A DNA stretch of 64,000 nt from Methanosarcina vacuolata Z-761. GTDB taxonomy: Archaea > Halobacteriota > Methanosarcinia > Methanosarcinales > Methanosarcinaceae. How positions within the stretch are numbered: the stretch's first letter is position 1; the number at the start of each line of letters is the position of its first letter. The notes under the pieces were generated by a model, which saw only the letters and a list, made by a program, of their open reading frames with translations, ran no database searches and was not told the origin of the DNA. This document shows, one piece after another, positions 1 to 64,000 of this stretch. Location: contig NZ_CP009520.1 of assembly GCF_000969905.1 (NCBI RefSeq), positions 3,162,001-3,226,000 of the forward strand, read 5' to 3'. A program made the translations under genes and the position numbers.

Positions 1-1434
1 GCGCTTTTTGAAGAGGCAAACGGTACCCTTCTCACCCGAGGGGCGCCTGAAGGACAGGGAGCAAAGGTTACGGAATGGAAGCTCGGGGAGGACAGGATCG
101 AGCTTTCGCTCCAGTCCGGCGGGTATGTTAGAGTGCACGATGCAATTTTCCGGCTGAGGAAACAGCTCTCTGAGGCACTAGGTAAGAAATTCAAGATAGG
201 GATTCGTGGAATTGAGGTTGAGTCTTTCATCATTAGGATGCCGGCTGACCATGAGCTCCGGATGCTCAAAGTGCCTTATATCAAAAGTATGGAAAACATT
301 GAAGGCGGGATTGAGCTCGAGCTTGAGGTCGGAGAAGCTGAGATGAAGAACCGAGTGCCGGACAGGATTCTCACTCTTCTTGAAGAGAAAATCGAGGCTG
401 CCCAGTACGGGGCAAAGGCCGAGCACTGGAATCTGCTCTGGCAGAGAGAGCCAATGGAGCATCCCTTCAAGGAAGACCCTACCCAGGCCATGATGAAAGA
501 AGGCTGGCTCAAGCGAGGTTCAAGCCGTGGGCAGTGGATCCACGGTCCACAGTCCACAAGGATCTTCCGGACTTTCGAAAAAATTGTCCTTGAAGAACTT
601 CTCGAACCTTTAGGATACAGGGAAATGATTTTCCCGAAACTTGTTACCTGGGAAGTCTGGATGAAGTCCGGGCATGCAAAGGGTGTCTACCCCGAAATAT
701 ATTATATATGTCCTCCGCAGACAAGAGATCCCGATTACTGGGAAGAGGTTGCCGATTACTACAAGGTTACCCATGAAGTGCCCACAAAACTTATCAAAGA
801 AAAAATCGCAGAGCCAATCGGAGGCATGTGCTATGCTCAGTGTCCGCCTTTCTGGATGTACGTAGCAGGGGAAACTCTTCCAAACGAGGAAATTCCTGTA
901 AAGGTCTTTGACAGGTCCGGAACCTCCCACAGGTATGAGAGTGGCGGAATTCACGGAATCGAAAGGGTCGATGAGTTCCACAGGATTGAAATCGTCTGGA
1001 TCGGGACAAAGGAAGGAGTAATAAAGTGCGCAGAAGAACTGCATGATCGCTATATGCATATCTTCAACGACATCCTGGACATCGAGTGGAGAAAAGCAAG
1101 AGTTACCCCCTGGTTCATGGCACAGGAAGGGCTTCTCGGTCTTGCCGAAGAAAACACTGTAGGGACCACCGATTACGAAGCCTGCCTGCCTTACCGTGGG
1201 CCGGATGGAGAATGGCTCGAGTTCCAGAATGTGAGCATCAACGGAGACAAGTATCCCAAAGGCTTCAATGTGAAACTTCAGTCCGGAGAAGAACTCTGGT
1301 CTGGCTGTTCCGGAGTCGGGCTTGAAAGATGGGCTGCGGTCTTCCTTGCGCAGAAAGGGCTTGACCCTGCAAATTGGCCTGAGGAGTTCAGAAAGAGAGT
1401 AGGCGAAATGCCAAATGGCATCCGTTTCCTTTAA
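1..1434 (+). CDS. serS: Type-2 (methanogenic) seryl-tRNA synthetase, 5' end outside window
   Basis: Class II aminoacyl-tRNA synthetase charging tRNA-Ser in the cytoplasm. The reading frame is open from base 1, so about 25 N-terminal residues lie outside the window (477 codons here; the family is about 502). It is the rare methanogen-type SerRS and not the bacterial type: it has the long N-terminal alpha/beta tRNA-binding domain, the Zn-site context [12 protein letters not shown], the motif-2 region [14 protein letters not shown] and the C-terminal motif-3 stretch [10 protein letters not shown]. From knowledge of the Methanosarcina barkeri enzyme, two cysteines and a glutamate bind the active-site zinc; both cysteine contexts are visible. 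The GTG at 133 is internal and not the start. A T-rich tract follows the stop at once. Confidence 0.95.
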
Positions 1435-1675
1435 ACTTTTCTTTAATTTTTCCCAAATTTTTCTTCAAACTTTTCTTCAAATTTTTTTCCTTAGAGTTTT
1501 CTTCAAACTTTTTTCCTTACAGTTTTCTTCAAACTTTTTTCCTTACAGTTTTCTTCAAACTTTTTTCCTTACAGTTTTCTTCAAACTTTTTTCCCTAATT
1601 TTTCTTCAAACTTTCTTCCCTAAACTTTCTTCAAACTTTTCTTAAACTTTTTCTTCAAACTTTTTTATTTTCTCT
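1432..1675 (+). terminator. T-rich tandem repeat tract after serS, probable multi-site terminator
   Basis: About 240 bases made almost only of repeats of the form TTTTCTTCAAAC with T5-T7 runs (for example the TTTTTTCCTTACAG units from 1507). The unit resembles the last codons and stop of serS (TTTCCTTTAAAC), so the tract may have been seeded there. Archaeal transcription ends at U-runs, and here there are more than ten in series in the sense strand. No gene is supported in it. Confidence 0.6.
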
Positions 1676-1704
1676 TTTTAGCAGATAGGCAGAAAGTGTT
1701 TCTA

Positions 1705-1721
1705 ACCGATTTGTTTATATA
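1705..1721 (+). promoter_or_regulatory. BRE/TATA promoter for the structured RNA and rps3ae
   Basis: ACCGATTTG followed by TTTATATA (TATA box 1714-1721) matches the archaeal BRE/TATA pattern. A start about 25 bases downstream, near 1741-1746, would leave a leader of about 380 bases before rps3ae that contains the hairpins described next. Confidence 0.5.
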
Positions 1722-1740
1722 CTGATATGATATGTATAGT

Positions 1741-2066
1741 GAGCCATTAACTAGTTAGATGCCGCTAATTTCTGAGATCTTCTGGCGATTTTCCGGATCA
1801 TATTTTTTGATTATCAGGAGCCTGTAGTTGCCGGAATATAGGGGACGGGTCCAGGTTCGGAAGCCTATTGAAGCTCGGAAGTTTCATCTTGAAAGGGAAA
1901 CGCTAGTGCAAAAAGCACCACAAACTGCGCCTGGCAGCGCAAAGTCTGTGCAAAAGCGCTGAAGGTCATTCATGCTCATTGATTAAGGAAAAAGCTCACC
2001 CGAGCATCCGGAATAAGAAACTGAAAGGCTTGAGGGCCGCAGGATAAACCAGCAGCATAGAAAATT
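1741..2066 (+). ncRNA. Structured RNA or long structured leader upstream of rps3ae
   Basis: This stretch is clearly GC-richer than the AT-rich flanks, has no supported ORF and holds a series of hairpins: CAGG/CCTG (1815-1824), GGAC/GTCC (1843-1852), GTGC-A5-GCAC (1906-1918), a two-storey stem with CACA/TGTG (1919-1922 with 1947-1950) enclosing TGCGC/GCGCA (1926-1941), and GCTC-ACCC-GAGC (1994-2005) competing with ATGCTC/GAGCAT (1972-1977 with 2002-2007). A good promoter lies just upstream. It does not match the signature blocks I know for RNase P RNA, SRP RNA or tRNA. It could be an independent small RNA or a leader regulating eS1 synthesis. Confidence 0.4.
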
Positions 2067-2086
2067 CAACTAAGTACTAGAAATAA

Positions 2087-2749
<663 letters not shown>

Positions 2750-2863
2750 TTTCGTTCTGGTTCAATACCAAGAAGCAGGGGAAAATCCGAAAGGATTTTC
2801 TTATCTATTTTCTTATCTATTTTCTTAGTTTCTTTAGTATACGAGTTTCTCTCTCTTACTGTT

Positions 2864-5458
2864 TTACTTACTCTTTTTCAGGCCCGCAGCCGATACTTTT
2901 GAAGTTTTTTCTGTTATTGGGCTTGATGGCAAGCTTGTTGACAGGCTTGCTGCTGAACTTGTCTCTGAACTCGCTGCCGGTTTTGCTGCTGAACTTGCTG
3001 CAGGACGGCGTACCGAAGCCTTTTCCCTGATCCTTGTTTCGGCTCCTTTGCCTGGTTTTTTCCAGTATTTTCTGCCTTCCGGACAGCGCCGGTTTACACA
3101 GAACTCTTTCTCAGGGCTGTCGTCTTCTTCTTTCAACCTGAACAGCTTCCAACCGCAGGTTTCACAGGTTCTGTCAAGCAGGGTCAGTTTTCCGGTTTTT
3201 GGGACTGAATGAGTATATCCGCAGCGTTTCGTGCAGCCCAGGAATCGGGTGTCTTTAAAGGTGATCAGGAACATATTTCCGTCACATTCAGGGCAGGAGC
3301 CGACCGTTTCTGGGGGATAGCATTCTTTTTCAAGGTCGCAGGTAAAGCAGGGGCCTATGCCCACAGCCCAGTTATACTTATTTCCTACTTTCAGGACAGC
3401 TACTCCTTCCTTTTTACATTCCTTGCTCCTGAGTACGGTCAAAGCCCCGGCTTTTGGCAGAGGATAAGAATTTCTGCAATCGGGATAACCTGTGCAGCCC
3501 ACAAAGCGGCCTGAGTCAGTCTGCACAATCCTGAGTACGTGCCCGCAAACTTTACAGGTTCCTATGTAGTTTTTCTTGTCTTCAAGGGCAGCTTCATCCT
3601 TAATCGTGCCTGCTATGCTTGAAGTCAGCTCCTTTTTGTTTGCTTCAAGCTGGGCGTACATCTCCTTGATCAGGGCTGTGCCTTCGTCAAGGGCAGTTTC
3701 AAACTCTTTTTTTCCGTCTTCTACTTCCTGAATAAGAGCCTCGATCTTTGCCCTTATTTCCGGCTTTACTAGAATCGGAACGGTCAGAGAGAGACCATCC
3801 ATAAGGGTAAAGCCTGTATCCAGAATAGAGATGGTTTTTCCCTTTGTCTCAAGATACCCTCGCTTCTTGTTTGTTTCAATATGGGTGGGAGCTGTTGCCT
3901 TTGTCCCGATTCCGTTTTTGTCCATAAGGGTCAAAAGTTCGGCTTCGGTCAGTTTCTTTGGCGGGCTGGTTTTGGACTTTGTATTGCTGAGCTTTTTTAT
4001 GCCCACTTTCTGGCCTTCTTCTACAAACGGGAGAAGTTTATCCTTTTTATTTTCGAAAGGATAGACTTCGAGCCATCCCGAATCCTTGAGCACGGTCCCT
4101 GATGAGTCAAAAGGTTCCTCATGTACGAGCAAATGGAGATGCGTTTTTTCGAAAACGGCTGCAGGCATAAGGTTTGCCAGAAAATGCCTTGCTATAAGGT
4201 CATAGACTTCAGGTGCCTGAGGGATATTTACTGCAGAGCTAACCTCTCCTCTTGAAGCCGCTCTTATCGGGTGGATCGGAGGGTGGTCGTGTGCATCTTT
4301 TTCCCCGTTTTTCGGGACAATTGGAGCTATAAGGATAGACTCTGCAAAAGGCCTGTATTCCTTCTGGCGTGCAAAATCAAAGACAAGGGACTTGAAATCA
4401 AAGTCGTCTGCGTATTTGTTTGTCTCGGTCCTGGGGTAGCTGGTAAACCCTGCAAGGTAAAGCTGTTCTGCAACCTCAAGGGCAAGCTCCGGGCTTATTC
4501 CGAGGAACTTGGAGGCCCTTTTAAGGAATTCTGTAGTATTTAAGGGATTAGGAGGGCTGGTTTTTGTTTCTTTTACGGTCTTTTTTGCAATTAACCCTTC
4601 TTTTGCCCCTTTCAGCCGTTTGAAGATCTCCGCGGCTTTTTCTTTGTCATGAATATTTCCTGCCCTGTGAGTGCCTTCGAAGTCTCCTCCTTTTATTTCT
4701 CCTTCTTTTCCCCCTTCTTTTCCCCCTTCTTTTCCTCCTTCTTTTTCTCTTTCTTTTCCACTTTCTGCCGAGAAAATCGCTGTTATCTTCCAGAAGTCCT
4801 TTGCCTGAAAAGCCCGGATTGTCTTTTCTCTTTCGTATACAAACCCGCAGGTAGGCGTCTGGCAGGGGCCGATAGAAAGTATGTCCTTTGTTCTTGCTCT
4901 TTCCCTGACCGAAAGCGTGACAAAGCGAGTGAAAGCTGCTCCCATTTTAAGGTCCAGAATCTGTCTGGCTTCTGCAGCCATTGCCATGTTGTAGTCCGGG
5001 TCTATCAGGCTTTCAAAAGCTTTTTTTACCTCCTTTGGGGAGAGAGACGAAAAACGTGCCCTTTCAACCGGCACATTTGTTACTTCTTCTGCAAGTGTCT
5101 TGGCTTCAAATCCTATGTTTTCTCCTTCCCTGTCATAGTCGCAGGCAAGGACGATCTTGTTTGCTCTTTTTGCCAGATTTTTTACTGCAGCAGCGTATTC
5201 AGCTCGCGTTACAAGTTTTTGCGGGTCGACTCCAAGAAGCACACCCGGATTGACTTCATTCCATTTGTTATATTGCTCCGGAAAGTCATAATTCATAATA
5301 TGCCCGGAAAGTCCCATTACCAGCCACTCTTCACCTTTCCACTTAAATTCATATGCTGGCAGCCCTTCAACTGTTATCCTCTCAACTTCCCCCTCGCCCA
5401 GAATGCTGGCAATCTGGGATGCTGCCTTATTCTTTTCTGCAAATGCGACAACTGTCAT
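2864..5458 (-). CDS. topA: DNA topoisomerase I (type IA) with C-terminal zinc fingers
   Basis: Relaxes negatively supercoiled DNA by a single-strand break and 5'-phosphotyrosine link. The 864-residue protein has an N-terminal TOPRIM domain (acidic triad in VLACDYDREGENIG), the topoisomerase core with the active-site tyrosine in GFTSYPRTETNKY, and three C-terminal four-Cys fingers (beginning CKVCGHVLR, CFTCDLEKEC and CETCGWKLF) followed by a low-complexity Ala/Ser tail. An unusual insert of KEGG repeats sits at about residues 230-255, encoded by a 12-base tandem repeat, probably on a surface loop. The ATG at 5458 is followed by the typical family start TVVAFAEKNKAA. A 301-codon ORF on the other strand is a shadow. 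Confidence 0.95.
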   Translation of the reverse strand: MTVVAFAEKNKAASQIASILGEGEVERITVEGLPAYEFKWKGEEWLVMGLSGHIMNYDFPEQYNKWNEVNPGVLLGVDPQKLVTRAEYAAAVKNLAKRANKIVLACDYDREGENIGFEAKTLAEEVTNVPVERARFSSLSPKEVKKAFESLIDPDYNMAMAAEARQILDLKMGAAFTRFVTLSVRERARTKDILSIGPCQTPTCGFVYEREKTIRAFQAKDFWKITAIFSAESGKEREKEGGKEGGKEGGKEGEIKGGDFEGTHRAGNIHDKEKAAEIFKRLKGAKEGLIAKKTVKETKTSPPNPLNTTEFLKRASKFLGISPELALEVAEQLYLAGFTSYPRTETNKYADDFDFKSLVFDFARQKEYRPFAESILIAPIVPKNGEKDAHDHPPIHPIRAASRGEVSSAVNIPQAPEVYDLIARHFLANLMPAAVFEKTHLHLLVHEEPFDSSGTVLKDSGWLEVYPFENKKDKLLPFVEEGQKVGIKKLSNTKSKTSPPKKLTEAELLTLMDKNGIGTKATAPTHIETNKKRGYLETKGKTISILDTGFTLMDGLSLTVPILVKPEIRAKIEALIQEVEDGKKEFETALDEGTALIKEMYAQLEANKKELTSSIAGTIKDEAALEDKKNYIGTCKVCGHVLRIVQTDSGRFVGCTGYPDCRNSYPLPKAGALTVLRSKECKKEGVAVLKVGNKYNWAVGIGPCFTCDLEKECYPPETVGSCPECDGNMFLITFKDTRFLGCTKRCGYTHSVPKTGKLTLLDRTCETCGWKLFRLKEEDDSPEKEFCVNRRCPEGRKYWKKPGKGAETRIREKASVRRPAASSAAKPAASSETSSAASLSTSLPSSPITEKTSKVSAAGLKKSK

Positions 5459-5638
5459 ATAAAATACCCTGATTCCGTTCTTGAGATTATATTGGGATCT
5501 AAAATAGTATTAATAAGAAATGTGTGTACGGAAACGCATAATGAAGCTAATTGAAACACATAATTAAGTGAATTAGGAAATGCACCTGAAAGATTTTCCT
5601 TCTTTTTTCTCGTTTCTTTTATGTGCATCGGCTTAATC

Positions 5639-5792
5639 TTACTGGTAAGTTCAATTAGTTTACTGGTCAGATTCAATTATTTTACTGGTCGAATTCAATT
5701 ATTTTACTGTTCAGGTTCAATTATTTTACTGGTCGAATTCAATTATTTTACTTGTTAGATTCAATTATTTTACTGATCAGGTTCAATTATAC
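5639..5792. repeat. Tandem repeat, ~21-base unit, seven copies
   Basis: Imperfect direct repeats of TTACTGGTCNGATTCAATTA in the topA-thiC divergent intergenic region. No coding potential is seen. The rest of 5459-6133 is AT-rich with several TATA-like stretches (for example around 5875-5900) that could serve topA or thiC. I see no TPP riboswitch. Confidence 0.8.
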
Positions 5793-6133
5793 CGGTAAGC
5801 TGTAAAAGCCTTTACTTTAAAAACAGTTTCCGTGGTTTTCTTTCTGTGCATGCTCTGAATAATATACACACATTATTTATATATTTGACTGCTTATACAT
5901 ATTATATGACTTACCAGACATGAAAAGATATATATGAGTTGTCTGTTCTAGTCTGCAAGATATAAGTACCGGATTTATCTTTATCCTTATTATTCTGGTC
6001 AACCTTATAATATGCTTATGAAATGTCGGTTAGTTGCAGTCAATGATATTGCTGTTATTTGAAATGTTTTCATCGAGATCTGTTAATTAATATAATATTA
6101 TAATTTTTCATTAACCTGCAGTCTGGAGTAACA

Positions 6134-7420
6134 ATGACACTGATGGAAGATGCGAAGAAGGGAATCATCACACCCTCTATAGAAGCCGTGGCAAAAGCTG
6201 AAGGAATTGACCCTGAGACTGTCCGCTCCTGCGTGGCAAAAGGGCTAATCACTATCCCTGTAAATAACAGGCGAGAGACCCTTCCTATAGGTATTGGCAA
6301 GTATATGAGCACAAAGATCAATGCCAATATCGGGACATCGAGAGACTATATAGACATTGATGCCGAAATCGAAAAAGCAAAGGCCGCAGAAACTTTCGGC
6401 GCTCATGCCGTAATGGACCTTTCTACAGGCGGAAATCTGGACGAAATTCGCACTCAAATCCTGAAATCTGTTAACATTCCAGTCGGAACGGTCCCAATCT
6501 ACCAGGCTGCAGCTTCCAGGAAAGTTGTTGTGGAAATGACTTCGGATGATATGTTCAATGCCGTCCGGAAACATGCCGAACAGGGAGTTGACTTTGTTAC
6601 CGTTCATGCCGGAGTTAATTTAAACTCACTTGAACGGCTGCGCCAGAGCGACAGGATCATGAATGTCGTGAGCCGTGGAGGCTCTTTTACCCTTGCCTGG
6701 ATGCTGCATAACGGAGAAGACAACCCCTTCTATGCCGAATTTGATTATCTCCTTGAAATCGCAAAAGAATATGATATGACCCTGAGCCTTGGAGACGGCA
6801 TGCGTCCAGGCTGTATTGCCGATGCCTCTGACCGCCCGAAGTTTATGGAGTTTATCACGCTCGGTGAACTCGTAAAGCGGGCAAGAGCTGTCGATGTCCA
6901 GACTTTTGTAGAAGGTCCGGGCCATGTGCCTTTAAACGAAATCGAACTCAGCGTTAGGGGCATGAAAGAGCTCTGTAATGGTGCTCCTCTCTACCTTCTG
7001 GGCCCGCTTGTGACTGATATTGCTCCCGGCTTTGATCACATTACAGGCGCTATCGGAGGAGCAGTTGCAGGGATGCACGGCACAGATTTCCTCTGCATGG
7101 TAACTCCTTCGGAACACCTTGCCCTTCCAGCCCTTGAGGATATAAAAGAAGGCCTTCTTGTAACAAAGGTTGCAGCCCACACTATTGACCTTATAAAAGA
7201 AGGCCCGAGAGAACGCGCCTGGGAAAAAGATCTGGCAATGGCATATGCCCGCAGGGACCTTGACTGGGAAAAACAGTTCGAACTGGCAATCGATGGCAAC
7301 AGGGCCCGCAAAATCCGAGATGCCAGAAAAACTGAAAGCGATACCTGCTCGATGTGTGGGAATCTCTGTGCCTTGAAAATTGTAAAGGAGGCTTTTGAGA
7401 AAAAGAAAATGGAAGAATGA
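6134..7420 (+). CDS. thiC: Phosphomethylpyrimidine synthase (HMP-P synthase)
   Basis: Radical SAM enzyme converting aminoimidazole ribotide to HMP phosphate in thiamine synthesis. The 428-residue protein is the short archaeal/clostridial form. Family blocks are plain: [34 protein letters not shown] and [20 protein letters not shown]. The C-terminal Fe-S motif reads CSMCGNLC, that is CX2CX3C and not the CX2CX4C of the bacterial enzyme. The ATG at 6134 is preceded by TGGAGT. The upstream gap is 675 bases with no riboswitch recognised. No other thiamine gene is next to it. Confidence 0.93.
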
Positions 7421-8153
7421 ATTTTTACCATTTTCCAATTCTTTTCTCATTTAACTCTTTTTTGTATCTTCTTCAAATTAAGTGGAGATCTCTCACTTTC
7501 AATTTTCATTCAACGAACTTTTTTTCTAATGAGTTGATTTACTGATTAGTTTAACGATGGTTTGAAAAACCAAAATTAGGACAATCTTACTCCTCAGGGT
7601 AATGACGAAATCGATAGTCAAAAAGGGTAAGGTGAAAAGTACTTTCATTTCTTTGTGCCTGTTATTCGAAGAATTTCATGTGTGTTTTGAATGAAAGTTC
7701 TTTCAAGTACTTTCATTTCTTTGTGCCTGTGATTCGAAGATGATTAGAAGAATTTCATGTGCGTTTTGGTAGAAAACAACTGATCAAACTTAATGGATAA
7801 ATGGAGAATTTTAGAATTTTAAAGACATCCTATTTCTTTTATCAACGGAGTGGAAATTCCCTCTATATAATGCGTAGACCAGAATATTTGAATTTGTTGA
7901 CTGTTCCTACTATTCCAAAAGAGTCAACTATTCCTGCGAGTTATACATAATATATCAAATGACTGGTAATATTAAGAAATACTATGCTAAAAGGAAATCA
8001 TAAATTAAGCATATAATTTGATAGTTTAATAATCTGGTTAAAACCTTTACAGTTTATATAATTTGTTTTAATAGTAATTAATGGAGTTCAAATTTACTCT
8101 ACAGGACCCATTTTAACTATATATACCCGGGAGGTATAGGTGGCAAATTTTTC
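7421..8153. other. Intergenic region with duplicated sequence
   Basis: No gene is supported. It holds the direct repeat at 7637-7778 and AT-rich sequence upstream of the next gene, including a possible TATA element near 8100-8130 (AACTATATATACC) before 8154. Confidence 0.5.
7637..7778. repeat. Dispersed ~65-75 bp repeat, two tandem copies
   Basis: Copy 1 (7637-7696) and copy 2 (7704-7778) share AAGTACTTTCATTTCTTTGT, GTGCCTGTNATTCGAAGA and GAATTTCATGTG. Copy 2 has an internal 11-base duplication (GAAGATGATTA). A diverged third copy is at 28040-28113. No ORF is present. It is probably a non-coding element remnant. Confidence 0.7.
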
Positions 8154-8753
8154 ATGATGAAAAAATCAATTTATAAAATATTGTTTATTGTCATTATTAT
8201 TGCTTTTCTGATTATCGTAGTACCCTCAGTACTGTTTACACCTGCACACGTTAAGTCGAATATGTCAATTGATAATGAAACACCTGTTAAAGAACAACAG
8301 ATAGCTGGTTTATTTATTGAATTTGAAAATGGAACTACTGAGCAGGAAGTTAAAACTATTCTTGAAAATTCCAATATACCTGTAAACTATAGTATAGATT
8401 ACAATACTGACATTAGTGCAGGAAGGAACTATGCAAAAGTAGAAAAAGACAAAAAAACAGCTGTAGTAGATGAATTTAAGAAAGGAGAAAAAATTCCTGA
8501 ACCTGATTTTCCTCCTGATATCAAAAAAGGGGATTATTACATAGTTGTATCCTCAATAGGTTTTGAAGACGAAAATTTTCTTAATGTGATGAAAAGAAAT
8601 AATCTTCAGGTGAAAATGACAACTATATGTTATGTTTCTTTTGGAAATGAACCAAAAAATTGGATTCCAGAGAGTGAAGCAATCAGGATAAGAAATGAAC
8701 TGGAAGCAAATGAAAAAGTCTTTATTGTAAATTTTGACGGTGTTGCATACTAA
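8154..8753 (+). CDS. UPF0228 family membrane-anchored protein
   Basis: Function unknown; UPF0228 is a Methanosarcina-enriched family. The 199-residue product starts with a short basic segment and one hydrophobic helix (about residues 8-27, FIVIIIAFLIIVVP region), which works as signal anchor, leaving a soluble domain outside the membrane. The exported part is acidic/lysine-rich, with a duplicated layout: AGLFIEFENGTTEQEVKTIL early and YYIVVSSIGFEDENFLNVMK later look like two related alpha/beta units. Two ATGs in a row (8154, 8157) make the exact start ambiguous. It stands alone in its transcription unit and is followed by another small membrane-anchored unknown. Confidence 0.75.
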   Translation: MMKKSIYKILFIVIIIAFLIIVVPSVLFTPAHVKSNMSIDNETPVKEQQIAGLFIEFENGTTEQEVKTILENSNIPVNYSIDYNTDISAGRNYAKVEKDKKTAVVDEFKKGEKIPEPDFPPDIKKGDYYIVVSSIGFEDENFLNVMKRNNLQVKMTTICYVSFGNEPKNWIPESEAIRIRNELEANEKVFIVNFDGVAY

Positions 8754-8916
8754 GATAAGTAATGATTTGACTCCTAGAAAAACTAAAGCGCTGGACTAAG
8801 GATGACCTCTTTCTGTGAGCTGTTACAGATTATAAACGGAGCTAAACATGGGGAATAAGGACTTCCTTTTAATTTTTTGACTATATAAATTATTTGATTT
8901 TAGAGGGGGCCTAAAT

Positions 8917-9363
8917 ATTAAAAGTCGCCAAAAAATATTCATCTTTTTAGGAATTCTAATACTGATTTTGCTGAATTATTTCGTCGTTTTCCCATATTTG
9001 TTAGTTGGCTCTCCTGACCCTTTATTTTATATATATAATAATGATCTCCAGAATCATGAGGTAACAGTTGAAGTATTTGATTCGTATAATGAATCTATAT
9101 TCAAAGGAACTTATGAACTATCTCCTGACGAGCAAATCGCACAGCCGAAATCATTCTGGCTATTGCTGAGATGGTCAATGCCATGGTCTAAAGGAAAATA
9201 TACATATTTTGCAGAGGGAGAGTATCAATTTAAAGTTATTTTAGATGGAGAAACTACAGACACCTGCAGAACACTGCCACATGCCTGGAGTTCTGTAGTG
9301 ATAGATATAGATAAAAAGAATAATTCTGACTCTCCAATGCGTATAAGAGTAGTAACCGTGTAA
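8917..9363 (+). CDS. Small exported or membrane-anchored protein, possible AUU start
   Basis: Not recognised. The conventional start would be TTG at 8968, but that cuts the hydrophobic segment. Extending in frame to ATT at 8917 gives KSRQKIFIFLGILILILLNYF, a textbook basic-plus-hydrophobic signal/anchor, placed 7 bases behind GAGGGGG (8902-8909). No ATG, GTG or other TTG restores this N-terminus. The remaining ~115 residues look beta-rich (YIYNNDLQNHEVTVEVFDS; YTYFAEGEYQFKVILDGE), an extracytoplasmic Ig-like fold by appearance. The TTG at 8968 remains the fallback start. Confidence 0.55.
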   Translation: MKSRQKIFIFLGILILILLNYFVVFPYLLVGSPDPLFYIYNNDLQNHEVTVEVFDSYNESIFKGTYELSPDEQIAQPKSFWLLLRWSMPWSKGKYTYFAEGEYQFKVILDGETTDTCRTLPHAWSSVVIDIDKKNNSDSPMRIRVVTV

Positions 9364-9536
9364 CCTATTGAACCCGCAGGAAACTAACTATTATGTTGAT
9401 AATTTTGGGATTTTTCGGTCAATCCTTTTTTTAAAAGGGTTGCTTTTCAGCGAAACGAGATAAAAGCTTTAAATCGTATTAAAAATAGTTAAAAAGTTGA
9501 GAGGTTACCGCAAAAAGAAACGGCAACCGCAGCCTT

Positions 9537-11243
9537 TTACAACCTTTTCAACTGCTGGCTATATACCTTTCCAATTCTCTGTATCGTATCGGCTTCTTCG
9601 GGGTCTTTGTCGTCCCGGATGCGGATAAAGCGCGGAAAACGAAGCGCAAAACCGGAATCATAATTGGGGCTTTTCTGGATTTCCTCAAAAGCGATTTCCA
9701 GGACTACTTTTGGCCGGATTGCAAATACACCACCTGCCTCTCCACCTTCCATAAGCCCGGAAAGTATCTCTGTGAGCTCCTTTAGCTGGTCATCGGTCAG
9801 GCCCGTGCCTACTTTCCCGATCTGAAGATAATGCAGAGTTTCTGGGTCATAACAGGCAAGTGTGTAAGAGCCTATGAGATTTGCGCGCCTTCCAAAGCCC
9901 CATTCGGCGCCTACGATTACAAGGTCAAGAGTTTCCATAAGAGGCTTTTTCTTAAGCCAGTTTTTGCCGCGCTTACCAGGAGAATAAAACGAATTTGGGT
10001 TTTTGACCATAACTCCCTCATGTCCAGCATCTAAGGCTTCCTTATAGATTTTCTCTATAAGCTCAAGGTCTCCTGTTATTACCTGTTTGTCCACGCAAAT
10101 GGATTTTGAATCCTCAACCGAGCTTTCCACGCAGGACTCAAGCGCTTTTCGCCGCTCAATAAGAGGCAGGTCTATCAGCGTTTTTCCGTTTAAGTACATT
10201 ATGTCAAAAAGGTTGAGCTGAATAGGGATGCCAAGGGCTTTTTCTTCCACATCGTACTTGCGCCGGAAGCGTTTAAGGATCTCCTGAAATGCCCTGGGCT
10301 TACCATTCTCGTCCACTGCGACGGCTTCTCCGTCAAGGATGGCAGATTCGGCTTTTACATGCTTGCGCACGATATCCACAAGGTCAGGGAGAGAATTTGT
10401 AACATTTTCAAGCTTTCGTGAGAAAAGCGTAACTGAATTTCCATCCTTATGGACCTGGATTCTTGCCCCATCGAATTTCCATTCAATCGCAGCCTCCTTC
10501 ATTTCTTTGATATCGTCAATTATGTCAGGGCTGATCTGCGAGAGCATCATCTTAATCGGGCGATTGATTTCAATTCCCAGGTGTTCAAGGGATTCCACCC
10601 CGCCTTCCTTGGCAGTTGCAGCAACTATCCCCAGGTCGTTCGTAACCATAAAGGCGTGCTCAACAACACCCGCAGGCACGGAAAAAGCTTTTGCAATTGC
10701 ATCTCTTACAACGCCTTCTCCGACGCCTATGCGGAGTTCCTCAAGCGCAAGCCTGGAAATATACTTTGCTTCCCTTGGGGTCGAGGAATTGAAGAGAAAC
10801 TGAAGGTTCTTTATCTTAATGTCCTGTGAGCCTTTTCCTGAGGCTTCAGAGGCAATTTTAAAACGGTTATAAACTTCGGTTATTGAGAGCTCGGGCTGTT
10901 CTTCGAAGAAAGAGGAAAAAGTAACCTGATTTTTCCTTTTCTCCTTGAGGATAAGAAGGGCTGTGTCCCCTATATCCCCGGTAGTCCGAATAAGAGATTC
11001 TATACTTTTTACTGGCATTCCGGAAGCTTTGGATAAGGAAACATACAGCAGGCTCGTGCCAATTCCCAATTGTTCTCCACTCCAGGCAGGAAAAACCTCA
11101 CTCATAATAAAATGAGTTGCAATGGGCAACTCTTCAACATCAACCATTTTAAGAAGGTCAGCAACCCTACTTGTAGTATCAATTGTACTCGAGATTTTTT
11201 CAATCGCCTGGCAGGTTTCTGCAAATTCCCTGAAACTTGTCAT
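9537..11243 (-). CDS. lig: ATP-dependent DNA ligase
   Basis: Seals nicks in replication and repair. The 568-residue product has the archaeal/eukaryotic ligase I plan: an N-terminal DNA-binding domain (about 1-215), an adenylation domain with the nucleophilic lysine in [12 protein letters not shown], motif [14 protein letters not shown], motif [12 protein letters not shown], motif V NWLKKKP, and a C-terminal OB fold ending with the usual [20 protein letters not shown] take ATG at 11243; a TTG two codons upstream (11249) is possible, and neither has a strong ribosome binding site. The gene lies 3' of hom on the same strand, separated by a tandem repeat, so it is probably a separate unit. Confidence 0.95.
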
Positions 11244-11289
11244 GATCAACGCAGCTTTTTAATTTTATTTTTTCCGAATTCGGGACAAA

Positions 11290-11420
11290 ACCTGAATTCT
11301 TAACCTGAATTTTTAACCTGAATTTTTAGCCTGAATTCTTAACCTGAATTCTTAACCTGAATTCTTAACCTGAATTTTTAGCCTGAATTCTTAGCCTGAA
11401 TTCTTAGCCTGAATTTTAAC
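11290..11420. repeat. Tandem repeat, 14-base unit, about nine copies
   Basis: CTTAACCTGAATTC / TTTTAGCCTGAATT variants repeated between hom (3' end) and lig (5' end). The first unit abuts the hom stop region. It contains many EcoRI-like GAATTC words but no coding frame. Confidence 0.85.
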
Positions 11421-11423
11421 CTA

Positions 11424-12419
11424 TCAATTTCCATAAATTGCGATCAGATCGCTGAGAATCGCACTTGCAGTTTCAATTGGGCCTGCGCCCTTACCAGTAA
11501 CCGTAATTTCTCCTGCAAGTTCAGTTTCTACCGACGCCACATTCAGCGTCCCTCCTACTGCAAGGGGATGGTTGATAGGTACGAGTCTGGGGGCTACATG
11601 AATTCTTTCCCTGCTTACTTCCCCTATAAGCTTGATCACATGCCCTCTTTCATAAGCCATCTCAAGGGCTTCAGGTGTAACTTTCGTGATTCCCGTAACC
11701 TCAACGTCGCTATAGATAGCATCAAGTCCGAAAATTGCGTTGGCAAGAATGACAAGTTTGCAGGCCGTATCAATTCCTTCCACATCGTATGTAGGGTCGG
11801 TTTCAGCAATACCGAGCTGCATGGATTCGGCAAGAATGTCATTGTAGCTTGCCCTTTCCTCCAGCATTCTTGTCAGGATATAATTACAGGTCCCATTTAG
11901 AATTCCTTTGATACTTTTAACCTTATTGCCTGCAAGTACCTCGTTTGACAGGTTGATAATAGGCATTGACCCACCAACGGTAGCTTCGAACCTGAAATGA
12001 GAGCCTGATGCCTTTGCGGCTTCCATGAGTGCTCTGTACTTAAGGGTAAGAGGCCCTTTATTGGAAGTAATAACATCTTTTCCGGTCTTGAAGGCCGCAA
12101 ACATATTCTGCAAACCTGCCCCGCCAGTTAGTATATTCGTCGGGGTAGTTTCGATTACAAGATCATGAGCTACGGATTGGATAACCTCGACTCCAGAGAT
12201 ATTCTTAAGAGCTACCGTTCCGTCTGTCCTCTTCCTGGCAAGGCAGTCGGCAAGATCTACACCCTCAGGATTAACAGTTGCGCCCTTTGAGTCTACAACA
12301 GCAACTACTTTCACTTCCAGCCCGATACTTTCCAGATACTCTTTTTTCATAAGGAGTACTTCAGCCACGCCCTGTCCGATTGCACCGAACCCGAGAATGG
12401 AACAGCACACTGTTTTCAT
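11424..12419 (-). CDS. hom: Homoserine dehydrogenase
   Basis: NAD(P)-dependent reduction of aspartate semialdehyde to homoserine, the branch to threonine and methionine. The 331-residue protein has an N-terminal Rossmann fold (GFGAIGQGVAEVL), the active-site region (TSNKGPLTLKYRALMEAA; GILNGTCNYILTRM) and the conserved DPTYDVEGIDTACKLVILAN. It is the short form without its own ACT domain. The ACT-domain protein encoded 26 bases upstream in the same operon is a natural candidate for a separate regulatory partner. This partnership is inferred from gene order. Confidence 0.94.
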   Translation of the reverse strand: MKTVCCSILGFGAIGQGVAEVLLMKKEYLESIGLEVKVVAVVDSKGATVNPEGVDLADCLARKRTDGTVALKNISGVEVIQSVAHDLVIETTPTNILTGGAGLQNMFAAFKTGKDVITSNKGPLTLKYRALMEAAKASGSHFRFEATVGGSMPIINLSNEVLAGNKVKSIKGILNGTCNYILTRMLEERASYNDILAESMQLGIAETDPTYDVEGIDTACKLVILANAIFGLDAIYSDVEVTGITKVTPEALEMAYERGHVIKLIGEVSRERIHVAPRLVPINHPLAVGGTLNVASVETELAGEITVTGKGAGPIETASAILSDLIAIYGN

Positions 12420-12445
12420 GTTTTCAAATCTCCTAAAACTATTTT

Positions 12446-12949
12446 TCAGGCCTGGATATCAATTGGAAGAACCATAAGCAGGTCTTTTTTTGCCGAGACT
12501 TCTTTGAGAATGGCGAGTGCCTTATGCAAGTCCTCTTTACCGACAGCATCGATTCTCATGAGGGCTGAAGAAAGCATATTGATACCGGGCATAGAAAGGG
12601 AAAGGTCTGCAACCTCAGCAAACCCTGTCCTGTCAATCTCATCAATCGTATCCTGGATCCCTGTATGGACCACGTGCCCTATGAGCACTACATTTATGCT
12701 TTCCCTGAAACGGTGTTCACCGACTCTTACAACTCGAATTCCATTTTCTTCAAGTTTAGCCTTTATTGTCTCAATGCTTTCAGGCCTGGTTTCAAGTACA
12801 AGCTGTACAGGTACTGTTTTTCGTGGGGTTCTCTTCTGATGGTGATGTACTACTGTTATCAGGTTAGCCTTACATTCCGAAAGGGGCTGGAGGGCTAAAA
12901 GCATCTGCCCGGGTACATCTTTTAATTCAATGTCCATGGAAACTCGCAT
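12446..12949 (-). CDS. ACT-domain amino-acid-binding protein, operon partner of hom
   Basis: A 167-residue cytoplasmic protein with an N-terminal ACT domain (MDIELKDVPGQMLLALQPLS to about residue 75) and a second alpha/beta half (NVVLIGHVVHTGIQDTIDEI) that looks like a divergent ACT-like repeat. ACT domains bind amino acids and regulate biosynthetic enzymes. Its position as first gene of a two-gene operon with hom suggests it senses threonine or another product and controls homoserine dehydrogenase, or acts on the operon. That is inference from context; no catalytic motif is seen. Confidence 0.85.
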   Translation of the reverse strand: MRVSMDIELKDVPGQMLLALQPLSECKANLITVVHHHQKRTPRKTVPVQLVLETRPESIETIKAKLEENGIRVVRVGEHRFRESINVVLIGHVVHTGIQDTIDEIDRTGFAEVADLSLSMPGINMLSSALMRIDAVGKEDLHKALAILKEVSAKKDLLMVLPIDIQA

Positions 12950-13357
12950 GTTGTCCCTCGTGCATTTTTTAATAATCCCTTGTGCGATTTAAATAATCAT
13001 GATTTAAATAATAATTTTACCAGTATACAATGTTCATTCACGCATTATTAAACAGCTTACTGTCAGGGTTGAGGTGGTATATCAGGATATCCGGCTTTAA
13101 TCAAGCCATCTAACCTCTTGAATTTGAATTTCATAACCTGAGTTTCAAATCCATTCCCGCGGAGCAGGGCCTTATTACTCAGGTTTGCGATCAGGACATT
13201 TATATTGGTAAGCAATTTTAGCATAAGAGATCAAAAAGGGTGCTCAAATATACCGCGTACTCTATTGTTAACCTTTTCTGTTGCTTAGTCAATGAATTCA
13301 GTTATATAGTTTACTGTTTTATAATCCTACAAAAAAACTTTAGGGTACAGCATCTGC
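12950..13357. other. Intergenic, nothing recognised
   Basis: AT-rich leader of the ACT/hom operon (TATA-like AAATAATAATTTTACC near 13010), then non-coding sequence up to the 3' end of the next minus-strand gene. I see no repeat family, RNA or gene. Confidence 0.4.
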
Positions 13358-14422
13358 TTATTCCTTCTTGCTGTCATGTTTGGTCTGCTTGGAGATATGC
13401 ACGTCCGGGATACGGATTATATTTCCTCTTCCTCTTTTGAATTTCTCAATTAGCCCGCGTTCCTCAAGGTCAGAGAGCATAAGACTGACTTTTGACTCCG
13501 AATAGGGGGATTTTCTTCGTAGTTCTCTCTGGGTGATTCGGTTTCCACTAGCTCGGACCATCTCCAGAAGTTCCTTGAGATCCTCAGGAAGATTGAGCTT
13601 TGAATGTTCCTTAGTTTCAGAACTCGATTTATTAGGCTCCCTCTCATGGAAAGGAAAACTCGATATAGTCTGACCCTCTTCTATAGGCCTTTTCTGCTGT
13701 ATAGGTCTGTCAGTACTGGATGTTCTTTCGAACTTTTCAGCAAACTGCTCAGAGCTCAGTTCCGAAATTTCACTTATGTTTTCTGCTGAATCGGCTGTAT
13801 TTTCGGCTGAGTTGGTTGCGGCCTCTTCAGAAAATATTGCATCCTTTATTGGGTTTTCGGACTCCAACAAATATGGCTCTCGGTAACCTTCAGAAAAAGA
13901 AGGCTTTGCCGATTTTTGATGTTTCTTCCCTAAAAGGTAGGCTGCCAGCAGCAGGGCTAGCATCAGGACTATAAAAACCAGGAAAGCAGGAGCTAAAAAG
14001 GCATAGCTAGAGTTTGCCTGAGACACAGGCTCTTCCTCTTCATAATCCAGATAAGGGGCTTCAAAGTTATCCTGATCCAGAAGCTCTTCATGAGAAGGCG
14101 GGAAAAGGAGGAGATCATGTACATACTCTCCTTCACCTGATACCTCAACCTTTTCCTGAGCCGTATAAATGACCTTATTTCCTTCAAGATAGCTGGCATT
14201 TATTGTATAGGTTCCGGGGGTGAGGTTGAAAGAATACTCTGAATCCGTTGCAATAACGTTCTGTTCCGGGGTAGAATTAATCTCTACAACTGAGTTATTA
14301 AGAGGCTTGAAAGTATCCCACTCATAGACTGTCCCGTGAATTGTGGCCGCGATTGCATTTCCCTGAAAGACCATAATGAGAAAGAAAATAAGTGAGAAAC
14401 TGCATAGCTTTCTAAAATTCAC
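13358..14422 (-). CDS. Membrane-bound one-component regulator with wHTH domain (copy 1)
   Basis: The 354-residue protein has a signal peptide (1-26, ending GNAIA), an extracytoplasmic beta domain of the carboxypeptidase-regulatory/PEGA-like type (about 27-115; ATIHGTVYEWDTFKPLNNSV, then TPGTYTINASYLEG and VHDLLLFP), one TM helix (about 142-167), an acidic low-complexity tether of about 100 residues, and a C-terminal MarR-like winged helix (NRITQRELRRKSPYSESKVS then LSDLEERGLIEKFKRGRGN). The topology puts the sensor outside and the DNA-binding domain inside. The GTG start at 14422 matches the MN(L/F)R start of its paralogues at 34117 and 37284. It is divergent from an exported coiled-coil gene (14639), 216 bases away, which suggests shared control. 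Ligand and targets are unknown. Confidence 0.8.
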   Translation of the reverse strand: MNFRKLCSFSLIFFLIMVFQGNAIAATIHGTVYEWDTFKPLNNSVVEINSTPEQNVIATDSEYSFNLTPGTYTINASYLEGNKVIYTAQEKVEVSGEGEYVHDLLLFPPSHEELLDQDNFEAPYLDYEEEEPVSQANSSYAFLAPAFLVFIVLMLALLLAAYLLGKKHQKSAKPSFSEGYREPYLLESENPIKDAIFSEEAATNSAENTADSAENISEISELSSEQFAEKFERTSSTDRPIQQKRPIEEGQTISSFPFHEREPNKSSSETKEHSKLNLPEDLKELLEMVRASGNRITQRELRRKSPYSESKVSLMLSDLEERGLIEKFKRGRGNIIRIPDVHISKQTKHDSKKE

Positions 14423-14638
14423 GAGATGTTAAATGGGTTTTTAGCATAAATCTTTTACTTTTCTTTGTAAAGAGCTTGTAAAAATAACGCACGCCTATTA
14501 AAGCTTTGTAAAGGAGTCGAGAAATGTATCAAGCTTGAAATCCCATATCTAAGTTTTAATAAGATAAATTCCGAAAAGAATAATTATATTTACTTGATCC
14601 TTATAACGTTGTAATAACTCATAAAGGGAGGAAGTCAG

Positions 14639-15658
14639 ATGAAAAAATCAAGAATTGTTCAAGATCTGGCTTGTTTTACGATTCTATTAACCTTGTTCAG
14701 TTTACTGTCAGGAGGCTCCCTCGCTGCCAGAAACTCTTCTGATCATGTAAACAGCAATCAGAACCAGTATATGCGTGAAGATATTCTCGTTTCATATAAT
14801 GAAACTGACAACGTAAGTGAGAACAACAGTTCTGAATCCAATGTGAAACAAGAGCAAAAGAATCTCAGCACAAAAAACCAGAATAAAGTTTCCGAATACA
14901 AACAGGAAAGAAAACAATTAGAGGAAGAACTCCAGCTTCAGAAACAGGAGTATAATGAAGCAAAAGAAGATTTTCTCAAAATAAGAAACCGCATTCAGGC
15001 AAAAGAACTTGACCCTAACTCCGAAGAGGCTCGAAATGCCACAAAGTCCTACCTTAACTCGAGTATTAACTATATGATAGCTCACCTTGCAAATGTAGAG
15101 AGCAATATGGAATATTCAAACGGGAACAGAACTGACGAAAACGTTATTGCCATAAATGAAAAGATAAAATTGCTTGAAATTGAAAAGGCAAAAGTTGCAA
15201 ACGTGTCAAGCCAGAAAGAGCTTCTGGTTGTGGTCAGGTCTGTGCGTGGGATATGGAATGATGCCGAGAAAATCAGCCTTTCAAGCGCAGGGCAGACTGT
15301 AAGTGAGAAAATCGGAGAATTTCTTGAAAAATCCGAAAACCTCTCGGAAAGACTTAATGTAAAAATTGGGGATATGAAAGAGACCGGCATTGATACATCT
15401 GAACTTGAGATCAAGCTTGCCAGTTACACTTCTTACATAAAATCCGCGCAGGAAAAGAAAGTAATGGCAGATTCCCTATACAGTGGTGAGAATGTAACCC
15501 GGCAAGATATGCAAACTGCGAATAATTACCTTCGTCAGTCACTCACTGATATTAGTAAAGCTAACAAGTTACTCAGAGTAATTTTCGGCGAGCTCAAAAA
15601 TTACGAAACCGAAGAGGATAACGGAACTAAGGTTAGAAACCTAACAACACCTGGATAA
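14639..15658 (+). CDS. Exported coiled-coil protein (partner of membrane wHTH regulator, copy 1)
   Basis: The 339-residue product has a cleavable signal peptide (ILLTLFSLLSGGSLAA, about 14-30), an Asn/Ser-rich stretch, a long charged coiled coil (about 80-135, KQERKQLEEELQLQKQEYNE) and a second helical domain (about 215-325) ending SKANKLLRVIFGELKNYE. That last domain is homologous to the helical part of the lipoprotein at 32908 (MQANNVLRNIFEELNSLM), and both genes lie next to a membrane-bound wHTH regulator. The start has GGGAGGAAG just upstream. No enzyme motif is seen; it may be an extracellular ligand or partner of the regulator's ectodomain (inference). Confidence 0.75.
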   Translation: MKKSRIVQDLACFTILLTLFSLLSGGSLAARNSSDHVNSNQNQYMREDILVSYNETDNVSENNSSESNVKQEQKNLSTKNQNKVSEYKQERKQLEEELQLQKQEYNEAKEDFLKIRNRIQAKELDPNSEEARNATKSYLNSSINYMIAHLANVESNMEYSNGNRTDENVIAINEKIKLLEIEKAKVANVSSQKELLVVVRSVRGIWNDAEKISLSSAGQTVSEKIGEFLEKSENLSERLNVKIGDMKETGIDTSELEIKLASYTSYIKSAQEKKVMADSLYSGENVTRQDMQTANNYLRQSLTDISKANKLLRVIFGELKNYETEEDNGTKVRNLTTPG

Positions 15659-15689
15659 AAAGAGGATAACGGAACTGAAGCCAGAACCA
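15613..15689. repeat. Direct repeat spanning the stop codon of the preceding gene
   Basis: AGAGGATAACGGAACT at 15613, inside the last codons of the coiled-coil gene, recurs at 15661 just after its stop, with similar following bases (AAGGTTAGAAACC against GAAGCCAGAACCA). The repeat distance is 48 bases. It shows tandem duplication of a gene's 3' end. Confidence 0.8.
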
Positions 15690-16088
15690 GATAATAGTTA
15701 GACAAAACAGCCTTAAAATTATCATAAGTACCGAAAATATCGTAGATATAGTAAATATTTAAATATAATATCATTAGTATTATAAACGTAACACCGTTAA
15801 TTTTAAATTTAACATAATTAATAGTAACGTCTATAATTTTAAAATTAATGTGAGTAATAACCAAGTATAATATATTTAGTTTTAAAAGTAATACATTTGG
15901 TTCTAAATAGGAGATTCCTAGTTATGAATGTGATACTTTTATAACTAAACGTAATACTATTATTAGTTAAGAAATTAAGTGTATTCCCCCAAAAGAATTA
16001 CGGTTTCTAATAAAGGGAAAAAATCTAGCTCAGGGGATGAGACTGGAAAATTTATTGAAAAAAAACTACATAATTAAGGAGGTAGAAA
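15690..16088. other. AT-rich intergenic region
   Basis: About 400 bases with many near-repeats of GTAATAC/TAATATTA and ATAATTTTAAAATTAAT palindromic pieces. No gene. GGAGGTAGAAA just before 16089 is the ribosome binding site of the next gene. Confidence 0.5.
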
Positions 16089-16355
16089 ATGGTTAAATTC
16101 GTTCACCTGCTTGTACTGTCAGCTTTAATTATCTGGCTTGCAGCATCCGGTTGCGTCGGGAACAATACGTCTGAAATAGAAAAGTCAGGAGTAAACTCAA
16201 ACGCCGTTGGGGCAGGGAATGGTGTACCAGCTACAGATATGGAAATGGAACTTACACAGGCAGAAATCCAGGAGGTTGATTCTGATATGGCAGATCTCGA
16301 AGACTTGCTTAAATCGGCAAGCCCTGAAGAAGAGATCGAAATTGAAGAGTTGTGA
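16089..16355 (+). CDS. Small acidic lipoprotein
   Basis: An 88-residue product with a classic lipoprotein signal peptide (hydrophobic 6-20, lipobox AASGC with Cys near residue 21), then a Gly/Asn/Ser linker and an acidic helical tail rich in D/E (QEVDSDMADLEDLLKSAS). A strong AGGAGG site precedes the ATG. The mature protein would be anchored at the outer face of the membrane. It lies downstream of the exported coiled-coil gene and may belong to the same functional group. Family not recognised. Confidence 0.75.
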   Translation: MVKFVHLLVLSALIIWLAASGCVGNNTSEIEKSGVNSNAVGAGNGVPATDMEMELTQAEIQEVDSDMADLEDLLKSASPEEEIEIEEL

Positions 16356-16395
16356 AATAGAAAGGAAAGAAGTGAAAAGTTGTTAAAAATTGTTT

Positions 16396-16725
16396 TCACT
16401 TAAAAAACATCTTTTCTTTGTTTTTGATTATTTGAATTTCGTCTTCCAGCGTTTCTATCCTGGACTCAAGTTCATGCAGATCTTTTTTAGTAAAGATATT
16501 ATCGGTTTTTGATATAGATTCCTGAATCTTCTCAGAGATTTTCTTCTCAAGATCAAGCTTCTGTTTTTTTCTTTCTTCAAGCATATCCTGGACAGCTTTT
16601 TTGCCTTCTTCCTTACTGATGTCCCCTTTGTCAACAAGTTCCGTTACAAGGTCGTTTATCTTATCTTCGGTTATTGCCCAGAGGCCGGCTCCTATAAGCC
16701 CGAGTTTTCTGACGGATTCCCTCAT
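16396..16725 (-). CDS. Phasin-like coiled-coil protein
   Basis: The 109-residue protein begins MRESVRKLGLIGAGLWAI, a pattern seen in the phasin/polyhydroxyalkanoate-regulator-like family (COG3937 type), followed by EDKINDLVTELVDKGDISKE and a long heptad coiled coil (about 45-105). In this family the N-terminus binds surfaces or membranes and the coiled coil oligomerises. No PHA synthase is in the window, so a granule role is not implied. It could be a general stress protein; its neighbours are Hsp20 and rubrerythrin, on the other strand. Confidence 0.65.
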   Translation of the reverse strand: MRESVRKLGLIGAGLWAITEDKINDLVTELVDKGDISKEEGKKAVQDMLEERKKQKLDLEKKISEKIQESISKTDNIFTKKDLHELESRIETLEDEIQIIKNKEKMFFK

Positions 16726-17254
16726 GTATTAACACTCACTTTTGAATTATCAATCTGGAAAAGTTCACATGAAATAATTCTACATGAAAATAGTTAAATG
16801 ATATGATCTCACGGATATATTAAAAATTCCCTATCATAGGAAGTAGGTAATGTCTGGCTTTGTTTGAGATGTCTTGTGCGATCTACTTTCTATTACAATT
16901 TTCTATTTTGACCCGCGCCTATATGACAGTTTTAGGTTTTGATCTACATCATATGAAAGTTTTCTGTTCTTATATTATTTGTCTGTGTTTCATATAAATG
17001 TTTTCTGATATAGTTATAGGATTCTTACTTTACGTGACATGGGATTGAGTTCCCTTCAAATTAATATTTTTAGAATTACAGGATTACCATTAAGGAAACT
17101 ATGTATCAAGATTCTTTTTTAATTTATTTATATATATCCGGTCAAAACCCAGAGATACAGAGTATCTAAACACCCTTTGTTTGTATTAATTTGCATTCAA
17201 ATCCGGCCAAAATTTCGTAAGCCGGAGTGATAAAGCGCCGCTGAATTTGCGTGT
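16726..17254. other. Intergenic, weak internal repeats only
   Basis: Contains three loose copies of CATATGAAAGTTTTCTG-like sequence (about 16920-17005) and AT-rich DNA. No ORF or RNA is supported. Confidence 0.4.
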
Positions 17255-17298
17255 TTAACGTTAACAAATTAATTAACCGAATGAAAATATATAAATAT
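17255..17298 (+). promoter_or_regulatory. Palindrome and TATA box of hsp20
   Basis: A perfect 10-base palindrome TTAACGTTAA (17255-17264) lies about 20 bases upstream of a TATA-like box AAATATATAAATATG (17284-17298). The position suits an operator or activator site just upstream of BRE/TATA. Transcription would start near the ribosome binding site, giving a very short leader. Confidence 0.45.
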
Positions 17299-17330
17299 GT
17301 TAATTGATAATGTCATTTGGGGGTAGTTCT

Positions 17331-17630
17331 ATGGCAGAAACTTTAAAAGTCTCACCATCTATATGCGCATATCCTGACGACAAATACGAAAACCTTGAAA
17401 TTGAAGTAGTACTTCCTGGGGTGGATAAAAAAGATATTTCTTTTAAGATTACCGAAGACGGTTTTTATGTAAGAGCCAACAAGGAAGGGGTTGAATATAC
17501 GGACAGTTACGCAGTCTGCTGCCCGATAGTCCCGGAAAAAACAGTGGCCAAATACTCAAATGGTGTACTTAAAGTTACAGTACCTTATCAGCAGCCATTT
17601 GAGAACGCGGTAGATGTAAAAATTGAGTAA
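17331..17630 (+). CDS. Small heat shock protein, Hsp20/alpha-crystallin family
   Basis: The 99-residue product is mostly a bare alpha-crystallin domain: NLEIEVVLPGVDKKDISFKI, then DGFYVRA and a C-terminal GVLKVTVPYQ (the usual GVLxVxxP block). It lacks a long N-terminal arm and the C-terminal IxI/V motif, so it is shorter than typical (about 140-150 residues) and may not form large oligomers. Start at ATG 17331, which follows GGGGGT (17319-17324) by six bases; the TTG at 17304 would lie upstream of that site. Cytoplasmic holdase activity is expected from the family. Confidence 0.8.
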   Translation: MAETLKVSPSICAYPDDKYENLEIEVVLPGVDKKDISFKITEDGFYVRANKEGVEYTDSYAVCCPIVPEKTVAKYSNGVLKVTVPYQQPFENAVDVKIE

Positions 17631-17641
17631 GGCAATTTTGA

Positions 17642-17745
17642 CTCACGCAGTTGAGCCGAAAAATCAATCAAATTAAGCCTCAACCAGTTTAAACCAGGAT
17701 ATTTTTGACATATATTTTCATAATTGATTTTTTCAACTGCGTGAG
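17642..17745. repeat. 104-bp inverted-repeat element between hsp20 and rubrerythrin
   Basis: The ends CTCACGCAGTTGA (17642-17654) and TCAACTGCGTGAG (17733-17745) are perfect complements, continued by AAAAATCAAT (17659) against ATTGATTTTT (17723). It can fold into a long hairpin. A half copy, GCAGTTGAACTAAAAAATCA, is at 22530. It may be a miniature mobile element or a transcript-end structure of hsp20. Confidence 0.7.
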
Positions 17746-17788
17746 CCCAAAAGTATAATGTTCAGTTTCATAAAAAAGAGGTTTTTAA

Positions 17789-18337
17789 ATGAAAAAAATG
17801 ACAGAACAGCATCTTATCAACGCATTCGGAGGAGAAAGCCAGGCACATATGAGATATTTACATTTCGGAAACCAGGCCGAAAAAGAAAAATTCTATAATG
17901 TAGCCCGCTTATTTCGTGCAATTGCCCATGCAGAATATGTACATGCAGGAGACCATTACCGCGAGTTAAGACATCTCGATGGAGGACTTGTTGCAAATAG
18001 TATGGCAGCTTTTGGCCCTGGCGATTCCTTAAAGAATCTTAAGCTGGCCATTGATGGCGAAACATACGAGATTGAAGAAATGTATCCTGTATACATTGAA
18101 GTTGCAAAATTCCAGGGAGAAAAAAGAGCACAAAGAAGCTTTGAATGGTCATATGCCAGTGAAAAAATGCATAAACAACTTTTTGAAAGGGCATTAGACT
18201 CGGTTAACTCAGGAAAAGACATTGAACTCGGTCCTGTCCAGGTTTGTGAAGTGTGCGGATATACCTTTGAAGGAGAAGCACTCGACAGATGTCCTATTTG
18301 TGGCGCCCCAATAAACAAATTTACTACGTTTAAATGA
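17789..18337 (+). CDS. rbr: Rubrerythrin
   Basis: Non-heme di-iron peroxidase that removes H2O2 in anaerobes. The 182-residue protein has an N-terminal four-helix ferritin-like domain with the iron ligands in GGESQAHMRY, AIAHAEYVHA and FEWSYASEKMH, and a C-terminal rubredoxin-like site CEVCGYTFEG with CPICGAP. The order diiron domain first, rubredoxin second is the classic one. AGAGGT precedes the ATG. It acts in the cytoplasm with NAD(P)H- or rubredoxin-linked reductases. The neighbouring Hsp20 and the copper island suggest a stress theme. Confidence 0.95.
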   Translation: MKKMTEQHLINAFGGESQAHMRYLHFGNQAEKEKFYNVARLFRAIAHAEYVHAGDHYRELRHLDGGLVANSMAAFGPGDSLKNLKLAIDGETYEIEEMYPVYIEVAKFQGEKRAQRSFEWSYASEKMHKQLFERALDSVNSGKDIELGPVQVCEVCGYTFEGEALDRCPICGAPINKFTTFK

Positions 18338-18576
18338 ATAATTATTCTGAAATCCTCACTAACTAATGCAAACAGGCAAATTTCTATTTATTAAGTCCAG
18401 ACTATTTTCTAAAAAGCTAAATCTGGGCTAATTTTTTTACTGGAAAGCCCTCTTTTTAGAATAGATTTTTCGTTTATTTTCCTTACTGAAAAGCATCTAT
18501 TATGGAAATGTAAGAGAAGAAACTTGATTAAGATATTAAAAAAATAAATCGCTAAGAAATTTGAGTGAGTTATACT

Positions 18577-18622
18577 TTTCACAAGCAGTTTCACAAACAG
18601 TTTCACAAGAAGTTTCACGAGA
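18577..18622. repeat. Tandem repeat, 12-base unit, four copies
   Basis: TTTCACAAGCAG with small changes, repeated four times just 3' of the small membrane protein gene (minus strand). Confidence 0.8.
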
Positions 18623-18652
18623 GTTCTTCAAGCCCTCAATACCAGAAAAAAA

Positions 18653-18916
18653 TCAGTCTGGAATTTTATTGTTTTTCTCCTTGCTTTCAACCCTGTCTGC
18701 AATTCTGGGCCAGAGAGACAGTGAAATTATCATGGAAATCACAAAAACAAAAATTGAGCCCGCAGCCATATCGACCCTGGTGTAGGCAATTTCCCCTTTA
18801 GACGCGTTGGTTAAAAAAGATCCTGAAAGAAAAAGGATAACAAGCACTATCGAAGTGGTAAGGCTTAACAGAAACATTACTCTTGGCCTGCTATCTATGG
18901 AACCATCTTTCATCAT
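18653..18916 (-). CDS. Small two-helix membrane protein downstream of copA
   Basis: An 87-residue protein with two hydrophobic helices (about 14-33 and 52-70) separated by a short polar loop, and a lysine-rich C-terminus. Not recognised as a family. A ribosome binding site (GGAGGTT) is directly upstream of the ATG on the minus strand. It lies 74 bases 3' of copA in the same direction, so it may be the last gene of the copper operon and may help CopA or metal traffic. This is inference only. Confidence 0.6.
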   Translation of the reverse strand: MMKDGSIDSRPRVMFLLSLTTSIVLVILFLSGSFLTNASKGEIAYTRVDMAAGSIFVFVISMIISLSLWPRIADRVESKEKNNKIPD

Positions 18917-18990
18917 ATAACCTCCAGTCTTTCTATTATTTTGTAATCTGTCCAGATTTATATTGTTAAATTTTAAACTATCTGCCCCTT

Positions 18991-21858
18991 TTATTTGAGT
19001 TTGCTTCTTTTCATTAGCAGGGAATTCGTAGTCACTGAGACCGAGCTGAGTGCCATAAAAGCGGCGGCAAGTTCAGGTGTAATGAGGATACTGTGGAAGA
19101 AGGGATAAAGAATCCCGGCTGCAATAGGAATACCTATCGTGTTATATCCAAAAGCCCATAGAAGGTTCTGCTTGATCTTGTTTATTGTAAGCCGGCTCAG
19201 CTTAATAGCTACGACCACATCTCTTGGATCATTTTTGATAAGCACAATTTTTGCGGATTCCATTGCTACATCCGTACCTGCTCCCATTGCAATTCCAACA
19301 TCAGACTGAATCAACGCAGGAGCATCGTTAATGCCGTCACCCACCATTCCGACAAGCTTGCCCTCTTCCTGAAGCTTCTTAATTTCATTTGCTTTGTCTT
19401 CAGGAAGTACCTCTGCCAGCACTCTGGGAATACCTACTTCTTTTGCTATTGCATTGGCTGTAACAACATTATCGCCTGTGATCATAACTACTTCTAGACC
19501 CATTTTATTAAGAGTTTCAATAGCCTCTCTTGAGTTTTCCTTCAGGGTGTCAGCAACTGCAACAAGGCCAATAATTTCTTCTCCGAAAGCTACGAGCATT
19601 GCAGTTTTTCCGCTCTCTTCAAAAACTCGCATTTCAGCTTTTAATTCTTTAAAGGAAAAACCTTCTTCTTCCATAAGTTTGCGCGTGCCAAGCAAAATTC
19701 TTTTTTCTTCAAAATAGGCTTCTACTCCTTTTCCAGGAATGGAATGGAAGTTTTCTGCTTTTCCGGGACTGATTCCCTGTTCTTCAGCCCCGTTTACAAT
19801 AGCTTCCCCAAGAGGATGCTCGGACCCTCTCTCAGCCGTTGCTGCAATTAAAAGTACGTCCGTTTCCTTGTGACCGGGAACGGCAACCAGATCTGTCAGC
19901 TTCGGAGTGCCTGCCGTAAGCGTGCCTGTTTTGTCAAAAACGATAGTATCAAGTTTATGCGCTCTTTCGAGAGCCTCTCCACCTTTTATAAGGACCCCGT
20001 TTTCCGCACCTCTACCGGTACCGACCATGATAGCGGCAGGCGTTGCAAGCCCGACTGCACATGGACACGAGATTACAAGGACGGTAATGGCTATAAGCAG
20101 GGAAAATAGGAATGGACTGATCCCACCTAGAGTTGCGGATTCCCCTACTCCATAGCGCCAGTAACCTATGAAAAACCAGAAGAAAAAGGCCAGAAGCGCA
20201 ATAATATGCACGATTACTATGAAGTTCCCGGCAACAACATCTGCAACCCTCTGGATTGGAGCTTTTGTAGTCTGCGCAGTCTCAACAAGCCTGATTATCT
20301 GGGCGAGGGCAGTATCAGCCCCAACCTTTGTAGCCCGAAAATTGAAAGATCCTGTCTTGTTAAGAGTAGCTCCTATAACGGTATCATTCGGGACTTTCTC
20401 TACCGGGATGCTTTCTCCTGTGAGCATGGACTCATCTACTGCAGAACTCCCCTCAACTACTATGCCGTCAACAGGAATTTTTTCTCCGGGCCGGACAACA
20501 ACAATATCTCCAACTGCTACTTCTTCAACAGGAATTTCCTTTTCAATGCCGTTTACAAGGATTCTGGAGGTTTTTGCCCTGAGGCCCATCAGTTTTCTAA
20601 TTGCTGCAGAAGTCTGGCCTCTTGCCCTTGCCTCAAGATACCTGCCAAGGACAATGAAAATGATTAGGAAAGCCACAGTGTCATAGTAAAGACTATTATA
20701 TCCGGGGCCAAGATCAAGAAATGTTGCTGCTACGCTGATAAGGTAAGCTGACCCTGTCCCTGCTGCAATCAGCAGGTTCATGTCAGTTACCCCATACTTG
20801 AATCCCTTTATAGTCCCGACAAAAAATTGTCTGCCAGGGAAAAGGAGTACAAGAGTGGATAGTATAAAAAGAACAATATGATTGGAAAGGAAATCAGGTA
20901 CAAAGGACAGGAAAGGAAACATCATGCTCATGTTTCCCAGCCCTATTGGAATTCCCAGAACAAGAGCAATTATCAGGTTATTTCTCTGCCTCCTGATTTC
21001 AGCATCTCTGGACATCTGCTCTCTGTCTTCATACTCAACAGCCTCAGTTTTAACAAATGCTCCATAGCCAATTCCCTGAACTGCGGCAATTATTTCTCTG
21101 ACAGAGACGCGGGAGGAATCAAACTCTACAACTGCCTTTTCAAGTGGGAAATTCACAGACGCTGAAATTACGCCTTCAGTCCTGTTAAGGACTTTCTCAA
21201 TATTTGCAGCACAGGAAGCACAGCTCATGCCCTCAAGATTCAGAGTCACTGTGTCTTTTTCTACCTTATATCCAATAGATTCGATGGTTTCACCGATTTC
21301 TTTTGGAGAAATCAGCGAGGGCTCAAAAATAACATTTGCCCTTCCAAGTTCAAGGTTAACAACTACTGAGTATACTCCTGCTTTTTTCTTCAGTACTCTC
21401 TCAATATTTAAGGCACAGGCCGAACAGGTCATGCCGGAAACTCCAAGCGTGATTTCTTTTCGACCGGTTTTCAGGCTTGAGATCCCTGGTTCCTCTTCTG
21501 GCAGTTCACAAGTTTCAGTGAGGGGACAGGTTTGAGGAACCTCTTCAGGTCCCTCTGGTCCCTCTAAAACAGGCTCCGCAGTTTTTGACGTCTCCCCTTC
21601 GACCTCTGTTATTTCGGGAACTTCTACTCCAGCCTCTTTCTTAGCTTCGTTTTCACCTTCTGTTGGGTATCCTGCCTTCTGAATAGCTGCCTTGATGTCA
21701 TCCAGGCTTACTTTTTCAGGATCAAAGCTAACCGTTGCACTTTCGGATTCAAGGTTTACGTCAACGGTTTCTACCCCCTCAAGAGAAGAAATTGCATCCG
21801 CTACTCTTTTTTGGCAGTGACCACAGGTCATGTCATAAACTTTTATAGTAACTTCCAT
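18991..21858 (-). CDS. copA: Copper-exporting P1B-type ATPase with three HMA domains
   Basis: Pumps Cu(I) out of the cytoplasm. The 955-residue protein has HMA domain 1 (1-65, MTCGHCQKR), an acidic Glu/Pro linker (about 70-135), HMA domains 2 and 3 ([20 protein letters not shown]), eight TM helices with the Cu-site [11 protein letters not shown], the actuator motif TGES, the phosphorylation motif DKTGT and the hinge GDGINDAP. The C-terminal helices carry the P1B-1 Asn/Met/Ser residues. HMA1 is separated from the other two by an unusually long linker. Small HMA proteins upstream (22269, 25822) are its likely copper donors. Confidence 0.96.
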
Positions 21859-21900
21859 TGGATCTGCCGCCTATCCAGATTTTTCAGGACTGCCCGGCGT

Positions 21901-22150
21901 TTAAAAGATTCTTCCGAGCTCTTCTACAGTTTTATATCCAGTTTTAAGCAAAATCATCTGTATGAAACACGTATCAGTTATCCGGCTGCCATAGGCTACA
22001 TTCATGGTTCTTTCAAGAGTATTGGTATTTACTCTGGAAATCCCATTGATAGAGGCAACCTGTCTTGAAATCTTATTCTTGCAATGCCTGCATGAAAGTT
22101 TGGCCTACTATAAACGCAGTCTTCCCTATACGTTTACCCCCAAAGCACAA
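21901..22150 (-). pseudogene. Decayed copy of the HMA-domain protein at 25473
   Basis: Reading the minus strand, this region matches the intact 82-residue gene at 25473-25721 along its length, including the metal site (CRHC here, CRYC there) and the ending VEELGRIF. It is 250 bases against 249: one extra base just before the CXXC codons puts the two halves in different frames. The C-terminal half from the CXXC on is fully open. It lies between copA and the HMA gene at 22269. Confidence 0.8.
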
Positions 22151-22268
22151 TTACGTTTTTCAAACAGGTGCTTTACCCATATGTGAAAGCTTGTACTTTT
22201 TAGTATAACTTTTTAGTATAATAATCTTGATACATAATCTTGAGACCGGTAAGAGATATGTAGCCACA

Positions 22269-22475
22269 TTAGATAGGTTCATATCCGGCTTCTCTGACCG
22301 CATCTTTAACCTTTTCAATGTTTGCCTTTCCTTCTTCGTAATCAACAGTTACCTGTTTGGTCTGAAGGTTTACGTCTACCCTCTGTACTCCTTCCACAGC
22401 TTCGACTGCTTTTTTAACTCTCATCTGACAGTGCATACAGGACATGCCTTCAACTTTTATGGTTTCTTGAGTCAT
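22269..22475 (-). CDS. copZ: CopZ-like copper chaperone (HMA domain)
   Basis: The 68-residue cytoplasmic protein is a single HMA fold with the Cu(I) site GMSCMHCQMRV. It should carry copper to CopA or to a regulator. I choose ATG at 22475 since GGAGAT lies 7 bases upstream and the paralogue at 25822 starts at the same place (MTQETIKVEGMSCMHCQ); an ATG five codons upstream is possible. The two paralogues differ at few residues, so the duplication is fairly recent or under selection. The decayed HMA gene and copA follow downstream. Confidence 0.92.
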   Translation of the reverse strand: MTQETIKVEGMSCMHCQMRVKKAVEAVEGVQRVDVNLQTKQVTVDYEEGKANIEKVKDAVREAGYEPI

Positions 22476-22572
22476 ATTTTCTATCTCCAACTATAAACCT
22501 AAAACTTTTTTAATATAAATAGAACTTATGCAGTTGAACTAAAAAATCAACAGCATCAAACCGTTAACTGTT

Positions 22573-22656
22573 TTTACGAGTTTCTCACGCTGAATCATTA
22601 TTTACGAGTTTCTCACGTTAAATCATTATTCACGAGTTTCTCACGTTAAATCATTA
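22573..22656. repeat. Tandem repeat, 28-base unit, exactly three copies
   Basis: TTTACGAGTTTCTCACGTTA followed by AATCATTA, three head-to-tail copies with one to three changes and no spacers, hence not a CRISPR array. Confidence 0.85.
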
Positions 22657-22847
22657 TGGTTTTAAAACCAGTATCTTGAAAATTCAGTTATTGGTCACAT
22701 GTTAACTCTGAATCGCTATCTGTTGATGAAAAGCTATCAAAGATTTGCTCAATAATTAAATTTCCATGAAACTGGATTCCTGGGTTAGTAGGCTTAAGCT
22801 AAACACATAGTTAGCTATCAATAGAGATCAATGTACCTGAGAACGTT

Positions 22848-22886
22848 GTTTTTTCAGTTGAACTGTGCAGTACTGACTGAAAAAAC
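22848..22886. terminator. Perfect 11-bp hairpin with T-run, possible terminator
   Basis: GTTTTTTCAGT (22848-22858) pairs fully with ACTGAAAAAAC (22876-22886) across a 17-base loop. It is about 180 bases downstream of the flavin reductase gene stop, and each strand carries a T6 run. It could end the cooC-like operon transcript. Confidence 0.4.
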
Positions 22887-23064
22887 AGTAATAACTGAGA
22901 AAAATAATATTGTAGTCACGAGGCTAAATAATGCAACTACCTAAATGGTAGAATGAAGTTTTTTTGTTGCAACAATTACAGGCGTGACTATAGATTCTCA
23001 GCAGTTTAAAACACGAGCTTTTTGAACTTATTTAGTTCTAGTTCATTAAAATCTTCCATACTCA

Positions 23065-23709
23065 TTACTTGCATTCTTGACCCTCCTCTTTTTTATATAT
23101 CCTTTTGAGAGGGTCATTACCGTTTTTAAACATAGCTCCATAAGGCTCAAATTTACCGATATCATTGACAGTACAGAAATGCATGCCCTCGTCTGACCCT
23201 GTCATCATTAATGGTTTAGCTTTTTCGACGTCCCAGGAACCATTTTCTTTGTTGTAGACGCTATCTTCCACCCCAAGATACACTACTTTACCAAGAATCA
23301 ATGCGTAAGGAAAGCCATTGCATACTTCAGTAATTATATGGTCTAGTTTACATTCCATCCAGGCGTAGCATCCTTCAATCCCTGGAGCCCTGATCTTTTT
23401 TGAAGGTTTCTCCTTTAGACCGGCTAATTCGAATTCATCAACATCAGGAGGGACATGTGAAGCCGTTGGTATCACTTTATCTGCCATATCAGTACCAGGC
23501 ATGTTAATAACGAATTCCCCTGTGCTTTTTAAATTGTCTAACGTATCTCTCCTTATTGCTGAAGCTACACAAACTAAATCTAATGGACGTAAAACAGGCA
23601 TAAAGCAAGAATATGGTGCTATATTTCTAATTCCATTTTCACTGATTGTTGATATGAATGCCACTGGCAAGGGTACTATCGATTCTCTTTTGAAGTTTTC
23701 TAATATCAT
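23065..23709 (-). CDS. Flavin reductase-like FMN-binding protein
   Basis: The 214-residue protein has the split-barrel flavin-binding fold of the flavin reductase-like family: [20 protein letters not shown] near the N-terminus, then [20 protein letters not shown], and [11 protein letters not shown] in the second half. It would bind FMN and pass electrons to flavin or a partner in the cytoplasm. It is co-directional with the CooC-like ATPase 40 bases upstream, so the two form an operon, divergent from an HxlR regulator. The substrate cannot be told from the sequence. Confidence 0.85.
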
Positions 23710-23749
23710 ATTACCACTGCGCTATCTACAATTGTCTTCTTTCTCGATT

Positions 23750-24514
23750 TCAAGAATGAATTCCTGAGATTAGAAAATCAGCAACTGACTCGATTTCTGG
23801 AAGTTCTACTTTTAATTCATCTCCTTCAAACCCTGCTAGGAAGATCTCCGTGTTTGACGGGACTGAAGTTAGAATACGGTTTTTGTCCACGGTTTCCGTC
23901 ATTAACTGAGTCCCTATTTTGTCTGCGCGGTTTAGAATAAAATATAGAGGTTTCCCGGCTTTCTCGGCAAGTTCACTTATTTTTTCTGAAAGCCTTATGG
24001 ATTCATAAGATGGATCAAGTACCATTAACACAAGGTCACAACCTTCTTCAACTCCCCTTCCAAAATGCTCTATACCAGCTTCAGTATCCACAAACACAAC
24101 ATCTTCAGGAGTAGTTTCCGTGTTTTTTAGAAAATTCCTTGCAAGAGCACCCATCGGACAGGCACATCCCTCTCCAAAGTCATGGATTTTGCCTATAGTT
24201 ATCATTTTGATGTTTCCTTTTTCTACAGTATAAGCTTCGGGAATGTCGGAAATTTGCCATGTGTTCTCAAAAATACTGACAGTGTCTCCCTTCTGATATG
24301 CCTGCATTAACTTTTCTCCAAGGGTTTTTTTCCCTCCAAGATAATTCATGAAATCTTCGGGCATTTCAAGACCTAGCTGTTTATGAAGCCCGAAGTTTGA
24401 CTCGTCACTATCCACCACAAGCACATTGTAACCTTTTCTATCCATAGATTTTGCAAGCAGAGCAGTGATAGTACTCTTGCCGCTTCCACCTTTTCCACAT
24501 ACAAGGACTTTCAT
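23750..24514 (-). CDS. cooC: CooC-type nickel-insertion ATPase (MinD/ParA superfamily)
   Basis: The 254-residue P-loop ATPase has a deviant Walker A KGGSGKST after MKVLVCG, a switch region DSDESNFGLHKQLG, a Walker B-like VVFVDTEAGIEHFGRG and the CXC metal motif in GCACPMGALARNFL. CooC proteins dimerise through ATP and the CXC motif and insert Ni into the C-cluster of CO dehydrogenase. A cooS lies at 46433 but not next to it, and the operon partner here is a flavin reductase-like protein. Maturation of another metalloenzyme is thus possible. Expression is probably controlled by the divergent HxlR gene. Confidence 0.85.
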   Translation of the reverse strand: MKVLVCGKGGSGKSTITALLAKSMDRKGYNVLVVDSDESNFGLHKQLGLEMPEDFMNYLGGKKTLGEKLMQAYQKGDTVSIFENTWQISDIPEAYTVEKGNIKMITIGKIHDFGEGCACPMGALARNFLKNTETTPEDVVFVDTEAGIEHFGRGVEEGCDLVLMVLDPSYESIRLSEKISELAEKAGKPLYFILNRADKIGTQLMTETVDKNRILTSVPSNTEIFLAGFEGDELKVELPEIESVADFLISGIHS

Positions 24515-24596
24515 CTTTTCACCTCTGTTTAATAATGTTTAGTATTAAAAATAACTGAAATAATAACATAAAATATTAATAAATAGGATACTTTTC

Positions 24597-24614
24597 TATA
24601 GTATTAAAACTATA
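24597..24614. promoter_or_regulatory. Inverted repeat between cooC-like gene and hxlR, candidate operator
   Basis: TATAGT-ATTAAA-ACTATA is a perfect 6+6 inverted repeat in the 123-base divergent intergenic region; the word AGTATTAAAA occurs here and again at 24541. HxlR dimers bind such palindromes near their own promoter. Its place just upstream of the regulator start fits autoregulation. Confidence 0.45.
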
Positions 24615-24637
24615 AAGTTAATAGTGATAAAGTGACT

Positions 24638-24994
24638 ATGAAAAAGAATAGTAACGGAATTTGTTTGTGCCCCATAGAAGGGATTATCACCATAATATCC
24701 AAAAAATGGGCCATTCAGGCGATCAGTGCCCTTGGGCATCACAATAGATTACGATTCAATGATCTCATGAACACTCTTGAGGGTATCAGCCCAAAGTCAC
24801 TTACCGACCTGTTAAAAGAACTCCAAAAAGAAGGCCTTATCCAGAGAGAAGCATTTCCCGAGATACCTCCGAGAGTTGAATACTTTTTGACAGACGATGG
24901 AAAAGAGCTTTGTGAAGTAATAATCCCTTTAATACAATGGGCAGAGAAACGGGACAACCTGCATAAGGAAATCTTTAATTCAAAGACTTTTTAA
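24638..24994 (+). CDS. HxlR-family winged-helix regulator
   Basis: The 118-residue DNA-binding protein has the HxlR signature: CPIEGIITIISKKWAIQAIS, RFNDLMNTLEGISPKSLTD for the recognition region, LLKELQKEGLIQREAFPEIP and VEYFLTDDGKELCEVI for the wing. It keeps Cys residues near the N-terminus (GICLCPIEG), which in some family members sense oxidants or electrophiles. ATG at 24638 is preferred over GTG at 24632. It is divergent from the cooC/flavin reductase operon, which is its most likely target. Confidence 0.88.
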   Translation: MKKNSNGICLCPIEGIITIISKKWAIQAISALGHHNRLRFNDLMNTLEGISPKSLTDLLKELQKEGLIQREAFPEIPPRVEYFLTDDGKELCEVIIPLIQWAEKRDNLHKEIFNSKTF

Positions 24995-25314
24995 TATCTT
25001 CTGGGATAGCCGAAATTTGACATTGATTTCGATGACAGTTGACCTACATCGTTCAAAAAACCCGGAAATAATCAAAAGTCTCGTAATTCCATCTGCAAAA
25101 ACACAGTTTTTCCTTTTTTCCTCAAAACGACTCTGTGTATGAAAGAGAAAACGTAGCTGCTTGATCATATGGATGATGGCTTTCAGAACTGTACATTTTA
25201 AGGTTAAAATCCCTTCAAACTTCAATTTGTTTAATATACCTTTAAAAATCCAGTTTGAACTTAATCAGTTTTCATTTCATCATCAAGAGAAAAAATAGAA
25301 CCTGCTATTCAATT
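24995..25314. other. Intergenic, no gene supported
   Basis: Non-coding DNA between hxlR and the decayed copper genes. An 81-codon minus-strand ORF here has no start signal or family resemblance that I can see. Confidence 0.4.
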
Positions 25315-25386
25315 CTAAATAGCATTCGCTATTCTTTTTTGACAATGAACGCAGGCCATACTGTAGGCTCTAATAGTGCCTTCCAT
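25315..25386 (-). pseudogene. Remnant of a second copA (first HMA half-domain)
   Basis: On the minus strand, ATG at 25386 opens MEGTIRAYSMACVHCQKRIA followed by NAI and a TAG stop. It aligns with the first residues of CopA at 21858 ([20 protein letters not shown]), and the DNA just upstream (TCAGATCTGCC-like sequence) matches the copA upstream region. Only 23 codons survive; the rest of the ATPase gene is gone. Confidence 0.75.
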
Positions 25387-25472
25387 CAGATCTGCCACTA
25401 TTCAGATGTTGGATCCGCCATTATCCAGATGTTGAATCTGCCATTATCCAGATTTTCAAGATTGCCCTGCGC

Positions 25473-25721
25473 TTAAAAGATTCTTCCGGGCTCTTCTACG
25501 ATTTTATAGCCAGCTTTAAGCAAAGTCATCTGTATAACGTACGCGTCAGTTATCCGGCTATCATAGGCTACATTTACTGTTCTATCAGGAATGTTGATGT
25601 TTACTCTGGAAACCCCATTGATAGATGTAACGAGTCTTGCGACCATATCCTTGCAGTACCTGCATACCAGATCATCTACTATGAATGTTGTCTCTCCGAT
25701 GTGTTCACCCCCGCAGCACAA
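25473..25721 (-). CDS. HMA-domain metal-binding protein, possible AUC start
   Basis: Up to 82 residues with a heavy-metal-associated fold: FIVDDLVCRYCKDMVARLVT carries the CXXC site, followed by GVSRVNINIPDRTVNVAYDS. The conventional start is TTG at 25721, giving an N-terminal MCCGGEHIG that is not typical. GGGGGT (25707-25712, read on the minus strand) is followed after exactly six bases by ATC at 25700. Starting there gives an HMA domain with the usual short N-terminus (xGETTFIVDD, 75 residues). The decayed copy at 21901 keeps the same spacing with ATA. Its copper role is inferred from fold and neighbours. Confidence 0.6.
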   Translation of the reverse strand: MCCGGEHIGETTFIVDDLVCRYCKDMVARLVTSINGVSRVNINIPDRTVNVAYDSRITDAYVIQMTLLKAGYKIVEEPGRIF

Positions 25722-25821
25722 CTATATTTTTCAAACAGGTGCTTCACCCATATGTAAAATTTGTATCTTTTACTATATATTCTTTGAAACCAGTACCAGA
25801 TATTATTTGCGTGAGACTACA

Positions 25822-26028
25822 TTAAACAGGCTCATATCCGGTTTCACGAATTGCAGCCTTGACCTTTTCGAGGTTTTCCTCCCCTTCTTTGAAATCAACA
25901 GTTACCTGTTTGGTCTGAAGGTTTACGTCCGCTCTCTGTACCCCTTCTACAGCTTCAACTGCCTTTTTAACCCTCAACTGGCAGTGCATACAGGACATGC
26001 CTTCAACTTTTATGGTTTCTTGAGTCAT
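25822..26028 (-). CDS. CopZ-like copper chaperone, second copy
   Basis: The 68-residue HMA protein is nearly identical to that at 22269 (MTQETIKVEGMSCMHCQLRV; VNLQTKQVTVDFKEGEENLE). GGAGAT lies 7 bases upstream of ATG 26028. It is the surviving gene of a duplicated segment whose copA has been lost, so it may serve the remaining CopA, a cuproregulator, or another metal. Substitutions near the CXXC are conservative, which suggests continued function. Confidence 0.92.
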   Translation of the reverse strand: MTQETIKVEGMSCMHCQLRVKKAVEAVEGVQRADVNLQTKQVTVDFKEGEENLEKVKAAIRETGYEPV

Positions 26029-26215
26029 GGTTTCAATCTCCGTATAACTCTACCTGGTAACATAATAAATTAATCTAATAATTTCCTGGAATATTTTATA
26101 ATTGAATAATAGTATGTCCTATTTACCACAAATTCTTTGCGCAAATTCAGGATAATGAGACTGAGATTATCACTACATTAAATAATGAAAGAAACAAAAC
26201 TCGGAAAATTTTGGA

Positions 26216-26256
26216 GAATTGAAAATCATCGTATCCATCAGGAATGGTGAAGAGCC
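26216..26256. repeat. Partial copy of the 102-bp inverted-repeat element
   Basis: GAATTGAAAATCATCGTATC followed by CATCAGGAATGGTGAAGAGCC matches the right half of the elements at 31550, 31662 and 55805. The left half is missing here. Confidence 0.7.
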
Positions 26257-26265
26257 AAAAAATCT

Positions 26266-26384
26266 CTAACCAGATTATTTTTAACCAGATTATCTCTAAC
26301 CAGATTATTTCTAACCAGATTATTTCTAACCAGATTATTTCTAACCAGATTATTTCTAACCAAGTTATCTCTAAACAGATTTTT
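26266..26384. repeat. Tandem repeat, 15-base unit, eight copies
   Basis: CTAACCAGATTATTT repeated eight times, five units nearly identical. The 15-base period keeps one frame open, producing a spurious 61-codon ORF. Confidence 0.9.
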
Positions 26385-26415
26385 CGATCTTATTTTAATA
26401 TTCTGAACTGGAATT

Positions 26416-26517
26416 TCACCTACCGCTAATCACAGAAAGGCGCAGAAGCACAGTCACAACCAGAACAAAGCCAATTATCAAAAGTGCTGTGCCGCTTGAC
26501 CACGCCGACAAGGTCAT
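26416..26517 (-). CDS. Possible 33-residue single-helix membrane peptide
   Basis: ATG at 26517 (minus strand) opens MTLSAWSSGTALLIIGFVLV and continues with a hydrophobic run to a basic end before TGA. The composition is that of a single TM helix with flanking Ser/Thr and Arg, and GAAGG lies about 12 bases upstream. It sits among copper-related membrane genes. Too short to name; it could be chance. Confidence 0.3.
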   Translation of the reverse strand: MTLSAWSSGTALLIIGFVLVVTVLLRLSVISGR

Positions 26518-26795
26518 TTTCGATCAAACCTTCTACAAACGGATGCATTGAGACGTTCAGGGTTTTTGGTCAAGATTTCCACCGGAAAGGTTGCGTCAAG
26601 CCATATTAAGAATGGTTATCACCATGATAATGATGTTTTCGCTCAAGCATTTTTTAAAAGGCTTGATACTCACCACATCCTTTTTTTGACATAATCCCTA
26701 TGAAATATCTTTGAATATCTTTGAGTATCTTTGAATATTTTTAATGAAAATAAAAATAAGTTGAAAGTTGTTCCTGCTAAGCAGGTTGAAGGCTT

Positions 26796-27020
26796 TCAAA
26801 CCAGGCGTTTTTTCATTTCTTCAAATTCTTCTTCAGTAATTTCACCTTTAGCATATCTTTCCTTTGCAATGTCCAGTGCAGACTTATCTTCACCTCCTCT
26901 GGTTTTATTTTGCTCAACAAACCACCTAATTAGCAAATAAGCTAGCACAATTATGAGAATCCAGAAGAGGATCCCGAAAAAAATACCTCCATACCCCATG
27001 CCGTAACCGTAATGATCCAT
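26796..27020 (-). CDS. SHOCT-domain small membrane protein
   Basis: About 74 residues: a Tyr/Gly/Met-rich N-terminus (MDHYGYGMGYGG), one TM helix (FGILFWILIIVLAYLLIRWF) and a C-terminal SHOCT motif (ALDIAKERYAKGEITEEEFE then EMKKRL). SHOCT is a short oligomerisation-type domain often at the end of membrane proteins. The start is uncertain: a GTG at 27038 lies directly behind GGAGG, while ATG 27020 gives the usual family start. In the same direction as the Met-rich protein upstream; together they look like part of the metal-stress set. Confidence 0.8.
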   Translation of the reverse strand: MDHYGYGMGYGGIFFGILFWILIIVLAYLLIRWFVEQNKTRGGEDKSALDIAKERYAKGEITEEEFEEMKKRLV

Positions 27021-27139
27021 GAATCCATTTATTGTCACCGCCTCCCAATATAGCAGTTAATCCATCGTTTCACCATTTCTATCTTTACTATTGGACACAA
27101 ACACTTACACTTGAATCTGTCAATTAGAATAACTATAAT

Positions 27140-27889
27140 TCAGCCTGTAATGTTTTCCTCGCCCAGATAAGGTCCGTGCCAGGTATGTACCCAGATCTGA
27201 CCACTGTAGGCATTTACGCTCAACATCCCTTCAATATCTTGTCTCCCAAAATCAAAAGTGTAATAACCGGGCATTTCGTGTGATTCCAGTACCTGTGCTC
27301 CCGGCAGGTAGCCTGTTAAGAAATCTCCTGCCAGCTTTTTAGTCTCATTTAGATCATACTCAGGCGCTCCGGTCGTTGTTCTGCCAGCTCCAAAGCGTGT
27401 GTTCCACATCATATTTGGTCCTGGTTCAGGATAGACTGACCCTGAATAACGATCCACCAGTACTTCAGCTATATCCTGACTGCTGTTTGTGTCCTTTAAA
27501 ACAGCATAATAGTTGCCGCTGAATATCATGACGTCCTCGACCTGAATATTCGAGCCATACTGGCTGGAGAAGTTCTCCAGGCTTTTCAAAGCCTCATCCT
27601 GAGTTACAGGTTTTGACTCAGGATAATATATTGCCATCATATTGCCCATCATATTGCCCATCATCCCCGGTCCATAGCTATAATTGTAGCCTGGATTGTT
27701 CATCATTCCCGGTCCATAGCTATAGTTATAGCCTGGATTGTTCATCATTCCCGGCCCCATCTGCCCTGGCTGATAATCTCCCTGGCTGTAGGTTGAACTG
27801 TATGTCATTGGCCTGAAAGCTAGAAAAACAAGAAGCACTATTACTGCCAGTACTAACAGACCAATTATGATATTTTTGCTGTCTGCCAT
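27140..27889 (-). CDS. Met-rich membrane-anchored protein, putative extracellular copper binder
   Basis: The 249-residue protein starts with a signal anchor (NIIIGLLVLAVIVLLVFLAF). Next is a Met/Gly/Tyr-rich repeat zone (about 40-85) with GPGMMNNPGYNYSY repeated twice and GNMMGNMM, then a soluble domain (about 90-249) that looks like two PepSY-like halves (PVTQDEALKSLENFSSQYGS; EYDLNETKKLAGDFLTGYLP). Methionine clusters of this kind bind Cu(I) outside the cytoplasm. It closes the copper island and is co-directional with the SHOCT gene. The function is inferred from composition and context. Confidence 0.7.
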   Translation of the reverse strand: MADSKNIIIGLLVLAVIVLLVFLAFRPMTYSSTYSQGDYQPGQMGPGMMNNPGYNYSYGPGMMNNPGYNYSYGPGMMGNMMGNMMAIYYPESKPVTQDEALKSLENFSSQYGSNIQVEDVMIFSGNYYAVLKDTNSSQDIAEVLVDRYSGSVYPEPGPNMMWNTRFGAGRTTTGAPEYDLNETKKLAGDFLTGYLPGAQVLESHEMPGYYTFDFGRQDIEGMLSVNAYSGQIWVHTWHGPYLGEENITG

Positions 27890-28039
27890 GATCGCCTCGA
27901 ATTAAATTCTGCATCGGATTAAGTTCTGATAGTTAAATCAGCAGCTAACCGGACTTTTTATATAACTGTTAAATATTTTTATCAAATTATGGCAAGTAAC
28001 TCTGATTTAACTATGTTTAGCATGAAAATGTGCCATCTG

Positions 28040-28113
28040 CAAGCACTTTCATTTGTTGTGCATGTTGTTCAAAGAATATCATGTTCATTTTAGACGAAAA
28101 AATACAGTCAAAC
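28040..28113. repeat. Diverged third copy of the 7.6-kb dispersed repeat
   Basis: CAAGCACTTTCATTTGTTGT, GCATGTTGTTCAAAGAATAT and CATGTTCATTTTAGACGAAA follow the copy at 7704 in order, ending with similar CAGTCAAAC against CTGATCAAAC. It lies upstream of the Met-rich protein gene. Confidence 0.65.
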
Positions 28114-28356
28114 TCCTGCAATTAAATTAAAACGGGGTGCTTTGAACAATTGAATGAGCTTGTTCAATTTTTGGTGTATTCTTATGTGAACTTCGGCCAG
28201 GTTTCTGTTTTATTTTGAGACCCTAAACCTCAGCTTTTAACCACAACGGTTAATGTCCCACCTTGAAGACAAAAAATGAACGACCACCATAATACCCCAA
28301 TAATTAAAGATATGTTAATTTATTTATAATTATCACCTAATGCTTTAAGATAGATT

Positions 28357-28380
28357 GTCACCCTCGTTCTGGAGAGTGAC
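28357..28380 (+). promoter_or_regulatory. Leader hairpin upstream of the TauE/SafE gene
   Basis: GTCACCCTC and GGAGAGTGAC form a stem with one mismatch, just downstream of a TATA-like TTTATTTATAATTA (about 28318-28331). It would lie at the 5' end of a leader of about 250 bases. Role unknown. Confidence 0.35.
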
Positions 28381-28470
28381 CTGTCTTTTGGGGTACAGCA
28401 CTTCCAGAAGAACCCAGATCATAGCAAGGGCAGCGAGGCCTCAAGATGCAAAATGCAAGAAAAAATTGTG

Positions 28471-28580
28471 TCTAATTAAGTTTAACTAAATCTAATTAAG
28501 TTTAACTAAGTCTAATTAAGTTTAACTAAGTCTAATTAAGAATAAGTAAGTCTAATTAAGTCTAATTAAGTTTAATTGAA
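28471..28580. repeat. Tandem repeat, 10-base unit, eleven copies
   Basis: TCTAATTAAG alternating with TTTAACTAAG, in the leader just before the TauE/SafE ribosome binding site. A 10-base period equals about one helical turn, so it is likely curved DNA. Confidence 0.85.
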
Positions 28581-28604
28581 TCCGGTTGAATACGGTAGGA
28601 GAGC

Positions 28605-29336
28605 ATGTTTGTTTATGAAGAAGTTGTCTATATAGCCCTGCTTACACTGCTGGCAAGCCTTATAGGAACTATGGCCGGATTTGGAATATCCACAATCATG
28701 GTACCTGTCTTGCTGATTATCCTGCCTCTGCCTCAGACTTTACTACTGGTAGGCATAGTTCACTGGTTTAATGATATTTGGAAGATGCTCTTATTTCGAA
28801 ATGGAATAAGATGGAAACTTCTTCTTGCCTTCGGGCTTCCAGGGATCTTTGCCAGTTTCCTGGGATCATCCCTATCCTTGAGAATCTCAAGGGAAATTCT
28901 TTCAAGAGCTTTAGGGGTGTTCCTTATAGCCTACGTTATCTTCATTATTTTCAACCGAACTTTCAAACTGAGCCAGAAGTTATCAGTAGCAATATCCAGT
29001 GGAACCCTTACCGGATTTTTTGCAGGTATATTTGGTATAGGCGGGGAGATAAATGCCGTAGCCTTAAGCGCTTTCAACCTGGAAAAAGCTGTTTACATTG
29101 CAACTGCTGGAGCTATAGCTTTTATGATCGACTCTACAAGGATAGCAACGTATATACAGGGAGGTACGAGACTTGACCCTGTCCTTGTATCAGGCTTTTT
29201 GATCTTCATACCCGTATCTTTAATTGGGGCAATGATCGGGAAAATCGGAATTGAAAAAATACCCCAGGAAAAATTCAGGAATTTTGTGGCAGTTTTCATA
29301 TTTCTATTTGGTTTGAAGCTGGTGTTATTTCCTTAA
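28605..29336 (+). CDS. TauE/SafE family anion transporter
   Basis: The 243-residue integral membrane protein has about seven to eight TM helices in two halves of the TauE/SafE (DUF81) fold, each with the family's Gly/Pro-rich turn (GTMAGFGISTIMVPVLLIIL; GTLTGFFAGIFGIGGEINAV). Members export sulfite, sulfoacetate or related organosulfur anions, or import them; the substrate is not evident. TAGGAGAGC lies just upstream of the ATG. It is monocistronic, following a long repeat-rich leader and followed by the inverted-repeat element at 29344. Confidence 0.9.
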   Translation: MFVYEEVVYIALLTLLASLIGTMAGFGISTIMVPVLLIILPLPQTLLLVGIVHWFNDIWKMLLFRNGIRWKLLLAFGLPGIFASFLGSSLSLRISREILSRALGVFLIAYVIFIIFNRTFKLSQKLSVAISSGTLTGFFAGIFGIGGEINAVALSAFNLEKAVYIATAGAIAFMIDSTRIATYIQGGTRLDPVLVSGFLIFIPVSLIGAMIGKIGIEKIPQEKFRNFVAVFIFLFGLKLVLFP

Positions 29337-29343
29337 CCTTACT

Positions 29344-29608
29344 TTCGGCAGGTCGACATAAGAAATTTTAATATTTTTCTTGATATCGTTTTTCAACATT
29401 TGATAGTTATCTAGTAGAGTTAAAGCTGGTTAACGTGTGGCTTAACCCCAACGATATATATAAACACTGAATCTTTTTTCTATCAAAGTTCAGCATGAAA
29501 TATTATGTTTGGATAATATGTAAACCTAATTACTACATACAACAAGGGATCATTATTTCAAAATCGACATCAATAAAATTATAGAAAATGAAATGTCGAC
29601 CTGCCGAA
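29344..29608. mobile_element. 265-bp MITE-like element with 15-bp perfect terminal inverted repeats
   Basis: The ends TTCGGCAGGTCGACA (29344-29358) and TGTCGACCTGCCGAA (29594-29608) are perfect complements. The interior is AT-rich with no ORF above noise. The right half recurs at 31812-31923 with the same terminal repeat. No clear target-site duplication is seen. These are the marks of a non-autonomous element moved by a transposase elsewhere in the genome. Confidence 0.75.
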
Positions 29609-29775
29609 TCTAGGCTTAACTTAACGACAGCCTTTCTTCTGGTGGATGCAGATCAGGTATGAGAAAAAAAGAGTCTTCTTCAGCAGTTTTCAGTCGTTAG
29701 CTACCAAATTAAGTAATTAAGTAATTAACTATTAAGACCTGAGTTTACTGAAAAATTTTTGATTTTTATTTACCT
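29609..29775. other. Short intergenic stretch, nothing recognised
   Basis: Non-coding, with AATTAAGTAATTAAGTAATT near 29705; no feature beyond that. Confidence 0.35.
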
Positions 29776-31431
29776 TTATTTACCCCGGATCACAAGAAGA
29801 AGTACTATCAGAACCGATCCCCCAAACCCAGCCAGTCCGACCCAGGAAAAAATACCTCCGTTTAACAGGATGTAAGTTGAAGCAATAAGCAGGACAGCCA
29901 GGTAGAGTTCTTTCGAAAATGTAGTTTTCCTTGTTTCTTTCTGCTTTATGGAAAGAAACTTATCCCCCATTCCTTCCATTTTATCGGCGACTTCTCGAAT
30001 CGCAGCCCTCAGTTCAGCTTTTTCGTCCACTGGCTCGGTGGAAAATTCGATATGAAGAGCAGCCCCTTTTGAAGCATTAAGCTTTTTATAAGCATCCATC
30101 AACACAGGAATAGCAATGGTTTTAATGTTGTATCTCGGGTCCAGCTCCAGGCAGACTCCTTCTATAAGCAGGATCGCCCTCTGCAGGGTTGAAAATTCAC
30201 CGGGCAGCCGAATATCATATTTCAAGCCGAGTTTTGCATAATTGTCACTCTGCCTGCCTTCAAGCCCGTAGTTCTGGTTTGCAATCAGGCTATCCATATC
30301 TTTTCTGAGCCTGCGGATATCCACTTCACGCGCATCCGCACCCCCGATTTTCAGGAAACCCTGAGTCGCTCCTTCCACATCTCTGTTATTGATAGCGTAA
30401 TAAAACTCCAGCATATTTTTTTTGAGTTCGTCATCGATACTGCCTACAGCCCCGAAATCGATAAAGGCGATGGTATCGTTTTCCTGGACCAGCATATTGC
30501 CCCCGTGAGGGTCGGCATGATAAAAACCATCGATATAAACCTGTTTAAGATAACTTTTGGTAATGGTGCGCGTATATTCCGATTTCTTGCTCTGGGGCAC
30601 AGGCATATTGATTATGTCCTTAATCTGGATTCCCTGGATGAACTCCATTGTAAGGACATTAGCTGAACAGTAGTCGGGATAAATTCTGGGCACAGACACG
30701 TTTTTCACGTTCTTGAAATTGTCCTCAAAACGCCGCATGTTGACGGCTTCGGTTCTCAGGTCAACCTCGCGGGTGAGCATTTCCCGGATCTCAAGCAAGA
30801 AAGCATCGATATCAAAATTACTCCCCAGGCCGAGAACCTTTCTCATAACAGGCCTGAAATCGTCCAGGATAGAAAGGTCAATGTTTATAGTATCAATCAG
30901 GTTCGGGCGAAGAATCTTCACGGCAACCGGTTTCCCTTCCATAACTCCTTTATAAACCTGGGCAATCGATCCGCAGGCAATGGGATCCGTATCAAAGCTG
31001 TCAAAAATATTAATAAAAGCCTTTGCTCTCCTTTCCCTGGAAGCCTTAAGCTCGGCTTCCGTTTTTTTTCGGTTTCGCTCTTCAGGTGGCTCGAATTCGC
31101 AAACGCAGGCAAGGTCAAGAGATTCAGCCATTTCTTCAAAAGGTATCGGTTTAACTTTGTCCTGAAGGTTTGCCATTTCTATAACATAAGTCTGCGGAAC
31201 AAGATCAGGCCGCTTGCTCATAGTTTGTCCCATTTTGATAAAAGTAGGCCCAAGCTCTTCGAAAGCTTCCCGGAGTTTTACAGCCGTCTGCCTGTTTTCG
31301 AGATCAAAAGTACAGGTGCACTCAGGATTTGAAATATAATTTTTGCGCAGATCCCGATAGAGTTCCGGAATAAGGTTGTATTTTAAAAGAACCCTCATAA
31401 CCTCAAGGTAGCGCTTTGTTTTCCCCAGCAT
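29776..31431 (-). CDS. UbiB/ABC1-family atypical kinase, membrane-associated
   Basis: The 551-residue protein has the KxGQ motif in [16 protein letters not shown], the Ala-rich nucleotide loop region GSIAQVYKG, the ion-pair lysine in VAVKILRP, the catalytic loop [10 protein letters not shown] and DFG in [11 protein letters not shown]-terminal hairpin of two TM helices (about 500-548) anchors it. Family members bind ATP and support isoprenoid-lipid or quinone synthesis (UbiB, COQ8). In Methanosarcina the natural pathway would be methanophenazine, an inference. An insert with Arg/Lys/Glu repeats lies at about 115-140. Inverted-repeat elements lie on both sides. Confidence 0.9.
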
Positions 31432-31549
31432 CCGTAAATAACAAAGATCTGTTAATTTATATAGTTATTTTCTGCAGTTTTGGATTTAAGTTGAAATTTG
31501 TGAGCTTTAGAGAAAAGTTAATCCATGAGATCCAAAGAGGTAAAAATAA

Positions 31550-31650
31550 GGCTTTTCGTTGTTTTGTGTGGATATCCCCATAATATTCTCATAAAAACCA
31601 GTGCGGTCTTGAATTGAAAATCATCTTATCCACGAGAATGACGAAGAACC
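31550..31650. repeat. 101-bp inverted-repeat element, copy A
   Basis: Begins GGCTTTTCGTT and ends AATGACGAAGAACC, with GTGTGGATAT inside the left end and CTTATCCAC inside the right end, so the ends are imperfect inverted repeats of about 30 bases. Homologous to copies B (31662), C (55805, opposite orientation) and D (26216, partial). Confidence 0.8.
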
Positions 31651-31661
31651 ATCATTATAAT

Positions 31662-31763
31662 GGCTCTTCGTTGTTTTGTGTGGATATTCTCATAATGTCC
31701 TCATAAAAACCAATGCGGTCTCGAATTGAAAATCATCTTATCCATAGGAAATGACGAAGAGCC
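31662..31763. repeat. 102-bp inverted-repeat element, copy B
   Basis: The ends GGCTCTTCGT and ACGAAGAGCC are perfect 10-base complements within a longer imperfect inverted repeat. It is a direct repeat of copy A, 112 bases away. It lies upstream of the UbiB-like gene and contains no ORF. Confidence 0.8.
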
Positions 31764-31811
31764 ATTATAATCATCTTAAATATAGTGATGTTGCACTAAA
31801 TGTGTATGTGA

Positions 31812-31923
31812 CTATATATTGTTCGGATCATATGTAAACCTGATAACTACACACAATAAGGGAACATCATTTTAAAATCACCATCAATAAAACTGATCAT
31901 AAATAAACTGTCGACCTGCCGAA
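31812..31923. mobile_element. Truncated copy (right half) of the 29.3-kb MITE-like element
   Basis: Shares GGATNATATGTAAACCT, ACTACANACAA, AAGGGA and CATCAATAAAA with the full element, and ends with the same terminal repeat TGTCGACCTGCCGAA (31909-31923). The left half and left terminus are missing. Confidence 0.7.
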
Positions 31924-32378
31924 AGCAGATATTGTAAGAAAAAACCCAATTTTGGCCTTTAAAGGAAAATAAGCGTTTAAAATAAACTATTTAAGGGTTA
32001 TAAAGGATTAAATCCCAAAATAGTATCATTTAAAGTGTAAATTGTAAATTTAATCCATTAATACTCCTAAAAAAGTAAGTATTCTTTTATTTTTAAATCC
32101 AGATATAGCATCTTAGTCAGGAACATATCGATAAATAACATCCACCCAGAGACCCAGAGATACGCTATCACAATGCAATTTTGTGACGTAATCAAAAAAC
32201 GATCAAAGCATTTATAAAAGCATCGAAGAAGATTACGAGGAAACCATGTGTGTAATGAAACCATGTGTGTAATAGACCTGCAATACCAATTCGATAGTTC
32301 CTGACTAATCTATTTAATGAGTTAATTAAAAGGATTTCGAAAATACTTAAATACGAGAAAAATGTAGCAGGGATAAAA
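31924..32378. other. Intergenic, AT-rich
   Basis: No gene supported. A possible TATA element (ACTTAAATACG near 32345) and AGGGA ribosome binding site precede the regulator at 32379. Several AAACCATGTGTGTAAT direct repeats occur at 32240-32270. Confidence 0.4.
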
Positions 32379-32711
32379 ATGCCTGATAACCCGGAGGAAA
32401 AATTGCTGATTTTGCAGCTTTCCGAAGATTCCAGAAAAATTGCCAGACTTATTTCAAGTGAAACTTCAATCAGAATACTTAAATTGCTTAATAAGAAATC
32501 AATGTCGGCAGGAAACCTTGCCGATGAGCTTGGAGTGCGCCTGAATACTCTCAAATACAATCTGGACTCCCTTCTGGAAGCCGGAATGATTAGAGTAAGG
32601 CACGTAAAATGGAGCCAGAAAGGAAGGGAAATAAAAATTTATGAGGCATCGAAAAAAGTAATTGTTTTTCTGCCCGCAAAAGAGAATGTGGAAACTCCTA
32701 TTTTCATATAA
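32379..32711 (+). CDS. ArsR-like winged-helix transcription regulator
   Basis: The 110-residue cytoplasmic protein has a wHTH domain: SSETSIRILKLLNKKSMSAG for helices 1-2, LADELGVRLNTLKYNLDSLL for the HTH, and the wing MIRVRHVKWSQKGREIKIYE. The pattern of an archaeal ArsR-like repressor is clear; no metal-binding Cys cluster is present, so the signal is not a soft metal bound in the usual ArsR way. It lies 196 bases upstream of the lipoprotein/membrane-regulator pair in the same direction and may control them. Confidence 0.8.
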   Translation: MPDNPEEKLLILQLSEDSRKIARLISSETSIRILKLLNKKSMSAGNLADELGVRLNTLKYNLDSLLEAGMIRVRHVKWSQKGREIKIYEASKKVIVFLPAKENVETPIFI

Positions 32712-32907
32712 AGTCCGAGTAAGACAACATATAAAATATTAAGGAGTAATAACCCCCAAAATTGTTCTGAAGTTAATTCCCGACTTCAGTGTTTCGGAAC
32801 GATTCTATTCTGAGAAAGACTTTTAAAAATAACCAAATATTAATATACGAACTCGATTAAAAGATACAGTCCAGCAATGAGTTCTATTCCGTAGGACGTG
32901 GCCCAGT

Positions 32908-33978
32908 ATGAAAATCAAATTTTTGTCCTTGCTCCTTATAATAGCAGCCATTATCGTGATCTCAGGCTGTGTTGATGAGGAGGCTCAGGGCTTTAATGGT
33001 AAAGCTCAAGAAGATCTAGCTAGGACTATTTTTTTCCCTTATGTAGGGCTCCTGGACCATGGGGAATCTGAAATACCAGGCTCATACCCCCATGAGTTAC
33101 CTCCAGATAAGTTTAATTCAGATCCTGATATCCATACGCTAAAAGATGCAACATCCCTTCTTGACAGAAACATCGAAAAAGCAGAAACGATTTCATTAAA
33201 GCTTGAAACCGGAATTGAGCGCTACAAAGCAGAAGGAGAAGATGTTAGCAGACTTGAAACCCTGCTTGAAGAGTATAACCGTCTTATAAATGAAGCAAAG
33301 CAGTATCGAGCCCTTGCAAATGCAACCTCAGGCGGAGAAAATAACAGCTCAATCGCGAATTCGAGTCAATATAATGGTTCATCCGAAAATATAAAAGTAG
33401 ATTATTTGGTTCAGTCTCAGAAGAGTATGATGCAAGCTAATAATGTCCTGAGAAATATTTTCGAGGAACTTAACTCCTTAATGGGAAGTGAAGAACTCAA
33501 CAATACATCCCGGCTTATTTCGGCAGGAGAAGGAAAAGCTATTCTTATGGGCAATTTTACCCTGAATATGCACCTGGAAAACGGAGAAATGGTAATAATG
33601 GGCCTTTCTAAGGATTCCGAGATAGATATAAATGGGGATTATACATTTGAGGAAAATACCGACACGCATGATACAGTGCGCCTTTACCATATAAATTCTG
33701 CCGATGTGAAGATATCCGGTTCCCGTAAGACAGTAATGTTAAACAATGAAAACATTACTCTCACTGCAGATGGCGAGGGTTATGTAGCTTTCCAGGGAGA
33801 CGGCACCTATAGTGTTGAAGAGGCAGGCAGAGTAATAAAAGAAGATGAATGGGCGAAACCTTTCTTTGAAGAAGTAATGAATCCCCAAAAGCATGGGCCT
33901 GACGAAAAGTACAATAATACCGGATATGGGCCTGATAAGAATAACAATGGTATAGTAATCGGGCAAGGAAGAATATGA
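32908..33978 (+). CDS. Exported coiled-coil lipoprotein (partner of membrane wHTH regulator, copy 2)
   Basis: The 356-residue protein has a lipoprotein signal peptide (lipobox VISGC, Cys near residue 21). Next comes a helical domain (about 75-195; KLETGIERYKAEGEDVSRLE, then QKSMMQANNVLRNIFEELNS) homologous to the end of the exported protein at 14639. Last is a beta-rich C-terminal domain (about 205-315; GKAILMGNFTLNMHLENGEM, SADVKISGSRKTVMLNNENI) of beta-helix or lipocalin-like look. The tail is Asn/Gly-rich. It lies 90 bases upstream of a membrane-bound wHTH regulator and is probably co-transcribed. Extracellular membrane-anchored location; no enzymatic motif. Confidence 0.75.
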   Translation: MKIKFLSLLLIIAAIIVISGCVDEEAQGFNGKAQEDLARTIFFPYVGLLDHGESEIPGSYPHELPPDKFNSDPDIHTLKDATSLLDRNIEKAETISLKLETGIERYKAEGEDVSRLETLLEEYNRLINEAKQYRALANATSGGENNSSIANSSQYNGSSENIKVDYLVQSQKSMMQANNVLRNIFEELNSLMGSEELNNTSRLISAGEGKAILMGNFTLNMHLENGEMVIMGLSKDSEIDINGDYTFEENTDTHDTVRLYHINSADVKISGSRKTVMLNNENITLTADGEGYVAFQGDGTYSVEEAGRVIKEDEWAKPFFEEVMNPQKHGPDEKYNNTGYGPDKNNNGIVIGQGRI

Positions 33979-34068
33979 AGTAATATCACACTAACAGAGC
34001 TTCTCCGGAAATCGAATGCAGGAGAGATATTCTGGAGACGCGGTGAAGGTTCCAGGAGACTATTAAAA

Positions 34069-35457
34069 ATGCCTGGAAAAATTGAAAATCAATATACAAC
34101 TCTGGGTTTATCGAAAATGAATCTAAGGCTCTATATTATTTGTATCGCTACCGTACTTGCTTTAGCAGGACCTGCTTTAGCAGATAGTACGGCCAATGTT
34201 CACGGGACGGCATACAGATGGGATACCTTCGAGCCTCTAGATAATGCAGTGGTCGAGGTAAATTCTACTCCCTCACAGTCCATGGTAGCGAAATACGGTG
34301 TGTATTCTTTTGATCTGATACCCGGAGATTATAATATTACAGCCGATTACTATGAGAACAGCAGTGTTAAATATTCAACAAGTGAGATTATTACAGTTAA
34401 AGACCAAGGAAAATATTTACTCGATCTCCTGCTCTTCCCAGTTTATTCGGAAGAACTCATGGGCGACTCCAAACTAAATGGATATTCCGAAGACCAGAAC
34501 GGGACTGCAAAAAGCTCTTCTAATACAACAAATTCGCTAACAGACACATCCACAGGTCCGACGACAAGTAAAAGTAATTCTAGCAGCATGGATCTGGCTG
34601 ACCAAAACATAACTGGCAATATAAATGCAAATTACCTGTTGATAGCAGCTCTTTTACTTTTTATCCTGCTTTCAGCAGGCTACCAGGTATCCAGAAAGGA
34701 TAAAAAACCAGAGAAAAATCAGCCTTTAAAAAGTGCACATAAAATCTCAGGCATCGGAGCAGATGAAAAAGGACATACTACGGGAGGTTTTATCAAACCA
34801 GTTAAGGTGCCCGAAATCTCGGTAGAAGTCCATGATGGAAGGGTAGAAGTCCCTCAAGAAAGCTTAGAGCCCGAGCTAAAACAGGAGTATCAGGCACAGG
34901 AATCTCAGGTAAAGCCCCTCGAAGCTGCACCTTCAACAGGACCAATAGTAAATCCTGTAGAAGAGCCTGTGACAGAGGCTGTAAAGGAATCTCTACAAGA
35001 TCCTGTAAAAGAATCAATAAAAGAACCTGTGAATGAACAGATAAAGCCGGTAGTAACAGCATTATCACCTAGAATCCCGGAAGAAAAAGGTCAGGAAGAC
35101 TGTGAAGAAATTAAAGTGGACTCTCAGGAGAACGAAATAAAACTGGTTGAATCTGAGCCTCAAAAAGAGAAACAGGAAACCGTCTCTGAAGAAGCTGCTG
35201 ATAAACCCACAGAGAGTCCCGAAACTGAAACTACTGCTTTCAAAAAGAAGCTCCCTCTTCCCGCAGACCTTCAGGAAGTCATGGATATAATTCGAGGCCA
35301 GGGAGGCAGGATTACACAGAAGGACTTGCGCAGCAAACTGAAGTACTCCGAAGGAAAAGTTAGCCTCATGCTTGCAGACCTGGAAAGAAGAGAATTGATT
35401 GAGAAGTTCAAGCGAGGGCGTGGAAATGTTGTTATCCTAAGAGATGAGGAACGCTGA
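34069..35457 (+). CDS. Membrane-bound one-component regulator with wHTH domain (copy 2)
   Basis: The 462-residue protein has the layout of the paralogue at 13358: signal peptide, beta ectodomain (ANVHGTAYRWDTFEPLDNAV; IPGDYNITADYYENS; LLDLLLFP), a Ser/Thr/Asn-rich stalk, one TM helix (NYLLIAALLLFILLSAGYQV), a very long acidic/Pro tether (about 190 residues, with VKESIKEPVNE-like repeats) and a C-terminal wHTH (GRITQKDLRSKLKYSEGKVS, DLERRELIEKFKRGRGN). ATG 34069 follows AGGAG by 10 bases; ATG 34117 (MNLRLYIIC) matches the starts of the paralogues. It sits directly behind its presumed lipoprotein partner. Confidence 0.8.
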   Translation: MPGKIENQYTTLGLSKMNLRLYIICIATVLALAGPALADSTANVHGTAYRWDTFEPLDNAVVEVNSTPSQSMVAKYGVYSFDLIPGDYNITADYYENSSVKYSTSEIITVKDQGKYLLDLLLFPVYSEELMGDSKLNGYSEDQNGTAKSSSNTTNSLTDTSTGPTTSKSNSSSMDLADQNITGNINANYLLIAALLLFILLSAGYQVSRKDKKPEKNQPLKSAHKISGIGADEKGHTTGGFIKPVKVPEISVEVHDGRVEVPQESLEPELKQEYQAQESQVKPLEAAPSTGPIVNPVEEPVTEAVKESLQDPVKESIKEPVNEQIKPVVTALSPRIPEEKGQEDCEEIKVDSQENEIKLVESEPQKEKQETVSEEAADKPTESPETETTAFKKKLPLPADLQEVMDIIRGQGGRITQKDLRSKLKYSEGKVSLMLADLERRELIEKFKRGRGNVVILRDEER

Positions 35458-35462
35458 AAGTC

Positions 35463-35524
35463 AGTATTTTTTCCAATTCTCTGAGTATTTTTCCAATTCT
35501 CTTAGTATTTTATTCAATTCTCTG
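35463..35524. repeat. Tandem repeat, 20-base unit, three copies, right after the stop codon
   Basis: AGTATTTTTCCAATTCTCTG three times, beginning six bases after the wHTH gene's stop. The T-runs could serve as termination sites. Confidence 0.85.
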
Positions 35525-36330
35525 GTATCACAGGAGATTCCAGAGGAAAAAACATATTGAGGCCATTCCAAAACCAACTTTATTCTCAAAACTATAAAAT
35601 TTTCAGAATTGTTTTCATTATCCGAAGATCAAATAATAATCACAAATTAAGGGATCTGTAATTTAATTCTGTCAATGTCCATGTCTTCTTAGTAATTTCG
35701 GATTCCTGTGCAGACATCTTTTTTTCGACTGTTTTCCTTGAGATTCTATTGTTATCCTGTCTGAAAGTCAAATTTTGTCTTTCGAGTTTTATTATAGTTT
35801 TTTTGAACTGGAAGCCACAGTTAACCAGTATAAGCTGTGAAAAACCGGTATTTTAATTGAATCTCATAAAAAAGGGTTTTTACTATCCTGATATAAATTT
35901 TACGGAGTATACCAAGTTTAATATTAAATTAAAGCTTTAAAAATAATTATTTTATTAATTTAACAGTTTTCAAGCCAGGCATATTATAAGTATACTTATA
36001 TTTAATCCGGCCAATATTAGAATTGTCAGTTAATATCTACCGGTAAAACAGTTAGGCAATTTCTTCCAGAGCTGAGAGATCAAGTAGAGTGAGATATCAG
36101 GTAGAAATTGCATACGCATGAAGATCTCAAGTTAGCTTAGCAATTCAAGTTAGCTTAACAATTAATTTCATGTTGGGGAGTTTAAAAAAGAGTTCAGGCT
36201 GGTGAATTTAAGTATCGAGTTCAGGGGGGAGTATAGGGAGTTTAAAAATTGAATTAAGGTTGGGGGTTTAAGGATTCTTTTCACACACATATAAATTATT
36301 TTTTCAATCAAACAGGTCAGGAGTTAATTT
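35525..36330. other. Long AT-rich intergenic region
   Basis: No gene found. It contains a 17-base direct repeat CAAGTTAGCTTAGCAATT (about 36128-36162), loose repeats of GGGAGTTTAAAAA (36176-36270) and a TATA-like ACATATAAATTATTTT (36286) that is the likely promoter of the next gene. Confidence 0.45.
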
Positions 36331-36666
36331 ATGGTAAATACAAAATTTGATAGATTAAAAAAGATTTGTGCCGTTTTTCTGGTACTTTGCTTTGTATTAT
36401 CAGTAACGGCTGCAGCAGCAAGCGCAGCTGACAATAGCAAGAATAAAGATGGATACAGAGACGGTTATAAAAAAGGCTATGGAGATGGCAGAAAACAGGG
36501 TGAAAAAGATTGCAATAAATATGGCAGCAAAGATGCCCTCTCAAAAATACCTTCTCCACCAAATGATAAAAGAGAGAACAAAAAATACAAAGACAGTTAT
36601 AGTAGAGGGTATCAAAAAGGATACATCGAAGGTTACAATGGATATAGGTATACGTGCCTGAAATAA
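36331..36666 (+). CDS. Small secreted protein with GY-rich repeats
   Basis: The 111-residue product has a signal peptide (about 1-33, cleavage after ASA). The mature 78 residues carry repeats of the form DGYxxGYxxG: DGYRDGYKKGYGDGRKQGEK near the start and SYSRGYQKGYIEGYNGYRY near the end. One Cys lies in each half, possibly a disulfide. Such basic Tyr/Gly repeats resemble GYxxGY modules in surface or lectin-like proteins, but no known family can be named. It lies between two membrane-bound wHTH regulators. Confidence 0.7.
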   Translation: MVNTKFDRLKKICAVFLVLCFVLSVTAAAASAADNSKNKDGYRDGYKKGYGDGRKQGEKDCNKYGSKDALSKIPSPPNDKRENKKYKDSYSRGYQKGYIEGYNGYRYTCLK

Positions 36667-36685
36667 AATACGTGCCTGAAATAAA
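36651..36685. repeat. 18-base direct repeat containing the stop codon
   Basis: TACGTGCCTGAAATAAAA (36651-36668), the last codons and stop of the GY-repeat gene, is repeated at once as TACGTGCCTGAAATAAA. It is a clear case of a tandem duplication seeded by a gene's 3' end. Confidence 0.9.
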
Positions 36686-36818
36686 GGATAAAAACCTTAA
36701 AATCCAGAATGAATAAAGGTTGTTTCTGAGATAATACAAAATTATCAGAGTAGAGGATTTTGTGTAAGAACTCCTGTTTTCGTGACCCTGTCCGGTAACA
36801 CTGCCAGTCTTCCTGTTT

Positions 36819-36929
36819 AACGATACAGTTTTGAGCTTTCTGGCGATTTTGTTTGGAAATTTTTAAAAATTTATCCGTTTTAATAAAAAAGAAAGGCTTC
36901 GCAAAGAAGGATTAGAGCACTGTATCGTT
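36819..36929. repeat. 111-bp segment bounded by perfect 11-bp inverted repeats
   Basis: AACGATACAGT (36819-36829) and ACTGTATCGTT (36919-36929), with an AT-rich interior and a small GGCTTCGCAAAGAAGG stem-loop near the right end. It may be a mini-element or a long hairpin ending in T7, which would act as a terminator in the plus direction. Confidence 0.5.
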
Positions 36930-37283
36930 TTTTTGTATTATTTAAAATTGTAATAAATAATAACCGATATATTTATTTATCATCTATACTTACTTAATTG
37001 TAATTTATAGCCGTAATAGTCTATAAACGTGGGGAGGGTGCTCAGTGAGCCAGCTTCAAAATTCTGTATTTGACTTTCAGAAGCAATTTTGAAACATGCT
37101 CATTATAGCAAAATTAATTTTAGGCCTGGGGGCAAGCCATTGAAATTATCCAAAAAAGCGGATATATATTCTATATTCGGAAAAATTTAGAGAAATTTTA
37201 TGCTCACAACTTTTAGCAGCTGATTCCCATAGCCTCGACTTACAACACCGGATTAACCGGTAACACTGAATTAACTGGTAGAG

Positions 37284-38234
37284 ATGAATTTGAGGTTCTA
37301 CATTCTGTGTATTGCTGCTCTACTCGCTTTAGGGATATCTCCTACTTCAGGAGTACCTTTCTTAGCAGATAGCAACATCACTGCAACAATCCACGGGGCA
37401 ACATATGCATGGGACACTCTTGAACCCCTAAATGATACTGTAATTAGTATCAATTCCAATCCTCCTCAATCAGTACTGGCAAAAAACGGCATGTATTCCT
37501 TTGAACTCGGGCCCGGAGACTACGTTATTACAGCCAGGTATTACCGGAACAACACTGTAGTCTATTCAAAAGAAACAACTCTGAAGATTGAAGAGGAAGG
37601 AAACTATGTCTTCGACCTCCTGCTTTATCCGGTCTCCGAAAATCCGGTAAAGGAAAAAGCCGAAGACAAAATAAGTAATGTCAATAATGTAAATAGTGTT
37701 AATCCCACCGAAAAAGCCAGAACTGACCTTTTTACTGTAAGCTTCCTGCCAGTAGCCTTTATGGTTCTTTTTCTGCTTGGCGGAAGTTATAAACTATCCA
37801 GAAAGCAAAAAACGATGAAAATAAACAGGTTTCAGGAAGGGAAGTTCTATGCATCCGGGATTCTGGCAAATGCCCTCGCTAGAATCCCTGGTTCTGGAGT
37901 GAAGCTGGAGTTCGAAAACGCCCCGGAGGCCTCATCAAAAGAGCCGGTAATAGAGCCTGGAGAAACAGAAATAGAAATTGCAGATAATTCCAAAATCGAG
38001 CCTGCTGATTTAAGAAAAGCTCCTCTTACTAAGGATCTCCGGGAAGTCCTGGATGTGATTAGGGGCCACAGGGGTAGAATTACGCAAAAGGATCTGCGCA
38101 GCAGGTTGGAGTATTCCGAAGTAAAAGTCAGCCTCATGCTTTCAGAGCTGGAAAAGAGAGGACTGATTAAGAAGTTCAAGCATGGGCGTGAGAATATTGT
38201 GATTTTAACAGACGATGAGCGAAAGGGAAGCTAA
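37284..38234 (+). CDS. Membrane-bound one-component regulator with wHTH domain (copy 3)
   Basis: The 316-residue paralogue of the proteins at 13358 and 34069 has a signal peptide, beta ectodomain (ATIHGATYAWDTLEPLNDTV; GPGDYVITARYYRNN; VFDLLLYP), TM helix (SFLPVAFMVLFLLGGSYKL), the shortest tether of the three (about 75-80 residues) and a C-terminal wHTH (GRITQKDLRSRLEYSEVKVS; ELEKRGLIKKFKHGRENI). The ATG follows only a weak GGTAGAG. Unlike copies 1 and 2 it has no coiled-coil partner beside it; the GY-repeat secreted protein is its nearest upstream neighbour. Confidence 0.8.
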   Translation: MNLRFYILCIAALLALGISPTSGVPFLADSNITATIHGATYAWDTLEPLNDTVISINSNPPQSVLAKNGMYSFELGPGDYVITARYYRNNTVVYSKETTLKIEEEGNYVFDLLLYPVSENPVKEKAEDKISNVNNVNSVNPTEKARTDLFTVSFLPVAFMVLFLLGGSYKLSRKQKTMKINRFQEGKFYASGILANALARIPGSGVKLEFENAPEASSKEPVIEPGETEIEIADNSKIEPADLRKAPLTKDLREVLDVIRGHRGRITQKDLRSRLEYSEVKVSLMLSELEKRGLIKKFKHGRENIVILTDDERKGS

Positions 38235-38827
38235 GGAGTTGCCACATAATAAACTACACACAGATTTTGATTGGGCGCTTTGATTATCATGATTTACGTC
38301 ACAAATTGTTGTATCCTTAAAGGATTTCACTGTTCTTAAAGGATTTCACTGTTTGGATTTTTTTATTGTCGAGAGATATCGTGTACAAATGACTCACTAT
38401 TTTACTTCAACTTCGAATTTTGTTCATTTTACATGATCATTCTATAGTATCAAAATGGAAGTGGAATTAACTCAAGTTTAATTTTTTGAGTCGCCTGCTG
38501 GTTGTATCGTATATTAACTTTCAAATAGTCTTGAATCTGCGAAATCATTTCACGACACAACAGAAAAAGAAAAATAAGACAATAAGGCTGGCTTTTAATA
38601 ATCTTAGTATAAAAATCCCTCCAGATTTTGGAATTAAGTTTACGATCCAGTTAGATCTGTGGCAGAAATGCATAAAATTGTTTATTTGGTTTGTAGAATT
38701 CACTTCGTTACTTTCTGCTGGAGTTTTACCTTACTCAATATATTTAAATAACAATAAGCTTAATGTACAATGCTAACAAGTATCACGTTAACTATTATCA
38801 GGATATTTTCCAGGAAGGTTATTGTAG
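38235..38827. other. Intergenic, no gene supported
   Basis: AT-rich, with the doubled CTTAAAGGATTTCACTGTT at 38315-38353. A 96-codon ORF at 38486 lacks a start signal and reads like noise. Confidence 0.4.
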
Positions 38828-38989
38828 ATGGTACTAGGAATAAATGATCCGCAAATTTGGCTTGCATATCTTGCTTGTATATTTAGTGCACTCGGATGCA
38901 TGGTTTATGGAGCATTGAACTGGAGAGAGGAGAAAGAAGAACAGGCAGTAAAAAGCAGTACTCAGAAACAGGTGACTCAAGATCAGTAA
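38828..38989 (+). CDS. Symporter small accessory protein
   Basis: The 53-residue membrane protein starts MVLGINDPQIWLAYLACIFS, has one TM helix (about 8-28), then NWREEKEE and a polar tail. AGGAAGGT lies just upstream of the ATG. Tiny proteins with this N-terminus accompany sodium:solute symporters in methanogens and other prokaryotes, and the symporter gene follows 198 bases downstream. It probably stabilises or assembles with the transporter in the membrane. Confidence 0.8.
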   Translation: MVLGINDPQIWLAYLACIFSALGCMVYGALNWREEKEEQAVKSSTQKQVTQDQ

Positions 38990-39186
38990 ACTAGTGTCTA
39001 AGCAATTTAGTTATGAATAACTATAATTAAAAAAGTGACCACGTATGAGATGGTGTATACGTATTAACGTATCATAATTAAATTGTCGTGACACTGGTGA
39101 GTTACTCTAAAGAGCTCACATCAATCAAACCTTTTTGGTAATGCCTGAGAAAAAACAGTAGTCGAAACTATTCTGGAGTAATTTTT

Positions 39187-40848
39187 ATGGCAGTCAGTAC
39201 TTCAACTCTAATCCTCCTTGTTGTTATCTACTTTACGTGCACCTTCTACGTTGCCCGGCTGGGGTATAAAAAAAATTCCCAGACTGATGGGTATATGCTT
39301 GCAGGCCGACGCGTACCCCCGGCAATTATGGCCCTCTCCTATGGAGCTGCGTTTATCAGCACTTCTGCAATTATAGGGTTCGGAGGAGTAGCCGCTTCCT
39401 TAGGAATGGGACTTCTGTGGCTTGTCTTCATGAATATCTTTTTCGGAATTTTCATTGCCTTCGTGGTTTTTGGCCCAGGGACCCGTCGCATGGGACTAAA
39501 CCTTGGAGCCATCACTTTCCCTGAATTTATAGGAAAACGCTTCCAGTCAAGGTTTATCCAAGCCTTTTCCGGGCTTCTTATAGCTGTTTTTATGCCGATC
39601 TACGCAGCAAGCGTGATTATAGGGGCAGGCCGATTTCTTGAGACCACTCTTGGGATAAACTATAACTTCGCTCTTCTGGTCTTTACTGTTATCATTGCTT
39701 TTTATGTGATTAAAGGTGGCCTTCTCTCAGTAATGTATGTGGACGCAATGCAAGCCACTATTATGTTGATAGGAATGACCTTTTTGCTGATATTTACTTA
39801 CAGCAAACTGGGAGGAGTCGTAGAAGCTCATCAGGCCCTTACCAATATGGCAAACCTTGTGCCTCAGGCGCTTGCTGACCAGGGACACAGGGGCTGGACT
39901 GCAATGCCAGCTTTCAATTCCCCAATCTGGTGGACAATGGTTTCCACAATTGTTATGGGAGTAGGGATAGGAGCACTTGCACAGCCACAACTTGCAGTCA
40001 GGTTCATGACTGTAAAGGACGACCGTTCCCTTAAAAGAGCAGTTGCCGTTGGGGGTCCCTTCCTTCTTATGATGGCAGGAGTCGCATATGTTGTAGGAGC
40101 TCTTTCTAACGTATACTTCTACAAGACTACAGGAAAGGTTGCCCTTCAGGTCGTCCCGGGTGGAAACACTGACCTTATAATTCCCGCATATCTGAACCAC
40201 GCAATGCCCGCGCTGTTTGTGGCAATATTCATGCTAAGCCTGCTTTCGGCAGCAATGTCTACTGCAGCTGCCCAGTTCCACACCATGGGTACGGCCATAG
40301 GGTACGACTTTTATCAGAACGGCCTTATGAAAGGCAAGTCCAGTTCGAGCACAGTCCATGTGACAAAAATAGGAATTGTCTTTACCATCATAGCAGCAGT
40401 TATTCTGGCTTACATTCTTCCTGTAAGTATTATCGCAAGAGCTACTGCCATGTTCATGGGACTGTGCACATCCGCTTTCCTGCCCCTCTACATTGGAGCC
40501 CTGTTCTGGAAACGTACAACAAAAGCCGGAGCAACTGCAAGTCTTGTTATAGGGTCGATAAGCAGTCTTTTCTGGCTGGTGTTTGTCCATGCAAAAGAAG
40601 CAGTGCCTCTGGGGATCTGCCAGGCAATTTTTGGAAAAGAAACATTACTTACAGGCACCTGGCCCCTTGTAGACCCGATTATGATCGCAACTCCACTGTC
40701 CTTCCTTGTCCTGATTGTAGTAAGCCTTATGACACCCCGGTTCTCTCCAGAGTTCCTCAAGAAGGCTTTCAGGCTCAGGTATGAAGATGAAGAAGAAGAA
40801 ACATCGGAAGCAACATCACACAGTGCAGCAGATTCGGCAGGCGTTTAA
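39187..40848 (+). CDS. Sodium:solute symporter (SSS family)
   Basis: The 553-residue integral membrane protein has about 13 TM helices of the LeuT-fold SSS family. The early motif YMLAGRRVPPAIMALSYGAA, the Na-site region TSAIIGFGGVAAS and the helix pair MLSLLSAAMSTAAAQFHTMG are typical. The C-terminus is acidic and cytoplasmic. The substrate is not evident; SSS proteins carry acetate, pantothenate, proline, sugars and others. The small accessory protein lies upstream. The gene converges on the larA cluster, so a hydroxy-acid substrate is tempting but only inferred. Confidence 0.92.
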   Translation: MAVSTSTLILLVVIYFTCTFYVARLGYKKNSQTDGYMLAGRRVPPAIMALSYGAAFISTSAIIGFGGVAASLGMGLLWLVFMNIFFGIFIAFVVFGPGTRRMGLNLGAITFPEFIGKRFQSRFIQAFSGLLIAVFMPIYAASVIIGAGRFLETTLGINYNFALLVFTVIIAFYVIKGGLLSVMYVDAMQATIMLIGMTFLLIFTYSKLGGVVEAHQALTNMANLVPQALADQGHRGWTAMPAFNSPIWWTMVSTIVMGVGIGALAQPQLAVRFMTVKDDRSLKRAVAVGGPFLLMMAGVAYVVGALSNVYFYKTTGKVALQVVPGGNTDLIIPAYLNHAMPALFVAIFMLSLLSAAMSTAAAQFHTMGTAIGYDFYQNGLMKGKSSSSTVHVTKIGIVFTIIAAVILAYILPVSIIARATAMFMGLCTSAFLPLYIGALFWKRTTKAGATASLVIGSISSLFWLVFVHAKEAVPLGICQAIFGKETLLTGTWPLVDPIMIATPLSFLVLIVVSLMTPRFSPEFLKKAFRLRYEDEEEETSEATSHSAADSAGV

Positions 40849-40914
40849 GCCTGCACCCACACTTTTCGGTTTTAATTCGGCTTCCTTAATATTCCCTTTA
40901 TTTTTATGAAATTA

Positions 40915-42183
40915 TCAGTTTTCTTTTCTAACAGGCAGGGTCTGCCCTCCATGAGGCATAAGGTGAATTTTTGCGTCAGGATTTTCCAAGAGCACTGCAG
41001 ACAAGGCATCCTCTGCACTTGCCATCGGAGTAAAGAATGCGTTTCTTGTTTGCTCGTTCGAAAGTTTTGAGACCAGGTAAAGCTTAAATCTCTTTGAAAT
41101 CCTTGCAATGATTGCTGTTTTATGCCCCCCGAACTCAAAACATTTTTTGAAACGTTCGATTGCTTCATCCGGGTTTTGACACTCCCTGTTCCAGCATTCA
41201 TAGACCTGGTTTCCTATCCCCTCAGCGCATTCGGCTACAAGGATGATGGAACCTCCTGCTTTCACAGCCTGAGTTGCATTATCAAGCGCCTTATTTGCCT
41301 GGAAGAGATTGATATCTTTAGGAAAGCCTCCGCAAGAAACAATTACCGCATCTGCTGGTTCTACAGGCACCTTATACATAGAATCCACAACTTCCACACC
41401 TTTTCTGTGTGCCTCGATAAAATCGCCTGCAACAGCAGTAACTATCTCTTTTTTGCTGTCAAGAACCACATTCAGGATAAAATCAAGGCCGAAAATTTTT
41501 GCAGCTTCTTCCATGTCCTGCCTGACAGGCCCATCAACCCTTCCGGAAACAGCTTTTTCATCAATCATCATTTTATGGTTTGTGAGAACTGTTTCTTTCG
41601 AGCTTACACCAGGCAGAACTGATTTTGCCCCTCCGCTGTATCCCGCATAGTAATGGAATTCGATGCTTCCGGTCCCTATAACAACATCAGCACCCATAAT
41701 GCCTTCAAATATCTCAATTGGGGTTCCACGGGAAGTTATGCCAATGCGTCTGCATCTGCCGGTATCATGCTGAATGCAACGAATTTTTTTGTAGACTTCT
41801 TCTCCAACCAGCTTTCTTGATTCCTCTTCGGTCTGGTTTCGGTGAAGCCCGAGTGCAAAGACAATAGTAATATTTTCGTCCTTTGCTCCTCCAAGGTAAA
41901 GCTCTTCAAGTAGAGGAGGAAGAAGCTTCGCAGTTGGAGTTGGACGTGTAACATCGCTTACAATAATTGCAATTCTCGAATCCGGGTTTACAATCTCAGA
42001 AAGCCTTTTTCTTTTAATGGGATTTTCAAGAGCTTTTTTAATTAAAGAAGTTGGATCTTCCTTTTTTTCAGGCTCTGAAGGCAGAATAATACTGGATATG
42101 TTTCTTTCCGGGATATCCAGCTCAAGTGCCATGCTTCCAAAAGCTAATGATGTTGTTTTTGTGTTTTCAATCATATTTGGCAC
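40915..42183 (-). CDS. larA: LarA-family nickel-pincer racemase/epimerase (paralogue 1)
   Basis: The 422-residue protein of the lactate racemase family uses the nickel-pincer nucleotide (NPN) cofactor to racemise 2-hydroxy acids. Visible hallmarks: SDVTRPTPTAKLLPPLLEEL, the catalytic His in ALGLHRNQT, the second His and the cofactor-binding Lys in IEFHYYAGYSGGAKSVLPG, a further His in TVLTNHKMM, and CGGFPKDINLFQANKALDNA in the C-terminal domain. It differs from paralogues 2 and 3 in the segment around the last His. The start may be GTG 42183 or ATG 42174. The cofactor genes larB/C/E are not in the window. The substrate may not be lactate. Confidence 0.88.
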   Translation of the reverse strand: MPNMIENTKTTSLAFGSMALELDIPERNISSIILPSEPEKKEDPTSLIKKALENPIKRKRLSEIVNPDSRIAIIVSDVTRPTPTAKLLPPLLEELYLGGAKDENITIVFALGLHRNQTEEESRKLVGEEVYKKIRCIQHDTGRCRRIGITSRGTPIEIFEGIMGADVVIGTGSIEFHYYAGYSGGAKSVLPGVSSKETVLTNHKMMIDEKAVSGRVDGPVRQDMEEAAKIFGLDFILNVVLDSKKEIVTAVAGDFIEAHRKGVEVVDSMYKVPVEPADAVIVSCGGFPKDINLFQANKALDNATQAVKAGGSIILVAECAEGIGNQVYECWNRECQNPDEAIERFKKCFEFGGHKTAIIARISKRFKLYLVSKLSNEQTRNAFFTPMASAEDALSAVLLENPDAKIHLMPHGGQTLPVRKEN

Positions 42184-42225
42184 TTCACTTGACCTTTTTT
42201 CGATATTTGTTTTTATAATTGTCTT

Positions 42226-42490
42226 CTTTTACAGCTATCATTTCATATCTGTCTTTACAGCTATCATTTCATATCTGTCTTTACAGCTATCATTTCATAT
42301 CTGTCTTTACAGCTATCATTTCATATCTGTCTTTACAGCTATCATTTCATATCTGTCTTTACAGCTATCATTTCATATCTGTCTTTTATAGCCATCTTCT
42401 CATAGCTGTCTTTTATAGCCATCTTCTCATAGCTGTCTTTTATAGCCATCTTCTCATAGCTGTTTTTTATAGCTGTTTTTTATAGCTGTC
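42226..42490. repeat. Tandem repeats (26-base and 27-base units) between larA genes
   Basis: Six copies of CTTTACAGCTATCATTTCAT+ATCTGT, then three copies of a related CTTTTATAGCCATCTTCTCA+TAGCTGT, then a shorter TTTTTATAGCTGT pair next to the stop of larA paralogue 2. The second unit looks like a diverged form of the first, so the array evolved in steps. Confidence 0.9.
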
Positions 42491-42493
42491 TTC

Positions 42494-43756
42494 TTACTTC
42501 ATTACAGGCAGAGTCCATCCGCCATTGGGCATAATATGGATTTTAGCATCAGAATTTTCGGAAAGAATATTTTCAAGCGCTTCTTCTACGCTTTTTACAG
42601 GAATAAAGAAAGTATTTCTGCTTTCCGTGTCCGGAAGTTTAGAGACAAGATAAAGTTTGAAGGTTTTTGCAGCCCTCCCAACAGTGGCAGCTTTGTGTCC
42701 CCCAAACTCAAAACATTTTCTGAATTTCTTTATTGCCTCATCTGGAGTTTTGTATTCTGTACTCCAGCGCTCATATACCTTATCCCCGATCCCTTCAGTA
42801 CATTCAGCCACAAGCACTATTGAGCCTCCTTTTTTTACGGCAAAAACTGCATTTTCAAGGGACTTTGTCGCCTGGAAAAGGTTAATGTCTTTTGGAAAGC
42901 CTCCGCACGAGACAATTGCTGCATCTGCAGGCTCTACAGGCACCTTGTACATGGAATCAACAACTTCTACGCCTTTCCTGTGAGCTTCGATGAAATCTCC
43001 AGCAACGGCAGCAACTATCTCTTTTTTGCTGTTAAGCACGACATTAAGGATAAAGTTAAGGCCCGCAATCCTTGCAGCTTCTTCTATATTTTGTCTTGCA
43101 GGACTGTCGGTTCTGCCTGAGAGAGGGTCACCTTCAAAGAGTTTGCTATAAAAACTATGATAAGAAAGAATAGATTTTTCCGAACTGACTCCCGGAAGAA
43201 CAGATTTCCCTCCTCCACTGTATCCAGCATAATAGTGAAATTCCAGGGTTCCTGTGCTTATGATAACGTCGGAGTCTGCTACTTCTTCAAAGACCTCTAC
43301 AGGCGTTCCGAAACTTGTCTCTCCGAGATGCCTGCACCTTTTCCTGTCGTGCTGGATGCAGCGAATTTTTTCGTAAACCTGCTCTCCAACCAGTTTTCGT
43401 GATTCCTCTTCAGTCTGGTTTCGATGGAGCCCGAGGGCAAAAACAATAGTAATATTTTCATCCTTTGCCCCTCCAAGATAAAGCTCTTCAAGCAGAGGAG
43501 GAAGAATCTTTGCAGTAGGAGTTGGCCGAGTAACATCACTAACTATGATTGCAACCTTCGAATCAGGGTTTACAATCTCAGAAAGCCGTCGGCTTTTTAT
43601 GGGATTTTCAAGCGCTTTTTTAACAAGGGAAGATCCTTCTTCCTTTATTTCAAACTCCGAAGGCAAAATAACACTGGCAAGATTTCTTTCAGGAATTTCA
43701 AACTCAATTCCCGTACTTCCAAAAGCAAGTGATATTTTTTTTATGTTTGCAGTCAT
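42494..43756 (-). CDS. larA: LarA-family nickel-pincer racemase/epimerase (paralogue 2)
   Basis: The 420-residue protein keeps all family residues: SDVTRPTPTAKILPPLLEEL, ALGLHRNQTEEESRK, LEFHYYAGYSGGGKSVLPGV, SILSYHSFYSKLFEGD and CGGFPKDINLFQATKSLENA. It is closer to paralogue 3 than to paralogue 1 in the loop after the cofactor lysine (FYSKLFEGDPLSGR). The ATG at 43756 is the only good start; the upstream bases (ACATCGGCATAAAC) resemble those before paralogue 3 (ACATCGGAATGACC), so the duplication included the leader. The 310-base gaps between these genes make a single operon possible but not certain. Confidence 0.88.
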   Translation of the reverse strand: MTANIKKISLAFGSTGIEFEIPERNLASVILPSEFEIKEEGSSLVKKALENPIKSRRLSEIVNPDSKVAIIVSDVTRPTPTAKILPPLLEELYLGGAKDENITIVFALGLHRNQTEEESRKLVGEQVYEKIRCIQHDRKRCRHLGETSFGTPVEVFEEVADSDVIISTGTLEFHYYAGYSGGGKSVLPGVSSEKSILSYHSFYSKLFEGDPLSGRTDSPARQNIEEAARIAGLNFILNVVLNSKKEIVAAVAGDFIEAHRKGVEVVDSMYKVPVEPADAAIVSCGGFPKDINLFQATKSLENAVFAVKKGGSIVLVAECTEGIGDKVYERWSTEYKTPDEAIKKFRKCFEFGGHKAATVGRAAKTFKLYLVSKLPDTESRNTFFIPVKSVEEALENILSENSDAKIHIMPNGGWTLPVMK

Positions 43757-43848
43757 GTTTATGCCGATGTTTTATCTTGATATTATTTTTCTTTTTATTA
43801 TTTTACAACAATAAGGTTAAACAAGTATAAAAAGAACTAGAAGACAGT

Positions 43849-44034
43849 TTCAAATGGCAAGGTAGTTTTAAATGAAAAAGTAGTTTTAAATGAAAAGGTA
43901 GTTTCAAATAAAAAGGTAGTTTTAAATGGAAACGCAGTTTCAAATGAAAAGGTAGTTTTAAATGAAAAGGTAGTTTCAAATGGAAAGGTAGTTTTAAATG
44001 AAAAGATGATTTCAAATGAAAAGGTAGTTTTAAA
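43849..44034. repeat. Tandem repeat, 18-base unit, about ten copies
   Basis: AGTTTTAAATGAAAAGGT with C/T and A/G variation, filling the gap between larA paralogues 2 and 3. On the minus strand it reads as CTTTTTCATTTAAAACTACC-type repeats. Confidence 0.9.
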
Positions 44035-44074
44035 GGCGGTTTACACCTTCATCTTTTTATCCATAGCACCTTTT

Positions 44075-45343
44075 TTATCGCCTTACAGGCAAAGTCCACC
44101 CACCATTTGGCATAACATGGATTTTAGCATCAGGATTTTCGGAAAGAACCTTTTCAAGTGCTTCATCTATACTTTTTGTCGGAATAAAAAAAGCGTTTCT
44201 ACTTTCCGTCTCTGGAAGTTTTGATACCAGATAAAGTTTGAATTCTTTTGCAGTCCTCCCGACAATAGCAGCTTTATGCCCGCCGAACTCAAACCGGTTC
44301 TTAAAACGTTTTACTGCATCTTCAGGAGCCCTGCATTCCCTGTTCCAGCACTCATAAACTTTGTTTCCTATTCCCTCAGAACATTCTGCTACAAGGATAA
44401 TTGAACCACCCCTTTTTACGGCAGAGGTAGCGTTTTCAAGGGATTTTGTTGCCTGGTAAAGATTGATATCCTTTGGAAATCCGCCGCAGGAAACAACTAC
44501 GGCATCCGCAGGCTCTACAGGTACTTTATACATGGCATCGACATACTCTGCACCTTTCCTGTGGGCTTCGATGAAATCGCCTGCCACGGCATCAACTATC
44601 TCTTTTTTGCTTTCAAGTACAACATTCAGGATAAAGTCAAGGCCTGCAATCCTTGCAGCTTCCTCTATATTCTTTCTTGCCGGGCTATCAGCTCTACCTG
44701 AAAGAGGATCTCCTTCAAAGAGTTTGCTATAAAAACTATGGAATGAGAGAATGGATTTTTCGGAACTTACCCCTGGAAGGATGGACTTTCCTCCTCCTCC
44801 GTATCCTGCATAATAGTGAAATTCCAGGGTTCCTGTACTTATGATAACGTCGGAGTCTACTACTTCTTCGAAAACCTCTACAGGCGTTCCGAAACTTGTC
44901 TCTCCGAGATGCCTGCACTTTTTCCTGTCGTGCTGGATACACCTTATTTTTTCAAAGATATCTTCTCCTACAAGCTGGCGGCACTCTTCTTCAGTTTGTA
45001 AACGATGAAGTCCGAGGGCAAAAACAATAGTGATATTCTCGTTTTTTGCTCCTCCAAGGTAAAGCTCTTCAAGTAGTGGAGGAAGAATTTTTGCAGTAGG
45101 AGTTGGCCGTGTAACATCGCTAACTATGATTGCAACCTTTGAGTCAGGGTTTACAATCTCAGAAAGCCGTTGACTGTTTATAGGATTTACAAGCGCTTTT
45201 TTAATAAGGGAAGTCCCTTCTTCCTTTATTTCTAATTCTGAAGGCAGGATGATTCTGGATAGGTTTTTCTCAGGTATATCAACCTCCAAAATCCCGCTTC
45301 CAAACGCAAGTGGAATCGTTTTTACATTCATAGTCATGGTCAT
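44075..45343 (-). CDS. larA: LarA-family nickel-pincer racemase/epimerase (paralogue 3)
   Basis: The 422-residue first gene of the cluster in the direction of transcription. Family residues are intact: SDVTRPTPTAKILPPLLEEL, ALGLHRLQTEEECRQ, LEFHYYAGYGGGGKSILPGV (the usual YSGG is YGGG here), SILSFHSFYSKLFEGD and CGGFPKDINLYQATKSLENA. ATG at 45343 or the one at 45337, which aligns with paralogue 2. A 1.09-kb gap upstream holds its promoter and cooS's. Three adjacent paralogues suggest distinct substrates or conditions. Confidence 0.88.
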   Translation of the reverse strand: MTMTMNVKTIPLAFGSGILEVDIPEKNLSRIILPSELEIKEEGTSLIKKALVNPINSQRLSEIVNPDSKVAIIVSDVTRPTPTAKILPPLLEELYLGGAKNENITIVFALGLHRLQTEEECRQLVGEDIFEKIRCIQHDRKKCRHLGETSFGTPVEVFEEVVDSDVIISTGTLEFHYYAGYGGGGKSILPGVSSEKSILSFHSFYSKLFEGDPLSGRADSPARKNIEEAARIAGLDFILNVVLESKKEIVDAVAGDFIEAHRKGAEYVDAMYKVPVEPADAVVVSCGGFPKDINLYQATKSLENATSAVKRGGSIILVAECSEGIGNKVYECWNRECRAPEDAVKRFKNRFEFGGHKAAIVGRTAKEFKLYLVSKLPETESRNAFFIPTKSIDEALEKVLSENPDAKIHVMPNGGWTLPVRR

Positions 45344-45713
45344 TCCGATGTCATAGTATTAATTATATAAAATCGTATAGGTAAACAATAGAGAATCAAG
45401 TTTTAAAAAAATCCGAACTGTCAGTTAATATTACTGTTATATTATAATTAGGTCAATTTAGTGTAATTAGTTTTTCTATTATATTTTGTTTCCGCTTCTT
45501 TTTTCCAGAAGCTTCAACGAAATTTTCGGTAACATTTGCAGTGTTTCATTTCCTGCTATTAATTTACACGCGGTTTTAAAACTTGGCAGGTGGTGCTTTT
45601 ACTCATCAATCCCATTCTAAAAACGATCAGATTTGCACATAATTAAGAATTTTAAAACCCGTTTCATAATCAGAAGATCAATTGACCATTAAAAATTAGA
45701 AATTCAAGGACAT

Positions 45714-45812
45714 AGTTCTGAGTTTTACGTAGTTCTGAGTTTTACGTAGTTCTAAGTTTTACGTAGTTCTAAGTTTTACGTAGTTCTAAGTTTTACGTAG
45801 TTCTGAGTTTTG
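45714..45812. repeat. Tandem repeat, 17-base unit, about six copies
   Basis: AGTTCTGAGTTTTACGT, with G/A variation at the eighth base, six copies in the larA-cooS gap. Confidence 0.9.
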
Positions 45813-46083
45813 GGATGAACTCACAATATCTGCTTTGTAATGCACATTCCAACTTTTGATACTTTTGTATAGTTTCAAAATCACAAAAATATAAGAATTA
45901 TTGTAATTTATTAGCAAGATAGCCAATATAAGATAAATATTGACCTATTTTTATAGTCATAGGAATGTTAGTTGTAATATGATGTCAATTGTAAGATATA
46001 CTTTTTCACATTTCAAAGCATTGAGTCCTAAAAAGTAAATATTTCCTGCACTGAATAATCACTGAGTATAATTAAAATAACGC

Positions 46084-46164
46084 GGACTAAAGTAATACAA
46101 ACTAAAGTAATATAAACTAAAGTAATCAAAAATAAAGTAATCAAAAATAAAGTAATCAAAAATA
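46084..46164. repeat. Tandem repeat, 15-base unit, about five copies
   Basis: AAACTAAAGTAATAC grading into AAAATAAAGTAATC; further isolated copies (CGAACTAAAGTACTAC) occur at 46288-46310. Confidence 0.85.
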
Positions 46165-46432
46165 GGTAGTGGGTTTGAATCATTGAAAACCGAAAGCGCA
46201 AGAATCTCTCAATATATTCATTAAATACGTGAGATGTACTCGCTTTTTCGGAATTGATCAATAACTCAGGGACACGACCCAAAAATAAAGTAATACGAAC
46301 TAAAGTACTACAAACCTGCATACCACCGATAATATATTTAAAAAACATTTAGATGTATAAGTGCCAGAAATAGCTTTTTTGGTGCTTAAGAAGAAGCCGG
46401 AGAAGGGAAATCATAATGGGGAAACGATTACA

Positions 46433-48337
46433 ATGGACAAAGAAAGAATTTCTTATCACGAATCTGTTCTGAATATGTACGAGCGGATAAAAAAAGATGG
46501 GATGACAAATGTCTGGGACCGCTACGAAGCCCAGGGTATGGGAGGAAATCCGGACAAAAGATGTGCTTTCTGTATGGGAGGAGTACGCTGCGACCTGTGT
46601 TCCAACGGACCATGCCGTTCGGATGCTGCGAAAGACAAAAGAGGAGTATGCGGAATCACTGCCGATGGTATGGCGATGCGGATGATGCTTCTCAGAAATG
46701 TAATGGGAGCTTCTACTTACCACTATCATACGGACCAGACCATCAGGACTTTGAAGGAAACTGCCAGAGGCAACACTCCTTACACAATAAGGGAACCTGA
46801 AAAGTTAAGGACGTTTGCAAGCCGGCTGGGGCTCAAAACCGAAGGGTCTGACTCAGAAGTTGCTCTTCGCCTCTGTGAGTTTGTAGAAAAGGAGTTTAAC
46901 AAACCTGCCTACGAACCGAGCCAGATTGTTGAGTTCCTCGCCCCTCCCGAAAGAAAAGAAAAGTGGAGAGCACTGGACATATTTCCAGGCGGAATCTACG
47001 GGGAGATGATGCTTTCCACAAGCTCCTGCCTGACAAATGTGGATGGGTATTATGCGAGCCTGGCACTAAAAGCCATGCGCCTGGGAATTGCAATGGGATA
47101 CCAGAGCCAGATTGTAAACGAATATTGCCAGGATATCCTTTTTGGAATTCCCAGTCCCCATACTATGAGGGTAGACCTCGGTGTACTTGATCCCGAGTAC
47201 GTGAATGTGCTCCCTAATGGACACGAACCATTTATCGGCTTTGCCATGGTCCAGCTTGCCCGAAAACCGGAATGGCAGGAGAAAGCAAAAACTGCAGGGG
47301 CAAAGGGCCTGAGGGTTATTGCCAGCATTGAAACAGGGCAGGAAATGATCCAGAGATGGGAGGAAGATAATGCTTTCTACGGATTTACCGGCAACTGGAT
47401 TTCCCAGGAAGCGGTATTTGCAAGCGGAAGTGTGGATCTCTTTGCAGCAGATATGAATTGTTCTCTTCCTGTTGCTCCCCTTTATGCCGAGAAATACAAT
47501 TTTAAACTCATGCCTGTGAGTGAGCTTGTGGCCTTTGAAGGCATAGAGGAACGCCTGAACTATAATCCCACCGAAGCCGAAAAGCAGGCAGCACAACTCC
47601 TGGATATGGCGATTGAAAATTTCAAAAAACGAAAAAGCTCGATAGAATCGGTTTCCAAGCTCCCTATGAAAGAAGCCGTGGTAGGCTTTTCAAATGAGAG
47701 CATCCTTGCAGCGCTTGGAGGCAGCTTTGATCCTCTCCTTGATGCTATAAAAAACGGAGCAATTAAAGGAATTGTGGGGATGGTGTCCTGTACTACCTTA
47801 AGGGACTACGGTCAGGATGTACACAGCGTTGCTGTAGTAAAAGAGCTGATCAAAAGAAATATCCTTGTTCTGTCCCTTGGTTGCGGGAATGGGGCCATGC
47901 AGGTGGCAGGCCTCTGTATCCCTGAAGCCAGAGAATTTGCAGGAGACAGTCTAAAAGCCGTATGCAAAGCCCTGGGCATCCCACCAGTACTCAGCTTTGG
48001 GACCTGTACTGACACGGGTAGGCTTGCCGACCTCCTCGGAGCCATCTCCGGAGCTCTAGGAGGAGTTCCAGTTCCGGATCTGCCGGTTGCGGCTGCAGCC
48101 CCTGAGTATATGGAACAAAAAGCCACAATAGATGCGATCTTTGCTCTGGCCCTCGGGCTCTATACTTATGTGAACCCGGTCCCGACAGTCACAGGCGCCC
48201 CGAATCTGGTCAAACTGCTTACCGAAGACTGCCGGGAAGTTACAGGCGGGGTCATGAATGTGGAAAAAGATGCAGTAAAAGCTGTTGATGGGATAGAACA
48301 ACATATCATGGAAAAGAGAAAAAAGCTTGGAATCTAA
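46433..48337 (+). CDS. cooS: CooS-type Ni-Fe carbon monoxide dehydrogenase, divergent C-cluster
   Basis: The 634-residue catalytic subunit family. The N-terminal Cys cluster for the D and B Fe-S clusters is intact (RCAFCMGGVRCDLCSNGPCR, later RGVCGI). The C-cluster His is in NGHEPFIG, and cysteines align in ADMNCSLPV, GMVSCTTLRDYG, LSLGCGNGAM and FGTCTDTGR. The block that in well-studied CooS reads GICCTGNE is ASIETGQE here, so the C-cluster Cys (Cys295 of the Carboxydothermus CODH-II numbering) is Glu. The conserved Lys in MEQKATID remains. ATG 46433 follows GGGGA; upstream codons to 46361 are unlikely coding. It is monocistronic, with no adjacent ferredoxin or CooC. Confidence 0.88.
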   Translation: MDKERISYHESVLNMYERIKKDGMTNVWDRYEAQGMGGNPDKRCAFCMGGVRCDLCSNGPCRSDAAKDKRGVCGITADGMAMRMMLLRNVMGASTYHYHTDQTIRTLKETARGNTPYTIREPEKLRTFASRLGLKTEGSDSEVALRLCEFVEKEFNKPAYEPSQIVEFLAPPERKEKWRALDIFPGGIYGEMMLSTSSCLTNVDGYYASLALKAMRLGIAMGYQSQIVNEYCQDILFGIPSPHTMRVDLGVLDPEYVNVLPNGHEPFIGFAMVQLARKPEWQEKAKTAGAKGLRVIASIETGQEMIQRWEEDNAFYGFTGNWISQEAVFASGSVDLFAADMNCSLPVAPLYAEKYNFKLMPVSELVAFEGIEERLNYNPTEAEKQAAQLLDMAIENFKKRKSSIESVSKLPMKEAVVGFSNESILAALGGSFDPLLDAIKNGAIKGIVGMVSCTTLRDYGQDVHSVAVVKELIKRNILVLSLGCGNGAMQVAGLCIPEAREFAGDSLKAVCKALGIPPVLSFGTCTDTGRLADLLGAISGALGGVPVPDLPVAAAAPEYMEQKATIDAIFALALGLYTYVNPVPTVTGAPNLVKLLTEDCREVTGGVMNVEKDAVKAVDGIEQHIMEKRKKLGI

Positions 48338-48412
48338 TCACATAATATAAGCTTGGAATCTAATCACGGAATATAATCTTGAGATCTAAGCATGGAATAT
48401 AAGCTTGGAGTT
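48326..48412. repeat. 26-base tandem repeat seeded by the cooS stop region
   Basis: AAGCTTGGAATCTAATCACA, the last cooS codons plus stop, recurs twice downstream (AAGCTTGGAATCTAATCACG at 48350; ATCTTGAGATCTAAGCATGG after it), three units in all. Confidence 0.85.
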
Positions 48413-48603
48413 TGAAAACCAGAGAATAACAGATTTCTAAGAAGAATAGATCTAATAAGAAGAATAGATCTAATAAGAAGAGAGCCGAAAAATCCGGATT
48501 TATCTGCCCTCTTTTACATTTTGTTTTTAAATAGGATAGACCAGAAACTGAGAAATCAAAGATCAAATCTAAGACCAAATCAAAGATCAAATCAAAGATT
48601 AAA

Positions 48604-49296
48604 TTAAAGCTTTATTGATTCTCCGGGTTTCATGATAATGACTTTTGTGTCGACTTTTGCCTCAACTGCTCTTTTAAACTCTTCAGGGTCCTGTTTTATT
48701 ACGTCAAATGTGCTATAGTGCATAGGAATTACAATTTTGGGCTGAATTAGTTCTACGGCTTTTGTAGCTTCTTTTATGCCCATTGTAAATTTGTCGCCTA
48801 TGGGCAGGAGGGCCAGTTCAGGTTCATAGAGTTCACCTATGAGTTTCATGTCCCCGAAAACCCCAGTGTCTCCGGCGTGGTAGATGGAATGTCCGTTGAT
48901 TCGTATAATGAAACCTGCCGGGGAGCCACCATCGAAACTAAAACCCGAAGCATCGATTGAAGAGGAATGGAGCGCTTCGGTCATGGTCAGCTTTATGCCT
49001 TCTACATTTACTGTACCTCCCTTGCCCATACCCTCTGCAAAAACTCCTTTTGATTTGATATAGTTTGCAACCTCATGAACGGTGATTATCCGGCATCCAG
49101 ACCGTTTTCCGATTTCGATCGTATCTCCAAGGTGATCGCGGTGTCCGTGAGTCACAGCTATTATGTCGGGGTTCAGTTCTTCAGGGCTGCACGGAGCCAG
49201 TGGGTTCCCTGAAATAAAAGGATCGATCAACAATTTCTTATCAGCTTCGAACAAAAAAGCCGAATGCCCGAGCCAGGTAATCATTACGCCAGCCAT
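48604..49296 (-). CDS. UPF0173 metal-dependent hydrolase (metallo-beta-lactamase fold)
   Basis: The 230-residue cytoplasmic protein opens with [20 protein letters not shown] and has the HxHxDH motif in [22 protein letters not shown] and MHYSTFD for the metal ligands. This is the YtkL/UPF0173 group of two-metal hydrolases whose substrate is unknown. GAGG lies 10 bases upstream of ATG 49296. Its 3' end abuts repeats of AAATCAAAGATC that resemble its own stop region. Monocistronic, divergent from the DUF2117 gene. Confidence 0.9.
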
Positions 49297-49374
49297 CTTT
49301 TTGCCTCAAGAGTATTACTTTTATTAAAATAATTCAATGTTGTCAAGAAATTAAGTTGTCAGTAATTTAGCTAT

Positions 49375-49445
49375 CAGTGAGTAATTTAGCTATCAGTAAG
49401 TAATTTAGAATTTAGCTATCAGTGAGTAATTTAGCTATCAGTATT
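49375..49445. repeat. Tandem repeat, ~19-base unit
   Basis: Copies of TAATTTAGCTATCAGTGAG in the divergent region between the UPF0173 and DUF2117 genes. AGATAAAGCAAAGATAAAGC repeats follow at 49513-49548. Confidence 0.8.
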
Positions 49446-49605
49446 TTCGCAATCAATAATTTAATTTTCGATAATTCTTGACTGACCATGAAATATTAAC
49501 AATAGAGAATGAAAGATAAAGCAAAGATAAAGCAAAGATAAAGGAAAAATAAAGAATTGTACTGAGGATCATGTTAATATGCTTCTTCTGTCAAACGGAG
49601 GGAAA

Positions 49606-50790
49606 ATGAAAATCGGTCTGGTAATTCATGGTCCCGAAGTGATTGATTCGGGAGAGGCTAAAAGAGTTTTTGAAAAATTTTCCTGTGTGGGCAAAGTCGA
49701 GGCGAAGCTTGGCGGAACAATGGGAAAAGTAGCTGTCCTGGATGCCGGACTTGAAAACATTATAGACATAAGTCAGCACCAGAAGCCAAGTGTCTGCATT
49801 GAATCGCTTTTTGAAACATCAGACCTTGTATGCCTCCTGAACCGAGGAAAAACCATTGAAACCGGGAAGGCATTTGGAGAAATGGTTGCTGCCCGGCTTA
49901 GAGAGCCGGAGATAAAACCTCTTATCCAGATCGAAAGCCCGGAAAGTACCGATGGAATTCTGATACCTCTTAATAAAAAAGCAGGAGAATACGGAGAATA
50001 TCTTGAGAAGCTTTCTGAAATCCTGGGGCTTCCTGTGGAAAGTCCTTTGCCCCTTCAAAGTTCGAGAGTTCAAAATTCTGTTCTTGTAGAAAAGTGCCCG
50101 GCAACAGGCAAAATCCAGGTTATACGCAAGCTTTCAGGCGTTTTTCCAGGAGAAAAGATTCTGGTAAACGGAATCGTGATTGGAAAAGCCTTTTCTTCCA
50201 GAGTAAGCATAATTTCAGAAAACGGATTTATTGTCGCAATCGAAGGGGGAGAAATAAAAGAGCATGGGCTCGAAAAACTTCATAATTATGAAAAAAGATA
50301 CCCTGTTGACCTTGCAAAAGCCTGGGTAAAAAGCGGCGGCCTGAGAAGAAGCAATTTCTCTCCCCTGCAAGCCCGGAAACCTAACGTGTGCGGCAGAGTA
50401 TCGGTTTTTCCTTCCAGGCCAGCCGCAGGAAGAGTCGTACTTATAGACCATGCTGCAGAAGATACTTTTGAACTGGTTAACGATGCCGAACTTGTAGTTA
50501 CCATAGGAGACGATACCACAACAATAGCAGGCGATATTCTCTCCAGGCTTGGAATTCCCATTCTCGGGATCACGGATGGAGATTGTGACAGGCTTGCTTG
50601 CCAAACGGCCATTTTTCCAGGTTCTATTGTGCTCAGGCTGGCAGCGGGAAACGATGACATTTTGGGTAAAAAACTGAAGCAGGAACTTCTAGGGGGAGAA
50701 AACTCTGCGGTTTTAGGAGATATATACGCTTTTAAAGAAGATGTGATTAAACTTGCCGAGCCCTTGATTGAAGCTGTTTTTGAATATTGA
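49606..50790 (+). CDS. DUF2117 family methanogen protein
   Basis: The 394-residue protein begins MKIGLVIHGPEVIDSGEAKR and has a second half with VVLIDHAAEDTFELVNDAEL, then VTIGDDTTTIAGDILSRLGI and PILGITDGDCDRLA, the layout of the DUF2117 family restricted mainly to methanogens. The Gly/Asp-rich loops suggest nucleotide or phosphate binding, but no function is known to me. The start at 49606 is set by GGAGGGA six bases before; the ATG at 49579 would precede it. The last 44 bases overlap the frame of the decayed TPR gene on the other strand. Confidence 0.85.
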   Translation: MKIGLVIHGPEVIDSGEAKRVFEKFSCVGKVEAKLGGTMGKVAVLDAGLENIIDISQHQKPSVCIESLFETSDLVCLLNRGKTIETGKAFGEMVAARLREPEIKPLIQIESPESTDGILIPLNKKAGEYGEYLEKLSEILGLPVESPLPLQSSRVQNSVLVEKCPATGKIQVIRKLSGVFPGEKILVNGIVIGKAFSSRVSIISENGFIVAIEGGEIKEHGLEKLHNYEKRYPVDLAKAWVKSGGLRRSNFSPLQARKPNVCGRVSVFPSRPAAGRVVLIDHAAEDTFELVNDAELVVTIGDDTTTIAGDILSRLGIPILGITDGDCDRLACQTAIFPGSIVLRLAAGNDDILGKKLKQELLGGENSAVLGDIYAFKEDVIKLAEPLIEAVFEY

Positions 50791-51076
50791 GAAGTCCGGC
50801 ATCGCAGAAAGTTTTCTGAGCTTCTAAAAACAAATATACGGATAACTCCAGAGCGTTCTCAAAAGTCTCTATAGCTTCCTCAAGCCTGCCGGCGGCATCA
50901 AGAGTTTCACCCTTTACCATCAGTGACCAGTGAATAAGAGCCGGCGCTTTTACTTTTTCCGCAAGTTTTTTGGCTTTTTAGACTTTTTCAAAAGCTTGTG
51001 AGTAATTCTCATTCTCAATAAGGTTAGGGATAGACTCCAGAATTCGCATAGCAGAATCTATCGCCTGTCTGGACAT
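50747..51076 (-). pseudogene. TPR protein with one in-frame TAA
   Basis: From ATG 51076 (minus strand) the frame reads MSRQAIDSAMRILESIPNLI and runs to codon 33, a TAA at 50978-50980 where the alignment expects a helix residue. The same frame then stays open for 76 codons with a clear TPR (LIHWSLMVKGETLDAAGRLE; EAIETFENALELS) to TAA at 50747. No other damage is seen, so the mutation is recent or a sequence error. TAA excludes pyrrolysine readthrough. Confidence 0.75.
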
Positions 51077-51093
51077 AGAAACTAAAAGCTGAC

Positions 51094-51735
51094 TTATTCT
51101 CTCCCCCCTCTCCCCACATCCACCAGTCTCTCATTTGCGGTCAGAATCTCGACTCCGAGTTCGCTGAAATCTTTGTCATGGGTTACGAAAACCATATTTT
51201 TTGCTCGGCAGATCTGGGCAAAGAGAAGGTCGTTGAAATCGTATTTTCCCTGCTCGAACATGTCCATGATTTCAGGAAGGTCTATAGCTTCCATTTCGGG
51301 GTCGCACGCAAGGGTACTTTTGAGAATTTTTCTTACATTGTAAGCTATATCCTGAGCGATTGCCCTGAAGGGCAGAGAATTTCGAAATTCCTTGAACCTC
51401 GTAAATTCGGTCTGCTGCTTGAACTCGATTCTGGCGAAGGTGTTTATGAATTCTGAAATTATCATGCAGTTTATATAGATCGTGCCGTCGGAATTCATTA
51501 TTTCTTTCAAAGCCTTTGAATAGGCGTCCGACCGCTGGTCAGGCCAGCCGATTGGGCCATAGATATACAACCAGATGTTGGTGTCAAAGAAATATTTTTT
51601 GCCTTCTGGAAAATTATATTTCTCTATGGAATGTACCTTTACAGGAGCAGGTTTTGCGGGTCTTGGCCCTCCGGCGCGAAGCCTTGGGCGGCGCCTAACC
51701 GGAAAAACAGTTGCTTGGTGAACGCTCTTATGCAT
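51094..51735 (-). CDS. PIN-domain ribonuclease, putative toxin
   Basis: The 213-residue protein has a basic Arg/Pro N-terminal extension (VRRRPRLRAGGPRPAKPAP) and then a PIN nuclease domain: KYFFDTNIWLYIYG for the first Asp, ISEFINTFARIEF for the Glu, YDFNDLLFAQICRAKN and VFVTHDKDF for the other acids. ATG 51735 is preferred since GGAGGAGA lies just upstream; it overlaps the end of the upstream DUF4325 gene by 8 bases, so translation is probably coupled. By context this is the toxin of a toxin-antitoxin-like pair; the RNA target is unknown. Confidence 0.85.
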   Translation of the reverse strand: MHKSVHQATVFPVRRRPRLRAGGPRPAKPAPVKVHSIEKYNFPEGKKYFFDTNIWLYIYGPIGWPDQRSDAYSKALKEIMNSDGTIYINCMIISEFINTFARIEFKQQTEFTRFKEFRNSLPFRAIAQDIAYNVRKILKSTLACDPEMEAIDLPEIMDMFEQGKYDFNDLLFAQICRAKNMVFVTHDKDFSELGVEILTANERLVDVGRGGRE

Positions 51736-52099
51736 CTTCTCCTCCAAGTACATCTTTCAGCGCCTTTCTGCAGGTATACGCATGTTCAAAATAGGTTTTC
51801 GCCCGCTCGATTACTCTCTTAAGGATGATCTCATCTTCTTCGGAGATATCCATGAATAAGAGGTTGCTCTCAATCTGCTCTGCAGGAAAACAGCCATAAA
51901 GCTGCCCTATTGCCGAATTCAAAAAGGTAGGCGTAAGCTCATTCACGTATGCAAAAGAGAGTTCGATTTTCTTATTTTCACAGAGCGCAGCCTTAATAAT
52001 CTCATAAACTTTCTGTCCGTCACAGGCGGCAACGCAGCAGTTTTCCCCGGCAGTTTCAAAAACATTGATCTTTACTCTTTCTTCCGTAAGTATCCCCAT
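51728..52099 (-). CDS. STAS-like (DUF4325) protein, putative antitoxin of the PIN gene
   Basis: The 123-residue protein has the STAS-like DUF4325 pattern: ACDGQKVYEIIKAALCENKK, IELSFAYVNELTPTFLNSAI and GQLYGCFP, then a helical acidic C-terminus (ISEEDEIILKRVIERAKTYF). ATG 52099 (MGILTEERVKINVF) is preferred; an ATG 15 codons upstream is possible. Its stop overlaps the PIN start. DUF4325/PIN pairs recur in archaeal genomes, and the order antitoxin first, overlapping toxin second is usual. The antitoxin role is inferred. Confidence 0.75.
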   Translation of the reverse strand: MGILTEERVKINVFETAGENCCVAACDGQKVYEIIKAALCENKKIELSFAYVNELTPTFLNSAIGQLYGCFPAEQIESNLLFMDISEEDEIILKRVIERAKTYFEHAYTCRKALKDVLGGEDA

Positions 52100-52200
52100 A
52101 TGCTTATACTCACAATGATTTAAAAAGATCAGGGTCTGACCCATGTTTCACTCTTGAGACACAGGCTTCGTGTTCAGAAATATTAAGTTAAAGTCTGCTT

Positions 52201-52656
52201 TTAGCTGGCCTTTTTAAAGAAGAGCCAGCCCTTTTCGCCTTTTCCGTACTTTGTCCGTATTAAAACATAAATCCCTTTCAATTCTTCTCCTTCAAGTGCC
52301 ACTACAATTTCCTTTTCCTCACGTTTCAAAAGCTCAAAAGTTCCCTTATCCCATATCTCAACCTTGCCGGCTCCGTACTCCCCTGCCGGGATTTCTCCCT
52401 CAAAATCGGCATATGCCAGCGGATGGTCTTCAGTCTCGATAGCAAGCCGTCTGATGCCTGCCTCCTTCGGGGGCTCCTTTGGCATAGCCCAGCTTTTCAA
52501 AACTCCATCCATTTCCAGGCGAAAATCATAGTGAAGCTTACGCGCATCATGGCGCTGAACCACAAAAATCGGTTTGTCGGAGATTTGTTTAAAATCACTG
52601 GTCAGCGGTTCAGGAGTCTTTTGAAAGTGTCTTTTCTTCTCATATTCTTCAAGCAT
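52201..52656 (-). CDS. Standalone LigD-type DNA 3'-phosphoesterase
   Basis: The 151-residue enzyme resects 3'-phosphates and ribonucleotides at DNA ends. It has the phosphoesterase signature: FVVQRHDARKLHYDFRLEMD with the metal-binding His/Asp/Arg, GVLKSWAMPKEPP, ETEDHPLAYADFEGEIP with the second His, GEYGAGKVEIWD, and a C-terminal GWLFFKK. In bacteria this domain is fused in LigD; archaeal single-domain members, including one from Methanosarcina barkeri, have been studied. It is not next to a ligase here; the PIN/DUF4325 pair lies just downstream. Metal-dependent (Mn) activity is expected. Confidence 0.92.
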   Translation of the reverse strand: MLEEYEKKRHFQKTPEPLTSDFKQISDKPIFVVQRHDARKLHYDFRLEMDGVLKSWAMPKEPPKEAGIRRLAIETEDHPLAYADFEGEIPAGEYGAGKVEIWDKGTFELLKREEKEIVVALEGEELKGIYVLIRTKYGKGEKGWLFFKKAS

Positions 52657-53015
52657 GGAGGATCAATAGAAAATATGGTTTCAAACGGATTTCAAGCTTA
52701 TTTCTGCTCCTGGCCAGAGCATAGTCCGAATAAATTTTCAAAAACTCAGTATCAGTTTGCAGGAGTACGGTTTCAAATATCGCTACATGGATTTTTCTTC
52801 TCTGGCAATGTCAAGCAATGTCAAGCAATGTCAAGCAGAACTTTACGAATTTCTTCGCTTTTTGCCAGATTTGCCATTTGCTCATAAATGTTGATAGCAC
52901 TCAGTTCAGCAATTATGGCAGCTCTAAGGATCTCTTTATCAAGGTCTTCGGGTCTGGTTTTTTCAAGGATTACAAATGCTTCCGAAAGTAGGGTTCTGCC
53001 CTTCCTTAAAGTGTC
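52649..53015 (-). pseudogene. Ferritin-like/rubrerythrin-type gene broken by tandem duplication and frameshift
   Basis: On the minus strand one frame gives EILRAAIIAELSAINIYEQM followed by ANLAKSEEIRKVLLDIA, then three copies of GACATTGCTT (52802-52835) add bases and bring a stop. A second frame continues with IHVAIFETVLLQTDTEFLKI, in place for the helix carrying the ExxH iron ligands; one A appears lost at the junction. At the 5' end a 13-base unit (AAAGTGTCTCTAT on the plus strand, 53009-53060) is repeated. The family is that of ferritin-like proteins related to encapsulin cargo. Clearly non-functional. Confidence 0.7.
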
Positions 53016-53060
53016 TCTATAAAGTGTCTCTATAAAGTGTCTCTATAAAGTGTCCATATA

Positions 53061-53460
53061 AAGTGTGGACGGATAAAAATAATGTTTCTTTCTATCTGAA
53101 ATTACAGCCTCAATAAAGTAGTTTGTAAAAATTAAATGAATGAAATTAAAATTAGATAAGTGAAACTAAATAGAGAACTAAATATAACATTGTAATTATT
53201 TATACTAATTAATATGTTTTTAGTAAGGATAAGATGAGATTAATTTGATAGTTTGCAATCGATATTTAGCTTTTGTGAAGAAAAAATAGTTCATAAAATA
53301 TACTAAAAAATTATACTCAGTTGGAAAAGAACTTATAGACAAATCTCATAAATAGTTTTAGAAGTCAATTGCAAAATAATGATAAAGATATATATTCCGG
53401 CAAGCTCCAAAAAAGCTGATACAGGCTCGCCAGGAAACGATCTCACCGAGGCTAAAGATC
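53061..53460. other. AT-rich intergenic region
   Basis: No gene. Likely promoter region of the C1 peptidase; GAGG at 53447-53452 is its ribosome binding site. Confidence 0.4.
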
Positions 53461-55695
53461 TTGAAAAGAATAAAACATTCCCTGCTTAAAAAAATAAAAT
53501 CTTTTCTGCTTGTGTTTATGGTTTTGATTTTGTGCCTGCCAGGCAGCCTGGGGTTTGCCGCCGGAAATACCGAAGAACCTGAAACGCTGCAAAACTTCAC
53601 ACCTTCTGCTGATTCAGTGGTTGAACCCGTAATCAAAACAGCCCCCATGAACCCCGAGTTTCTGGAAGACCAGCAGACTGACTCAATTGAAGCTTTTTCT
53701 TTTGTGGGCAATTACGGACAGCTTTCGAATACAGGGTATAAACCCTCACCTGTAGACCTGTCAGAACTTGCAAGTTCTGAAGGAAGACTTTTACTGAGAG
53801 CTTCAGGTTCAGACCTTCCGGCTGTTTATGACCTGCGCAATGAGGGAAAAGTAACATCAGTAAAGAACCAGGGAAAGGATGGAAGCTGCTGGGCTTTTTC
53901 AAGTATTGCTTCCCTTGAATCTTACCTCCTGGGAACAGAAGGAAAAAGCTATGACTTTTCCGAAAACAACATGAAAAACCTCGTCTCAAAGAACTATTCA
54001 CAGGGATTTGATCTTACTACTGATGACGGTGGCAATGCATTCATATCAACAGCATACCTTTCTCGCTGGAGCGGGCCTGTAAATGAATCTGAGGATCCTT
54101 ATGATGATTTATCTTCTTATTCACCCACAGGGCTTTCTGTACAGAAACATGTGCAAGAAGCACTTTTCCTGCCCGACAGGACAGAATCCCTGGATAACGA
54201 GGTTATCAAGAATGCAATTCTGGAGTACGGAGCTGTGTACACCACAATATACTGGAATTCCGGATATTATCAGCAAAGAAACTATGCTTATCGATACCCA
54301 GGAAGCCTGTCTGTCAATCATGCTGTAGCCATTGTGGGCTGGAATGATTCTTTTGACAGGAATTACTTTACGCAGATCCCTCCAGGAAACGGGGCTTTTA
54401 TAGTGAAAAATAGCTGGGGCGACACCTGGGGAGAGGAAGGGTACTTTTATATTTCCTACTATGACACAAAACTCGGATACAATGAAAACGCCGTGTTCAC
54501 ATCTGAAAGTCAGAACAATTATGACCACGTCTACCAGTATGATCCTCTTGGATGGACAGTATCAAAAGAATATGAAGGAAGCCTTGTTGCCTGGGGCGGC
54601 AATGTTTTCTCCTCTGAAAGGGACGAAACCCTCAAGGCCATAGGATTCTATACTACGGACCTTAATACAGCTTACGAGATATACATATATAAAAATCCTG
54701 TTTCCGGGCCTGTGAATTCTGGACAGGGGTACCTTGTACAGGAAAGCGGCAGATACTCTTTCCCAGGATACCATACACATGTGCTGAATTCGGCAGTTCC
54801 AGTACATGCCGGAGAGAGATTTTCAATAGTTATAAGATTCGCTAATCCTTCAGCTTCAGGGCCTCTTGCAGCCGAACAACCTGTAGCCCGTTACAGCAGC
54901 AAAGCCCAGGCCAATGCCGGAGAAAGTTATGTGAGCCCTAATGGAGTCACTTGGGAAGACATATCAAGCAATTCGGAAGCAAACCTCTGCATTAAAGCTT
55001 TCACAACCAGTGCGCCCCTTGAAGCTGACTTTTCTTCAAACGTCACAACAGGAATGTATCCTCTTACAGTCCAGTTCACAGACCTTTCCAGTAATGCCCT
55101 TTACTGGAAGTGGGATCTAAACGGAGATGGGAAAATCGACTCAACAGCCCGGAACCCGATATATACCTACGGGTCTTATGGGAATTATGATGTTTCTCTG
55201 ACTATCGGTAACAGTAACGGATCTGACACCGAAACTAAAATCGCTTATATAAAAGTGGTCCCCCTTTCAATCAACTCAGCCAGCCCCGTAGAGAATGTAA
55301 CAACCTACAAAGGAGAGAAACAGGAATTCAGTATCAGTACAAATTATGCCTGCGATATAAGCTGGTACCTTAACGGAGAAAGTAAAGGTTCCGAATCCAG
55401 CGTTAAGGATAGCTCATACACGGAGACCATTCGCTCTCCAGGCTTTTATAATGTCACAGCAATTGCCAGAACAGGAGACGAAAAAATTGCACGGAGCTGG
55501 AACTGGACAGTCCTCGCATGGAATCCCTGGGATAGCTCGGATTCCCGGGAAGGGGAAAATATAAGCACCGAAGAGCTGCAGGAAGCTATCCATATCTATC
55601 GCAGTGGCATACAAATCCCTGAAACCGGAGCAGAACTCACGGACGAAAGGCTTAAAGAACTGATACAGCTCTGGCGGGAAGGTTCAGGGAATTAA
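53461..55695 (+). CDS. Secreted C1 (papain-like) peptidase with lectin-like and PKD domains
   Basis: The 744-residue exported protease has a signal peptide (about 12-33, SFLLVFMVLILCLPGSLGFA), a propeptide, a C1A catalytic domain (about 115-335; Cys in GKDGSCWAFSS, His in VNHAVAIVGWND, Asn in VKNSWGDTWGEEGYFY), a beta-rich lectin-like domain (about 340-515), a PKD domain (about 520-600; YPLTVQFTDLSSNALYWKWD), an Ig-like segment (about 605-690) and a short helical C-terminus reminiscent of a dockerin half (STEELQEAIHIYRSGIQIPE). It starts at TTG 53461. Extracellular protein or S-layer turnover is likely. Confidence 0.9.
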   Translation: MKRIKHSLLKKIKSFLLVFMVLILCLPGSLGFAAGNTEEPETLQNFTPSADSVVEPVIKTAPMNPEFLEDQQTDSIEAFSFVGNYGQLSNTGYKPSPVDLSELASSEGRLLLRASGSDLPAVYDLRNEGKVTSVKNQGKDGSCWAFSSIASLESYLLGTEGKSYDFSENNMKNLVSKNYSQGFDLTTDDGGNAFISTAYLSRWSGPVNESEDPYDDLSSYSPTGLSVQKHVQEALFLPDRTESLDNEVIKNAILEYGAVYTTIYWNSGYYQQRNYAYRYPGSLSVNHAVAIVGWNDSFDRNYFTQIPPGNGAFIVKNSWGDTWGEEGYFYISYYDTKLGYNENAVFTSESQNNYDHVYQYDPLGWTVSKEYEGSLVAWGGNVFSSERDETLKAIGFYTTDLNTAYEIYIYKNPVSGPVNSGQGYLVQESGRYSFPGYHTHVLNSAVPVHAGERFSIVIRFANPSASGPLAAEQPVARYSSKAQANAGESYVSPNGVTWEDISSNSEANLCIKAFTTSAPLEADFSSNVTTGMYPLTVQFTDLSSNALYWKWDLNGDGKIDSTARNPIYTYGSYGNYDVSLTIGNSNGSDTETKIAYIKVVPLSINSASPVENVTTYKGEKQEFSISTNYACDISWYLNGESKGSESSVKDSSYTETIRSPGFYNVTAIARTGDEKIARSWNWTVLAWNPWDSSDSREGENISTEELQEAIHIYRSGIQIPETGAELTDERLKELIQLWREGSGN

Positions 55696-55714
55696 TGGTT
55701 ACCGCGATAATAAA

Positions 55715-55800
55715 TGGAAAGGAATAGAAAAAAGAAAAAAAATTAAAACCGAAAAAGAGAAGGAAAAAATTAAAACCGAAAAAGAGAAGGAAAAAAGAAA
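55715..55800. repeat. Tandem repeat after the peptidase gene
   Basis: AAAAATTAAAACCGAAAAAG with AGAAGG, two copies plus partials, just 3' of the stop. Confidence 0.75.
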
Positions 55801-55804
55801 AAAT

Positions 55805-55906
55805 GACTCTTCGTCATTCCCTGTGGATAAGACGATTTTCAATTCAAGACCGCATTGGTTTTTATGAAGACATTATGAGGATATCCACACAAAACAACGA
55901 AGAGCC
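55805..55906. repeat. 102-bp inverted-repeat element, copy C (opposite orientation)
   Basis: GACTCTTCGTCATT at the left end and AACAACGAAGAGCC at the right, with CTGTGGATAAGACGATTTTC and CAATTCAAGACCGCATTGGT inside; this is the reverse complement of the copies at 31550 and 31662. It lies 3' of the peptidase gene. Confidence 0.8.
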
Positions 55907-56475
55907 TCCTTTTATTTTGTCATATTGCACAAAATGCCTTATTTTTCAGCAATATTGAACTATAAAATTTATTTTGTAGAAAAAGTTTCTTAAAGCAATT
56001 TATAACATATTTCATGGATTTTTAGAATATGAATATTCTTAAAGAAGATTTTTGATTGTGCAATAACGCAAAAAGCTCTATTTATAGCTCCAAAACATAA
56101 TTAATAGTTATATATTTATGAAAATTGAAAAAAATAAAACTTATTAAATGTTATTTTAATATATATATGTGATATTAATTAAGCTCTTATTATTTAATTT
56201 TATATTCAGTGGAATTCCATGGTGAAATTTTAAGCCATTAAATATAATTTTTTGATTAAATAACCAATTTTAGTCCATTATTTTGCATTTAAAGCATTTT
56301 CAGCAAATTTAATAAAACATCTCTGTCATGTTTTTGAACCACAATATCGATATTGTAAGCCGGTTTTTAATTATTGTGTTATTTGTATATAAGATTAAAG
56401 ATATTTATTTTGATTATAAAATTAGCTAACTTAGCTAAATATATTCTAAAATATTGAGCAGAGATTCTTGAAAGG
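55907..56475. other. Very AT-rich intergenic region
   Basis: No gene supported. Mostly A/T runs (55970-56220) and possible TATA elements (ATATATATGTGATATTAATT near 56160). Confidence 0.4.
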
Positions 56476-57141
56476 ATGTCCGAGATAGAGCTAATCAAAG
56501 ACGAACCCTTGAAAGTTATGGATAATATGTTCGATGATATTGAGCAACAAATATTGGGAGAATATCCCGAGCTAGAGCTAATCAAAGGCAAACCAGTGAT
56601 AGTTACCGATAACATGAAGCGAGTTGCATGGTCTATCATGCCGCGTTGGCTGTTTGACGAAGTGATTCATGAGCTGTTCTCAAAGAATATCTCGGATTTC
56701 TTTTGGCCAAACCAGAATGAAATGTTCTTTACGCCTAACATGCAGGAAGGTAATAATATTCGCAAATATACATCAGTTGGTCTGGTAAGGAAAATCGGAG
56801 CCGATCGCATAGCACAGTGTTTTACACTCACATGTTGGGGTCCCGCATTTGACTTTCAGGCCATAGGAAGGATGATAGATGATATTACTGCTCTAAAACC
56901 TAAGACTGAAGAATTGGACGATAGATATGGGCGAAGCCTGCTACGAACCGTTGTCGGCGATCGATATGTAATTACCCATGCTGTAACGATAGAGCCCGCA
57001 TTTCCAACAGAGTATATCCGGCAGCTTGGCAGGCTCGGATATGACGTTCATTATATAGATTCTGAACAGGAACAGCTTGAAGCTTTGAAAACACTTGCAG
57101 AGGCTAAAAATGAGGAGGTGTTTAAAGACACCTTCAATTAA
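56476..57141 (+). CDS. Unknown cytoplasmic protein with an N-terminal duplicated motif
   Basis: The 221-residue protein has no signal peptide or TM segment, and I do not recognise a family. An N-terminal motif is doubled: IELIKDEPLKVMDNM (about 4-18) and LELIKGKPVIVTDNM (about 33-47). The rest is a mixed alpha/beta domain (RVAWSIMPRWLFDEVIHELF; YTSVGLVRKIGADRIAQCFT; LLRTVVGDRYVITHAVTIEP) with an acidic C-terminal helix. A similar repeat style occurs in nothing else in the window. It is isolated in AT-rich DNA, possibly acquired. Confidence 0.65.
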   Translation: MSEIELIKDEPLKVMDNMFDDIEQQILGEYPELELIKGKPVIVTDNMKRVAWSIMPRWLFDEVIHELFSKNISDFFWPNQNEMFFTPNMQEGNNIRKYTSVGLVRKIGADRIAQCFTLTCWGPAFDFQAIGRMIDDITALKPKTEELDDRYGRSLLRTVVGDRYVITHAVTIEPAFPTEYIRQLGRLGYDVHYIDSEQEQLEALKTLAEAKNEEVFKDTFN

Positions 57142-57192
57142 TTTTATATATTTATTCACAACCCTACTATTTTTAAAAACAACTTATTCCAG

Positions 57193-57495
57193 TTGAATAC
57201 CCCGCTAGCTTGCTGGGGGGTGAGCCAGCGCAACTTTAACTCTATATATCTCCTTGATTTGCTTGAAACAGAAAACACAAACTTGAAAAATACAATTATT
57301 GGTCACAAATATTTAGCAAAGCCTGGTATAAGATTTCTTTTTGAAGAATACCCTCAAACAAAAAAAAGCAAGGAAAAAATTAATTGTATTGGCTCGCAAG
57401 GACCTGGAGTTTTTGCAAGAACAACTGAACAATTAGTTTTAATTTTCCTATACGGAGCCTGTGCAAAATTTTATAATTATTTAAAACAATTTTAA
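57193..57495 (+). CDS. Doubtful small ORF or gene remnant
   Basis: A 100-codon frame from TTG 57193, whose first codons lie in the hairpin at 57200. The later part (IIGHKYLAKPGIRFLFEEYP; CIGSQGPGVFARTTEQLVLI) has plausible protein composition, but there is no ribosome binding site or known family. It may be the C-terminal remnant of a larger gene. Confidence 0.25.
   Translation: MNTPLACWGVSQRNFNSIYLLDLLETENTNLKNTIIGHKYLAKPGIRFLFEEYPQTKKSKEKINCIGSQGPGVFARTTEQLVLIFLYGACAKFYNYLKQF
57200..57218. repeat. CCCC/GGGG hairpin
   Basis: CCCCGCTAGCTTGCTGGGG forms a G/C-rich stem-loop in otherwise AT-rich DNA. From memory, similar CCCCGC-AGCTTGC-type hairpins are scattered through Methanosarcina genomes, often beside unknown ORFs. 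Role unknown. Confidence 0.5.
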
Positions 57496-57617
57496 AAGCA
57501 TGTAAACAATAAGTTCCAGCGTCATAACTTAATTTTGAACCCCTGTAATCGATGTTATATTTGTTATTATTTTTATATGTGTTTTATATTTAATTTATAA
57601 AAAATTTGGAAAATACC

Positions 57618-57737
57618 ATGTCTCCTACATTACTATTCAAGAGTTTCACTGAATTAGGAATCCCTGAAATATACACAACGATTTTTATTATTATCTTAAT
57701 ATATTTATTTTTTAAAAATTTAGATAATAAAAGGTAA
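57618..57737 (+). CDS. Possible 39-residue single-helix membrane protein
   Basis: ATG 57618 opens MSPTLLFKSFTELGIPEIYT, followed by a strongly hydrophobic Ile/Phe/Leu run (about 20-32) and a basic end (KNLDNKR). It has the look of a small single-span membrane protein. No clear ribosome binding site; isolated between unknown ORFs, so it could be chance in AT-rich DNA. Confidence 0.3.
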   Translation: MSPTLLFKSFTELGIPEIYTTIFIIILIYLFFKNLDNKR

Positions 57738-57945
57738 ATCGGCACAAACGTAGGAATGTATCTTTTAAAGAATCTTGAATTATAATCACATAAAAATCAC
57801 GTAGATTAAGCTTTAATAGACTGATCCTTTTTAAGTTCAAAAAGTAAATGGATTCCGTTATTGAATTGTCGGACAACCTGTTTATCTTAAGGGTAGTTCA
57901 CATGTCGGCATGTATTAGAGTGCAGGCATGTATTAGAGTGCATAT

Positions 57946-58860
57946 TCAAGTGACAAATGGAAAACCTGTTCGTCGTTTGAGCGAATAAACCTCTACCATG
58001 TGGTGCGGATGATATCTCAGCTTAGCCTCTCGAAGTCCACTGACGCCAAGATCGCTTTCCCTATTGATGTATTCCACCTCATTTGCAAGAACCGCTGCAG
58101 TTTCGGCATTGATTACCTTGTATATTCCATCATACTCCGGAAGCCCTTTCTCAAAATGGATTATCGCCGTATTACTATCGAGGCGCTCAAAAAGAGAGAT
58201 GGCACTTACCTGTAAACCGACCCTTATCAAAAGGCCTCGCAAGCGTAACTCGGTCAAGTGCTCGATCGCATAAAAGATAGCCTCTATCTCGTGGGCAAGA
58301 ATGAAATTATCTTCGCAGTTTTTGCTCTCACACCACCTCACCAGGAACTCCATTATCTCTTTTTGGTTTTCTGGGGTTATCGGCTCGACCGAGTAATGGT
58401 AATTCTTTCGAAATTTGTTAATCTGGTTGCGGATCTTGAGATATTTCTTTCCAGGAAGCTCAGCAAGGTCGTGAGCCCTGTACACATACTCAAAATGGTT
58501 CAGATCTGGAACAAAAAGAAGATCAGGATCGATTTTCTTCATCAATTTTGCAGTCTCAGGTTCAATGAGCATAAGGGGCTTATTATTGTCACCCATGTCC
58601 AGCGCCAGCCGTATTACTTCCTGCATGAGTTCAGGATCATGGGGACCTATAGGCGGGTGTAAGCGTGTCACTCCTGCGGCAGTGCATACAAGAATTACGT
58701 TCCCTCTCACATATGCATACCTGTAATGCATGAAATGGTTCCAGCAGATTATGCTCGTGAAAGTGTTGTCGCTGTGGGTTTGCGGGTAGAGTGCGTAATG
58801 GTTCTCGAAAAAAGCCCGATCTGCAAGCGTGACCGGTTTGAAATCTTTTTTATCAAGCAT
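57946..58860 (-). CDS. DUF2156 protein (phosphatidylglycerol lysyltransferase C-domain-like, GNAT fold)
   Basis: The 304-residue soluble protein has the DUF2156 layout of two GNAT-like halves: LADRAFFENHYALYPQTHSD and FTSIICWNHFMHYRYAYVRG at the start, KYLKIRNQINKFRKNYHYSV in the centre, and ISLFERLDSNTAIIHFEKGL then INRESDLGVSGLREAKLRYH at the end. Relatives transfer aminoacyl groups from aminoacyl-tRNA to lipids or other acceptors. The standalone form lacks the membrane part, so its acceptor is unknown. ATG 58860 is preferred to TTG 58869. Monocistronic. Confidence 0.85.
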   Translation of the reverse strand: MLDKKDFKPVTLADRAFFENHYALYPQTHSDNTFTSIICWNHFMHYRYAYVRGNVILVCTAAGVTRLHPPIGPHDPELMQEVIRLALDMGDNNKPLMLIEPETAKLMKKIDPDLLFVPDLNHFEYVYRAHDLAELPGKKYLKIRNQINKFRKNYHYSVEPITPENQKEIMEFLVRWCESKNCEDNFILAHEIEAIFYAIEHLTELRLRGLLIRVGLQVSAISLFERLDSNTAIIHFEKGLPEYDGIYKVINAETAAVLANEVEYINRESDLGVSGLREAKLRYHPHHMVEVYSLKRRTGFPFVT

Positions 58861-58976
58861 TTTAAACAAGACTTTTTGGCTTCATACTTATTGCTTCATA
58901 CTTATTTTTGTTGGATATATCAGGCTAGCAAAAATTACATACATTAGGAGTGGATTCAAATAAACTTAGTCTATAT

Positions 58977-59055
58977 TCTGTTTCATAAATTCAGTTTCAT
59001 AAGTTCAGTTTCATAAGTTCAGTTTCATAAGTTCAGTTTCATAAATTCTGTTTCA
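58977..59055. repeat. Tandem repeat, 14-base unit, about five copies
   Basis: AAGTTCAGTTTCAT repeated upstream of the GNAT gene. Confidence 0.9.
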
Positions 59056-59106
59056 TTAAACCTATGAAATTATCTATATCTATCGATTCAATAAAGGAAT
59101 CAAAAA

Positions 59107-59643
59107 ATGTCTGAGTGTAAAAAACTTACAAAAGAGGATATAAATCCCGCAGAGGATGGAGTAAAACCCGGGTTGAAAATCCGCGCCGCAGAAATCGAGG
59201 ATGTTCCCCTGATTCTTAAGTTCGTCAAAGGCATTGCCAGGTTTGAAAACCTTTCCCACCTGGTCACAGCGACAGAAGAATCCCTGGCAGAGGCTATGTT
59301 TGGAAAAAGACCCTATGCTGAAGTTTTCTTTGCAGAACTGGACGGGGTTCCAGCCGGGTTTACTGTCTTTTTTCACAACTTCTCTACTTTTCGAGGAAAG
59401 CCAGGGCTCTATATAGAGGATATATTTGTAAGACCCGAGTTCAGGAGAAAAGGGATTGGAAAAGCAATGTTTCTCCACTGTGTAAAGCTTGCAAAAGAAA
59501 GAAACTGCGGAAGAATGGAATGGGCAGTCCTTGACTGGAACCCTGCAAGGGAATTCTATGAATATCTTGGAGGAAGCCCTGCCGCTGGGTGGCAGATCTA
59601 CCGCATGGACGAGGAAAAATTTGAAAGCGCGCTTGAAAAATAA
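59107..59643 (+). CDS. GNAT N-acetyltransferase, diamine-acetyltransferase-like
   Basis: The 178-residue enzyme has an N-terminal 20-residue extension and then a full GNAT fold: IRAAEIEDVPLILKFVKGIA, GLYIEDIFVRPEFRRKGIGK with the acetyl-CoA pyrophosphate loop, and RMEWAVLDWNPAREFYEYLG. The LY-EDIFV and EWAVLDWN blocks are those of the spermidine/diamine and thialysine acetyltransferase group. Substrate is probably a polyamine or small amine, by similarity. Isolated gene between tandem repeats. Confidence 0.9.
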   Translation: MSECKKLTKEDINPAEDGVKPGLKIRAAEIEDVPLILKFVKGIARFENLSHLVTATEESLAEAMFGKRPYAEVFFAELDGVPAGFTVFFHNFSTFRGKPGLYIEDIFVRPEFRRKGIGKAMFLHCVKLAKERNCGRMEWAVLDWNPAREFYEYLGGSPAAGWQIYRMDEEKFESALEK

Positions 59644-59729
59644 ATTTGAGGTAAAAATTCTCAACAGGACTAAAATCTGCTTTCAGATCACGGTTTTTTC
59701 ATTGGGACCAGGGCTTTACGTTGTAGCCG

Positions 59730-59830
59730 GGTCTTTAGGTTGAACTAAGTTTTTTAGGTTGAACTAAATTTTTAGGTTGAATTAGGTTTTTAGGTTGAAT
59801 TAAATTTTGGAGTTGGATCTAGATCTTCAT
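59730..59830. repeat. Tandem repeat, ~17-base unit
   Basis: TTTTTAGGTTGAACTAAGTT with variants, four to five copies, between the GNAT and DUF3303 genes. Confidence 0.8.
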
Positions 59831-59845
59831 GACCGATCTAAGTTT

Positions 59846-60256
59846 TCATGTTATATCTTCCTGTTGAACAAAAGAATGGTGTTCAAGGCGTTCAATTCTC
59901 TTTTCAAGGTTATCTATTTGCTGAAAAAGTTCTTTTGAAACTTTTCCACCCTCTTCCTGCTCAGCGCCTGGACCATTTCCTCCGGTTTTCTCGGCAAGTT
60001 TTTGGGCAAGCTGCATAAACTTATCCAGTTTCATAACTGGAAACGTTTCGAATTTGCACAGCCCTATGAAAGGAAACACGGAAGCAGCGTATGTTTTTTC
60101 GTCTTCAGTTTCATAAATTATAAACGTGCGATAGCCAGTAAGGTCAGTCCACTCGTCGATTACTTTTATGCCCTTCGGGTATTCATAATTCGCATAGAAT
60201 TCCGCAACTTTCAGGGAGTCTTTAGGCTCCCAGGTTATTATATCCATGAGTAACAT
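59846..60256 (-). CDS. DUF3303-like small protein with coiled-coil tail
   Basis: The 136-residue cytoplasmic protein has a small ferredoxin-like alpha/beta domain (MDIITWEPKDSLKVAEFYAN; GIKVIDEWTDLTGYRTFIIY) of the DUF3303 type, a Gly/Glu linker and a C-terminal coiled coil (LFQQIDNLEKRIERLEHHSF). Function unknown. ATG 60256 has GAGG very close; ATG 60247 is spaced better from the same site, so the start may be three codons later. Confidence 0.75.
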   Translation of the reverse strand: MLLMDIITWEPKDSLKVAEFYANYEYPKGIKVIDEWTDLTGYRTFIIYETEDEKTYAASVFPFIGLCKFETFPVMKLDKFMQLAQKLAEKTGGNGPGAEQEEGGKVSKELFQQIDNLEKRIERLEHHSFVQQEDIT

Positions 60257-60577
60257 TTCCTCATACCCCTAATATCAAAACGTGGTTTGAATCCCATTTA
60301 ATAGGAATCCTGTTCTACTAAATTCGAATCGACTTCAAAAATACATCTGGTAAAGTTAAGTATTGTTTCTCTTCAGATGGGCATATACTTTTAGGAATAA
60401 ATGTTCAGCAAAACAGATCCGAAAAAGGCTTTTTATTTGTTAGCTACAGCTCAAGCTGTCTCGAGTTAAAATATTAAGAAATTTTACAATCTTGTGCCTG
60501 AATTGAACCTTAATAGAGCCTGAACAGAATTTTAAGAAATGAAAATCTAAAAAACACCGTGTTTTCTGGATAACGAT

Positions 60578-60853
60578 TTACTTTCTTAAAATCTGAACAT
60601 AATTTTCGATATACACATCTTTAGGTACTGATCTAATTGCAATGTACAAAAGCACAGGGACGACTATCATATCATCAAGATAACCAATTACAGGTATGAA
60701 ATCCGGTATTAAATCTATTGGTGATAAAGCATAGCCTATGGCAATCCATAATAGTATTTTTGCAGTTTTGGGAGTTCGAGGATCTACATATATAAGTTTA
60801 CATAGTTCTATGTACTTTTTTGCATTATTCTTTATTTCTTTTAGTTTCAACAT
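60578..60853 (-). CDS. YkvA-family (DUF1232) small membrane protein
   Basis: The 91-residue protein has the DUF1232 hallmark LSPIDLIPDFIPVIGYLDD between two hydrophobic segments (ILLWIAIGYA; MIVVPVLLYIAIRSV). The family is widespread and of unknown role, with probable membrane association through a re-entrant hairpin. Isolated gene; 3' end at a short tract near 60578. Confidence 0.9.
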   Translation of the reverse strand: MLKLKEIKNNAKKYIELCKLIYVDPRTPKTAKILLWIAIGYALSPIDLIPDFIPVIGYLDDMIVVPVLLYIAIRSVPKDVYIENYVQILRK

Positions 60854-61543
60854 AACTAATATAAATACAGAACTGATTGTTTATAAATAATTATCTGTAT
60901 TATTTAATATGTATATTCAGTAGTCTGTAAAAACAATACTCTGATCAGCGAATATTGAATAAAAGCGAACAAGTCTAACCTTACGAGTATTTTAAAAGAG
61001 GACTCTACAACTTCGAAGCAGGTGCATTCTATGGCACACTCTTTTTTTGGGATTCAGGAGTGTAAGGAATCTTCGTTTAGGAATGTAAGGAATCTTCGTC
61101 TAAGTGAGTTACTATAGTAATATTTTTATATTATTTTAAACTGACCTTATAGATAAGAAAGTACAACTTTCGGAGACGAAATTCAGATAAATAGTTAGTT
61201 TAAAAATAAATGAGAGCGTCGTAAAAGCAACGACCATTTTCCATACAAGATTAATAATCTCGAGGAAAATGCCTCCAAAAATTGAAGAGATTGTTGGAAG
61301 GAATAAATTTTACACTGAAATTTTTTTGATGGCTAACCATTAGCTACTTTTACGACTCTATTACTCGATTTTAGTTTAAATGCGCAATTTCTCAAATTTT
61401 ATTGGGTAACTACTATGTGACTACTATGTCAAGATTAGGCGACTGCTAGGGGACTGCTAGGTGAACAATCTTAAATTCATAAATGAATTATACGCTAAAA
61501 CCAGGCAGCACACAGCTTTTTACACCCGGAAAAAGTGATTGTA
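60854..61543. other. Intergenic region with small repeats and an inverted repeat
   Basis: No gene supported. GGAATCTTCGTTTAGGAATGTAAGGAATCTTCGTCTAAG (61067 onward, given here as two halves of one direct repeat) and paired GACTACTATG/GACTGCTAGG units (61420-61460) are present. GTCGTAAAAG (61217) and CTTTTACGAC (61347) form an inverted repeat about 130 bases apart. Confidence 0.45.
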
Positions 61544-62713
61544 TCAAGCACTTTCTATGGCTGTTACAGGGTCAAGCTTTGCAGCTTTCCTTGCAGGGTA
61601 AATACCTGAGATTATGTTGATTATGAAAGCGAAGAAAGCAGCATATACGAAGTTGAGAGGTTCGACTTCAAGAGGAAGTGTCTGGAGCCCGAAATACATC
61701 TCCTGAGGGACTGCGATTTTATAACTCTGTAGAGTAATGGTTGCAATATAACCCAGAATAGTACCCAAAACCAGCCCAATAGCTCCAAGAATTACAGACT
61801 GGAAAAGAAAGACAATCATTATACTTTTTTGAGAGGCTCCCATAGCTTTTAAGATGCCTATTTCTCTGGTTCGCTGGGCAACAATGGTGATAAGTGTGTT
61901 TGCAATCCCGAACCCTGCAATCCCGTAAATAAGGACGTAAAAAACGTTTACGAAAACCTTCTGAGTGTTTAGAAGATTAAGGATTTCTGCATTTGCTTCT
62001 ATCCAGCTTACTGCGTTAAGCTCGGTTTCCCTTTCAATTGAGCCCGCTATGATGTCGGCCTGGTATGGGTCTGCGACCCTGATCCCTATTGTACTTACAA
62101 CACCGGGTTCATTGAAAAAATCCTGCACCGAGTCCAGCCTTGAATAGGCCGTTACTTCATCTGCCTCAGTTCCTGTATGTATCAGACCTATAACCTTGAA
62201 AGAAGTTGTTTTTGAGCCCGGAAACACTGCATCTACCCGGTCCCCAGGCTGAACTCCAAGATTTTCCGCAAGCTTATCACCAAGTATTATTCCGTGCCTT
62301 GTATGAGTCAGCGATAGAAAGCTCCCTTCTACTATGTCCCTGCTTACTCGCATAACCTTATCTTCAGCCTCAGGTTCAACCCCCTGAAGTGAAATACCTT
62401 CTGCATTATCCTTATATTCCAGAGCTGCCTGACCCAGATATTTTGGAGAAACCGCTATAACTCCTTCTTTTTCAAAAATCAGGGCCGAATTGTATTTGTA
62501 AAGATGAATGAACCCGTCTTTTTCATCCTGAGGATTGATAACAATATGGGGACTGTTCTCAGTGCTGGACTTTATAAGCTCTCCTTGAAAGCCTGAAAGC
62601 ATTGCCATCATCACAGTAATTACGGCTACGGCAAGGGCAACTGCAAGTATGGCAAAAAAAGTTTGCCTTCTTCTGGAAAAAACTTGCCTTAATGCGATTT
62701 TCAATTCATACAT
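61544..62713 (-). CDS. MacB/FtsX-type ABC transporter permease
   Basis: The 389-residue membrane protein has an N-terminal TM helix (FFAILAVALAVAVITVMMAM), a large extracytoplasmic domain (about 45-235) and three C-terminal TM helices (VLIYGIAGFGIANTLITIVA; IVFLFQSVILGAIGLVLG; FFAFIINIISGIYPARKAA) ending in the family's KLDPVTAIE. These permeases work as dimers with an ATPase of the LolD/MacB type in lipoprotein or peptide export, not in flux of small solutes. ATG 62713 is set by AGGAG nine bases upstream. It follows a second permease on the same strand, perhaps a heterodimer; the ATPase is not in the window. Confidence 0.92.
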   Translation of the reverse strand: MYELKIALRQVFSRRRQTFFAILAVALAVAVITVMMAMLSGFQGELIKSSTENSPHIVINPQDEKDGFIHLYKYNSALIFEKEGVIAVSPKYLGQAALEYKDNAEGISLQGVEPEAEDKVMRVSRDIVEGSFLSLTHTRHGIILGDKLAENLGVQPGDRVDAVFPGSKTTSFKVIGLIHTGTEADEVTAYSRLDSVQDFFNEPGVVSTIGIRVADPYQADIIAGSIERETELNAVSWIEANAEILNLLNTQKVFVNVFYVLIYGIAGFGIANTLITIVAQRTREIGILKAMGASQKSIMIVFLFQSVILGAIGLVLGTILGYIATITLQSYKIAVPQEMYFGLQTLPLEVEPLNFVYAAFFAFIINIISGIYPARKAAKLDPVTAIESA

Positions 62714-62854
62714 ATGAATTAGCTCCTGGAGATGATACATCTTAGGGTTCTTGGTCAGCAGGGAATCTCATAATTTCCAGAATATCCAATCTGTTAAAAT
62801 AATTTATAACATAATTTAATCTGAACAAGACAGGGAATAATCTGAAATCTGTAT

Positions 62855-64000
62855 TTACTTTGAACTGATAGCCTTCACTGGATCGAGTTTAGCTGCCTGC
62901 TGGGCAGGGTAAATCCCGGCAATAAGGTTCAGCAGAAAAACTGCAATAATAATGACCAGAATATCTCCGGTTCGGACTATGATGGGAATAGTTGCCATGC
63001 CACCGTAAAGTTCTGAAGAAGCAGATGGCATTTCGTACTGGCCTAATCCCAGAGAAATTGCAACTCCTGTAAGTGTCCCGATAAGTGCACCTAGCAGACC
63101 CAGAATGCCGCTTTGAAGTACAAAAATTGTCCTGATACTGGAAACTGTAGCTCCCATAGCCCTAAGCATGCCAATCTGGTTTGTAGCACCGATAACTGAA
63201 AGATTCAGAGCGCTAACCACCCCAAAAGAAGCGATAACTACAATCAGACCAAGGACTACATTGTTGGAAGTGCTCTCAATGGCAATCGTCCTGAGGATTT
63301 CAGGATTGGTTTCGGTCCAGCCTTTTGCCTTATAACCGGTCTTTTCTATCTTAGCAGCAATTTCCCTGTCCCTGTTAAAATCTTCAAGTCTGACAGAAAG
63401 ACCGTTAATCACATCCGGAACATCGTAGAACTTCTGGGCGGTATCCAGAGATGTATAAGTGAGTGACTCGTCCAGAGGCGAGCCAGTATTGAAGATCCCG
63501 ACTACTCTCAGAGACAGAGGGTTTGCATTGGGAAAAGATACATCAACCGAGTCTCCGAGATTAACCTCAAGCTTATCTGCCAGTTTCGAGCCGATTACCA
63601 CTGTATTTCTGGAATATTCAAGCTCCCTGAAATCCCCTTTAACCATATCAGCTTCAATAGCGCTGATATTGTTTTCCTGTAGAGGGAGAACGCCTTTCAG
63701 CTCGGCATTAAAGGAATTTGTCTTGAACCTGAAGGAAGCTTTTCCCGTAAGAAAAGGAGAAACTGCCGAAACACCCTGGATTTTGTCGATATCGTCAATA
63801 AGGTTTCTATAGAGGTAAATATAGTCTTCACCTTCTTGCGGAGATACCGAGACATGAGGAAGCTTATTTACCGTAGTACTATAGAGTTCGCCAGTGAAAC
63901 CAACCATAAGAGCCTGGGAAACGGTTAGTACCATCACGGCAAGAGCTATAGCTACAACTGAAAGAATTGTCTGGAATTTTCTTGCCCGAATCTGCCTGAG
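62855..64000 (-). CDS. MacB/FtsX-type ABC transporter permease, 5' end outside window
   Basis: Paralogue of the downstream permease, with the frame open to base 64000, so the first dozen or so residues are missing. It reads LRQIRARKFQTILSVVAIAL at the N-terminal helix, has an extracytoplasmic domain (about 40-250) and three C-terminal helices (VVLGLIVVIASFGVVSALNL; FVLQSGILGLLGALIGTL; VIIIAVFLLNLIAGIYPAQQ) ending KLDPVKAISS. The GTG at 63937 is internal. The two genes are 141 bases apart and probably co-transcribed. Confidence 0.92.
   Translation of the reverse strand, partial: LRQIRARKFQTILSVVAIALAVMVLTVSQALMVGFTGELYSTTVNKLPHVSVSPQEGEDYIYLYRNLIDDIDKIQGVSAVSPFLTGKASFRFKTNSFNAELKGVLPLQENNISAIEADMVKGDFRELEYSRNTVVIGSKLADKLEVNLGDSVDVSFPNANPLSLRVVGIFNTGSPLDESLTYTSLDTAQKFYDVPDVINGLSVRLEDFNRDREIAAKIEKTGYKAKGWTETNPEILRTIAIESTSNNVVLGLIVVIASFGVVSALNLSVIGATNQIGMLRAMGATVSSIRTIFVLQSGILGLLGALIGTLTGVAISLGLGQYEMPSASSELYGGMATIPIIVRTGDILVIIIAVFLLNLIAGIYPAQQAAKLDPVKAISSK

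Follow-up and report, generated by a model that had tools for sequence, protein, structure and literature searches.

The window analysed here is a 64,000-nt stretch of Methanosarcina vacuolata Z-761 (NZ_CP009520.1, positions 3,162,001-3,226,000), and coordinates below are window positions unless a locus is named. It carries three paralogous genes for transmembrane winged helix-turn-helix (wHTH) regulators, R1-R3, and two genes for exported proteins, E1 and E2, as follows:

13358-14422, minus strand: R1, transmembrane wHTH regulator of 354 aa (ORF; DUF7343, E-value = 1.2e-14; AlphaFold2 model; fold match)
13412-13585, minus strand: DUF7343 winged helix of R1, residues 280-337 (PF24034; pLDDT 95-98; Foldseek winged-helix match)
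13922-13996, minus strand: predicted membrane helix of R1, residues 143-167, followed by basic residues (hydropathy peak 2.98; AlphaFold2 helix)
14099-14347, minus strand: ectodomain of R1, residues 26-108, transthyretin-like/carboxypeptidase regulatory-like fold (pLDDT ~93-97; Foldseek; Pfam)
14639-15658, plus strand: E1, exported helical protein of 339 aa, divergent to R1 (ORF; helical-domain searches)
15287-15613, plus strand: shared helical domain of E1 (BLASTP to E2; helical-domain search)
32908-33978, plus strand: E2, exported lipoprotein of 356 aa with a helical domain and a C-terminal beta domain (ORF; AlphaFold2 model)
33130-33483, plus strand: three-helix domain of E2, residues 75-192 (pLDDT mostly 86-98 except for a loop at ~141-160)
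33487-33849, plus strand: beta domain of E2, residues 194-314 (confident AlphaFold2 model)
34117-35457, plus strand: R2, transmembrane wHTH regulator whose gene follows E2 directly (longest ORF from 34069; DUF7343, E-value = 2.2e-15; start by alignment)
37284-38234, plus strand: R3, transmembrane wHTH regulator of 316 aa, R2 clade (ORF; DUF7343, E-value = 9.2e-17; tree)

A first-pass annotation made from the sequence alone had placed these genes and their conserved motifs, and the ORFs agree with it throughout except for the start of R2. R2 probably starts at 34117 and not at 34069, as an MNLR at the later position aligns with the starts of the other R proteins.

All three regulators match the Pfam domain DUF7343 (PF24034) with 54.3, 56.7 and 61.1 bits for R1, R2 and R3, respectively, above the gathering cut-off of 27.6. 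Each has an N-terminal export signal and one more transmembrane segment, with hydropathy peaks of 2.2-3.0 between ectodomain and tether, giving the domain order signal, ectodomain, membrane segment and C-terminal wHTH behind a long tether. The AlphaFold2 model of R1, which like our other models was built on an alignment of relatives, has a beta domain (26-108), a helix (143-167), a disordered tether and a winged helix (280-337), in that order. In Foldseek searches the winged helix resembles both archaeal and bacterial winged helices, and the ectodomain matches the transthyretin-like (TTL) domains of carboxypeptidases N/D with a probability of 1.0; its sequence reaches Pfam PF13620 with an E-value of 0.0012, which is below the cut-off, and has no convincing match among PDB sequence profiles. 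When R1-R3 are aligned, residues of the ectodomain and the wHTH are invariant while the membrane segment and tether vary, the tether being very different in length, in keeping with the conserved ends and free middle described in the first-pass annotation. Since basic residues follow the membrane helix of R1, the usual topology rule predicts that the winged helix lies on the cytoplasmic side of the membrane and not outside the cell. Pfam and NCBIfam searches found no histidine kinase or receiver domain in R1-R3, E1 or E2, so the architecture supports the earlier proposal of a route without a kinase, with a sensor outside and a wHTH inside.

E1 carries a signal peptide and E2 a lipobox (VISGC). 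They have ~100 residues in common (BLASTP E-value = 3e-8), as expected from the claim that both contain the same helical domain, and the domain ends quoted for them were right (MQANNVLRNIFEELNSLM in E2 and SKANKLLRVIFGELKNYE in E1). The beta domain is present in E2 and absent from Methanosarcina E1; in other genera, long E proteins combine both domains with an N-terminal part. Beside R at one locus (L194, 3342-4815), two adjacent genes encode the helical and the beta domain separately, which shows that these are separable parts of one system. Searches of Pfam and NCBIfam with E proteins gave just weak coiled-coil noise, no convincing match appeared among PDB sequence profiles, and the E2 model has no PDB fold match (best Foldseek E-value = 5.8e-3, probability 0.09). 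The E2 leader (32840-32907) is conserved in Methanosarcina (GTCCAG...GGACGTGGCCCAG-ATG) and, unlike that of E1, lacks an ordinary GGAGG ribosome-binding site. Downstream of E1, a phasin-like protein (16396-16725; PF05597, at the curated cut-off) lies beside a small lipoprotein-like gene.

We searched 112 family genomes independently with the ectodomain and with the helical domain, obtaining at least 150 matches with each. Among the 150 E matches listed, found by a search made without knowledge of R, at least 112 lie within 6 kb of an R match, and the 112 paired E among these listed matches take only two layouts: 75 are divergent and 37 have E upstream and codirectional, with none convergent and none with E downstream. 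Several E places that had seemed unpaired proved to be paired once their DNA was read. The 80 named loci taken from GTDB genomes contain 82 R genes, of which 66 adjoin E (45 divergent, 21 codirectional, none with E downstream), and about half of the R genes in these loci that have no neighbouring E are near contig ends. Across 295 genomes of the phylum, R occurs in 99, E in 88 and both in 81. The pair is found in Methanosarcina, Methanolobus, Methanococcoides, Methanomethylovorans, ANME-3, Methanoperedens and Argoarchaeum, and further in some Archaeoglobi, in Candidatus Pyrohabitans (Hydrothermarchaeota) and in records labelled Diapherotrites; in many Archaeoglobi, R and E are at different places. 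The pairing is thus far beyond chance, and the recurrence on which the first-pass annotation had staked its reading extends to nearly all Methanosarcina genomes. In the distant family f14, an exported-protein gene lies directly downstream of R (L208, 5904-6761) and is a possible further partner; we take its product to resemble DUF5667 proteins.

Neighbourhood of this kind might also reflect inheritance without any functional bond, and R1 does have other conserved neighbours in Methanosarcinaceae, namely genes for an ACT-domain protein and homoserine dehydrogenase. These flanking genes are kept inside Methanosarcinaceae only; outside it the flanks change and R-E stays, so the bond between R and E is more specific than general synteny. 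We rejected plain synteny on this ground and consider it very improbable, given also that two separate layouts are kept, that the pair has duplicated together and that a phased promoter element is common to the E genes (both described below).

In trees of both R and E, 22 of 23 codirectional pairs fall in one clade that contains no divergent ones, with support of 0.54 in the R tree and 0.95 in the E tree. As the two trees split alike, the R-E pair has duplicated as a unit. R3 and its orthologues fall inside the codirectional R clade, and R3 is a later copy that now stands behind a different exported gene:

36331-36666, plus strand: X, small exported protein of 111 aa with GYxxGY repeats, upstream of R3 (ORF)

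The first-pass annotation had paired E1 with R1 and E2 with R2, which holds, and had left R3 without a partner, which does not, because the short X ORF is conserved upstream of R3 in Methanosarcina loci (tblastn). An ArsR/HTH_20-like cytoplasmic regulator is encoded directly upstream of E2 (32379-32711), which adds another transcription factor to the E2-R2-X-R3 cluster; in other Methanosarcina loci, too, E2 is preceded by an ORF of about this size and position.

In 21 Methanosarcina loci, the intergenic DNA between the divergent genes contains conserved blocks apart from the promoters. A palindromic model recovered an AAGCTT-centred palindrome, well above shuffles, in Methanosarcina and in other taxa, and in the R-E intergenic DNA of Methanosarcina loci AAGCTT occurs at 16 times the density seen in the remaining intergenic regions of those loci. 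We described the palindrome with a 14-bp position weight matrix (PWM; consensus core TAAAGCTTTA). Trained on Methanosarcinaceae, the matrix found sites of at least 11 bits in 11 of 17 distant loci vs 2 of 121 control intergenics, and trained on other genera it found sites in 19 of 21 Methanosarcina. In the window, the elements and their promoters are:

14497-14510, no strand assigned: palindromic element ATTAAAGCTTTGTA, centred at a distance of 82 bp from the TATA box of E1 (13.1 bits, PWM from other genera)
14527-14540, no strand assigned: second palindromic element TATCAAGCTTGAAA, 30 bp nearer, ~52 bp from TATA (9.9 bits; block conserved in 21 Methanosarcina loci)
14573-14589, plus strand: E1 promoter GAAAAGAATAATTATAT, BRE/TATA type (best promoter-PWM match on the plus strand of the window, 17.2 bits; conserved)
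35928-35941, no strand assigned: palindromic element ATTAAAGCTTTAAA, with a TATA box 63 bp away (PWM and composite-pattern scans)
35985-36001, plus strand: promoter TATAAGTATACTTATAT, E1-promoter type (15.7 bits, second best on the plus strand of the window)

Between the last of these promoters and the X gene lies a leader of ~330 bases (36001-36331), and most other Methanosarcina R3 loci likewise have a similar promoter far upstream of R3.

No shared palindrome or single motif was found upstream of R3 itself or of unlinked R genes, from which we predicted that the element belongs to the E promoter, and this prediction was then tested on E genes that are not linked to R. Most of these genes, which come mainly from Archaeoglobi, have a site of at least 9 bits (13 of 19, mostly 70-110 bp before the start codon), compared with 11 of 88 control upstreams, some of which share the same intergenic DNA. 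The Archaeoglobi R genes that stand apart from E lack the element, so autoregulation is not general. The first-pass annotation had offered the exported protein as ligand, cofactor or target, and of these only the role of target gained direct evidence, from a palindrome that is conserved and helically phased in E promoters, also where E is far from R. The element is not universal: a combined palindrome/promoter call is absent from 41 of 100 E-promoter clusters, the element is absent from the two f20 genomes that have R and E, and no recognisable element was found in the Methanosarcina E2 promoter, although R2 adjoins E2. A third E paralogue without an adjoining R lies elsewhere in the same genome (L139, 3049-4212, at ~614 kb), and has no recognisable palindrome upstream.

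These results also bear on whether E is primarily a target of R or a part of the receptor. In the latter case E would be the essential extracellular half of the sensor, binding and stabilising or activating the R ectodomain, and its transcription would be secondary. Bacterial precedent exists for such co-component receptors (PMC9214523), associated proteins appear in Table 1 of PMC10269533, and persistent pairing, joint duplication and correlated R and E trees (mirror-tree rho 0.79 for divergent pairs) would all fit, although a correlation of trees is also expected from shared species history. However, unlinked Archaeoglobi E genes keep the promoter element, which their status as targets explains directly, R3, which belongs to the R2 clade, follows the gene of an unrelated exported protein, the domain order of R is the reverse of that in ToxR/VtrA, and E is neither downstream nor lipocalin-like. 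We therefore regard a co-component receptor as unlikely, if well worth keeping in mind.

The spacing between palindrome and promoter was strikingly regular. The E promoters have a strong common motif, gAAAAGTATGcTTATAT, and with a promoter PWM retrained on all promoters the distances from palindrome centre to TATA were 31, 41-42, 51-53, 61-63, 71-73, 81-83, 91 and 94 bp. All 59 non-redundant promoters lie no more than 1.5 bp off a 10.25-bp lattice (Rayleigh R = 0.93), with much lower values for periods of 8 bp (0.10), 9 bp (0.33) and 12 bp (0.18); the promoters are phylogenetically related, so that nominal p-values overstate their independence. When the upstream DNA was shuffled, each set retained 2.6 sites. 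Ten additional site-bearing E promoters, which had stood outside the training of the palindrome PWM, were all in phase (10/10). Lineages thus differ in the number of helical turns and keep the same face of the helix. Upstream of E at two loci (L341 and L201), two or three palindromes follow one another in phase at intervals of 10 bp, which suggests that dimers are stacked at some E promoters.

A fixed phase at 31-83 bp upstream of TATA would fit a contact with TBP, TFB or polymerase, and on that basis we prefer activation as the effect of the bound regulator. MarR/ArsR-like wHTH folds are often repressors, and R could in principle repress E until released by an envelope signal. Sites 31 to 83 bp from TATA are mostly clear of BRE/TATA and the start site, however, and a steric block would account less well for a fixed phase to TATA than would contact with the basal machinery, so repression seems to us improbable.

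We then asked where this arrangement occurs in the M. vacuolata genome with a composite pattern (AAAGNTTT, 8 to 69 bases, AAGWATNNTTATA), which has five matches in 4.56 Mb and none for the reversed control. All five sites precede genes for exported proteins, namely E1, X (upstream of R3), a PKD-like protein, a Cys-rich protein and one short protein, and a sixth site with a spacing of 93 precedes another exported Cys-rich protein. The unfiltered palindrome TAAAGCTTTAT is not specific alone, as it occurs at 13 places in the genome, several of them inside genes; a control palindrome of the same composition occurs at 6 places, none with an E-type promoter. Occurrence before other exported-protein genes, together with absence from unlinked R genes, would suit a palindrome that serves some other regulator acting on envelope genes in general, with R and E as just two genes of that neighbourhood and the bond between them existing at the level of protein. 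Two of the five composite sites are in the loci of R paralogues (R1 and R3), though, which ties the element to R beyond the pairing with E alone. Further, the E genes of three genomes in which no R was detected (L334-L336) lack the element, with the caveat that these E genes are downstream of other genes and that two of the genomes are incomplete. A separate regulator is, in our estimation, rather unlikely.

Taken together, we think it probable that R is a membrane-tethered one-component factor which binds phased palindromes and activates E and a few other exported proteins, forming a loop of envelope homeostasis. By prediction, R runs from an extracellular transthyretin-like domain through a single membrane helix and a long flexible tether to a cytoplasmic DUF7343 winged helix. 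Dimers of R may bind palindromes of the TAAAGCTTTA type, which are placed an integral number of helical turns before the BRE/TATA of E promoters, and bound R would recruit or stabilise the basal transcription machinery and so allow production of E and a few other exported proteins. Conditions at the cell surface, plausibly with E among them, would be reported by the extracellular domain, and the pair could in this way form a loop of envelope homeostasis; binding of E to the R ectodomain is a guess on our part. It is also possible, and to our minds just short of evenly balanced, that this represents an ancient archaeal surface-to-DNA system of Methanosarcinia, Archaeoglobi and Hydrothermarchaeota, in which a tethered wHTH drives an exported regulon including E through phased palindromes and E feeds back.

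How information passes from the archaeal cell surface to genes is poorly known, and few archaeal transmembrane regulators have been studied. The module described here brings together, in a genus open to genetics, a proposed receptor and its partner, a predicted operator that obeys a strict spacing rule and a predicted regulon of five genes, and it makes directly testable whether archaeal promoters can be activated from the membrane by a protein in phased contact with the basal machinery. It also provides a testable role for a Pfam domain of unknown function and for an exported protein family that has no Pfam entry, and the conservation of R-E across distant archaeal relatives over very long times, together with a promoter element kept at whole helical turns, points to a simple and to our knowledge undescribed route from surface to genes.

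The first-pass annotation knew of no such system in archaea. In the literature searched we likewise met no account of such an archaeal pair, nothing on DUF7343 and, among papers containing the string AAAGCTTT, none about an archaeal operator, judging by titles and abstracts; membrane-bound one-component regulators as a class, however, are established in both bacteria and archaea (PMC10269533), and an exported partner has bacterial precedents in ToxR/ToxS and VtrA/VtrC (PMC9214523). The Pfam entry PF24034, which matches the winged helix of R, names the domain only and says nothing of an ectodomain, partner or element. The M14 carboxypeptidase transthyretin-like domain (PF13620) has the same fold as the R ectodomain, with R below its Pfam sequence cut-off, and in R it would be put to a receptor-like use. 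Bacteria and archaea commonly have transmembrane transcription regulators (TTRs; Demey et al. 2023, PMC10269533), and R, with a predicted DNA-binding domain, a predicted membrane region and a candidate site for control of transcription from the membrane, is predicted to be one by the published definition. Like other TTRs, R would combine a DNA-binding domain and at least one transmembrane region in one protein, with an extracytoplasmic sensor and no kinase; it differs from the TTRs of that review in its C-terminal wHTH behind a long tether, its exported partner and its predicted cis element. The only archaeal entry among the characterised TTRs of Table 1 in PMC10269533 is ArnR, for which no associated protein is listed. 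R resembles ArnR/ArnR1 of Sulfolobus acidocaldarius (PMC6396743) as an archaeal membrane-bound one-component regulator, ArnR having surface structures as its targets, but the HTH of ArnR is N-terminal (PMC13286277) and that of R C-terminal, and none of R1-R3 matches the NCBIfam ArnR model (NF041016) at E-values up to 1. Comparable in organisation are ToxR/ToxS and VtrA/VtrC, bacterial co-component systems with exported or periplasmic partners (Kinch et al. 2022, PMC9214523), which like R-E are two-gene cassettes of a membrane-tethered wHTH factor and such a partner that evolution has kept together. ToxR and VtrA, however, run from an N-terminal HTH through the membrane to a periplasmic domain, whereas R runs from signal and ectodomain through the membrane to the wHTH. 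The ToxS/VtrC gene lies downstream in the same direction, whereas E is divergent or upstream, with E downstream in none of the at least 112 listed pairs or the 66 named-locus pairs, and partners of the VtrC/ToxS type are lipocalin-like, whereas the E2 model combines a three-helix and a beta domain. Since R-E thus departs from three defining features (domain order, position of the partner and a lipocalin-like partner), we do not file it as a co-component system. What was already known is the class of transmembrane transcription regulators, and what is new is an archaeal two-gene system with a phased palindrome in the E promoter.

Follow-up and report, generated by a model that had tools for sequence, protein, structure and literature searches.

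A CooS-V-type (group D-1) protein of Methanosarcina vacuolata Z-761 with a predicted hybrid cluster and, elsewhere in its group, possible partners in common with hybrid cluster protein

CooS-V of Carboxydothermus hydrogenoformans (PDB 7b7q, 7b7t, 7b95, 7b97 and 7b9a) is the nearest solved homologue of the protein described here. According to Jeoung et al. 2022 (PMC9311411), CooS-V has one Cys-to-Glu exchange and a Ni-free [4Fe-3S-nO] hybrid cluster, gives no Ni signal, and its cluster rearranges with the redox state. In the same work, CooS-V neither oxidizes CO nor reduces CO2, NO reduction is undetected, NH2OH is reduced very slowly (kcat 0.13 per s), and the midpoint potentials are approximately 300 mV lower than those of hybrid cluster protein (HCP); the CODH-II variant C295E is quoted there as Ni-poor and CO-inactive. 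Structural group D-1, the CooS-V type, was defined by Inoue et al. 2019 (PMC6344411) by exactly the residues found in the present protein. That paper names M. acetivorans in connection with D-1 and cites M. acetivorans genetics as suggesting CO involvement. The eLife survey by Bohm and Land 2026 (PMC13056359) describes 64% of clade D genes as solitary and transcriptional regulators as the only neighbour trend, with redox sensing suggested; clade D co-occurs most with HCP, for reasons called unclear, and is set aside. Another 2026 survey (PMC13240472) drops Glu295 sequences as non-CODH by a Cys295 rule. For HCP, Rodionov et al. 2005 (PMC1274295) describe operons of hcp with frdX and place NsrR, a regulator of the Rrf2 family, in the defence against nitrosative stress.

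Because group D-1 was already defined and CooS-V already solved, the M. vacuolata protein belongs to a kind already described in print. What is new here is the comparative context, namely the loss of the CooF partner and the partners common to D-1 and HCP; we found no paper in the open-licence literature that reports such sharing of HCP partners by D-1. Databases and curated models still label D-1 proteins as CO dehydrogenases, and annotation-based counts of CO-using microbes are therefore inflated.

Cluster ligands and fold of the Methanosarcina protein

We analyzed a 64,000-nucleotide stretch (the window) of the genome of M. vacuolata Z-761 (G000; 4.56 Mb, two contigs). Besides the D-1 protein, this genome encodes HCP, CdhA and a canonical CooS (G000:C2:2931693-2933516, L002) with 37% identity to the D-1 protein. 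The open reading frame had been delimited correctly in the original prediction: its ATG gives the full-length product, and this start is kept in 18 of 18 aligned sequences (the window copy and 17 orthologues). Features of the locus are collected in Table 1.

Table 1. Features of the D-1 locus, in window coordinates
Feature	Coordinates	Strand	Remarks
Three LarA-like genes in tandem (lactate racemase family), next to a gene for a sodium:solute symporter	39187-45343	-	
17-base tandem repeat, unit like ACGTAGTTCTAAGTTTT	45693-45828		
Upstream element, AGTAAATATTTCCT	46034..46047	+	399 bases before start
15-base direct repeats	46085-46159, 46283-46312		
Dispersed repeat copy, ~120 bases	46163..46279	.	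Between the AGTAAATATTTCCT element and the start codon
cooS-like gene, structural group D-1 (CooS-V type)	46433..48337	+	634 aa; sequence, signature residues, tree
Cys44-x2-Cys47, type III D-cluster	46562..46573	+	Alignment
Cys53, Cys56, Cys61, Cys73, B-cluster [4Fe-4S] ligands	46589..46651	+	All pair with CooS-V
Tyr96, at site of CODH acid-base His	46718..46720	+	Alignments
His264, cluster His	47222..47224	+	Pairs with CooS-V His259
Glu300, codon GAA, block ASIETGQE	47330..47332	+	Pairs with CooS-V Glu295 = CODH-II Cys295
Cys343	47459..47461	+	Pairs with CooS-V Cys338; preceding residue Asn342
Cys453	47789..47791	+	Pairs with CooS-V Cys449
Cys484	47882..47884	+	Pairs with CooS-V Cys480
Cys525	48005..48007	+	Pairs with CooS-V Cys521
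Glu561, HCP-type cluster Glu	48113..48115	+	Pairs with CooS-V Glu556; Ser/Thr in canonical CooS

Residues were paired by the phmmer alignment of a PDB search, in which 7b7q was the top match (677.7 bits; runner-up 390.9) and the identity to CooS-V was 52% over 624 aligned residues. The claim that a Glu stands at the place of CODH-II Cys295 was borne out, since Glu300 pairs exactly with its CooS-V counterpart. The only cysteines without a partner in CooS-V are 148, 232 and 600, so that no other Cys can occupy the Glu300 place, an outcome that had been named as refuting the claim. It had also been stated that all Fe-S cysteines of the B- and D-clusters, the cluster His and four further cluster cysteines align. 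This held for the B-cluster cysteines, His264 and Cys343, Cys453, Cys484 and Cys525. The D-cluster cysteines pair with those of CooS-V, but as a CxxC pair of Inoue type III they do not simply match well-studied CODHs. The CooS-V partner of Cys525 is the persulfide Cys (PMC9311411).

The original prediction had missed three further exchanges: Tyr96 replaces the acid-base His, Glu561 the canonical Ser/Thr, and Cys47 a Gly, the Gly41-to-Cys change of group D-1. In addition, Asn342 pairs with CooS-V Asn337, where canonical CooS has Gln, and Lys563, two residues behind Glu561, pairs with CooS-V Lys558. L002, the canonical CooS of G000, belongs to the same fold family but carries Cys at 300, His at 96, Gln at 342, Ser at 561 and Gly at 47. 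All eight residues of the D-1 signature were found in the alignment, together with the HCP-type Glu561 and the CxxC D-cluster. Relative to the description of D-1 in Inoue 2019 (H-E-C-C-C-C, Tyr, Lys, type III D-cluster and the extra HCP Glu), nothing in the sequence differs. The five cluster Cys and one His of Ni,Fe CODHs are not all present, Cys295 being replaced by Glu300, and Tyr96 stands where clades A, B, E and F have their acid-base His; Tyr at this place is also given for clades C and D-3/D-4 in PMC6344411. The Cys-to-Glu observation is confirmed, and its interpretation, though supported, had been published for this group before. CooS-V and the window protein have in common every hybrid-cluster ligand, the B-cluster, the CxxC D-cluster and a stand-alone gene; they differ in that the window protein is archaeal and falls in a 106-row archaeal/bacterial subclade apart from the CooS-V branch.

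An AlphaFold2 model of the D-1 protein (22 sequences; mean pLDDT 90.4, pTM 0.92) superposed best on 7b7q (Z 56.6), where 625 of the 629 residues aligned at 1.5 A. True CODHs matched the model at Z 46-56, the best of them within approximately 1 Z unit of 7b7q, so that the fold alone cannot discriminate between the two. The superposition reports ranges and not residue pairs, and the residue-level pairing is therefore that of the sequence alignment, at 52% identity. Class III HCP matched at Z 29.0. The D-1 protein resembles HCP in its cluster ligand set, including the Glu, and in certain neighbour genes (ferredoxin, cupins), but its predicted fold is much nearer to CODH and its score with TIGR01703 (HCP, hydroxylamine reductase) was 37.6 bits, far under the cut-off of 360.8. 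By analogy with CooS-V, from which both the cluster type and the inactivity towards CO are taken, the protein almost certainly holds a hybrid cluster and is not a CO enzyme. This agrees with the expectation of a changed cluster and of a reaction other than CO oxidation, both shown for CooS-V.

Conservation and distribution of group D-1

Relatives were taken from 80 of 391 confirmed genome-contig loci and, within the phylum of the window (Halobacteriota), from whole genomes. Among the 169 fetched relatives, duplicates included, residue 300 was Glu in 153, Cys in 15 and Asp in one. Identity to the window protein was 49-100% for the Glu relatives, 34-38% for the Cys relatives and 46% for the Asp relative (L153). 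A quick LG+G4 tree with SH-aLRT support only was computed from 142 of 171 rows, after removal of near-copies, of short rows and of roughly half of L114-L134. In this tree, 127 Glu rows together with CooS-V formed one side of a branch with an SH-aLRT of 100; the Cys rows formed another side, and the Asp row joined the Glu side at its base. Conservation of the Glu in its clade and the placement of the protein had been left to be checked, and these results indicate a conserved Glu and a position in the same clade as CooS-V.

Proteins approximately 73-78% identical to the window protein were found in records titled Lokiarchaeota, Bathyarchaeota, Thermoplasmata, WOR-3, Chloroflexi, Actinomycetota and Deltaproteobacteria; most of these are metagenome bins and possibly mis-sorted. 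Since the phyla are mixed in the tree, the spread of D-1 across phyla is most simply explained by extensive gene transfer.

The Asp protein (L153/L235, G058:C3:80912-82777) carries the block GSMDTGQE, with Asp at the Cys295 place, and Gly at the second D-cluster Cys. The remaining D-1 hybrid signature is kept, and the protein lies at the base of the Glu clade. An Asp-type group is absent from Table 2 of Inoue et al. (PMC6344411). This protein is perhaps a natural step between the Cys and Glu enzymes.

Within Methanosarcina, 16 of 30 genomes carry a full-length orthologue with 87-100% identity, 13 lack it, and one (G027) has it split. Two D-1 copies, in G051 and G144, have an in-frame stop. Such absences, the split gene and the stops would fit a decaying paralogue without function. 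We regard this explanation as extremely improbable, because the ligands are invariant in the 16 genomes of the genus and across phyla down to 49% identity, and the window reading frame is intact with a conserved start.

The copy L159 (G051:C1:1841650-1843551, Methanosarcinaceae) carries a TAG codon in frame at position 86, where Leu is conserved, and represents either pyrrolysine read-through or a broken gene.

Electron partners, neighbouring genes and proposed function

Both genes flanking D-1 in the window lie on the opposite strand, a LarA-like gene upstream and a gene of metallo-beta-lactamase fold downstream (Pfam scan). No CooF-like gene was found in the 22 kb searched around D-1, in agreement with the description of the gene as monocistronic and without ferredoxin; CooC was judged solely from the Pfam scan of ten neighbouring genes. 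A CooF-type electron partner nearby is usual for Ni,Fe CODHs, although it does not strictly define them. The same ten-gene scan revealed neither of the neighbours published for D-1, a COG1063 dehydrogenase and HypA/HypB.

The CooF-like protein adjoining the canonical CooS of genome G001 was used as a query. Of the 22 canonical CooS loci, 16 had a CooF-like ferredoxin nearby, versus 1 of 38 D-1 loci. Matches were obtained for none of 19 close and one of 19 distant D-1 loci, the latter 25% identical and more than 4 kb off. In G000, a CooF-like gene adjoins the canonical gene and not D-1. In G001 (loci L280 and L281), the canonical CooS is followed by the CooF-like ferredoxin, and the D-1 copy stands alone. 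G001 is probably M. acetivorans C2A. The M. acetivorans genetics behind the suggested CO role are reportedly those of Rother 2007. As the CooF-linked CooS of G001 is the canonical one, the canonical gene accounts for the CO phenotype, provided that both genes were deleted. L280 and L281 have a bearing on these published genetics only if M. acetivorans is indeed the source of G001.

This reading of the double deletion weighs against D-1 being a low-activity CO dehydrogenase or CO2 reductase that aids growth on CO, which we consider very unlikely. The loss of Cys295 and of the acid-base His argues in the same direction, as do the inactivity of CooS-V and of the Ni-poor C295E variant, both as given in PMC9311411, and the finding that A. 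fulgidus CooS AF1849, a possible D-1 member, is not CO-regulated (PMC4543118). In favour of a CO enzyme are the score of 748.6 bits with the CODH model TIGR01702, which passes the curated cut-off of 478, and the M. acetivorans genetics as quoted in PMC6344411.

To describe the neighbours of D-1 more widely, we used 80 loci from many phyla (80 of 391 confirmed; six from Methanosarcina), a set without a matched control, and a crude gene finder that retains certain false small ORFs. A 2[4Fe-4S] protein of approximately 260-262 aa occurred in 18 of the 80 loci, in 15 of them within 600 bp, all on the same strand. Rrf2 regulators were present in nine loci, six within 600 bp, and seven of the nine show a three-Cys pattern. 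One cupin family was found in eight loci and another in four, and 24 of the 80 loci contained at least one of the ferredoxin and the two cupins. FMN reductases (11 loci), FprA (five), desulfoferrodoxin (four) and a rubredoxin-reductase-like protein (four) were also observed.

In the Lokiarchaeota loci L105, L108, L112 and L113, D-1 lies a few genes from desulfoferrodoxin, FprA flavodiiron protein and a rubredoxin reductase-like protein. A ferredoxin and cupins occur in these loci too, not all genes in each. The arrangement looks like an O2/NO defence island.

Some of these genes also accompany HCP. The ferredoxin family had 74 listed places in 69 of 392 Halobacteriota genomes, and at least 11 of these were within 3.5 kb of HCP and at least three within 3.5 kb of D-1; the count compared 37 HCP and 26 D-1 places, and 11 of 74 is a lower bound. 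Two further HCP-ferredoxin neighbours were seen directly, one of them in the order HCP-cupin-ferredoxin. We also compared 6-kb contexts, hand-picked, mostly one per genus, among the matches listed. In these sets, ferredoxin or cupin markers were found within 6 kb of 8 of 20 HCP, 6 of 36 D-1 and none of 20 canonical CooS loci. Relative to the canonical loci of the phylum, Fisher's test gave p 0.003 for HCP and p 0.078 for D-1, the latter not significant.

In G000, HCP is followed by the second cupin. The D-1 gene of G183, a genome from the same taxonomic family, encodes a protein 87% identical to that of the window, and the second cupin precedes it by 145 bases on the same strand (L207). The cupin was rejected as an HCP-specific marker: it occurs in 28 of 30 Methanosarcina genomes, mostly in 1 to 3 copies, and one of the two copies in G000 is near neither HCP nor D-1. 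The 260-262-aa ferredoxin was not found in the 30 Methanosarcina genomes (E 1e-20) and therefore cannot be invoked as a partner in Methanosarcina.

Across the 392 Halobacteriota genomes, 40 carried both D-1 and HCP, 61 D-1 only and 87 HCP only (p 0.084). Complementarity of the two was rejected in the absence of a significant relation, and replacement of one by the other is not claimed. D-1 was present and HCP not found in many lineages, for example in 23 of the sampled f8 genomes with D-1.

We consider it reasonably probable that the D-1 (CooS-V-type) protein is an HCP-like small-molecule reductase, most likely with a role in nitrosative or oxidative stress. A homodimeric protein of the CooS-V type, it would not be a CO dehydrogenase. 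Electrons from a low-potential donor would pass through a bridging 2Fe-2S D-cluster (Cys44/Cys47) to the 4Fe-4S B-cluster (Cys53/56/61/73), and from there to a hybrid Fe/S/O cluster that contains no Ni and has His264, Glu300, Cys343, Cys453, Cys484, Cys525 and Glu561 as ligands. This cluster would open when reduced and then reduce a small molecule. Its most likely job, in line with proposals for HCP, is removal of NO or of another reactive species of nitrogen or oxygen. Our direct observations concern the sequence, its conservation and the predicted fold. The stress role is favoured because of the neighbours of D-1 in other genomes (ferredoxin, cupins, Rrf2 and O2/NO-defence genes). Several findings speak against it: in CooS-V, NO reduction is undetected and NH2OH reduction slow; the excess of HCP partners at D-1 loci reached only p 0.078; none of the HCP-type partner genes lies beside the Methanosarcina D-1 gene; the cupin also occurs away from HCP; and the D-1/HCP relation gave p 0.084.

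Slow turnover of CooS-V and its low midpoint potentials (PMC9311411) would also suit a hybrid-cluster redox or gas sensor or regulator, as opposed to a bulk detoxifying enzyme. The Rrf2 regulators beside 9 of the 80 D-1 loci are consistent with such a function, as is the link of clade D with transcriptional regulators, for which redox sensing is suggested in PMC13056359. The ferredoxin-like proteins encoded on the same strand within 600 bp of D-1 point instead to electron supply and turnover, and no signalling domain was detected in the D-1 protein by profile search and structure comparison. We judge a sensor unlikely and retain the small-molecule reductase as the preferred reading.

More tentatively, and with some doubt, D-1 may be a second, CODH-derived hybrid-cluster system that is plugged into the HCP stress module and has spread by gene transfer across archaeal and bacterial phyla. 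The module would possibly comprise the ferredoxin and the cupins as partners, control by Rrf2 regulators of the Fe-S type, and the Lokiarchaeota cluster of flavodiiron protein, desulfoferrodoxin and rubredoxin reductase-like protein. The partners shared with HCP and the loss of CooF provide testable candidates for the role of D-1. Methanosarcina is genetically tractable, and one cell can carry D-1, canonical CooS and HCP.

A perchlorate transcriptome of M. barkeri (PMC8196204) reports a small rise of 'cooS' without specifying the copy and was therefore set aside.

Upstream DNA and flanking genes

Upstream of D-1, on the other strand, the window contains three LarA-like genes and a sodium-symporter-family gene (Table 1); downstream, a DUF2117 gene lies beyond the gene of metallo-beta-lactamase fold. 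The order LarA, D-1, metallo-beta-lactamase recurs in other Methanosarcina.

The upstream element has the form [AT]GTAAATA[AT][TC]TCCT in 9 of the 10 other Methanosarcina upstream regions searched, at 158-206 bases before the start; it was not found in that of L006. The element may be the promoter. The dispersed repeat has eight other copies in G000 with 90-100% identity, and its presence shifts the conserved element from about -160/-200 to -399. The 15-base direct repeats adjoin this dispersed repeat, and the 17-base tandem repeat lies between the LarA-like and CooS genes.
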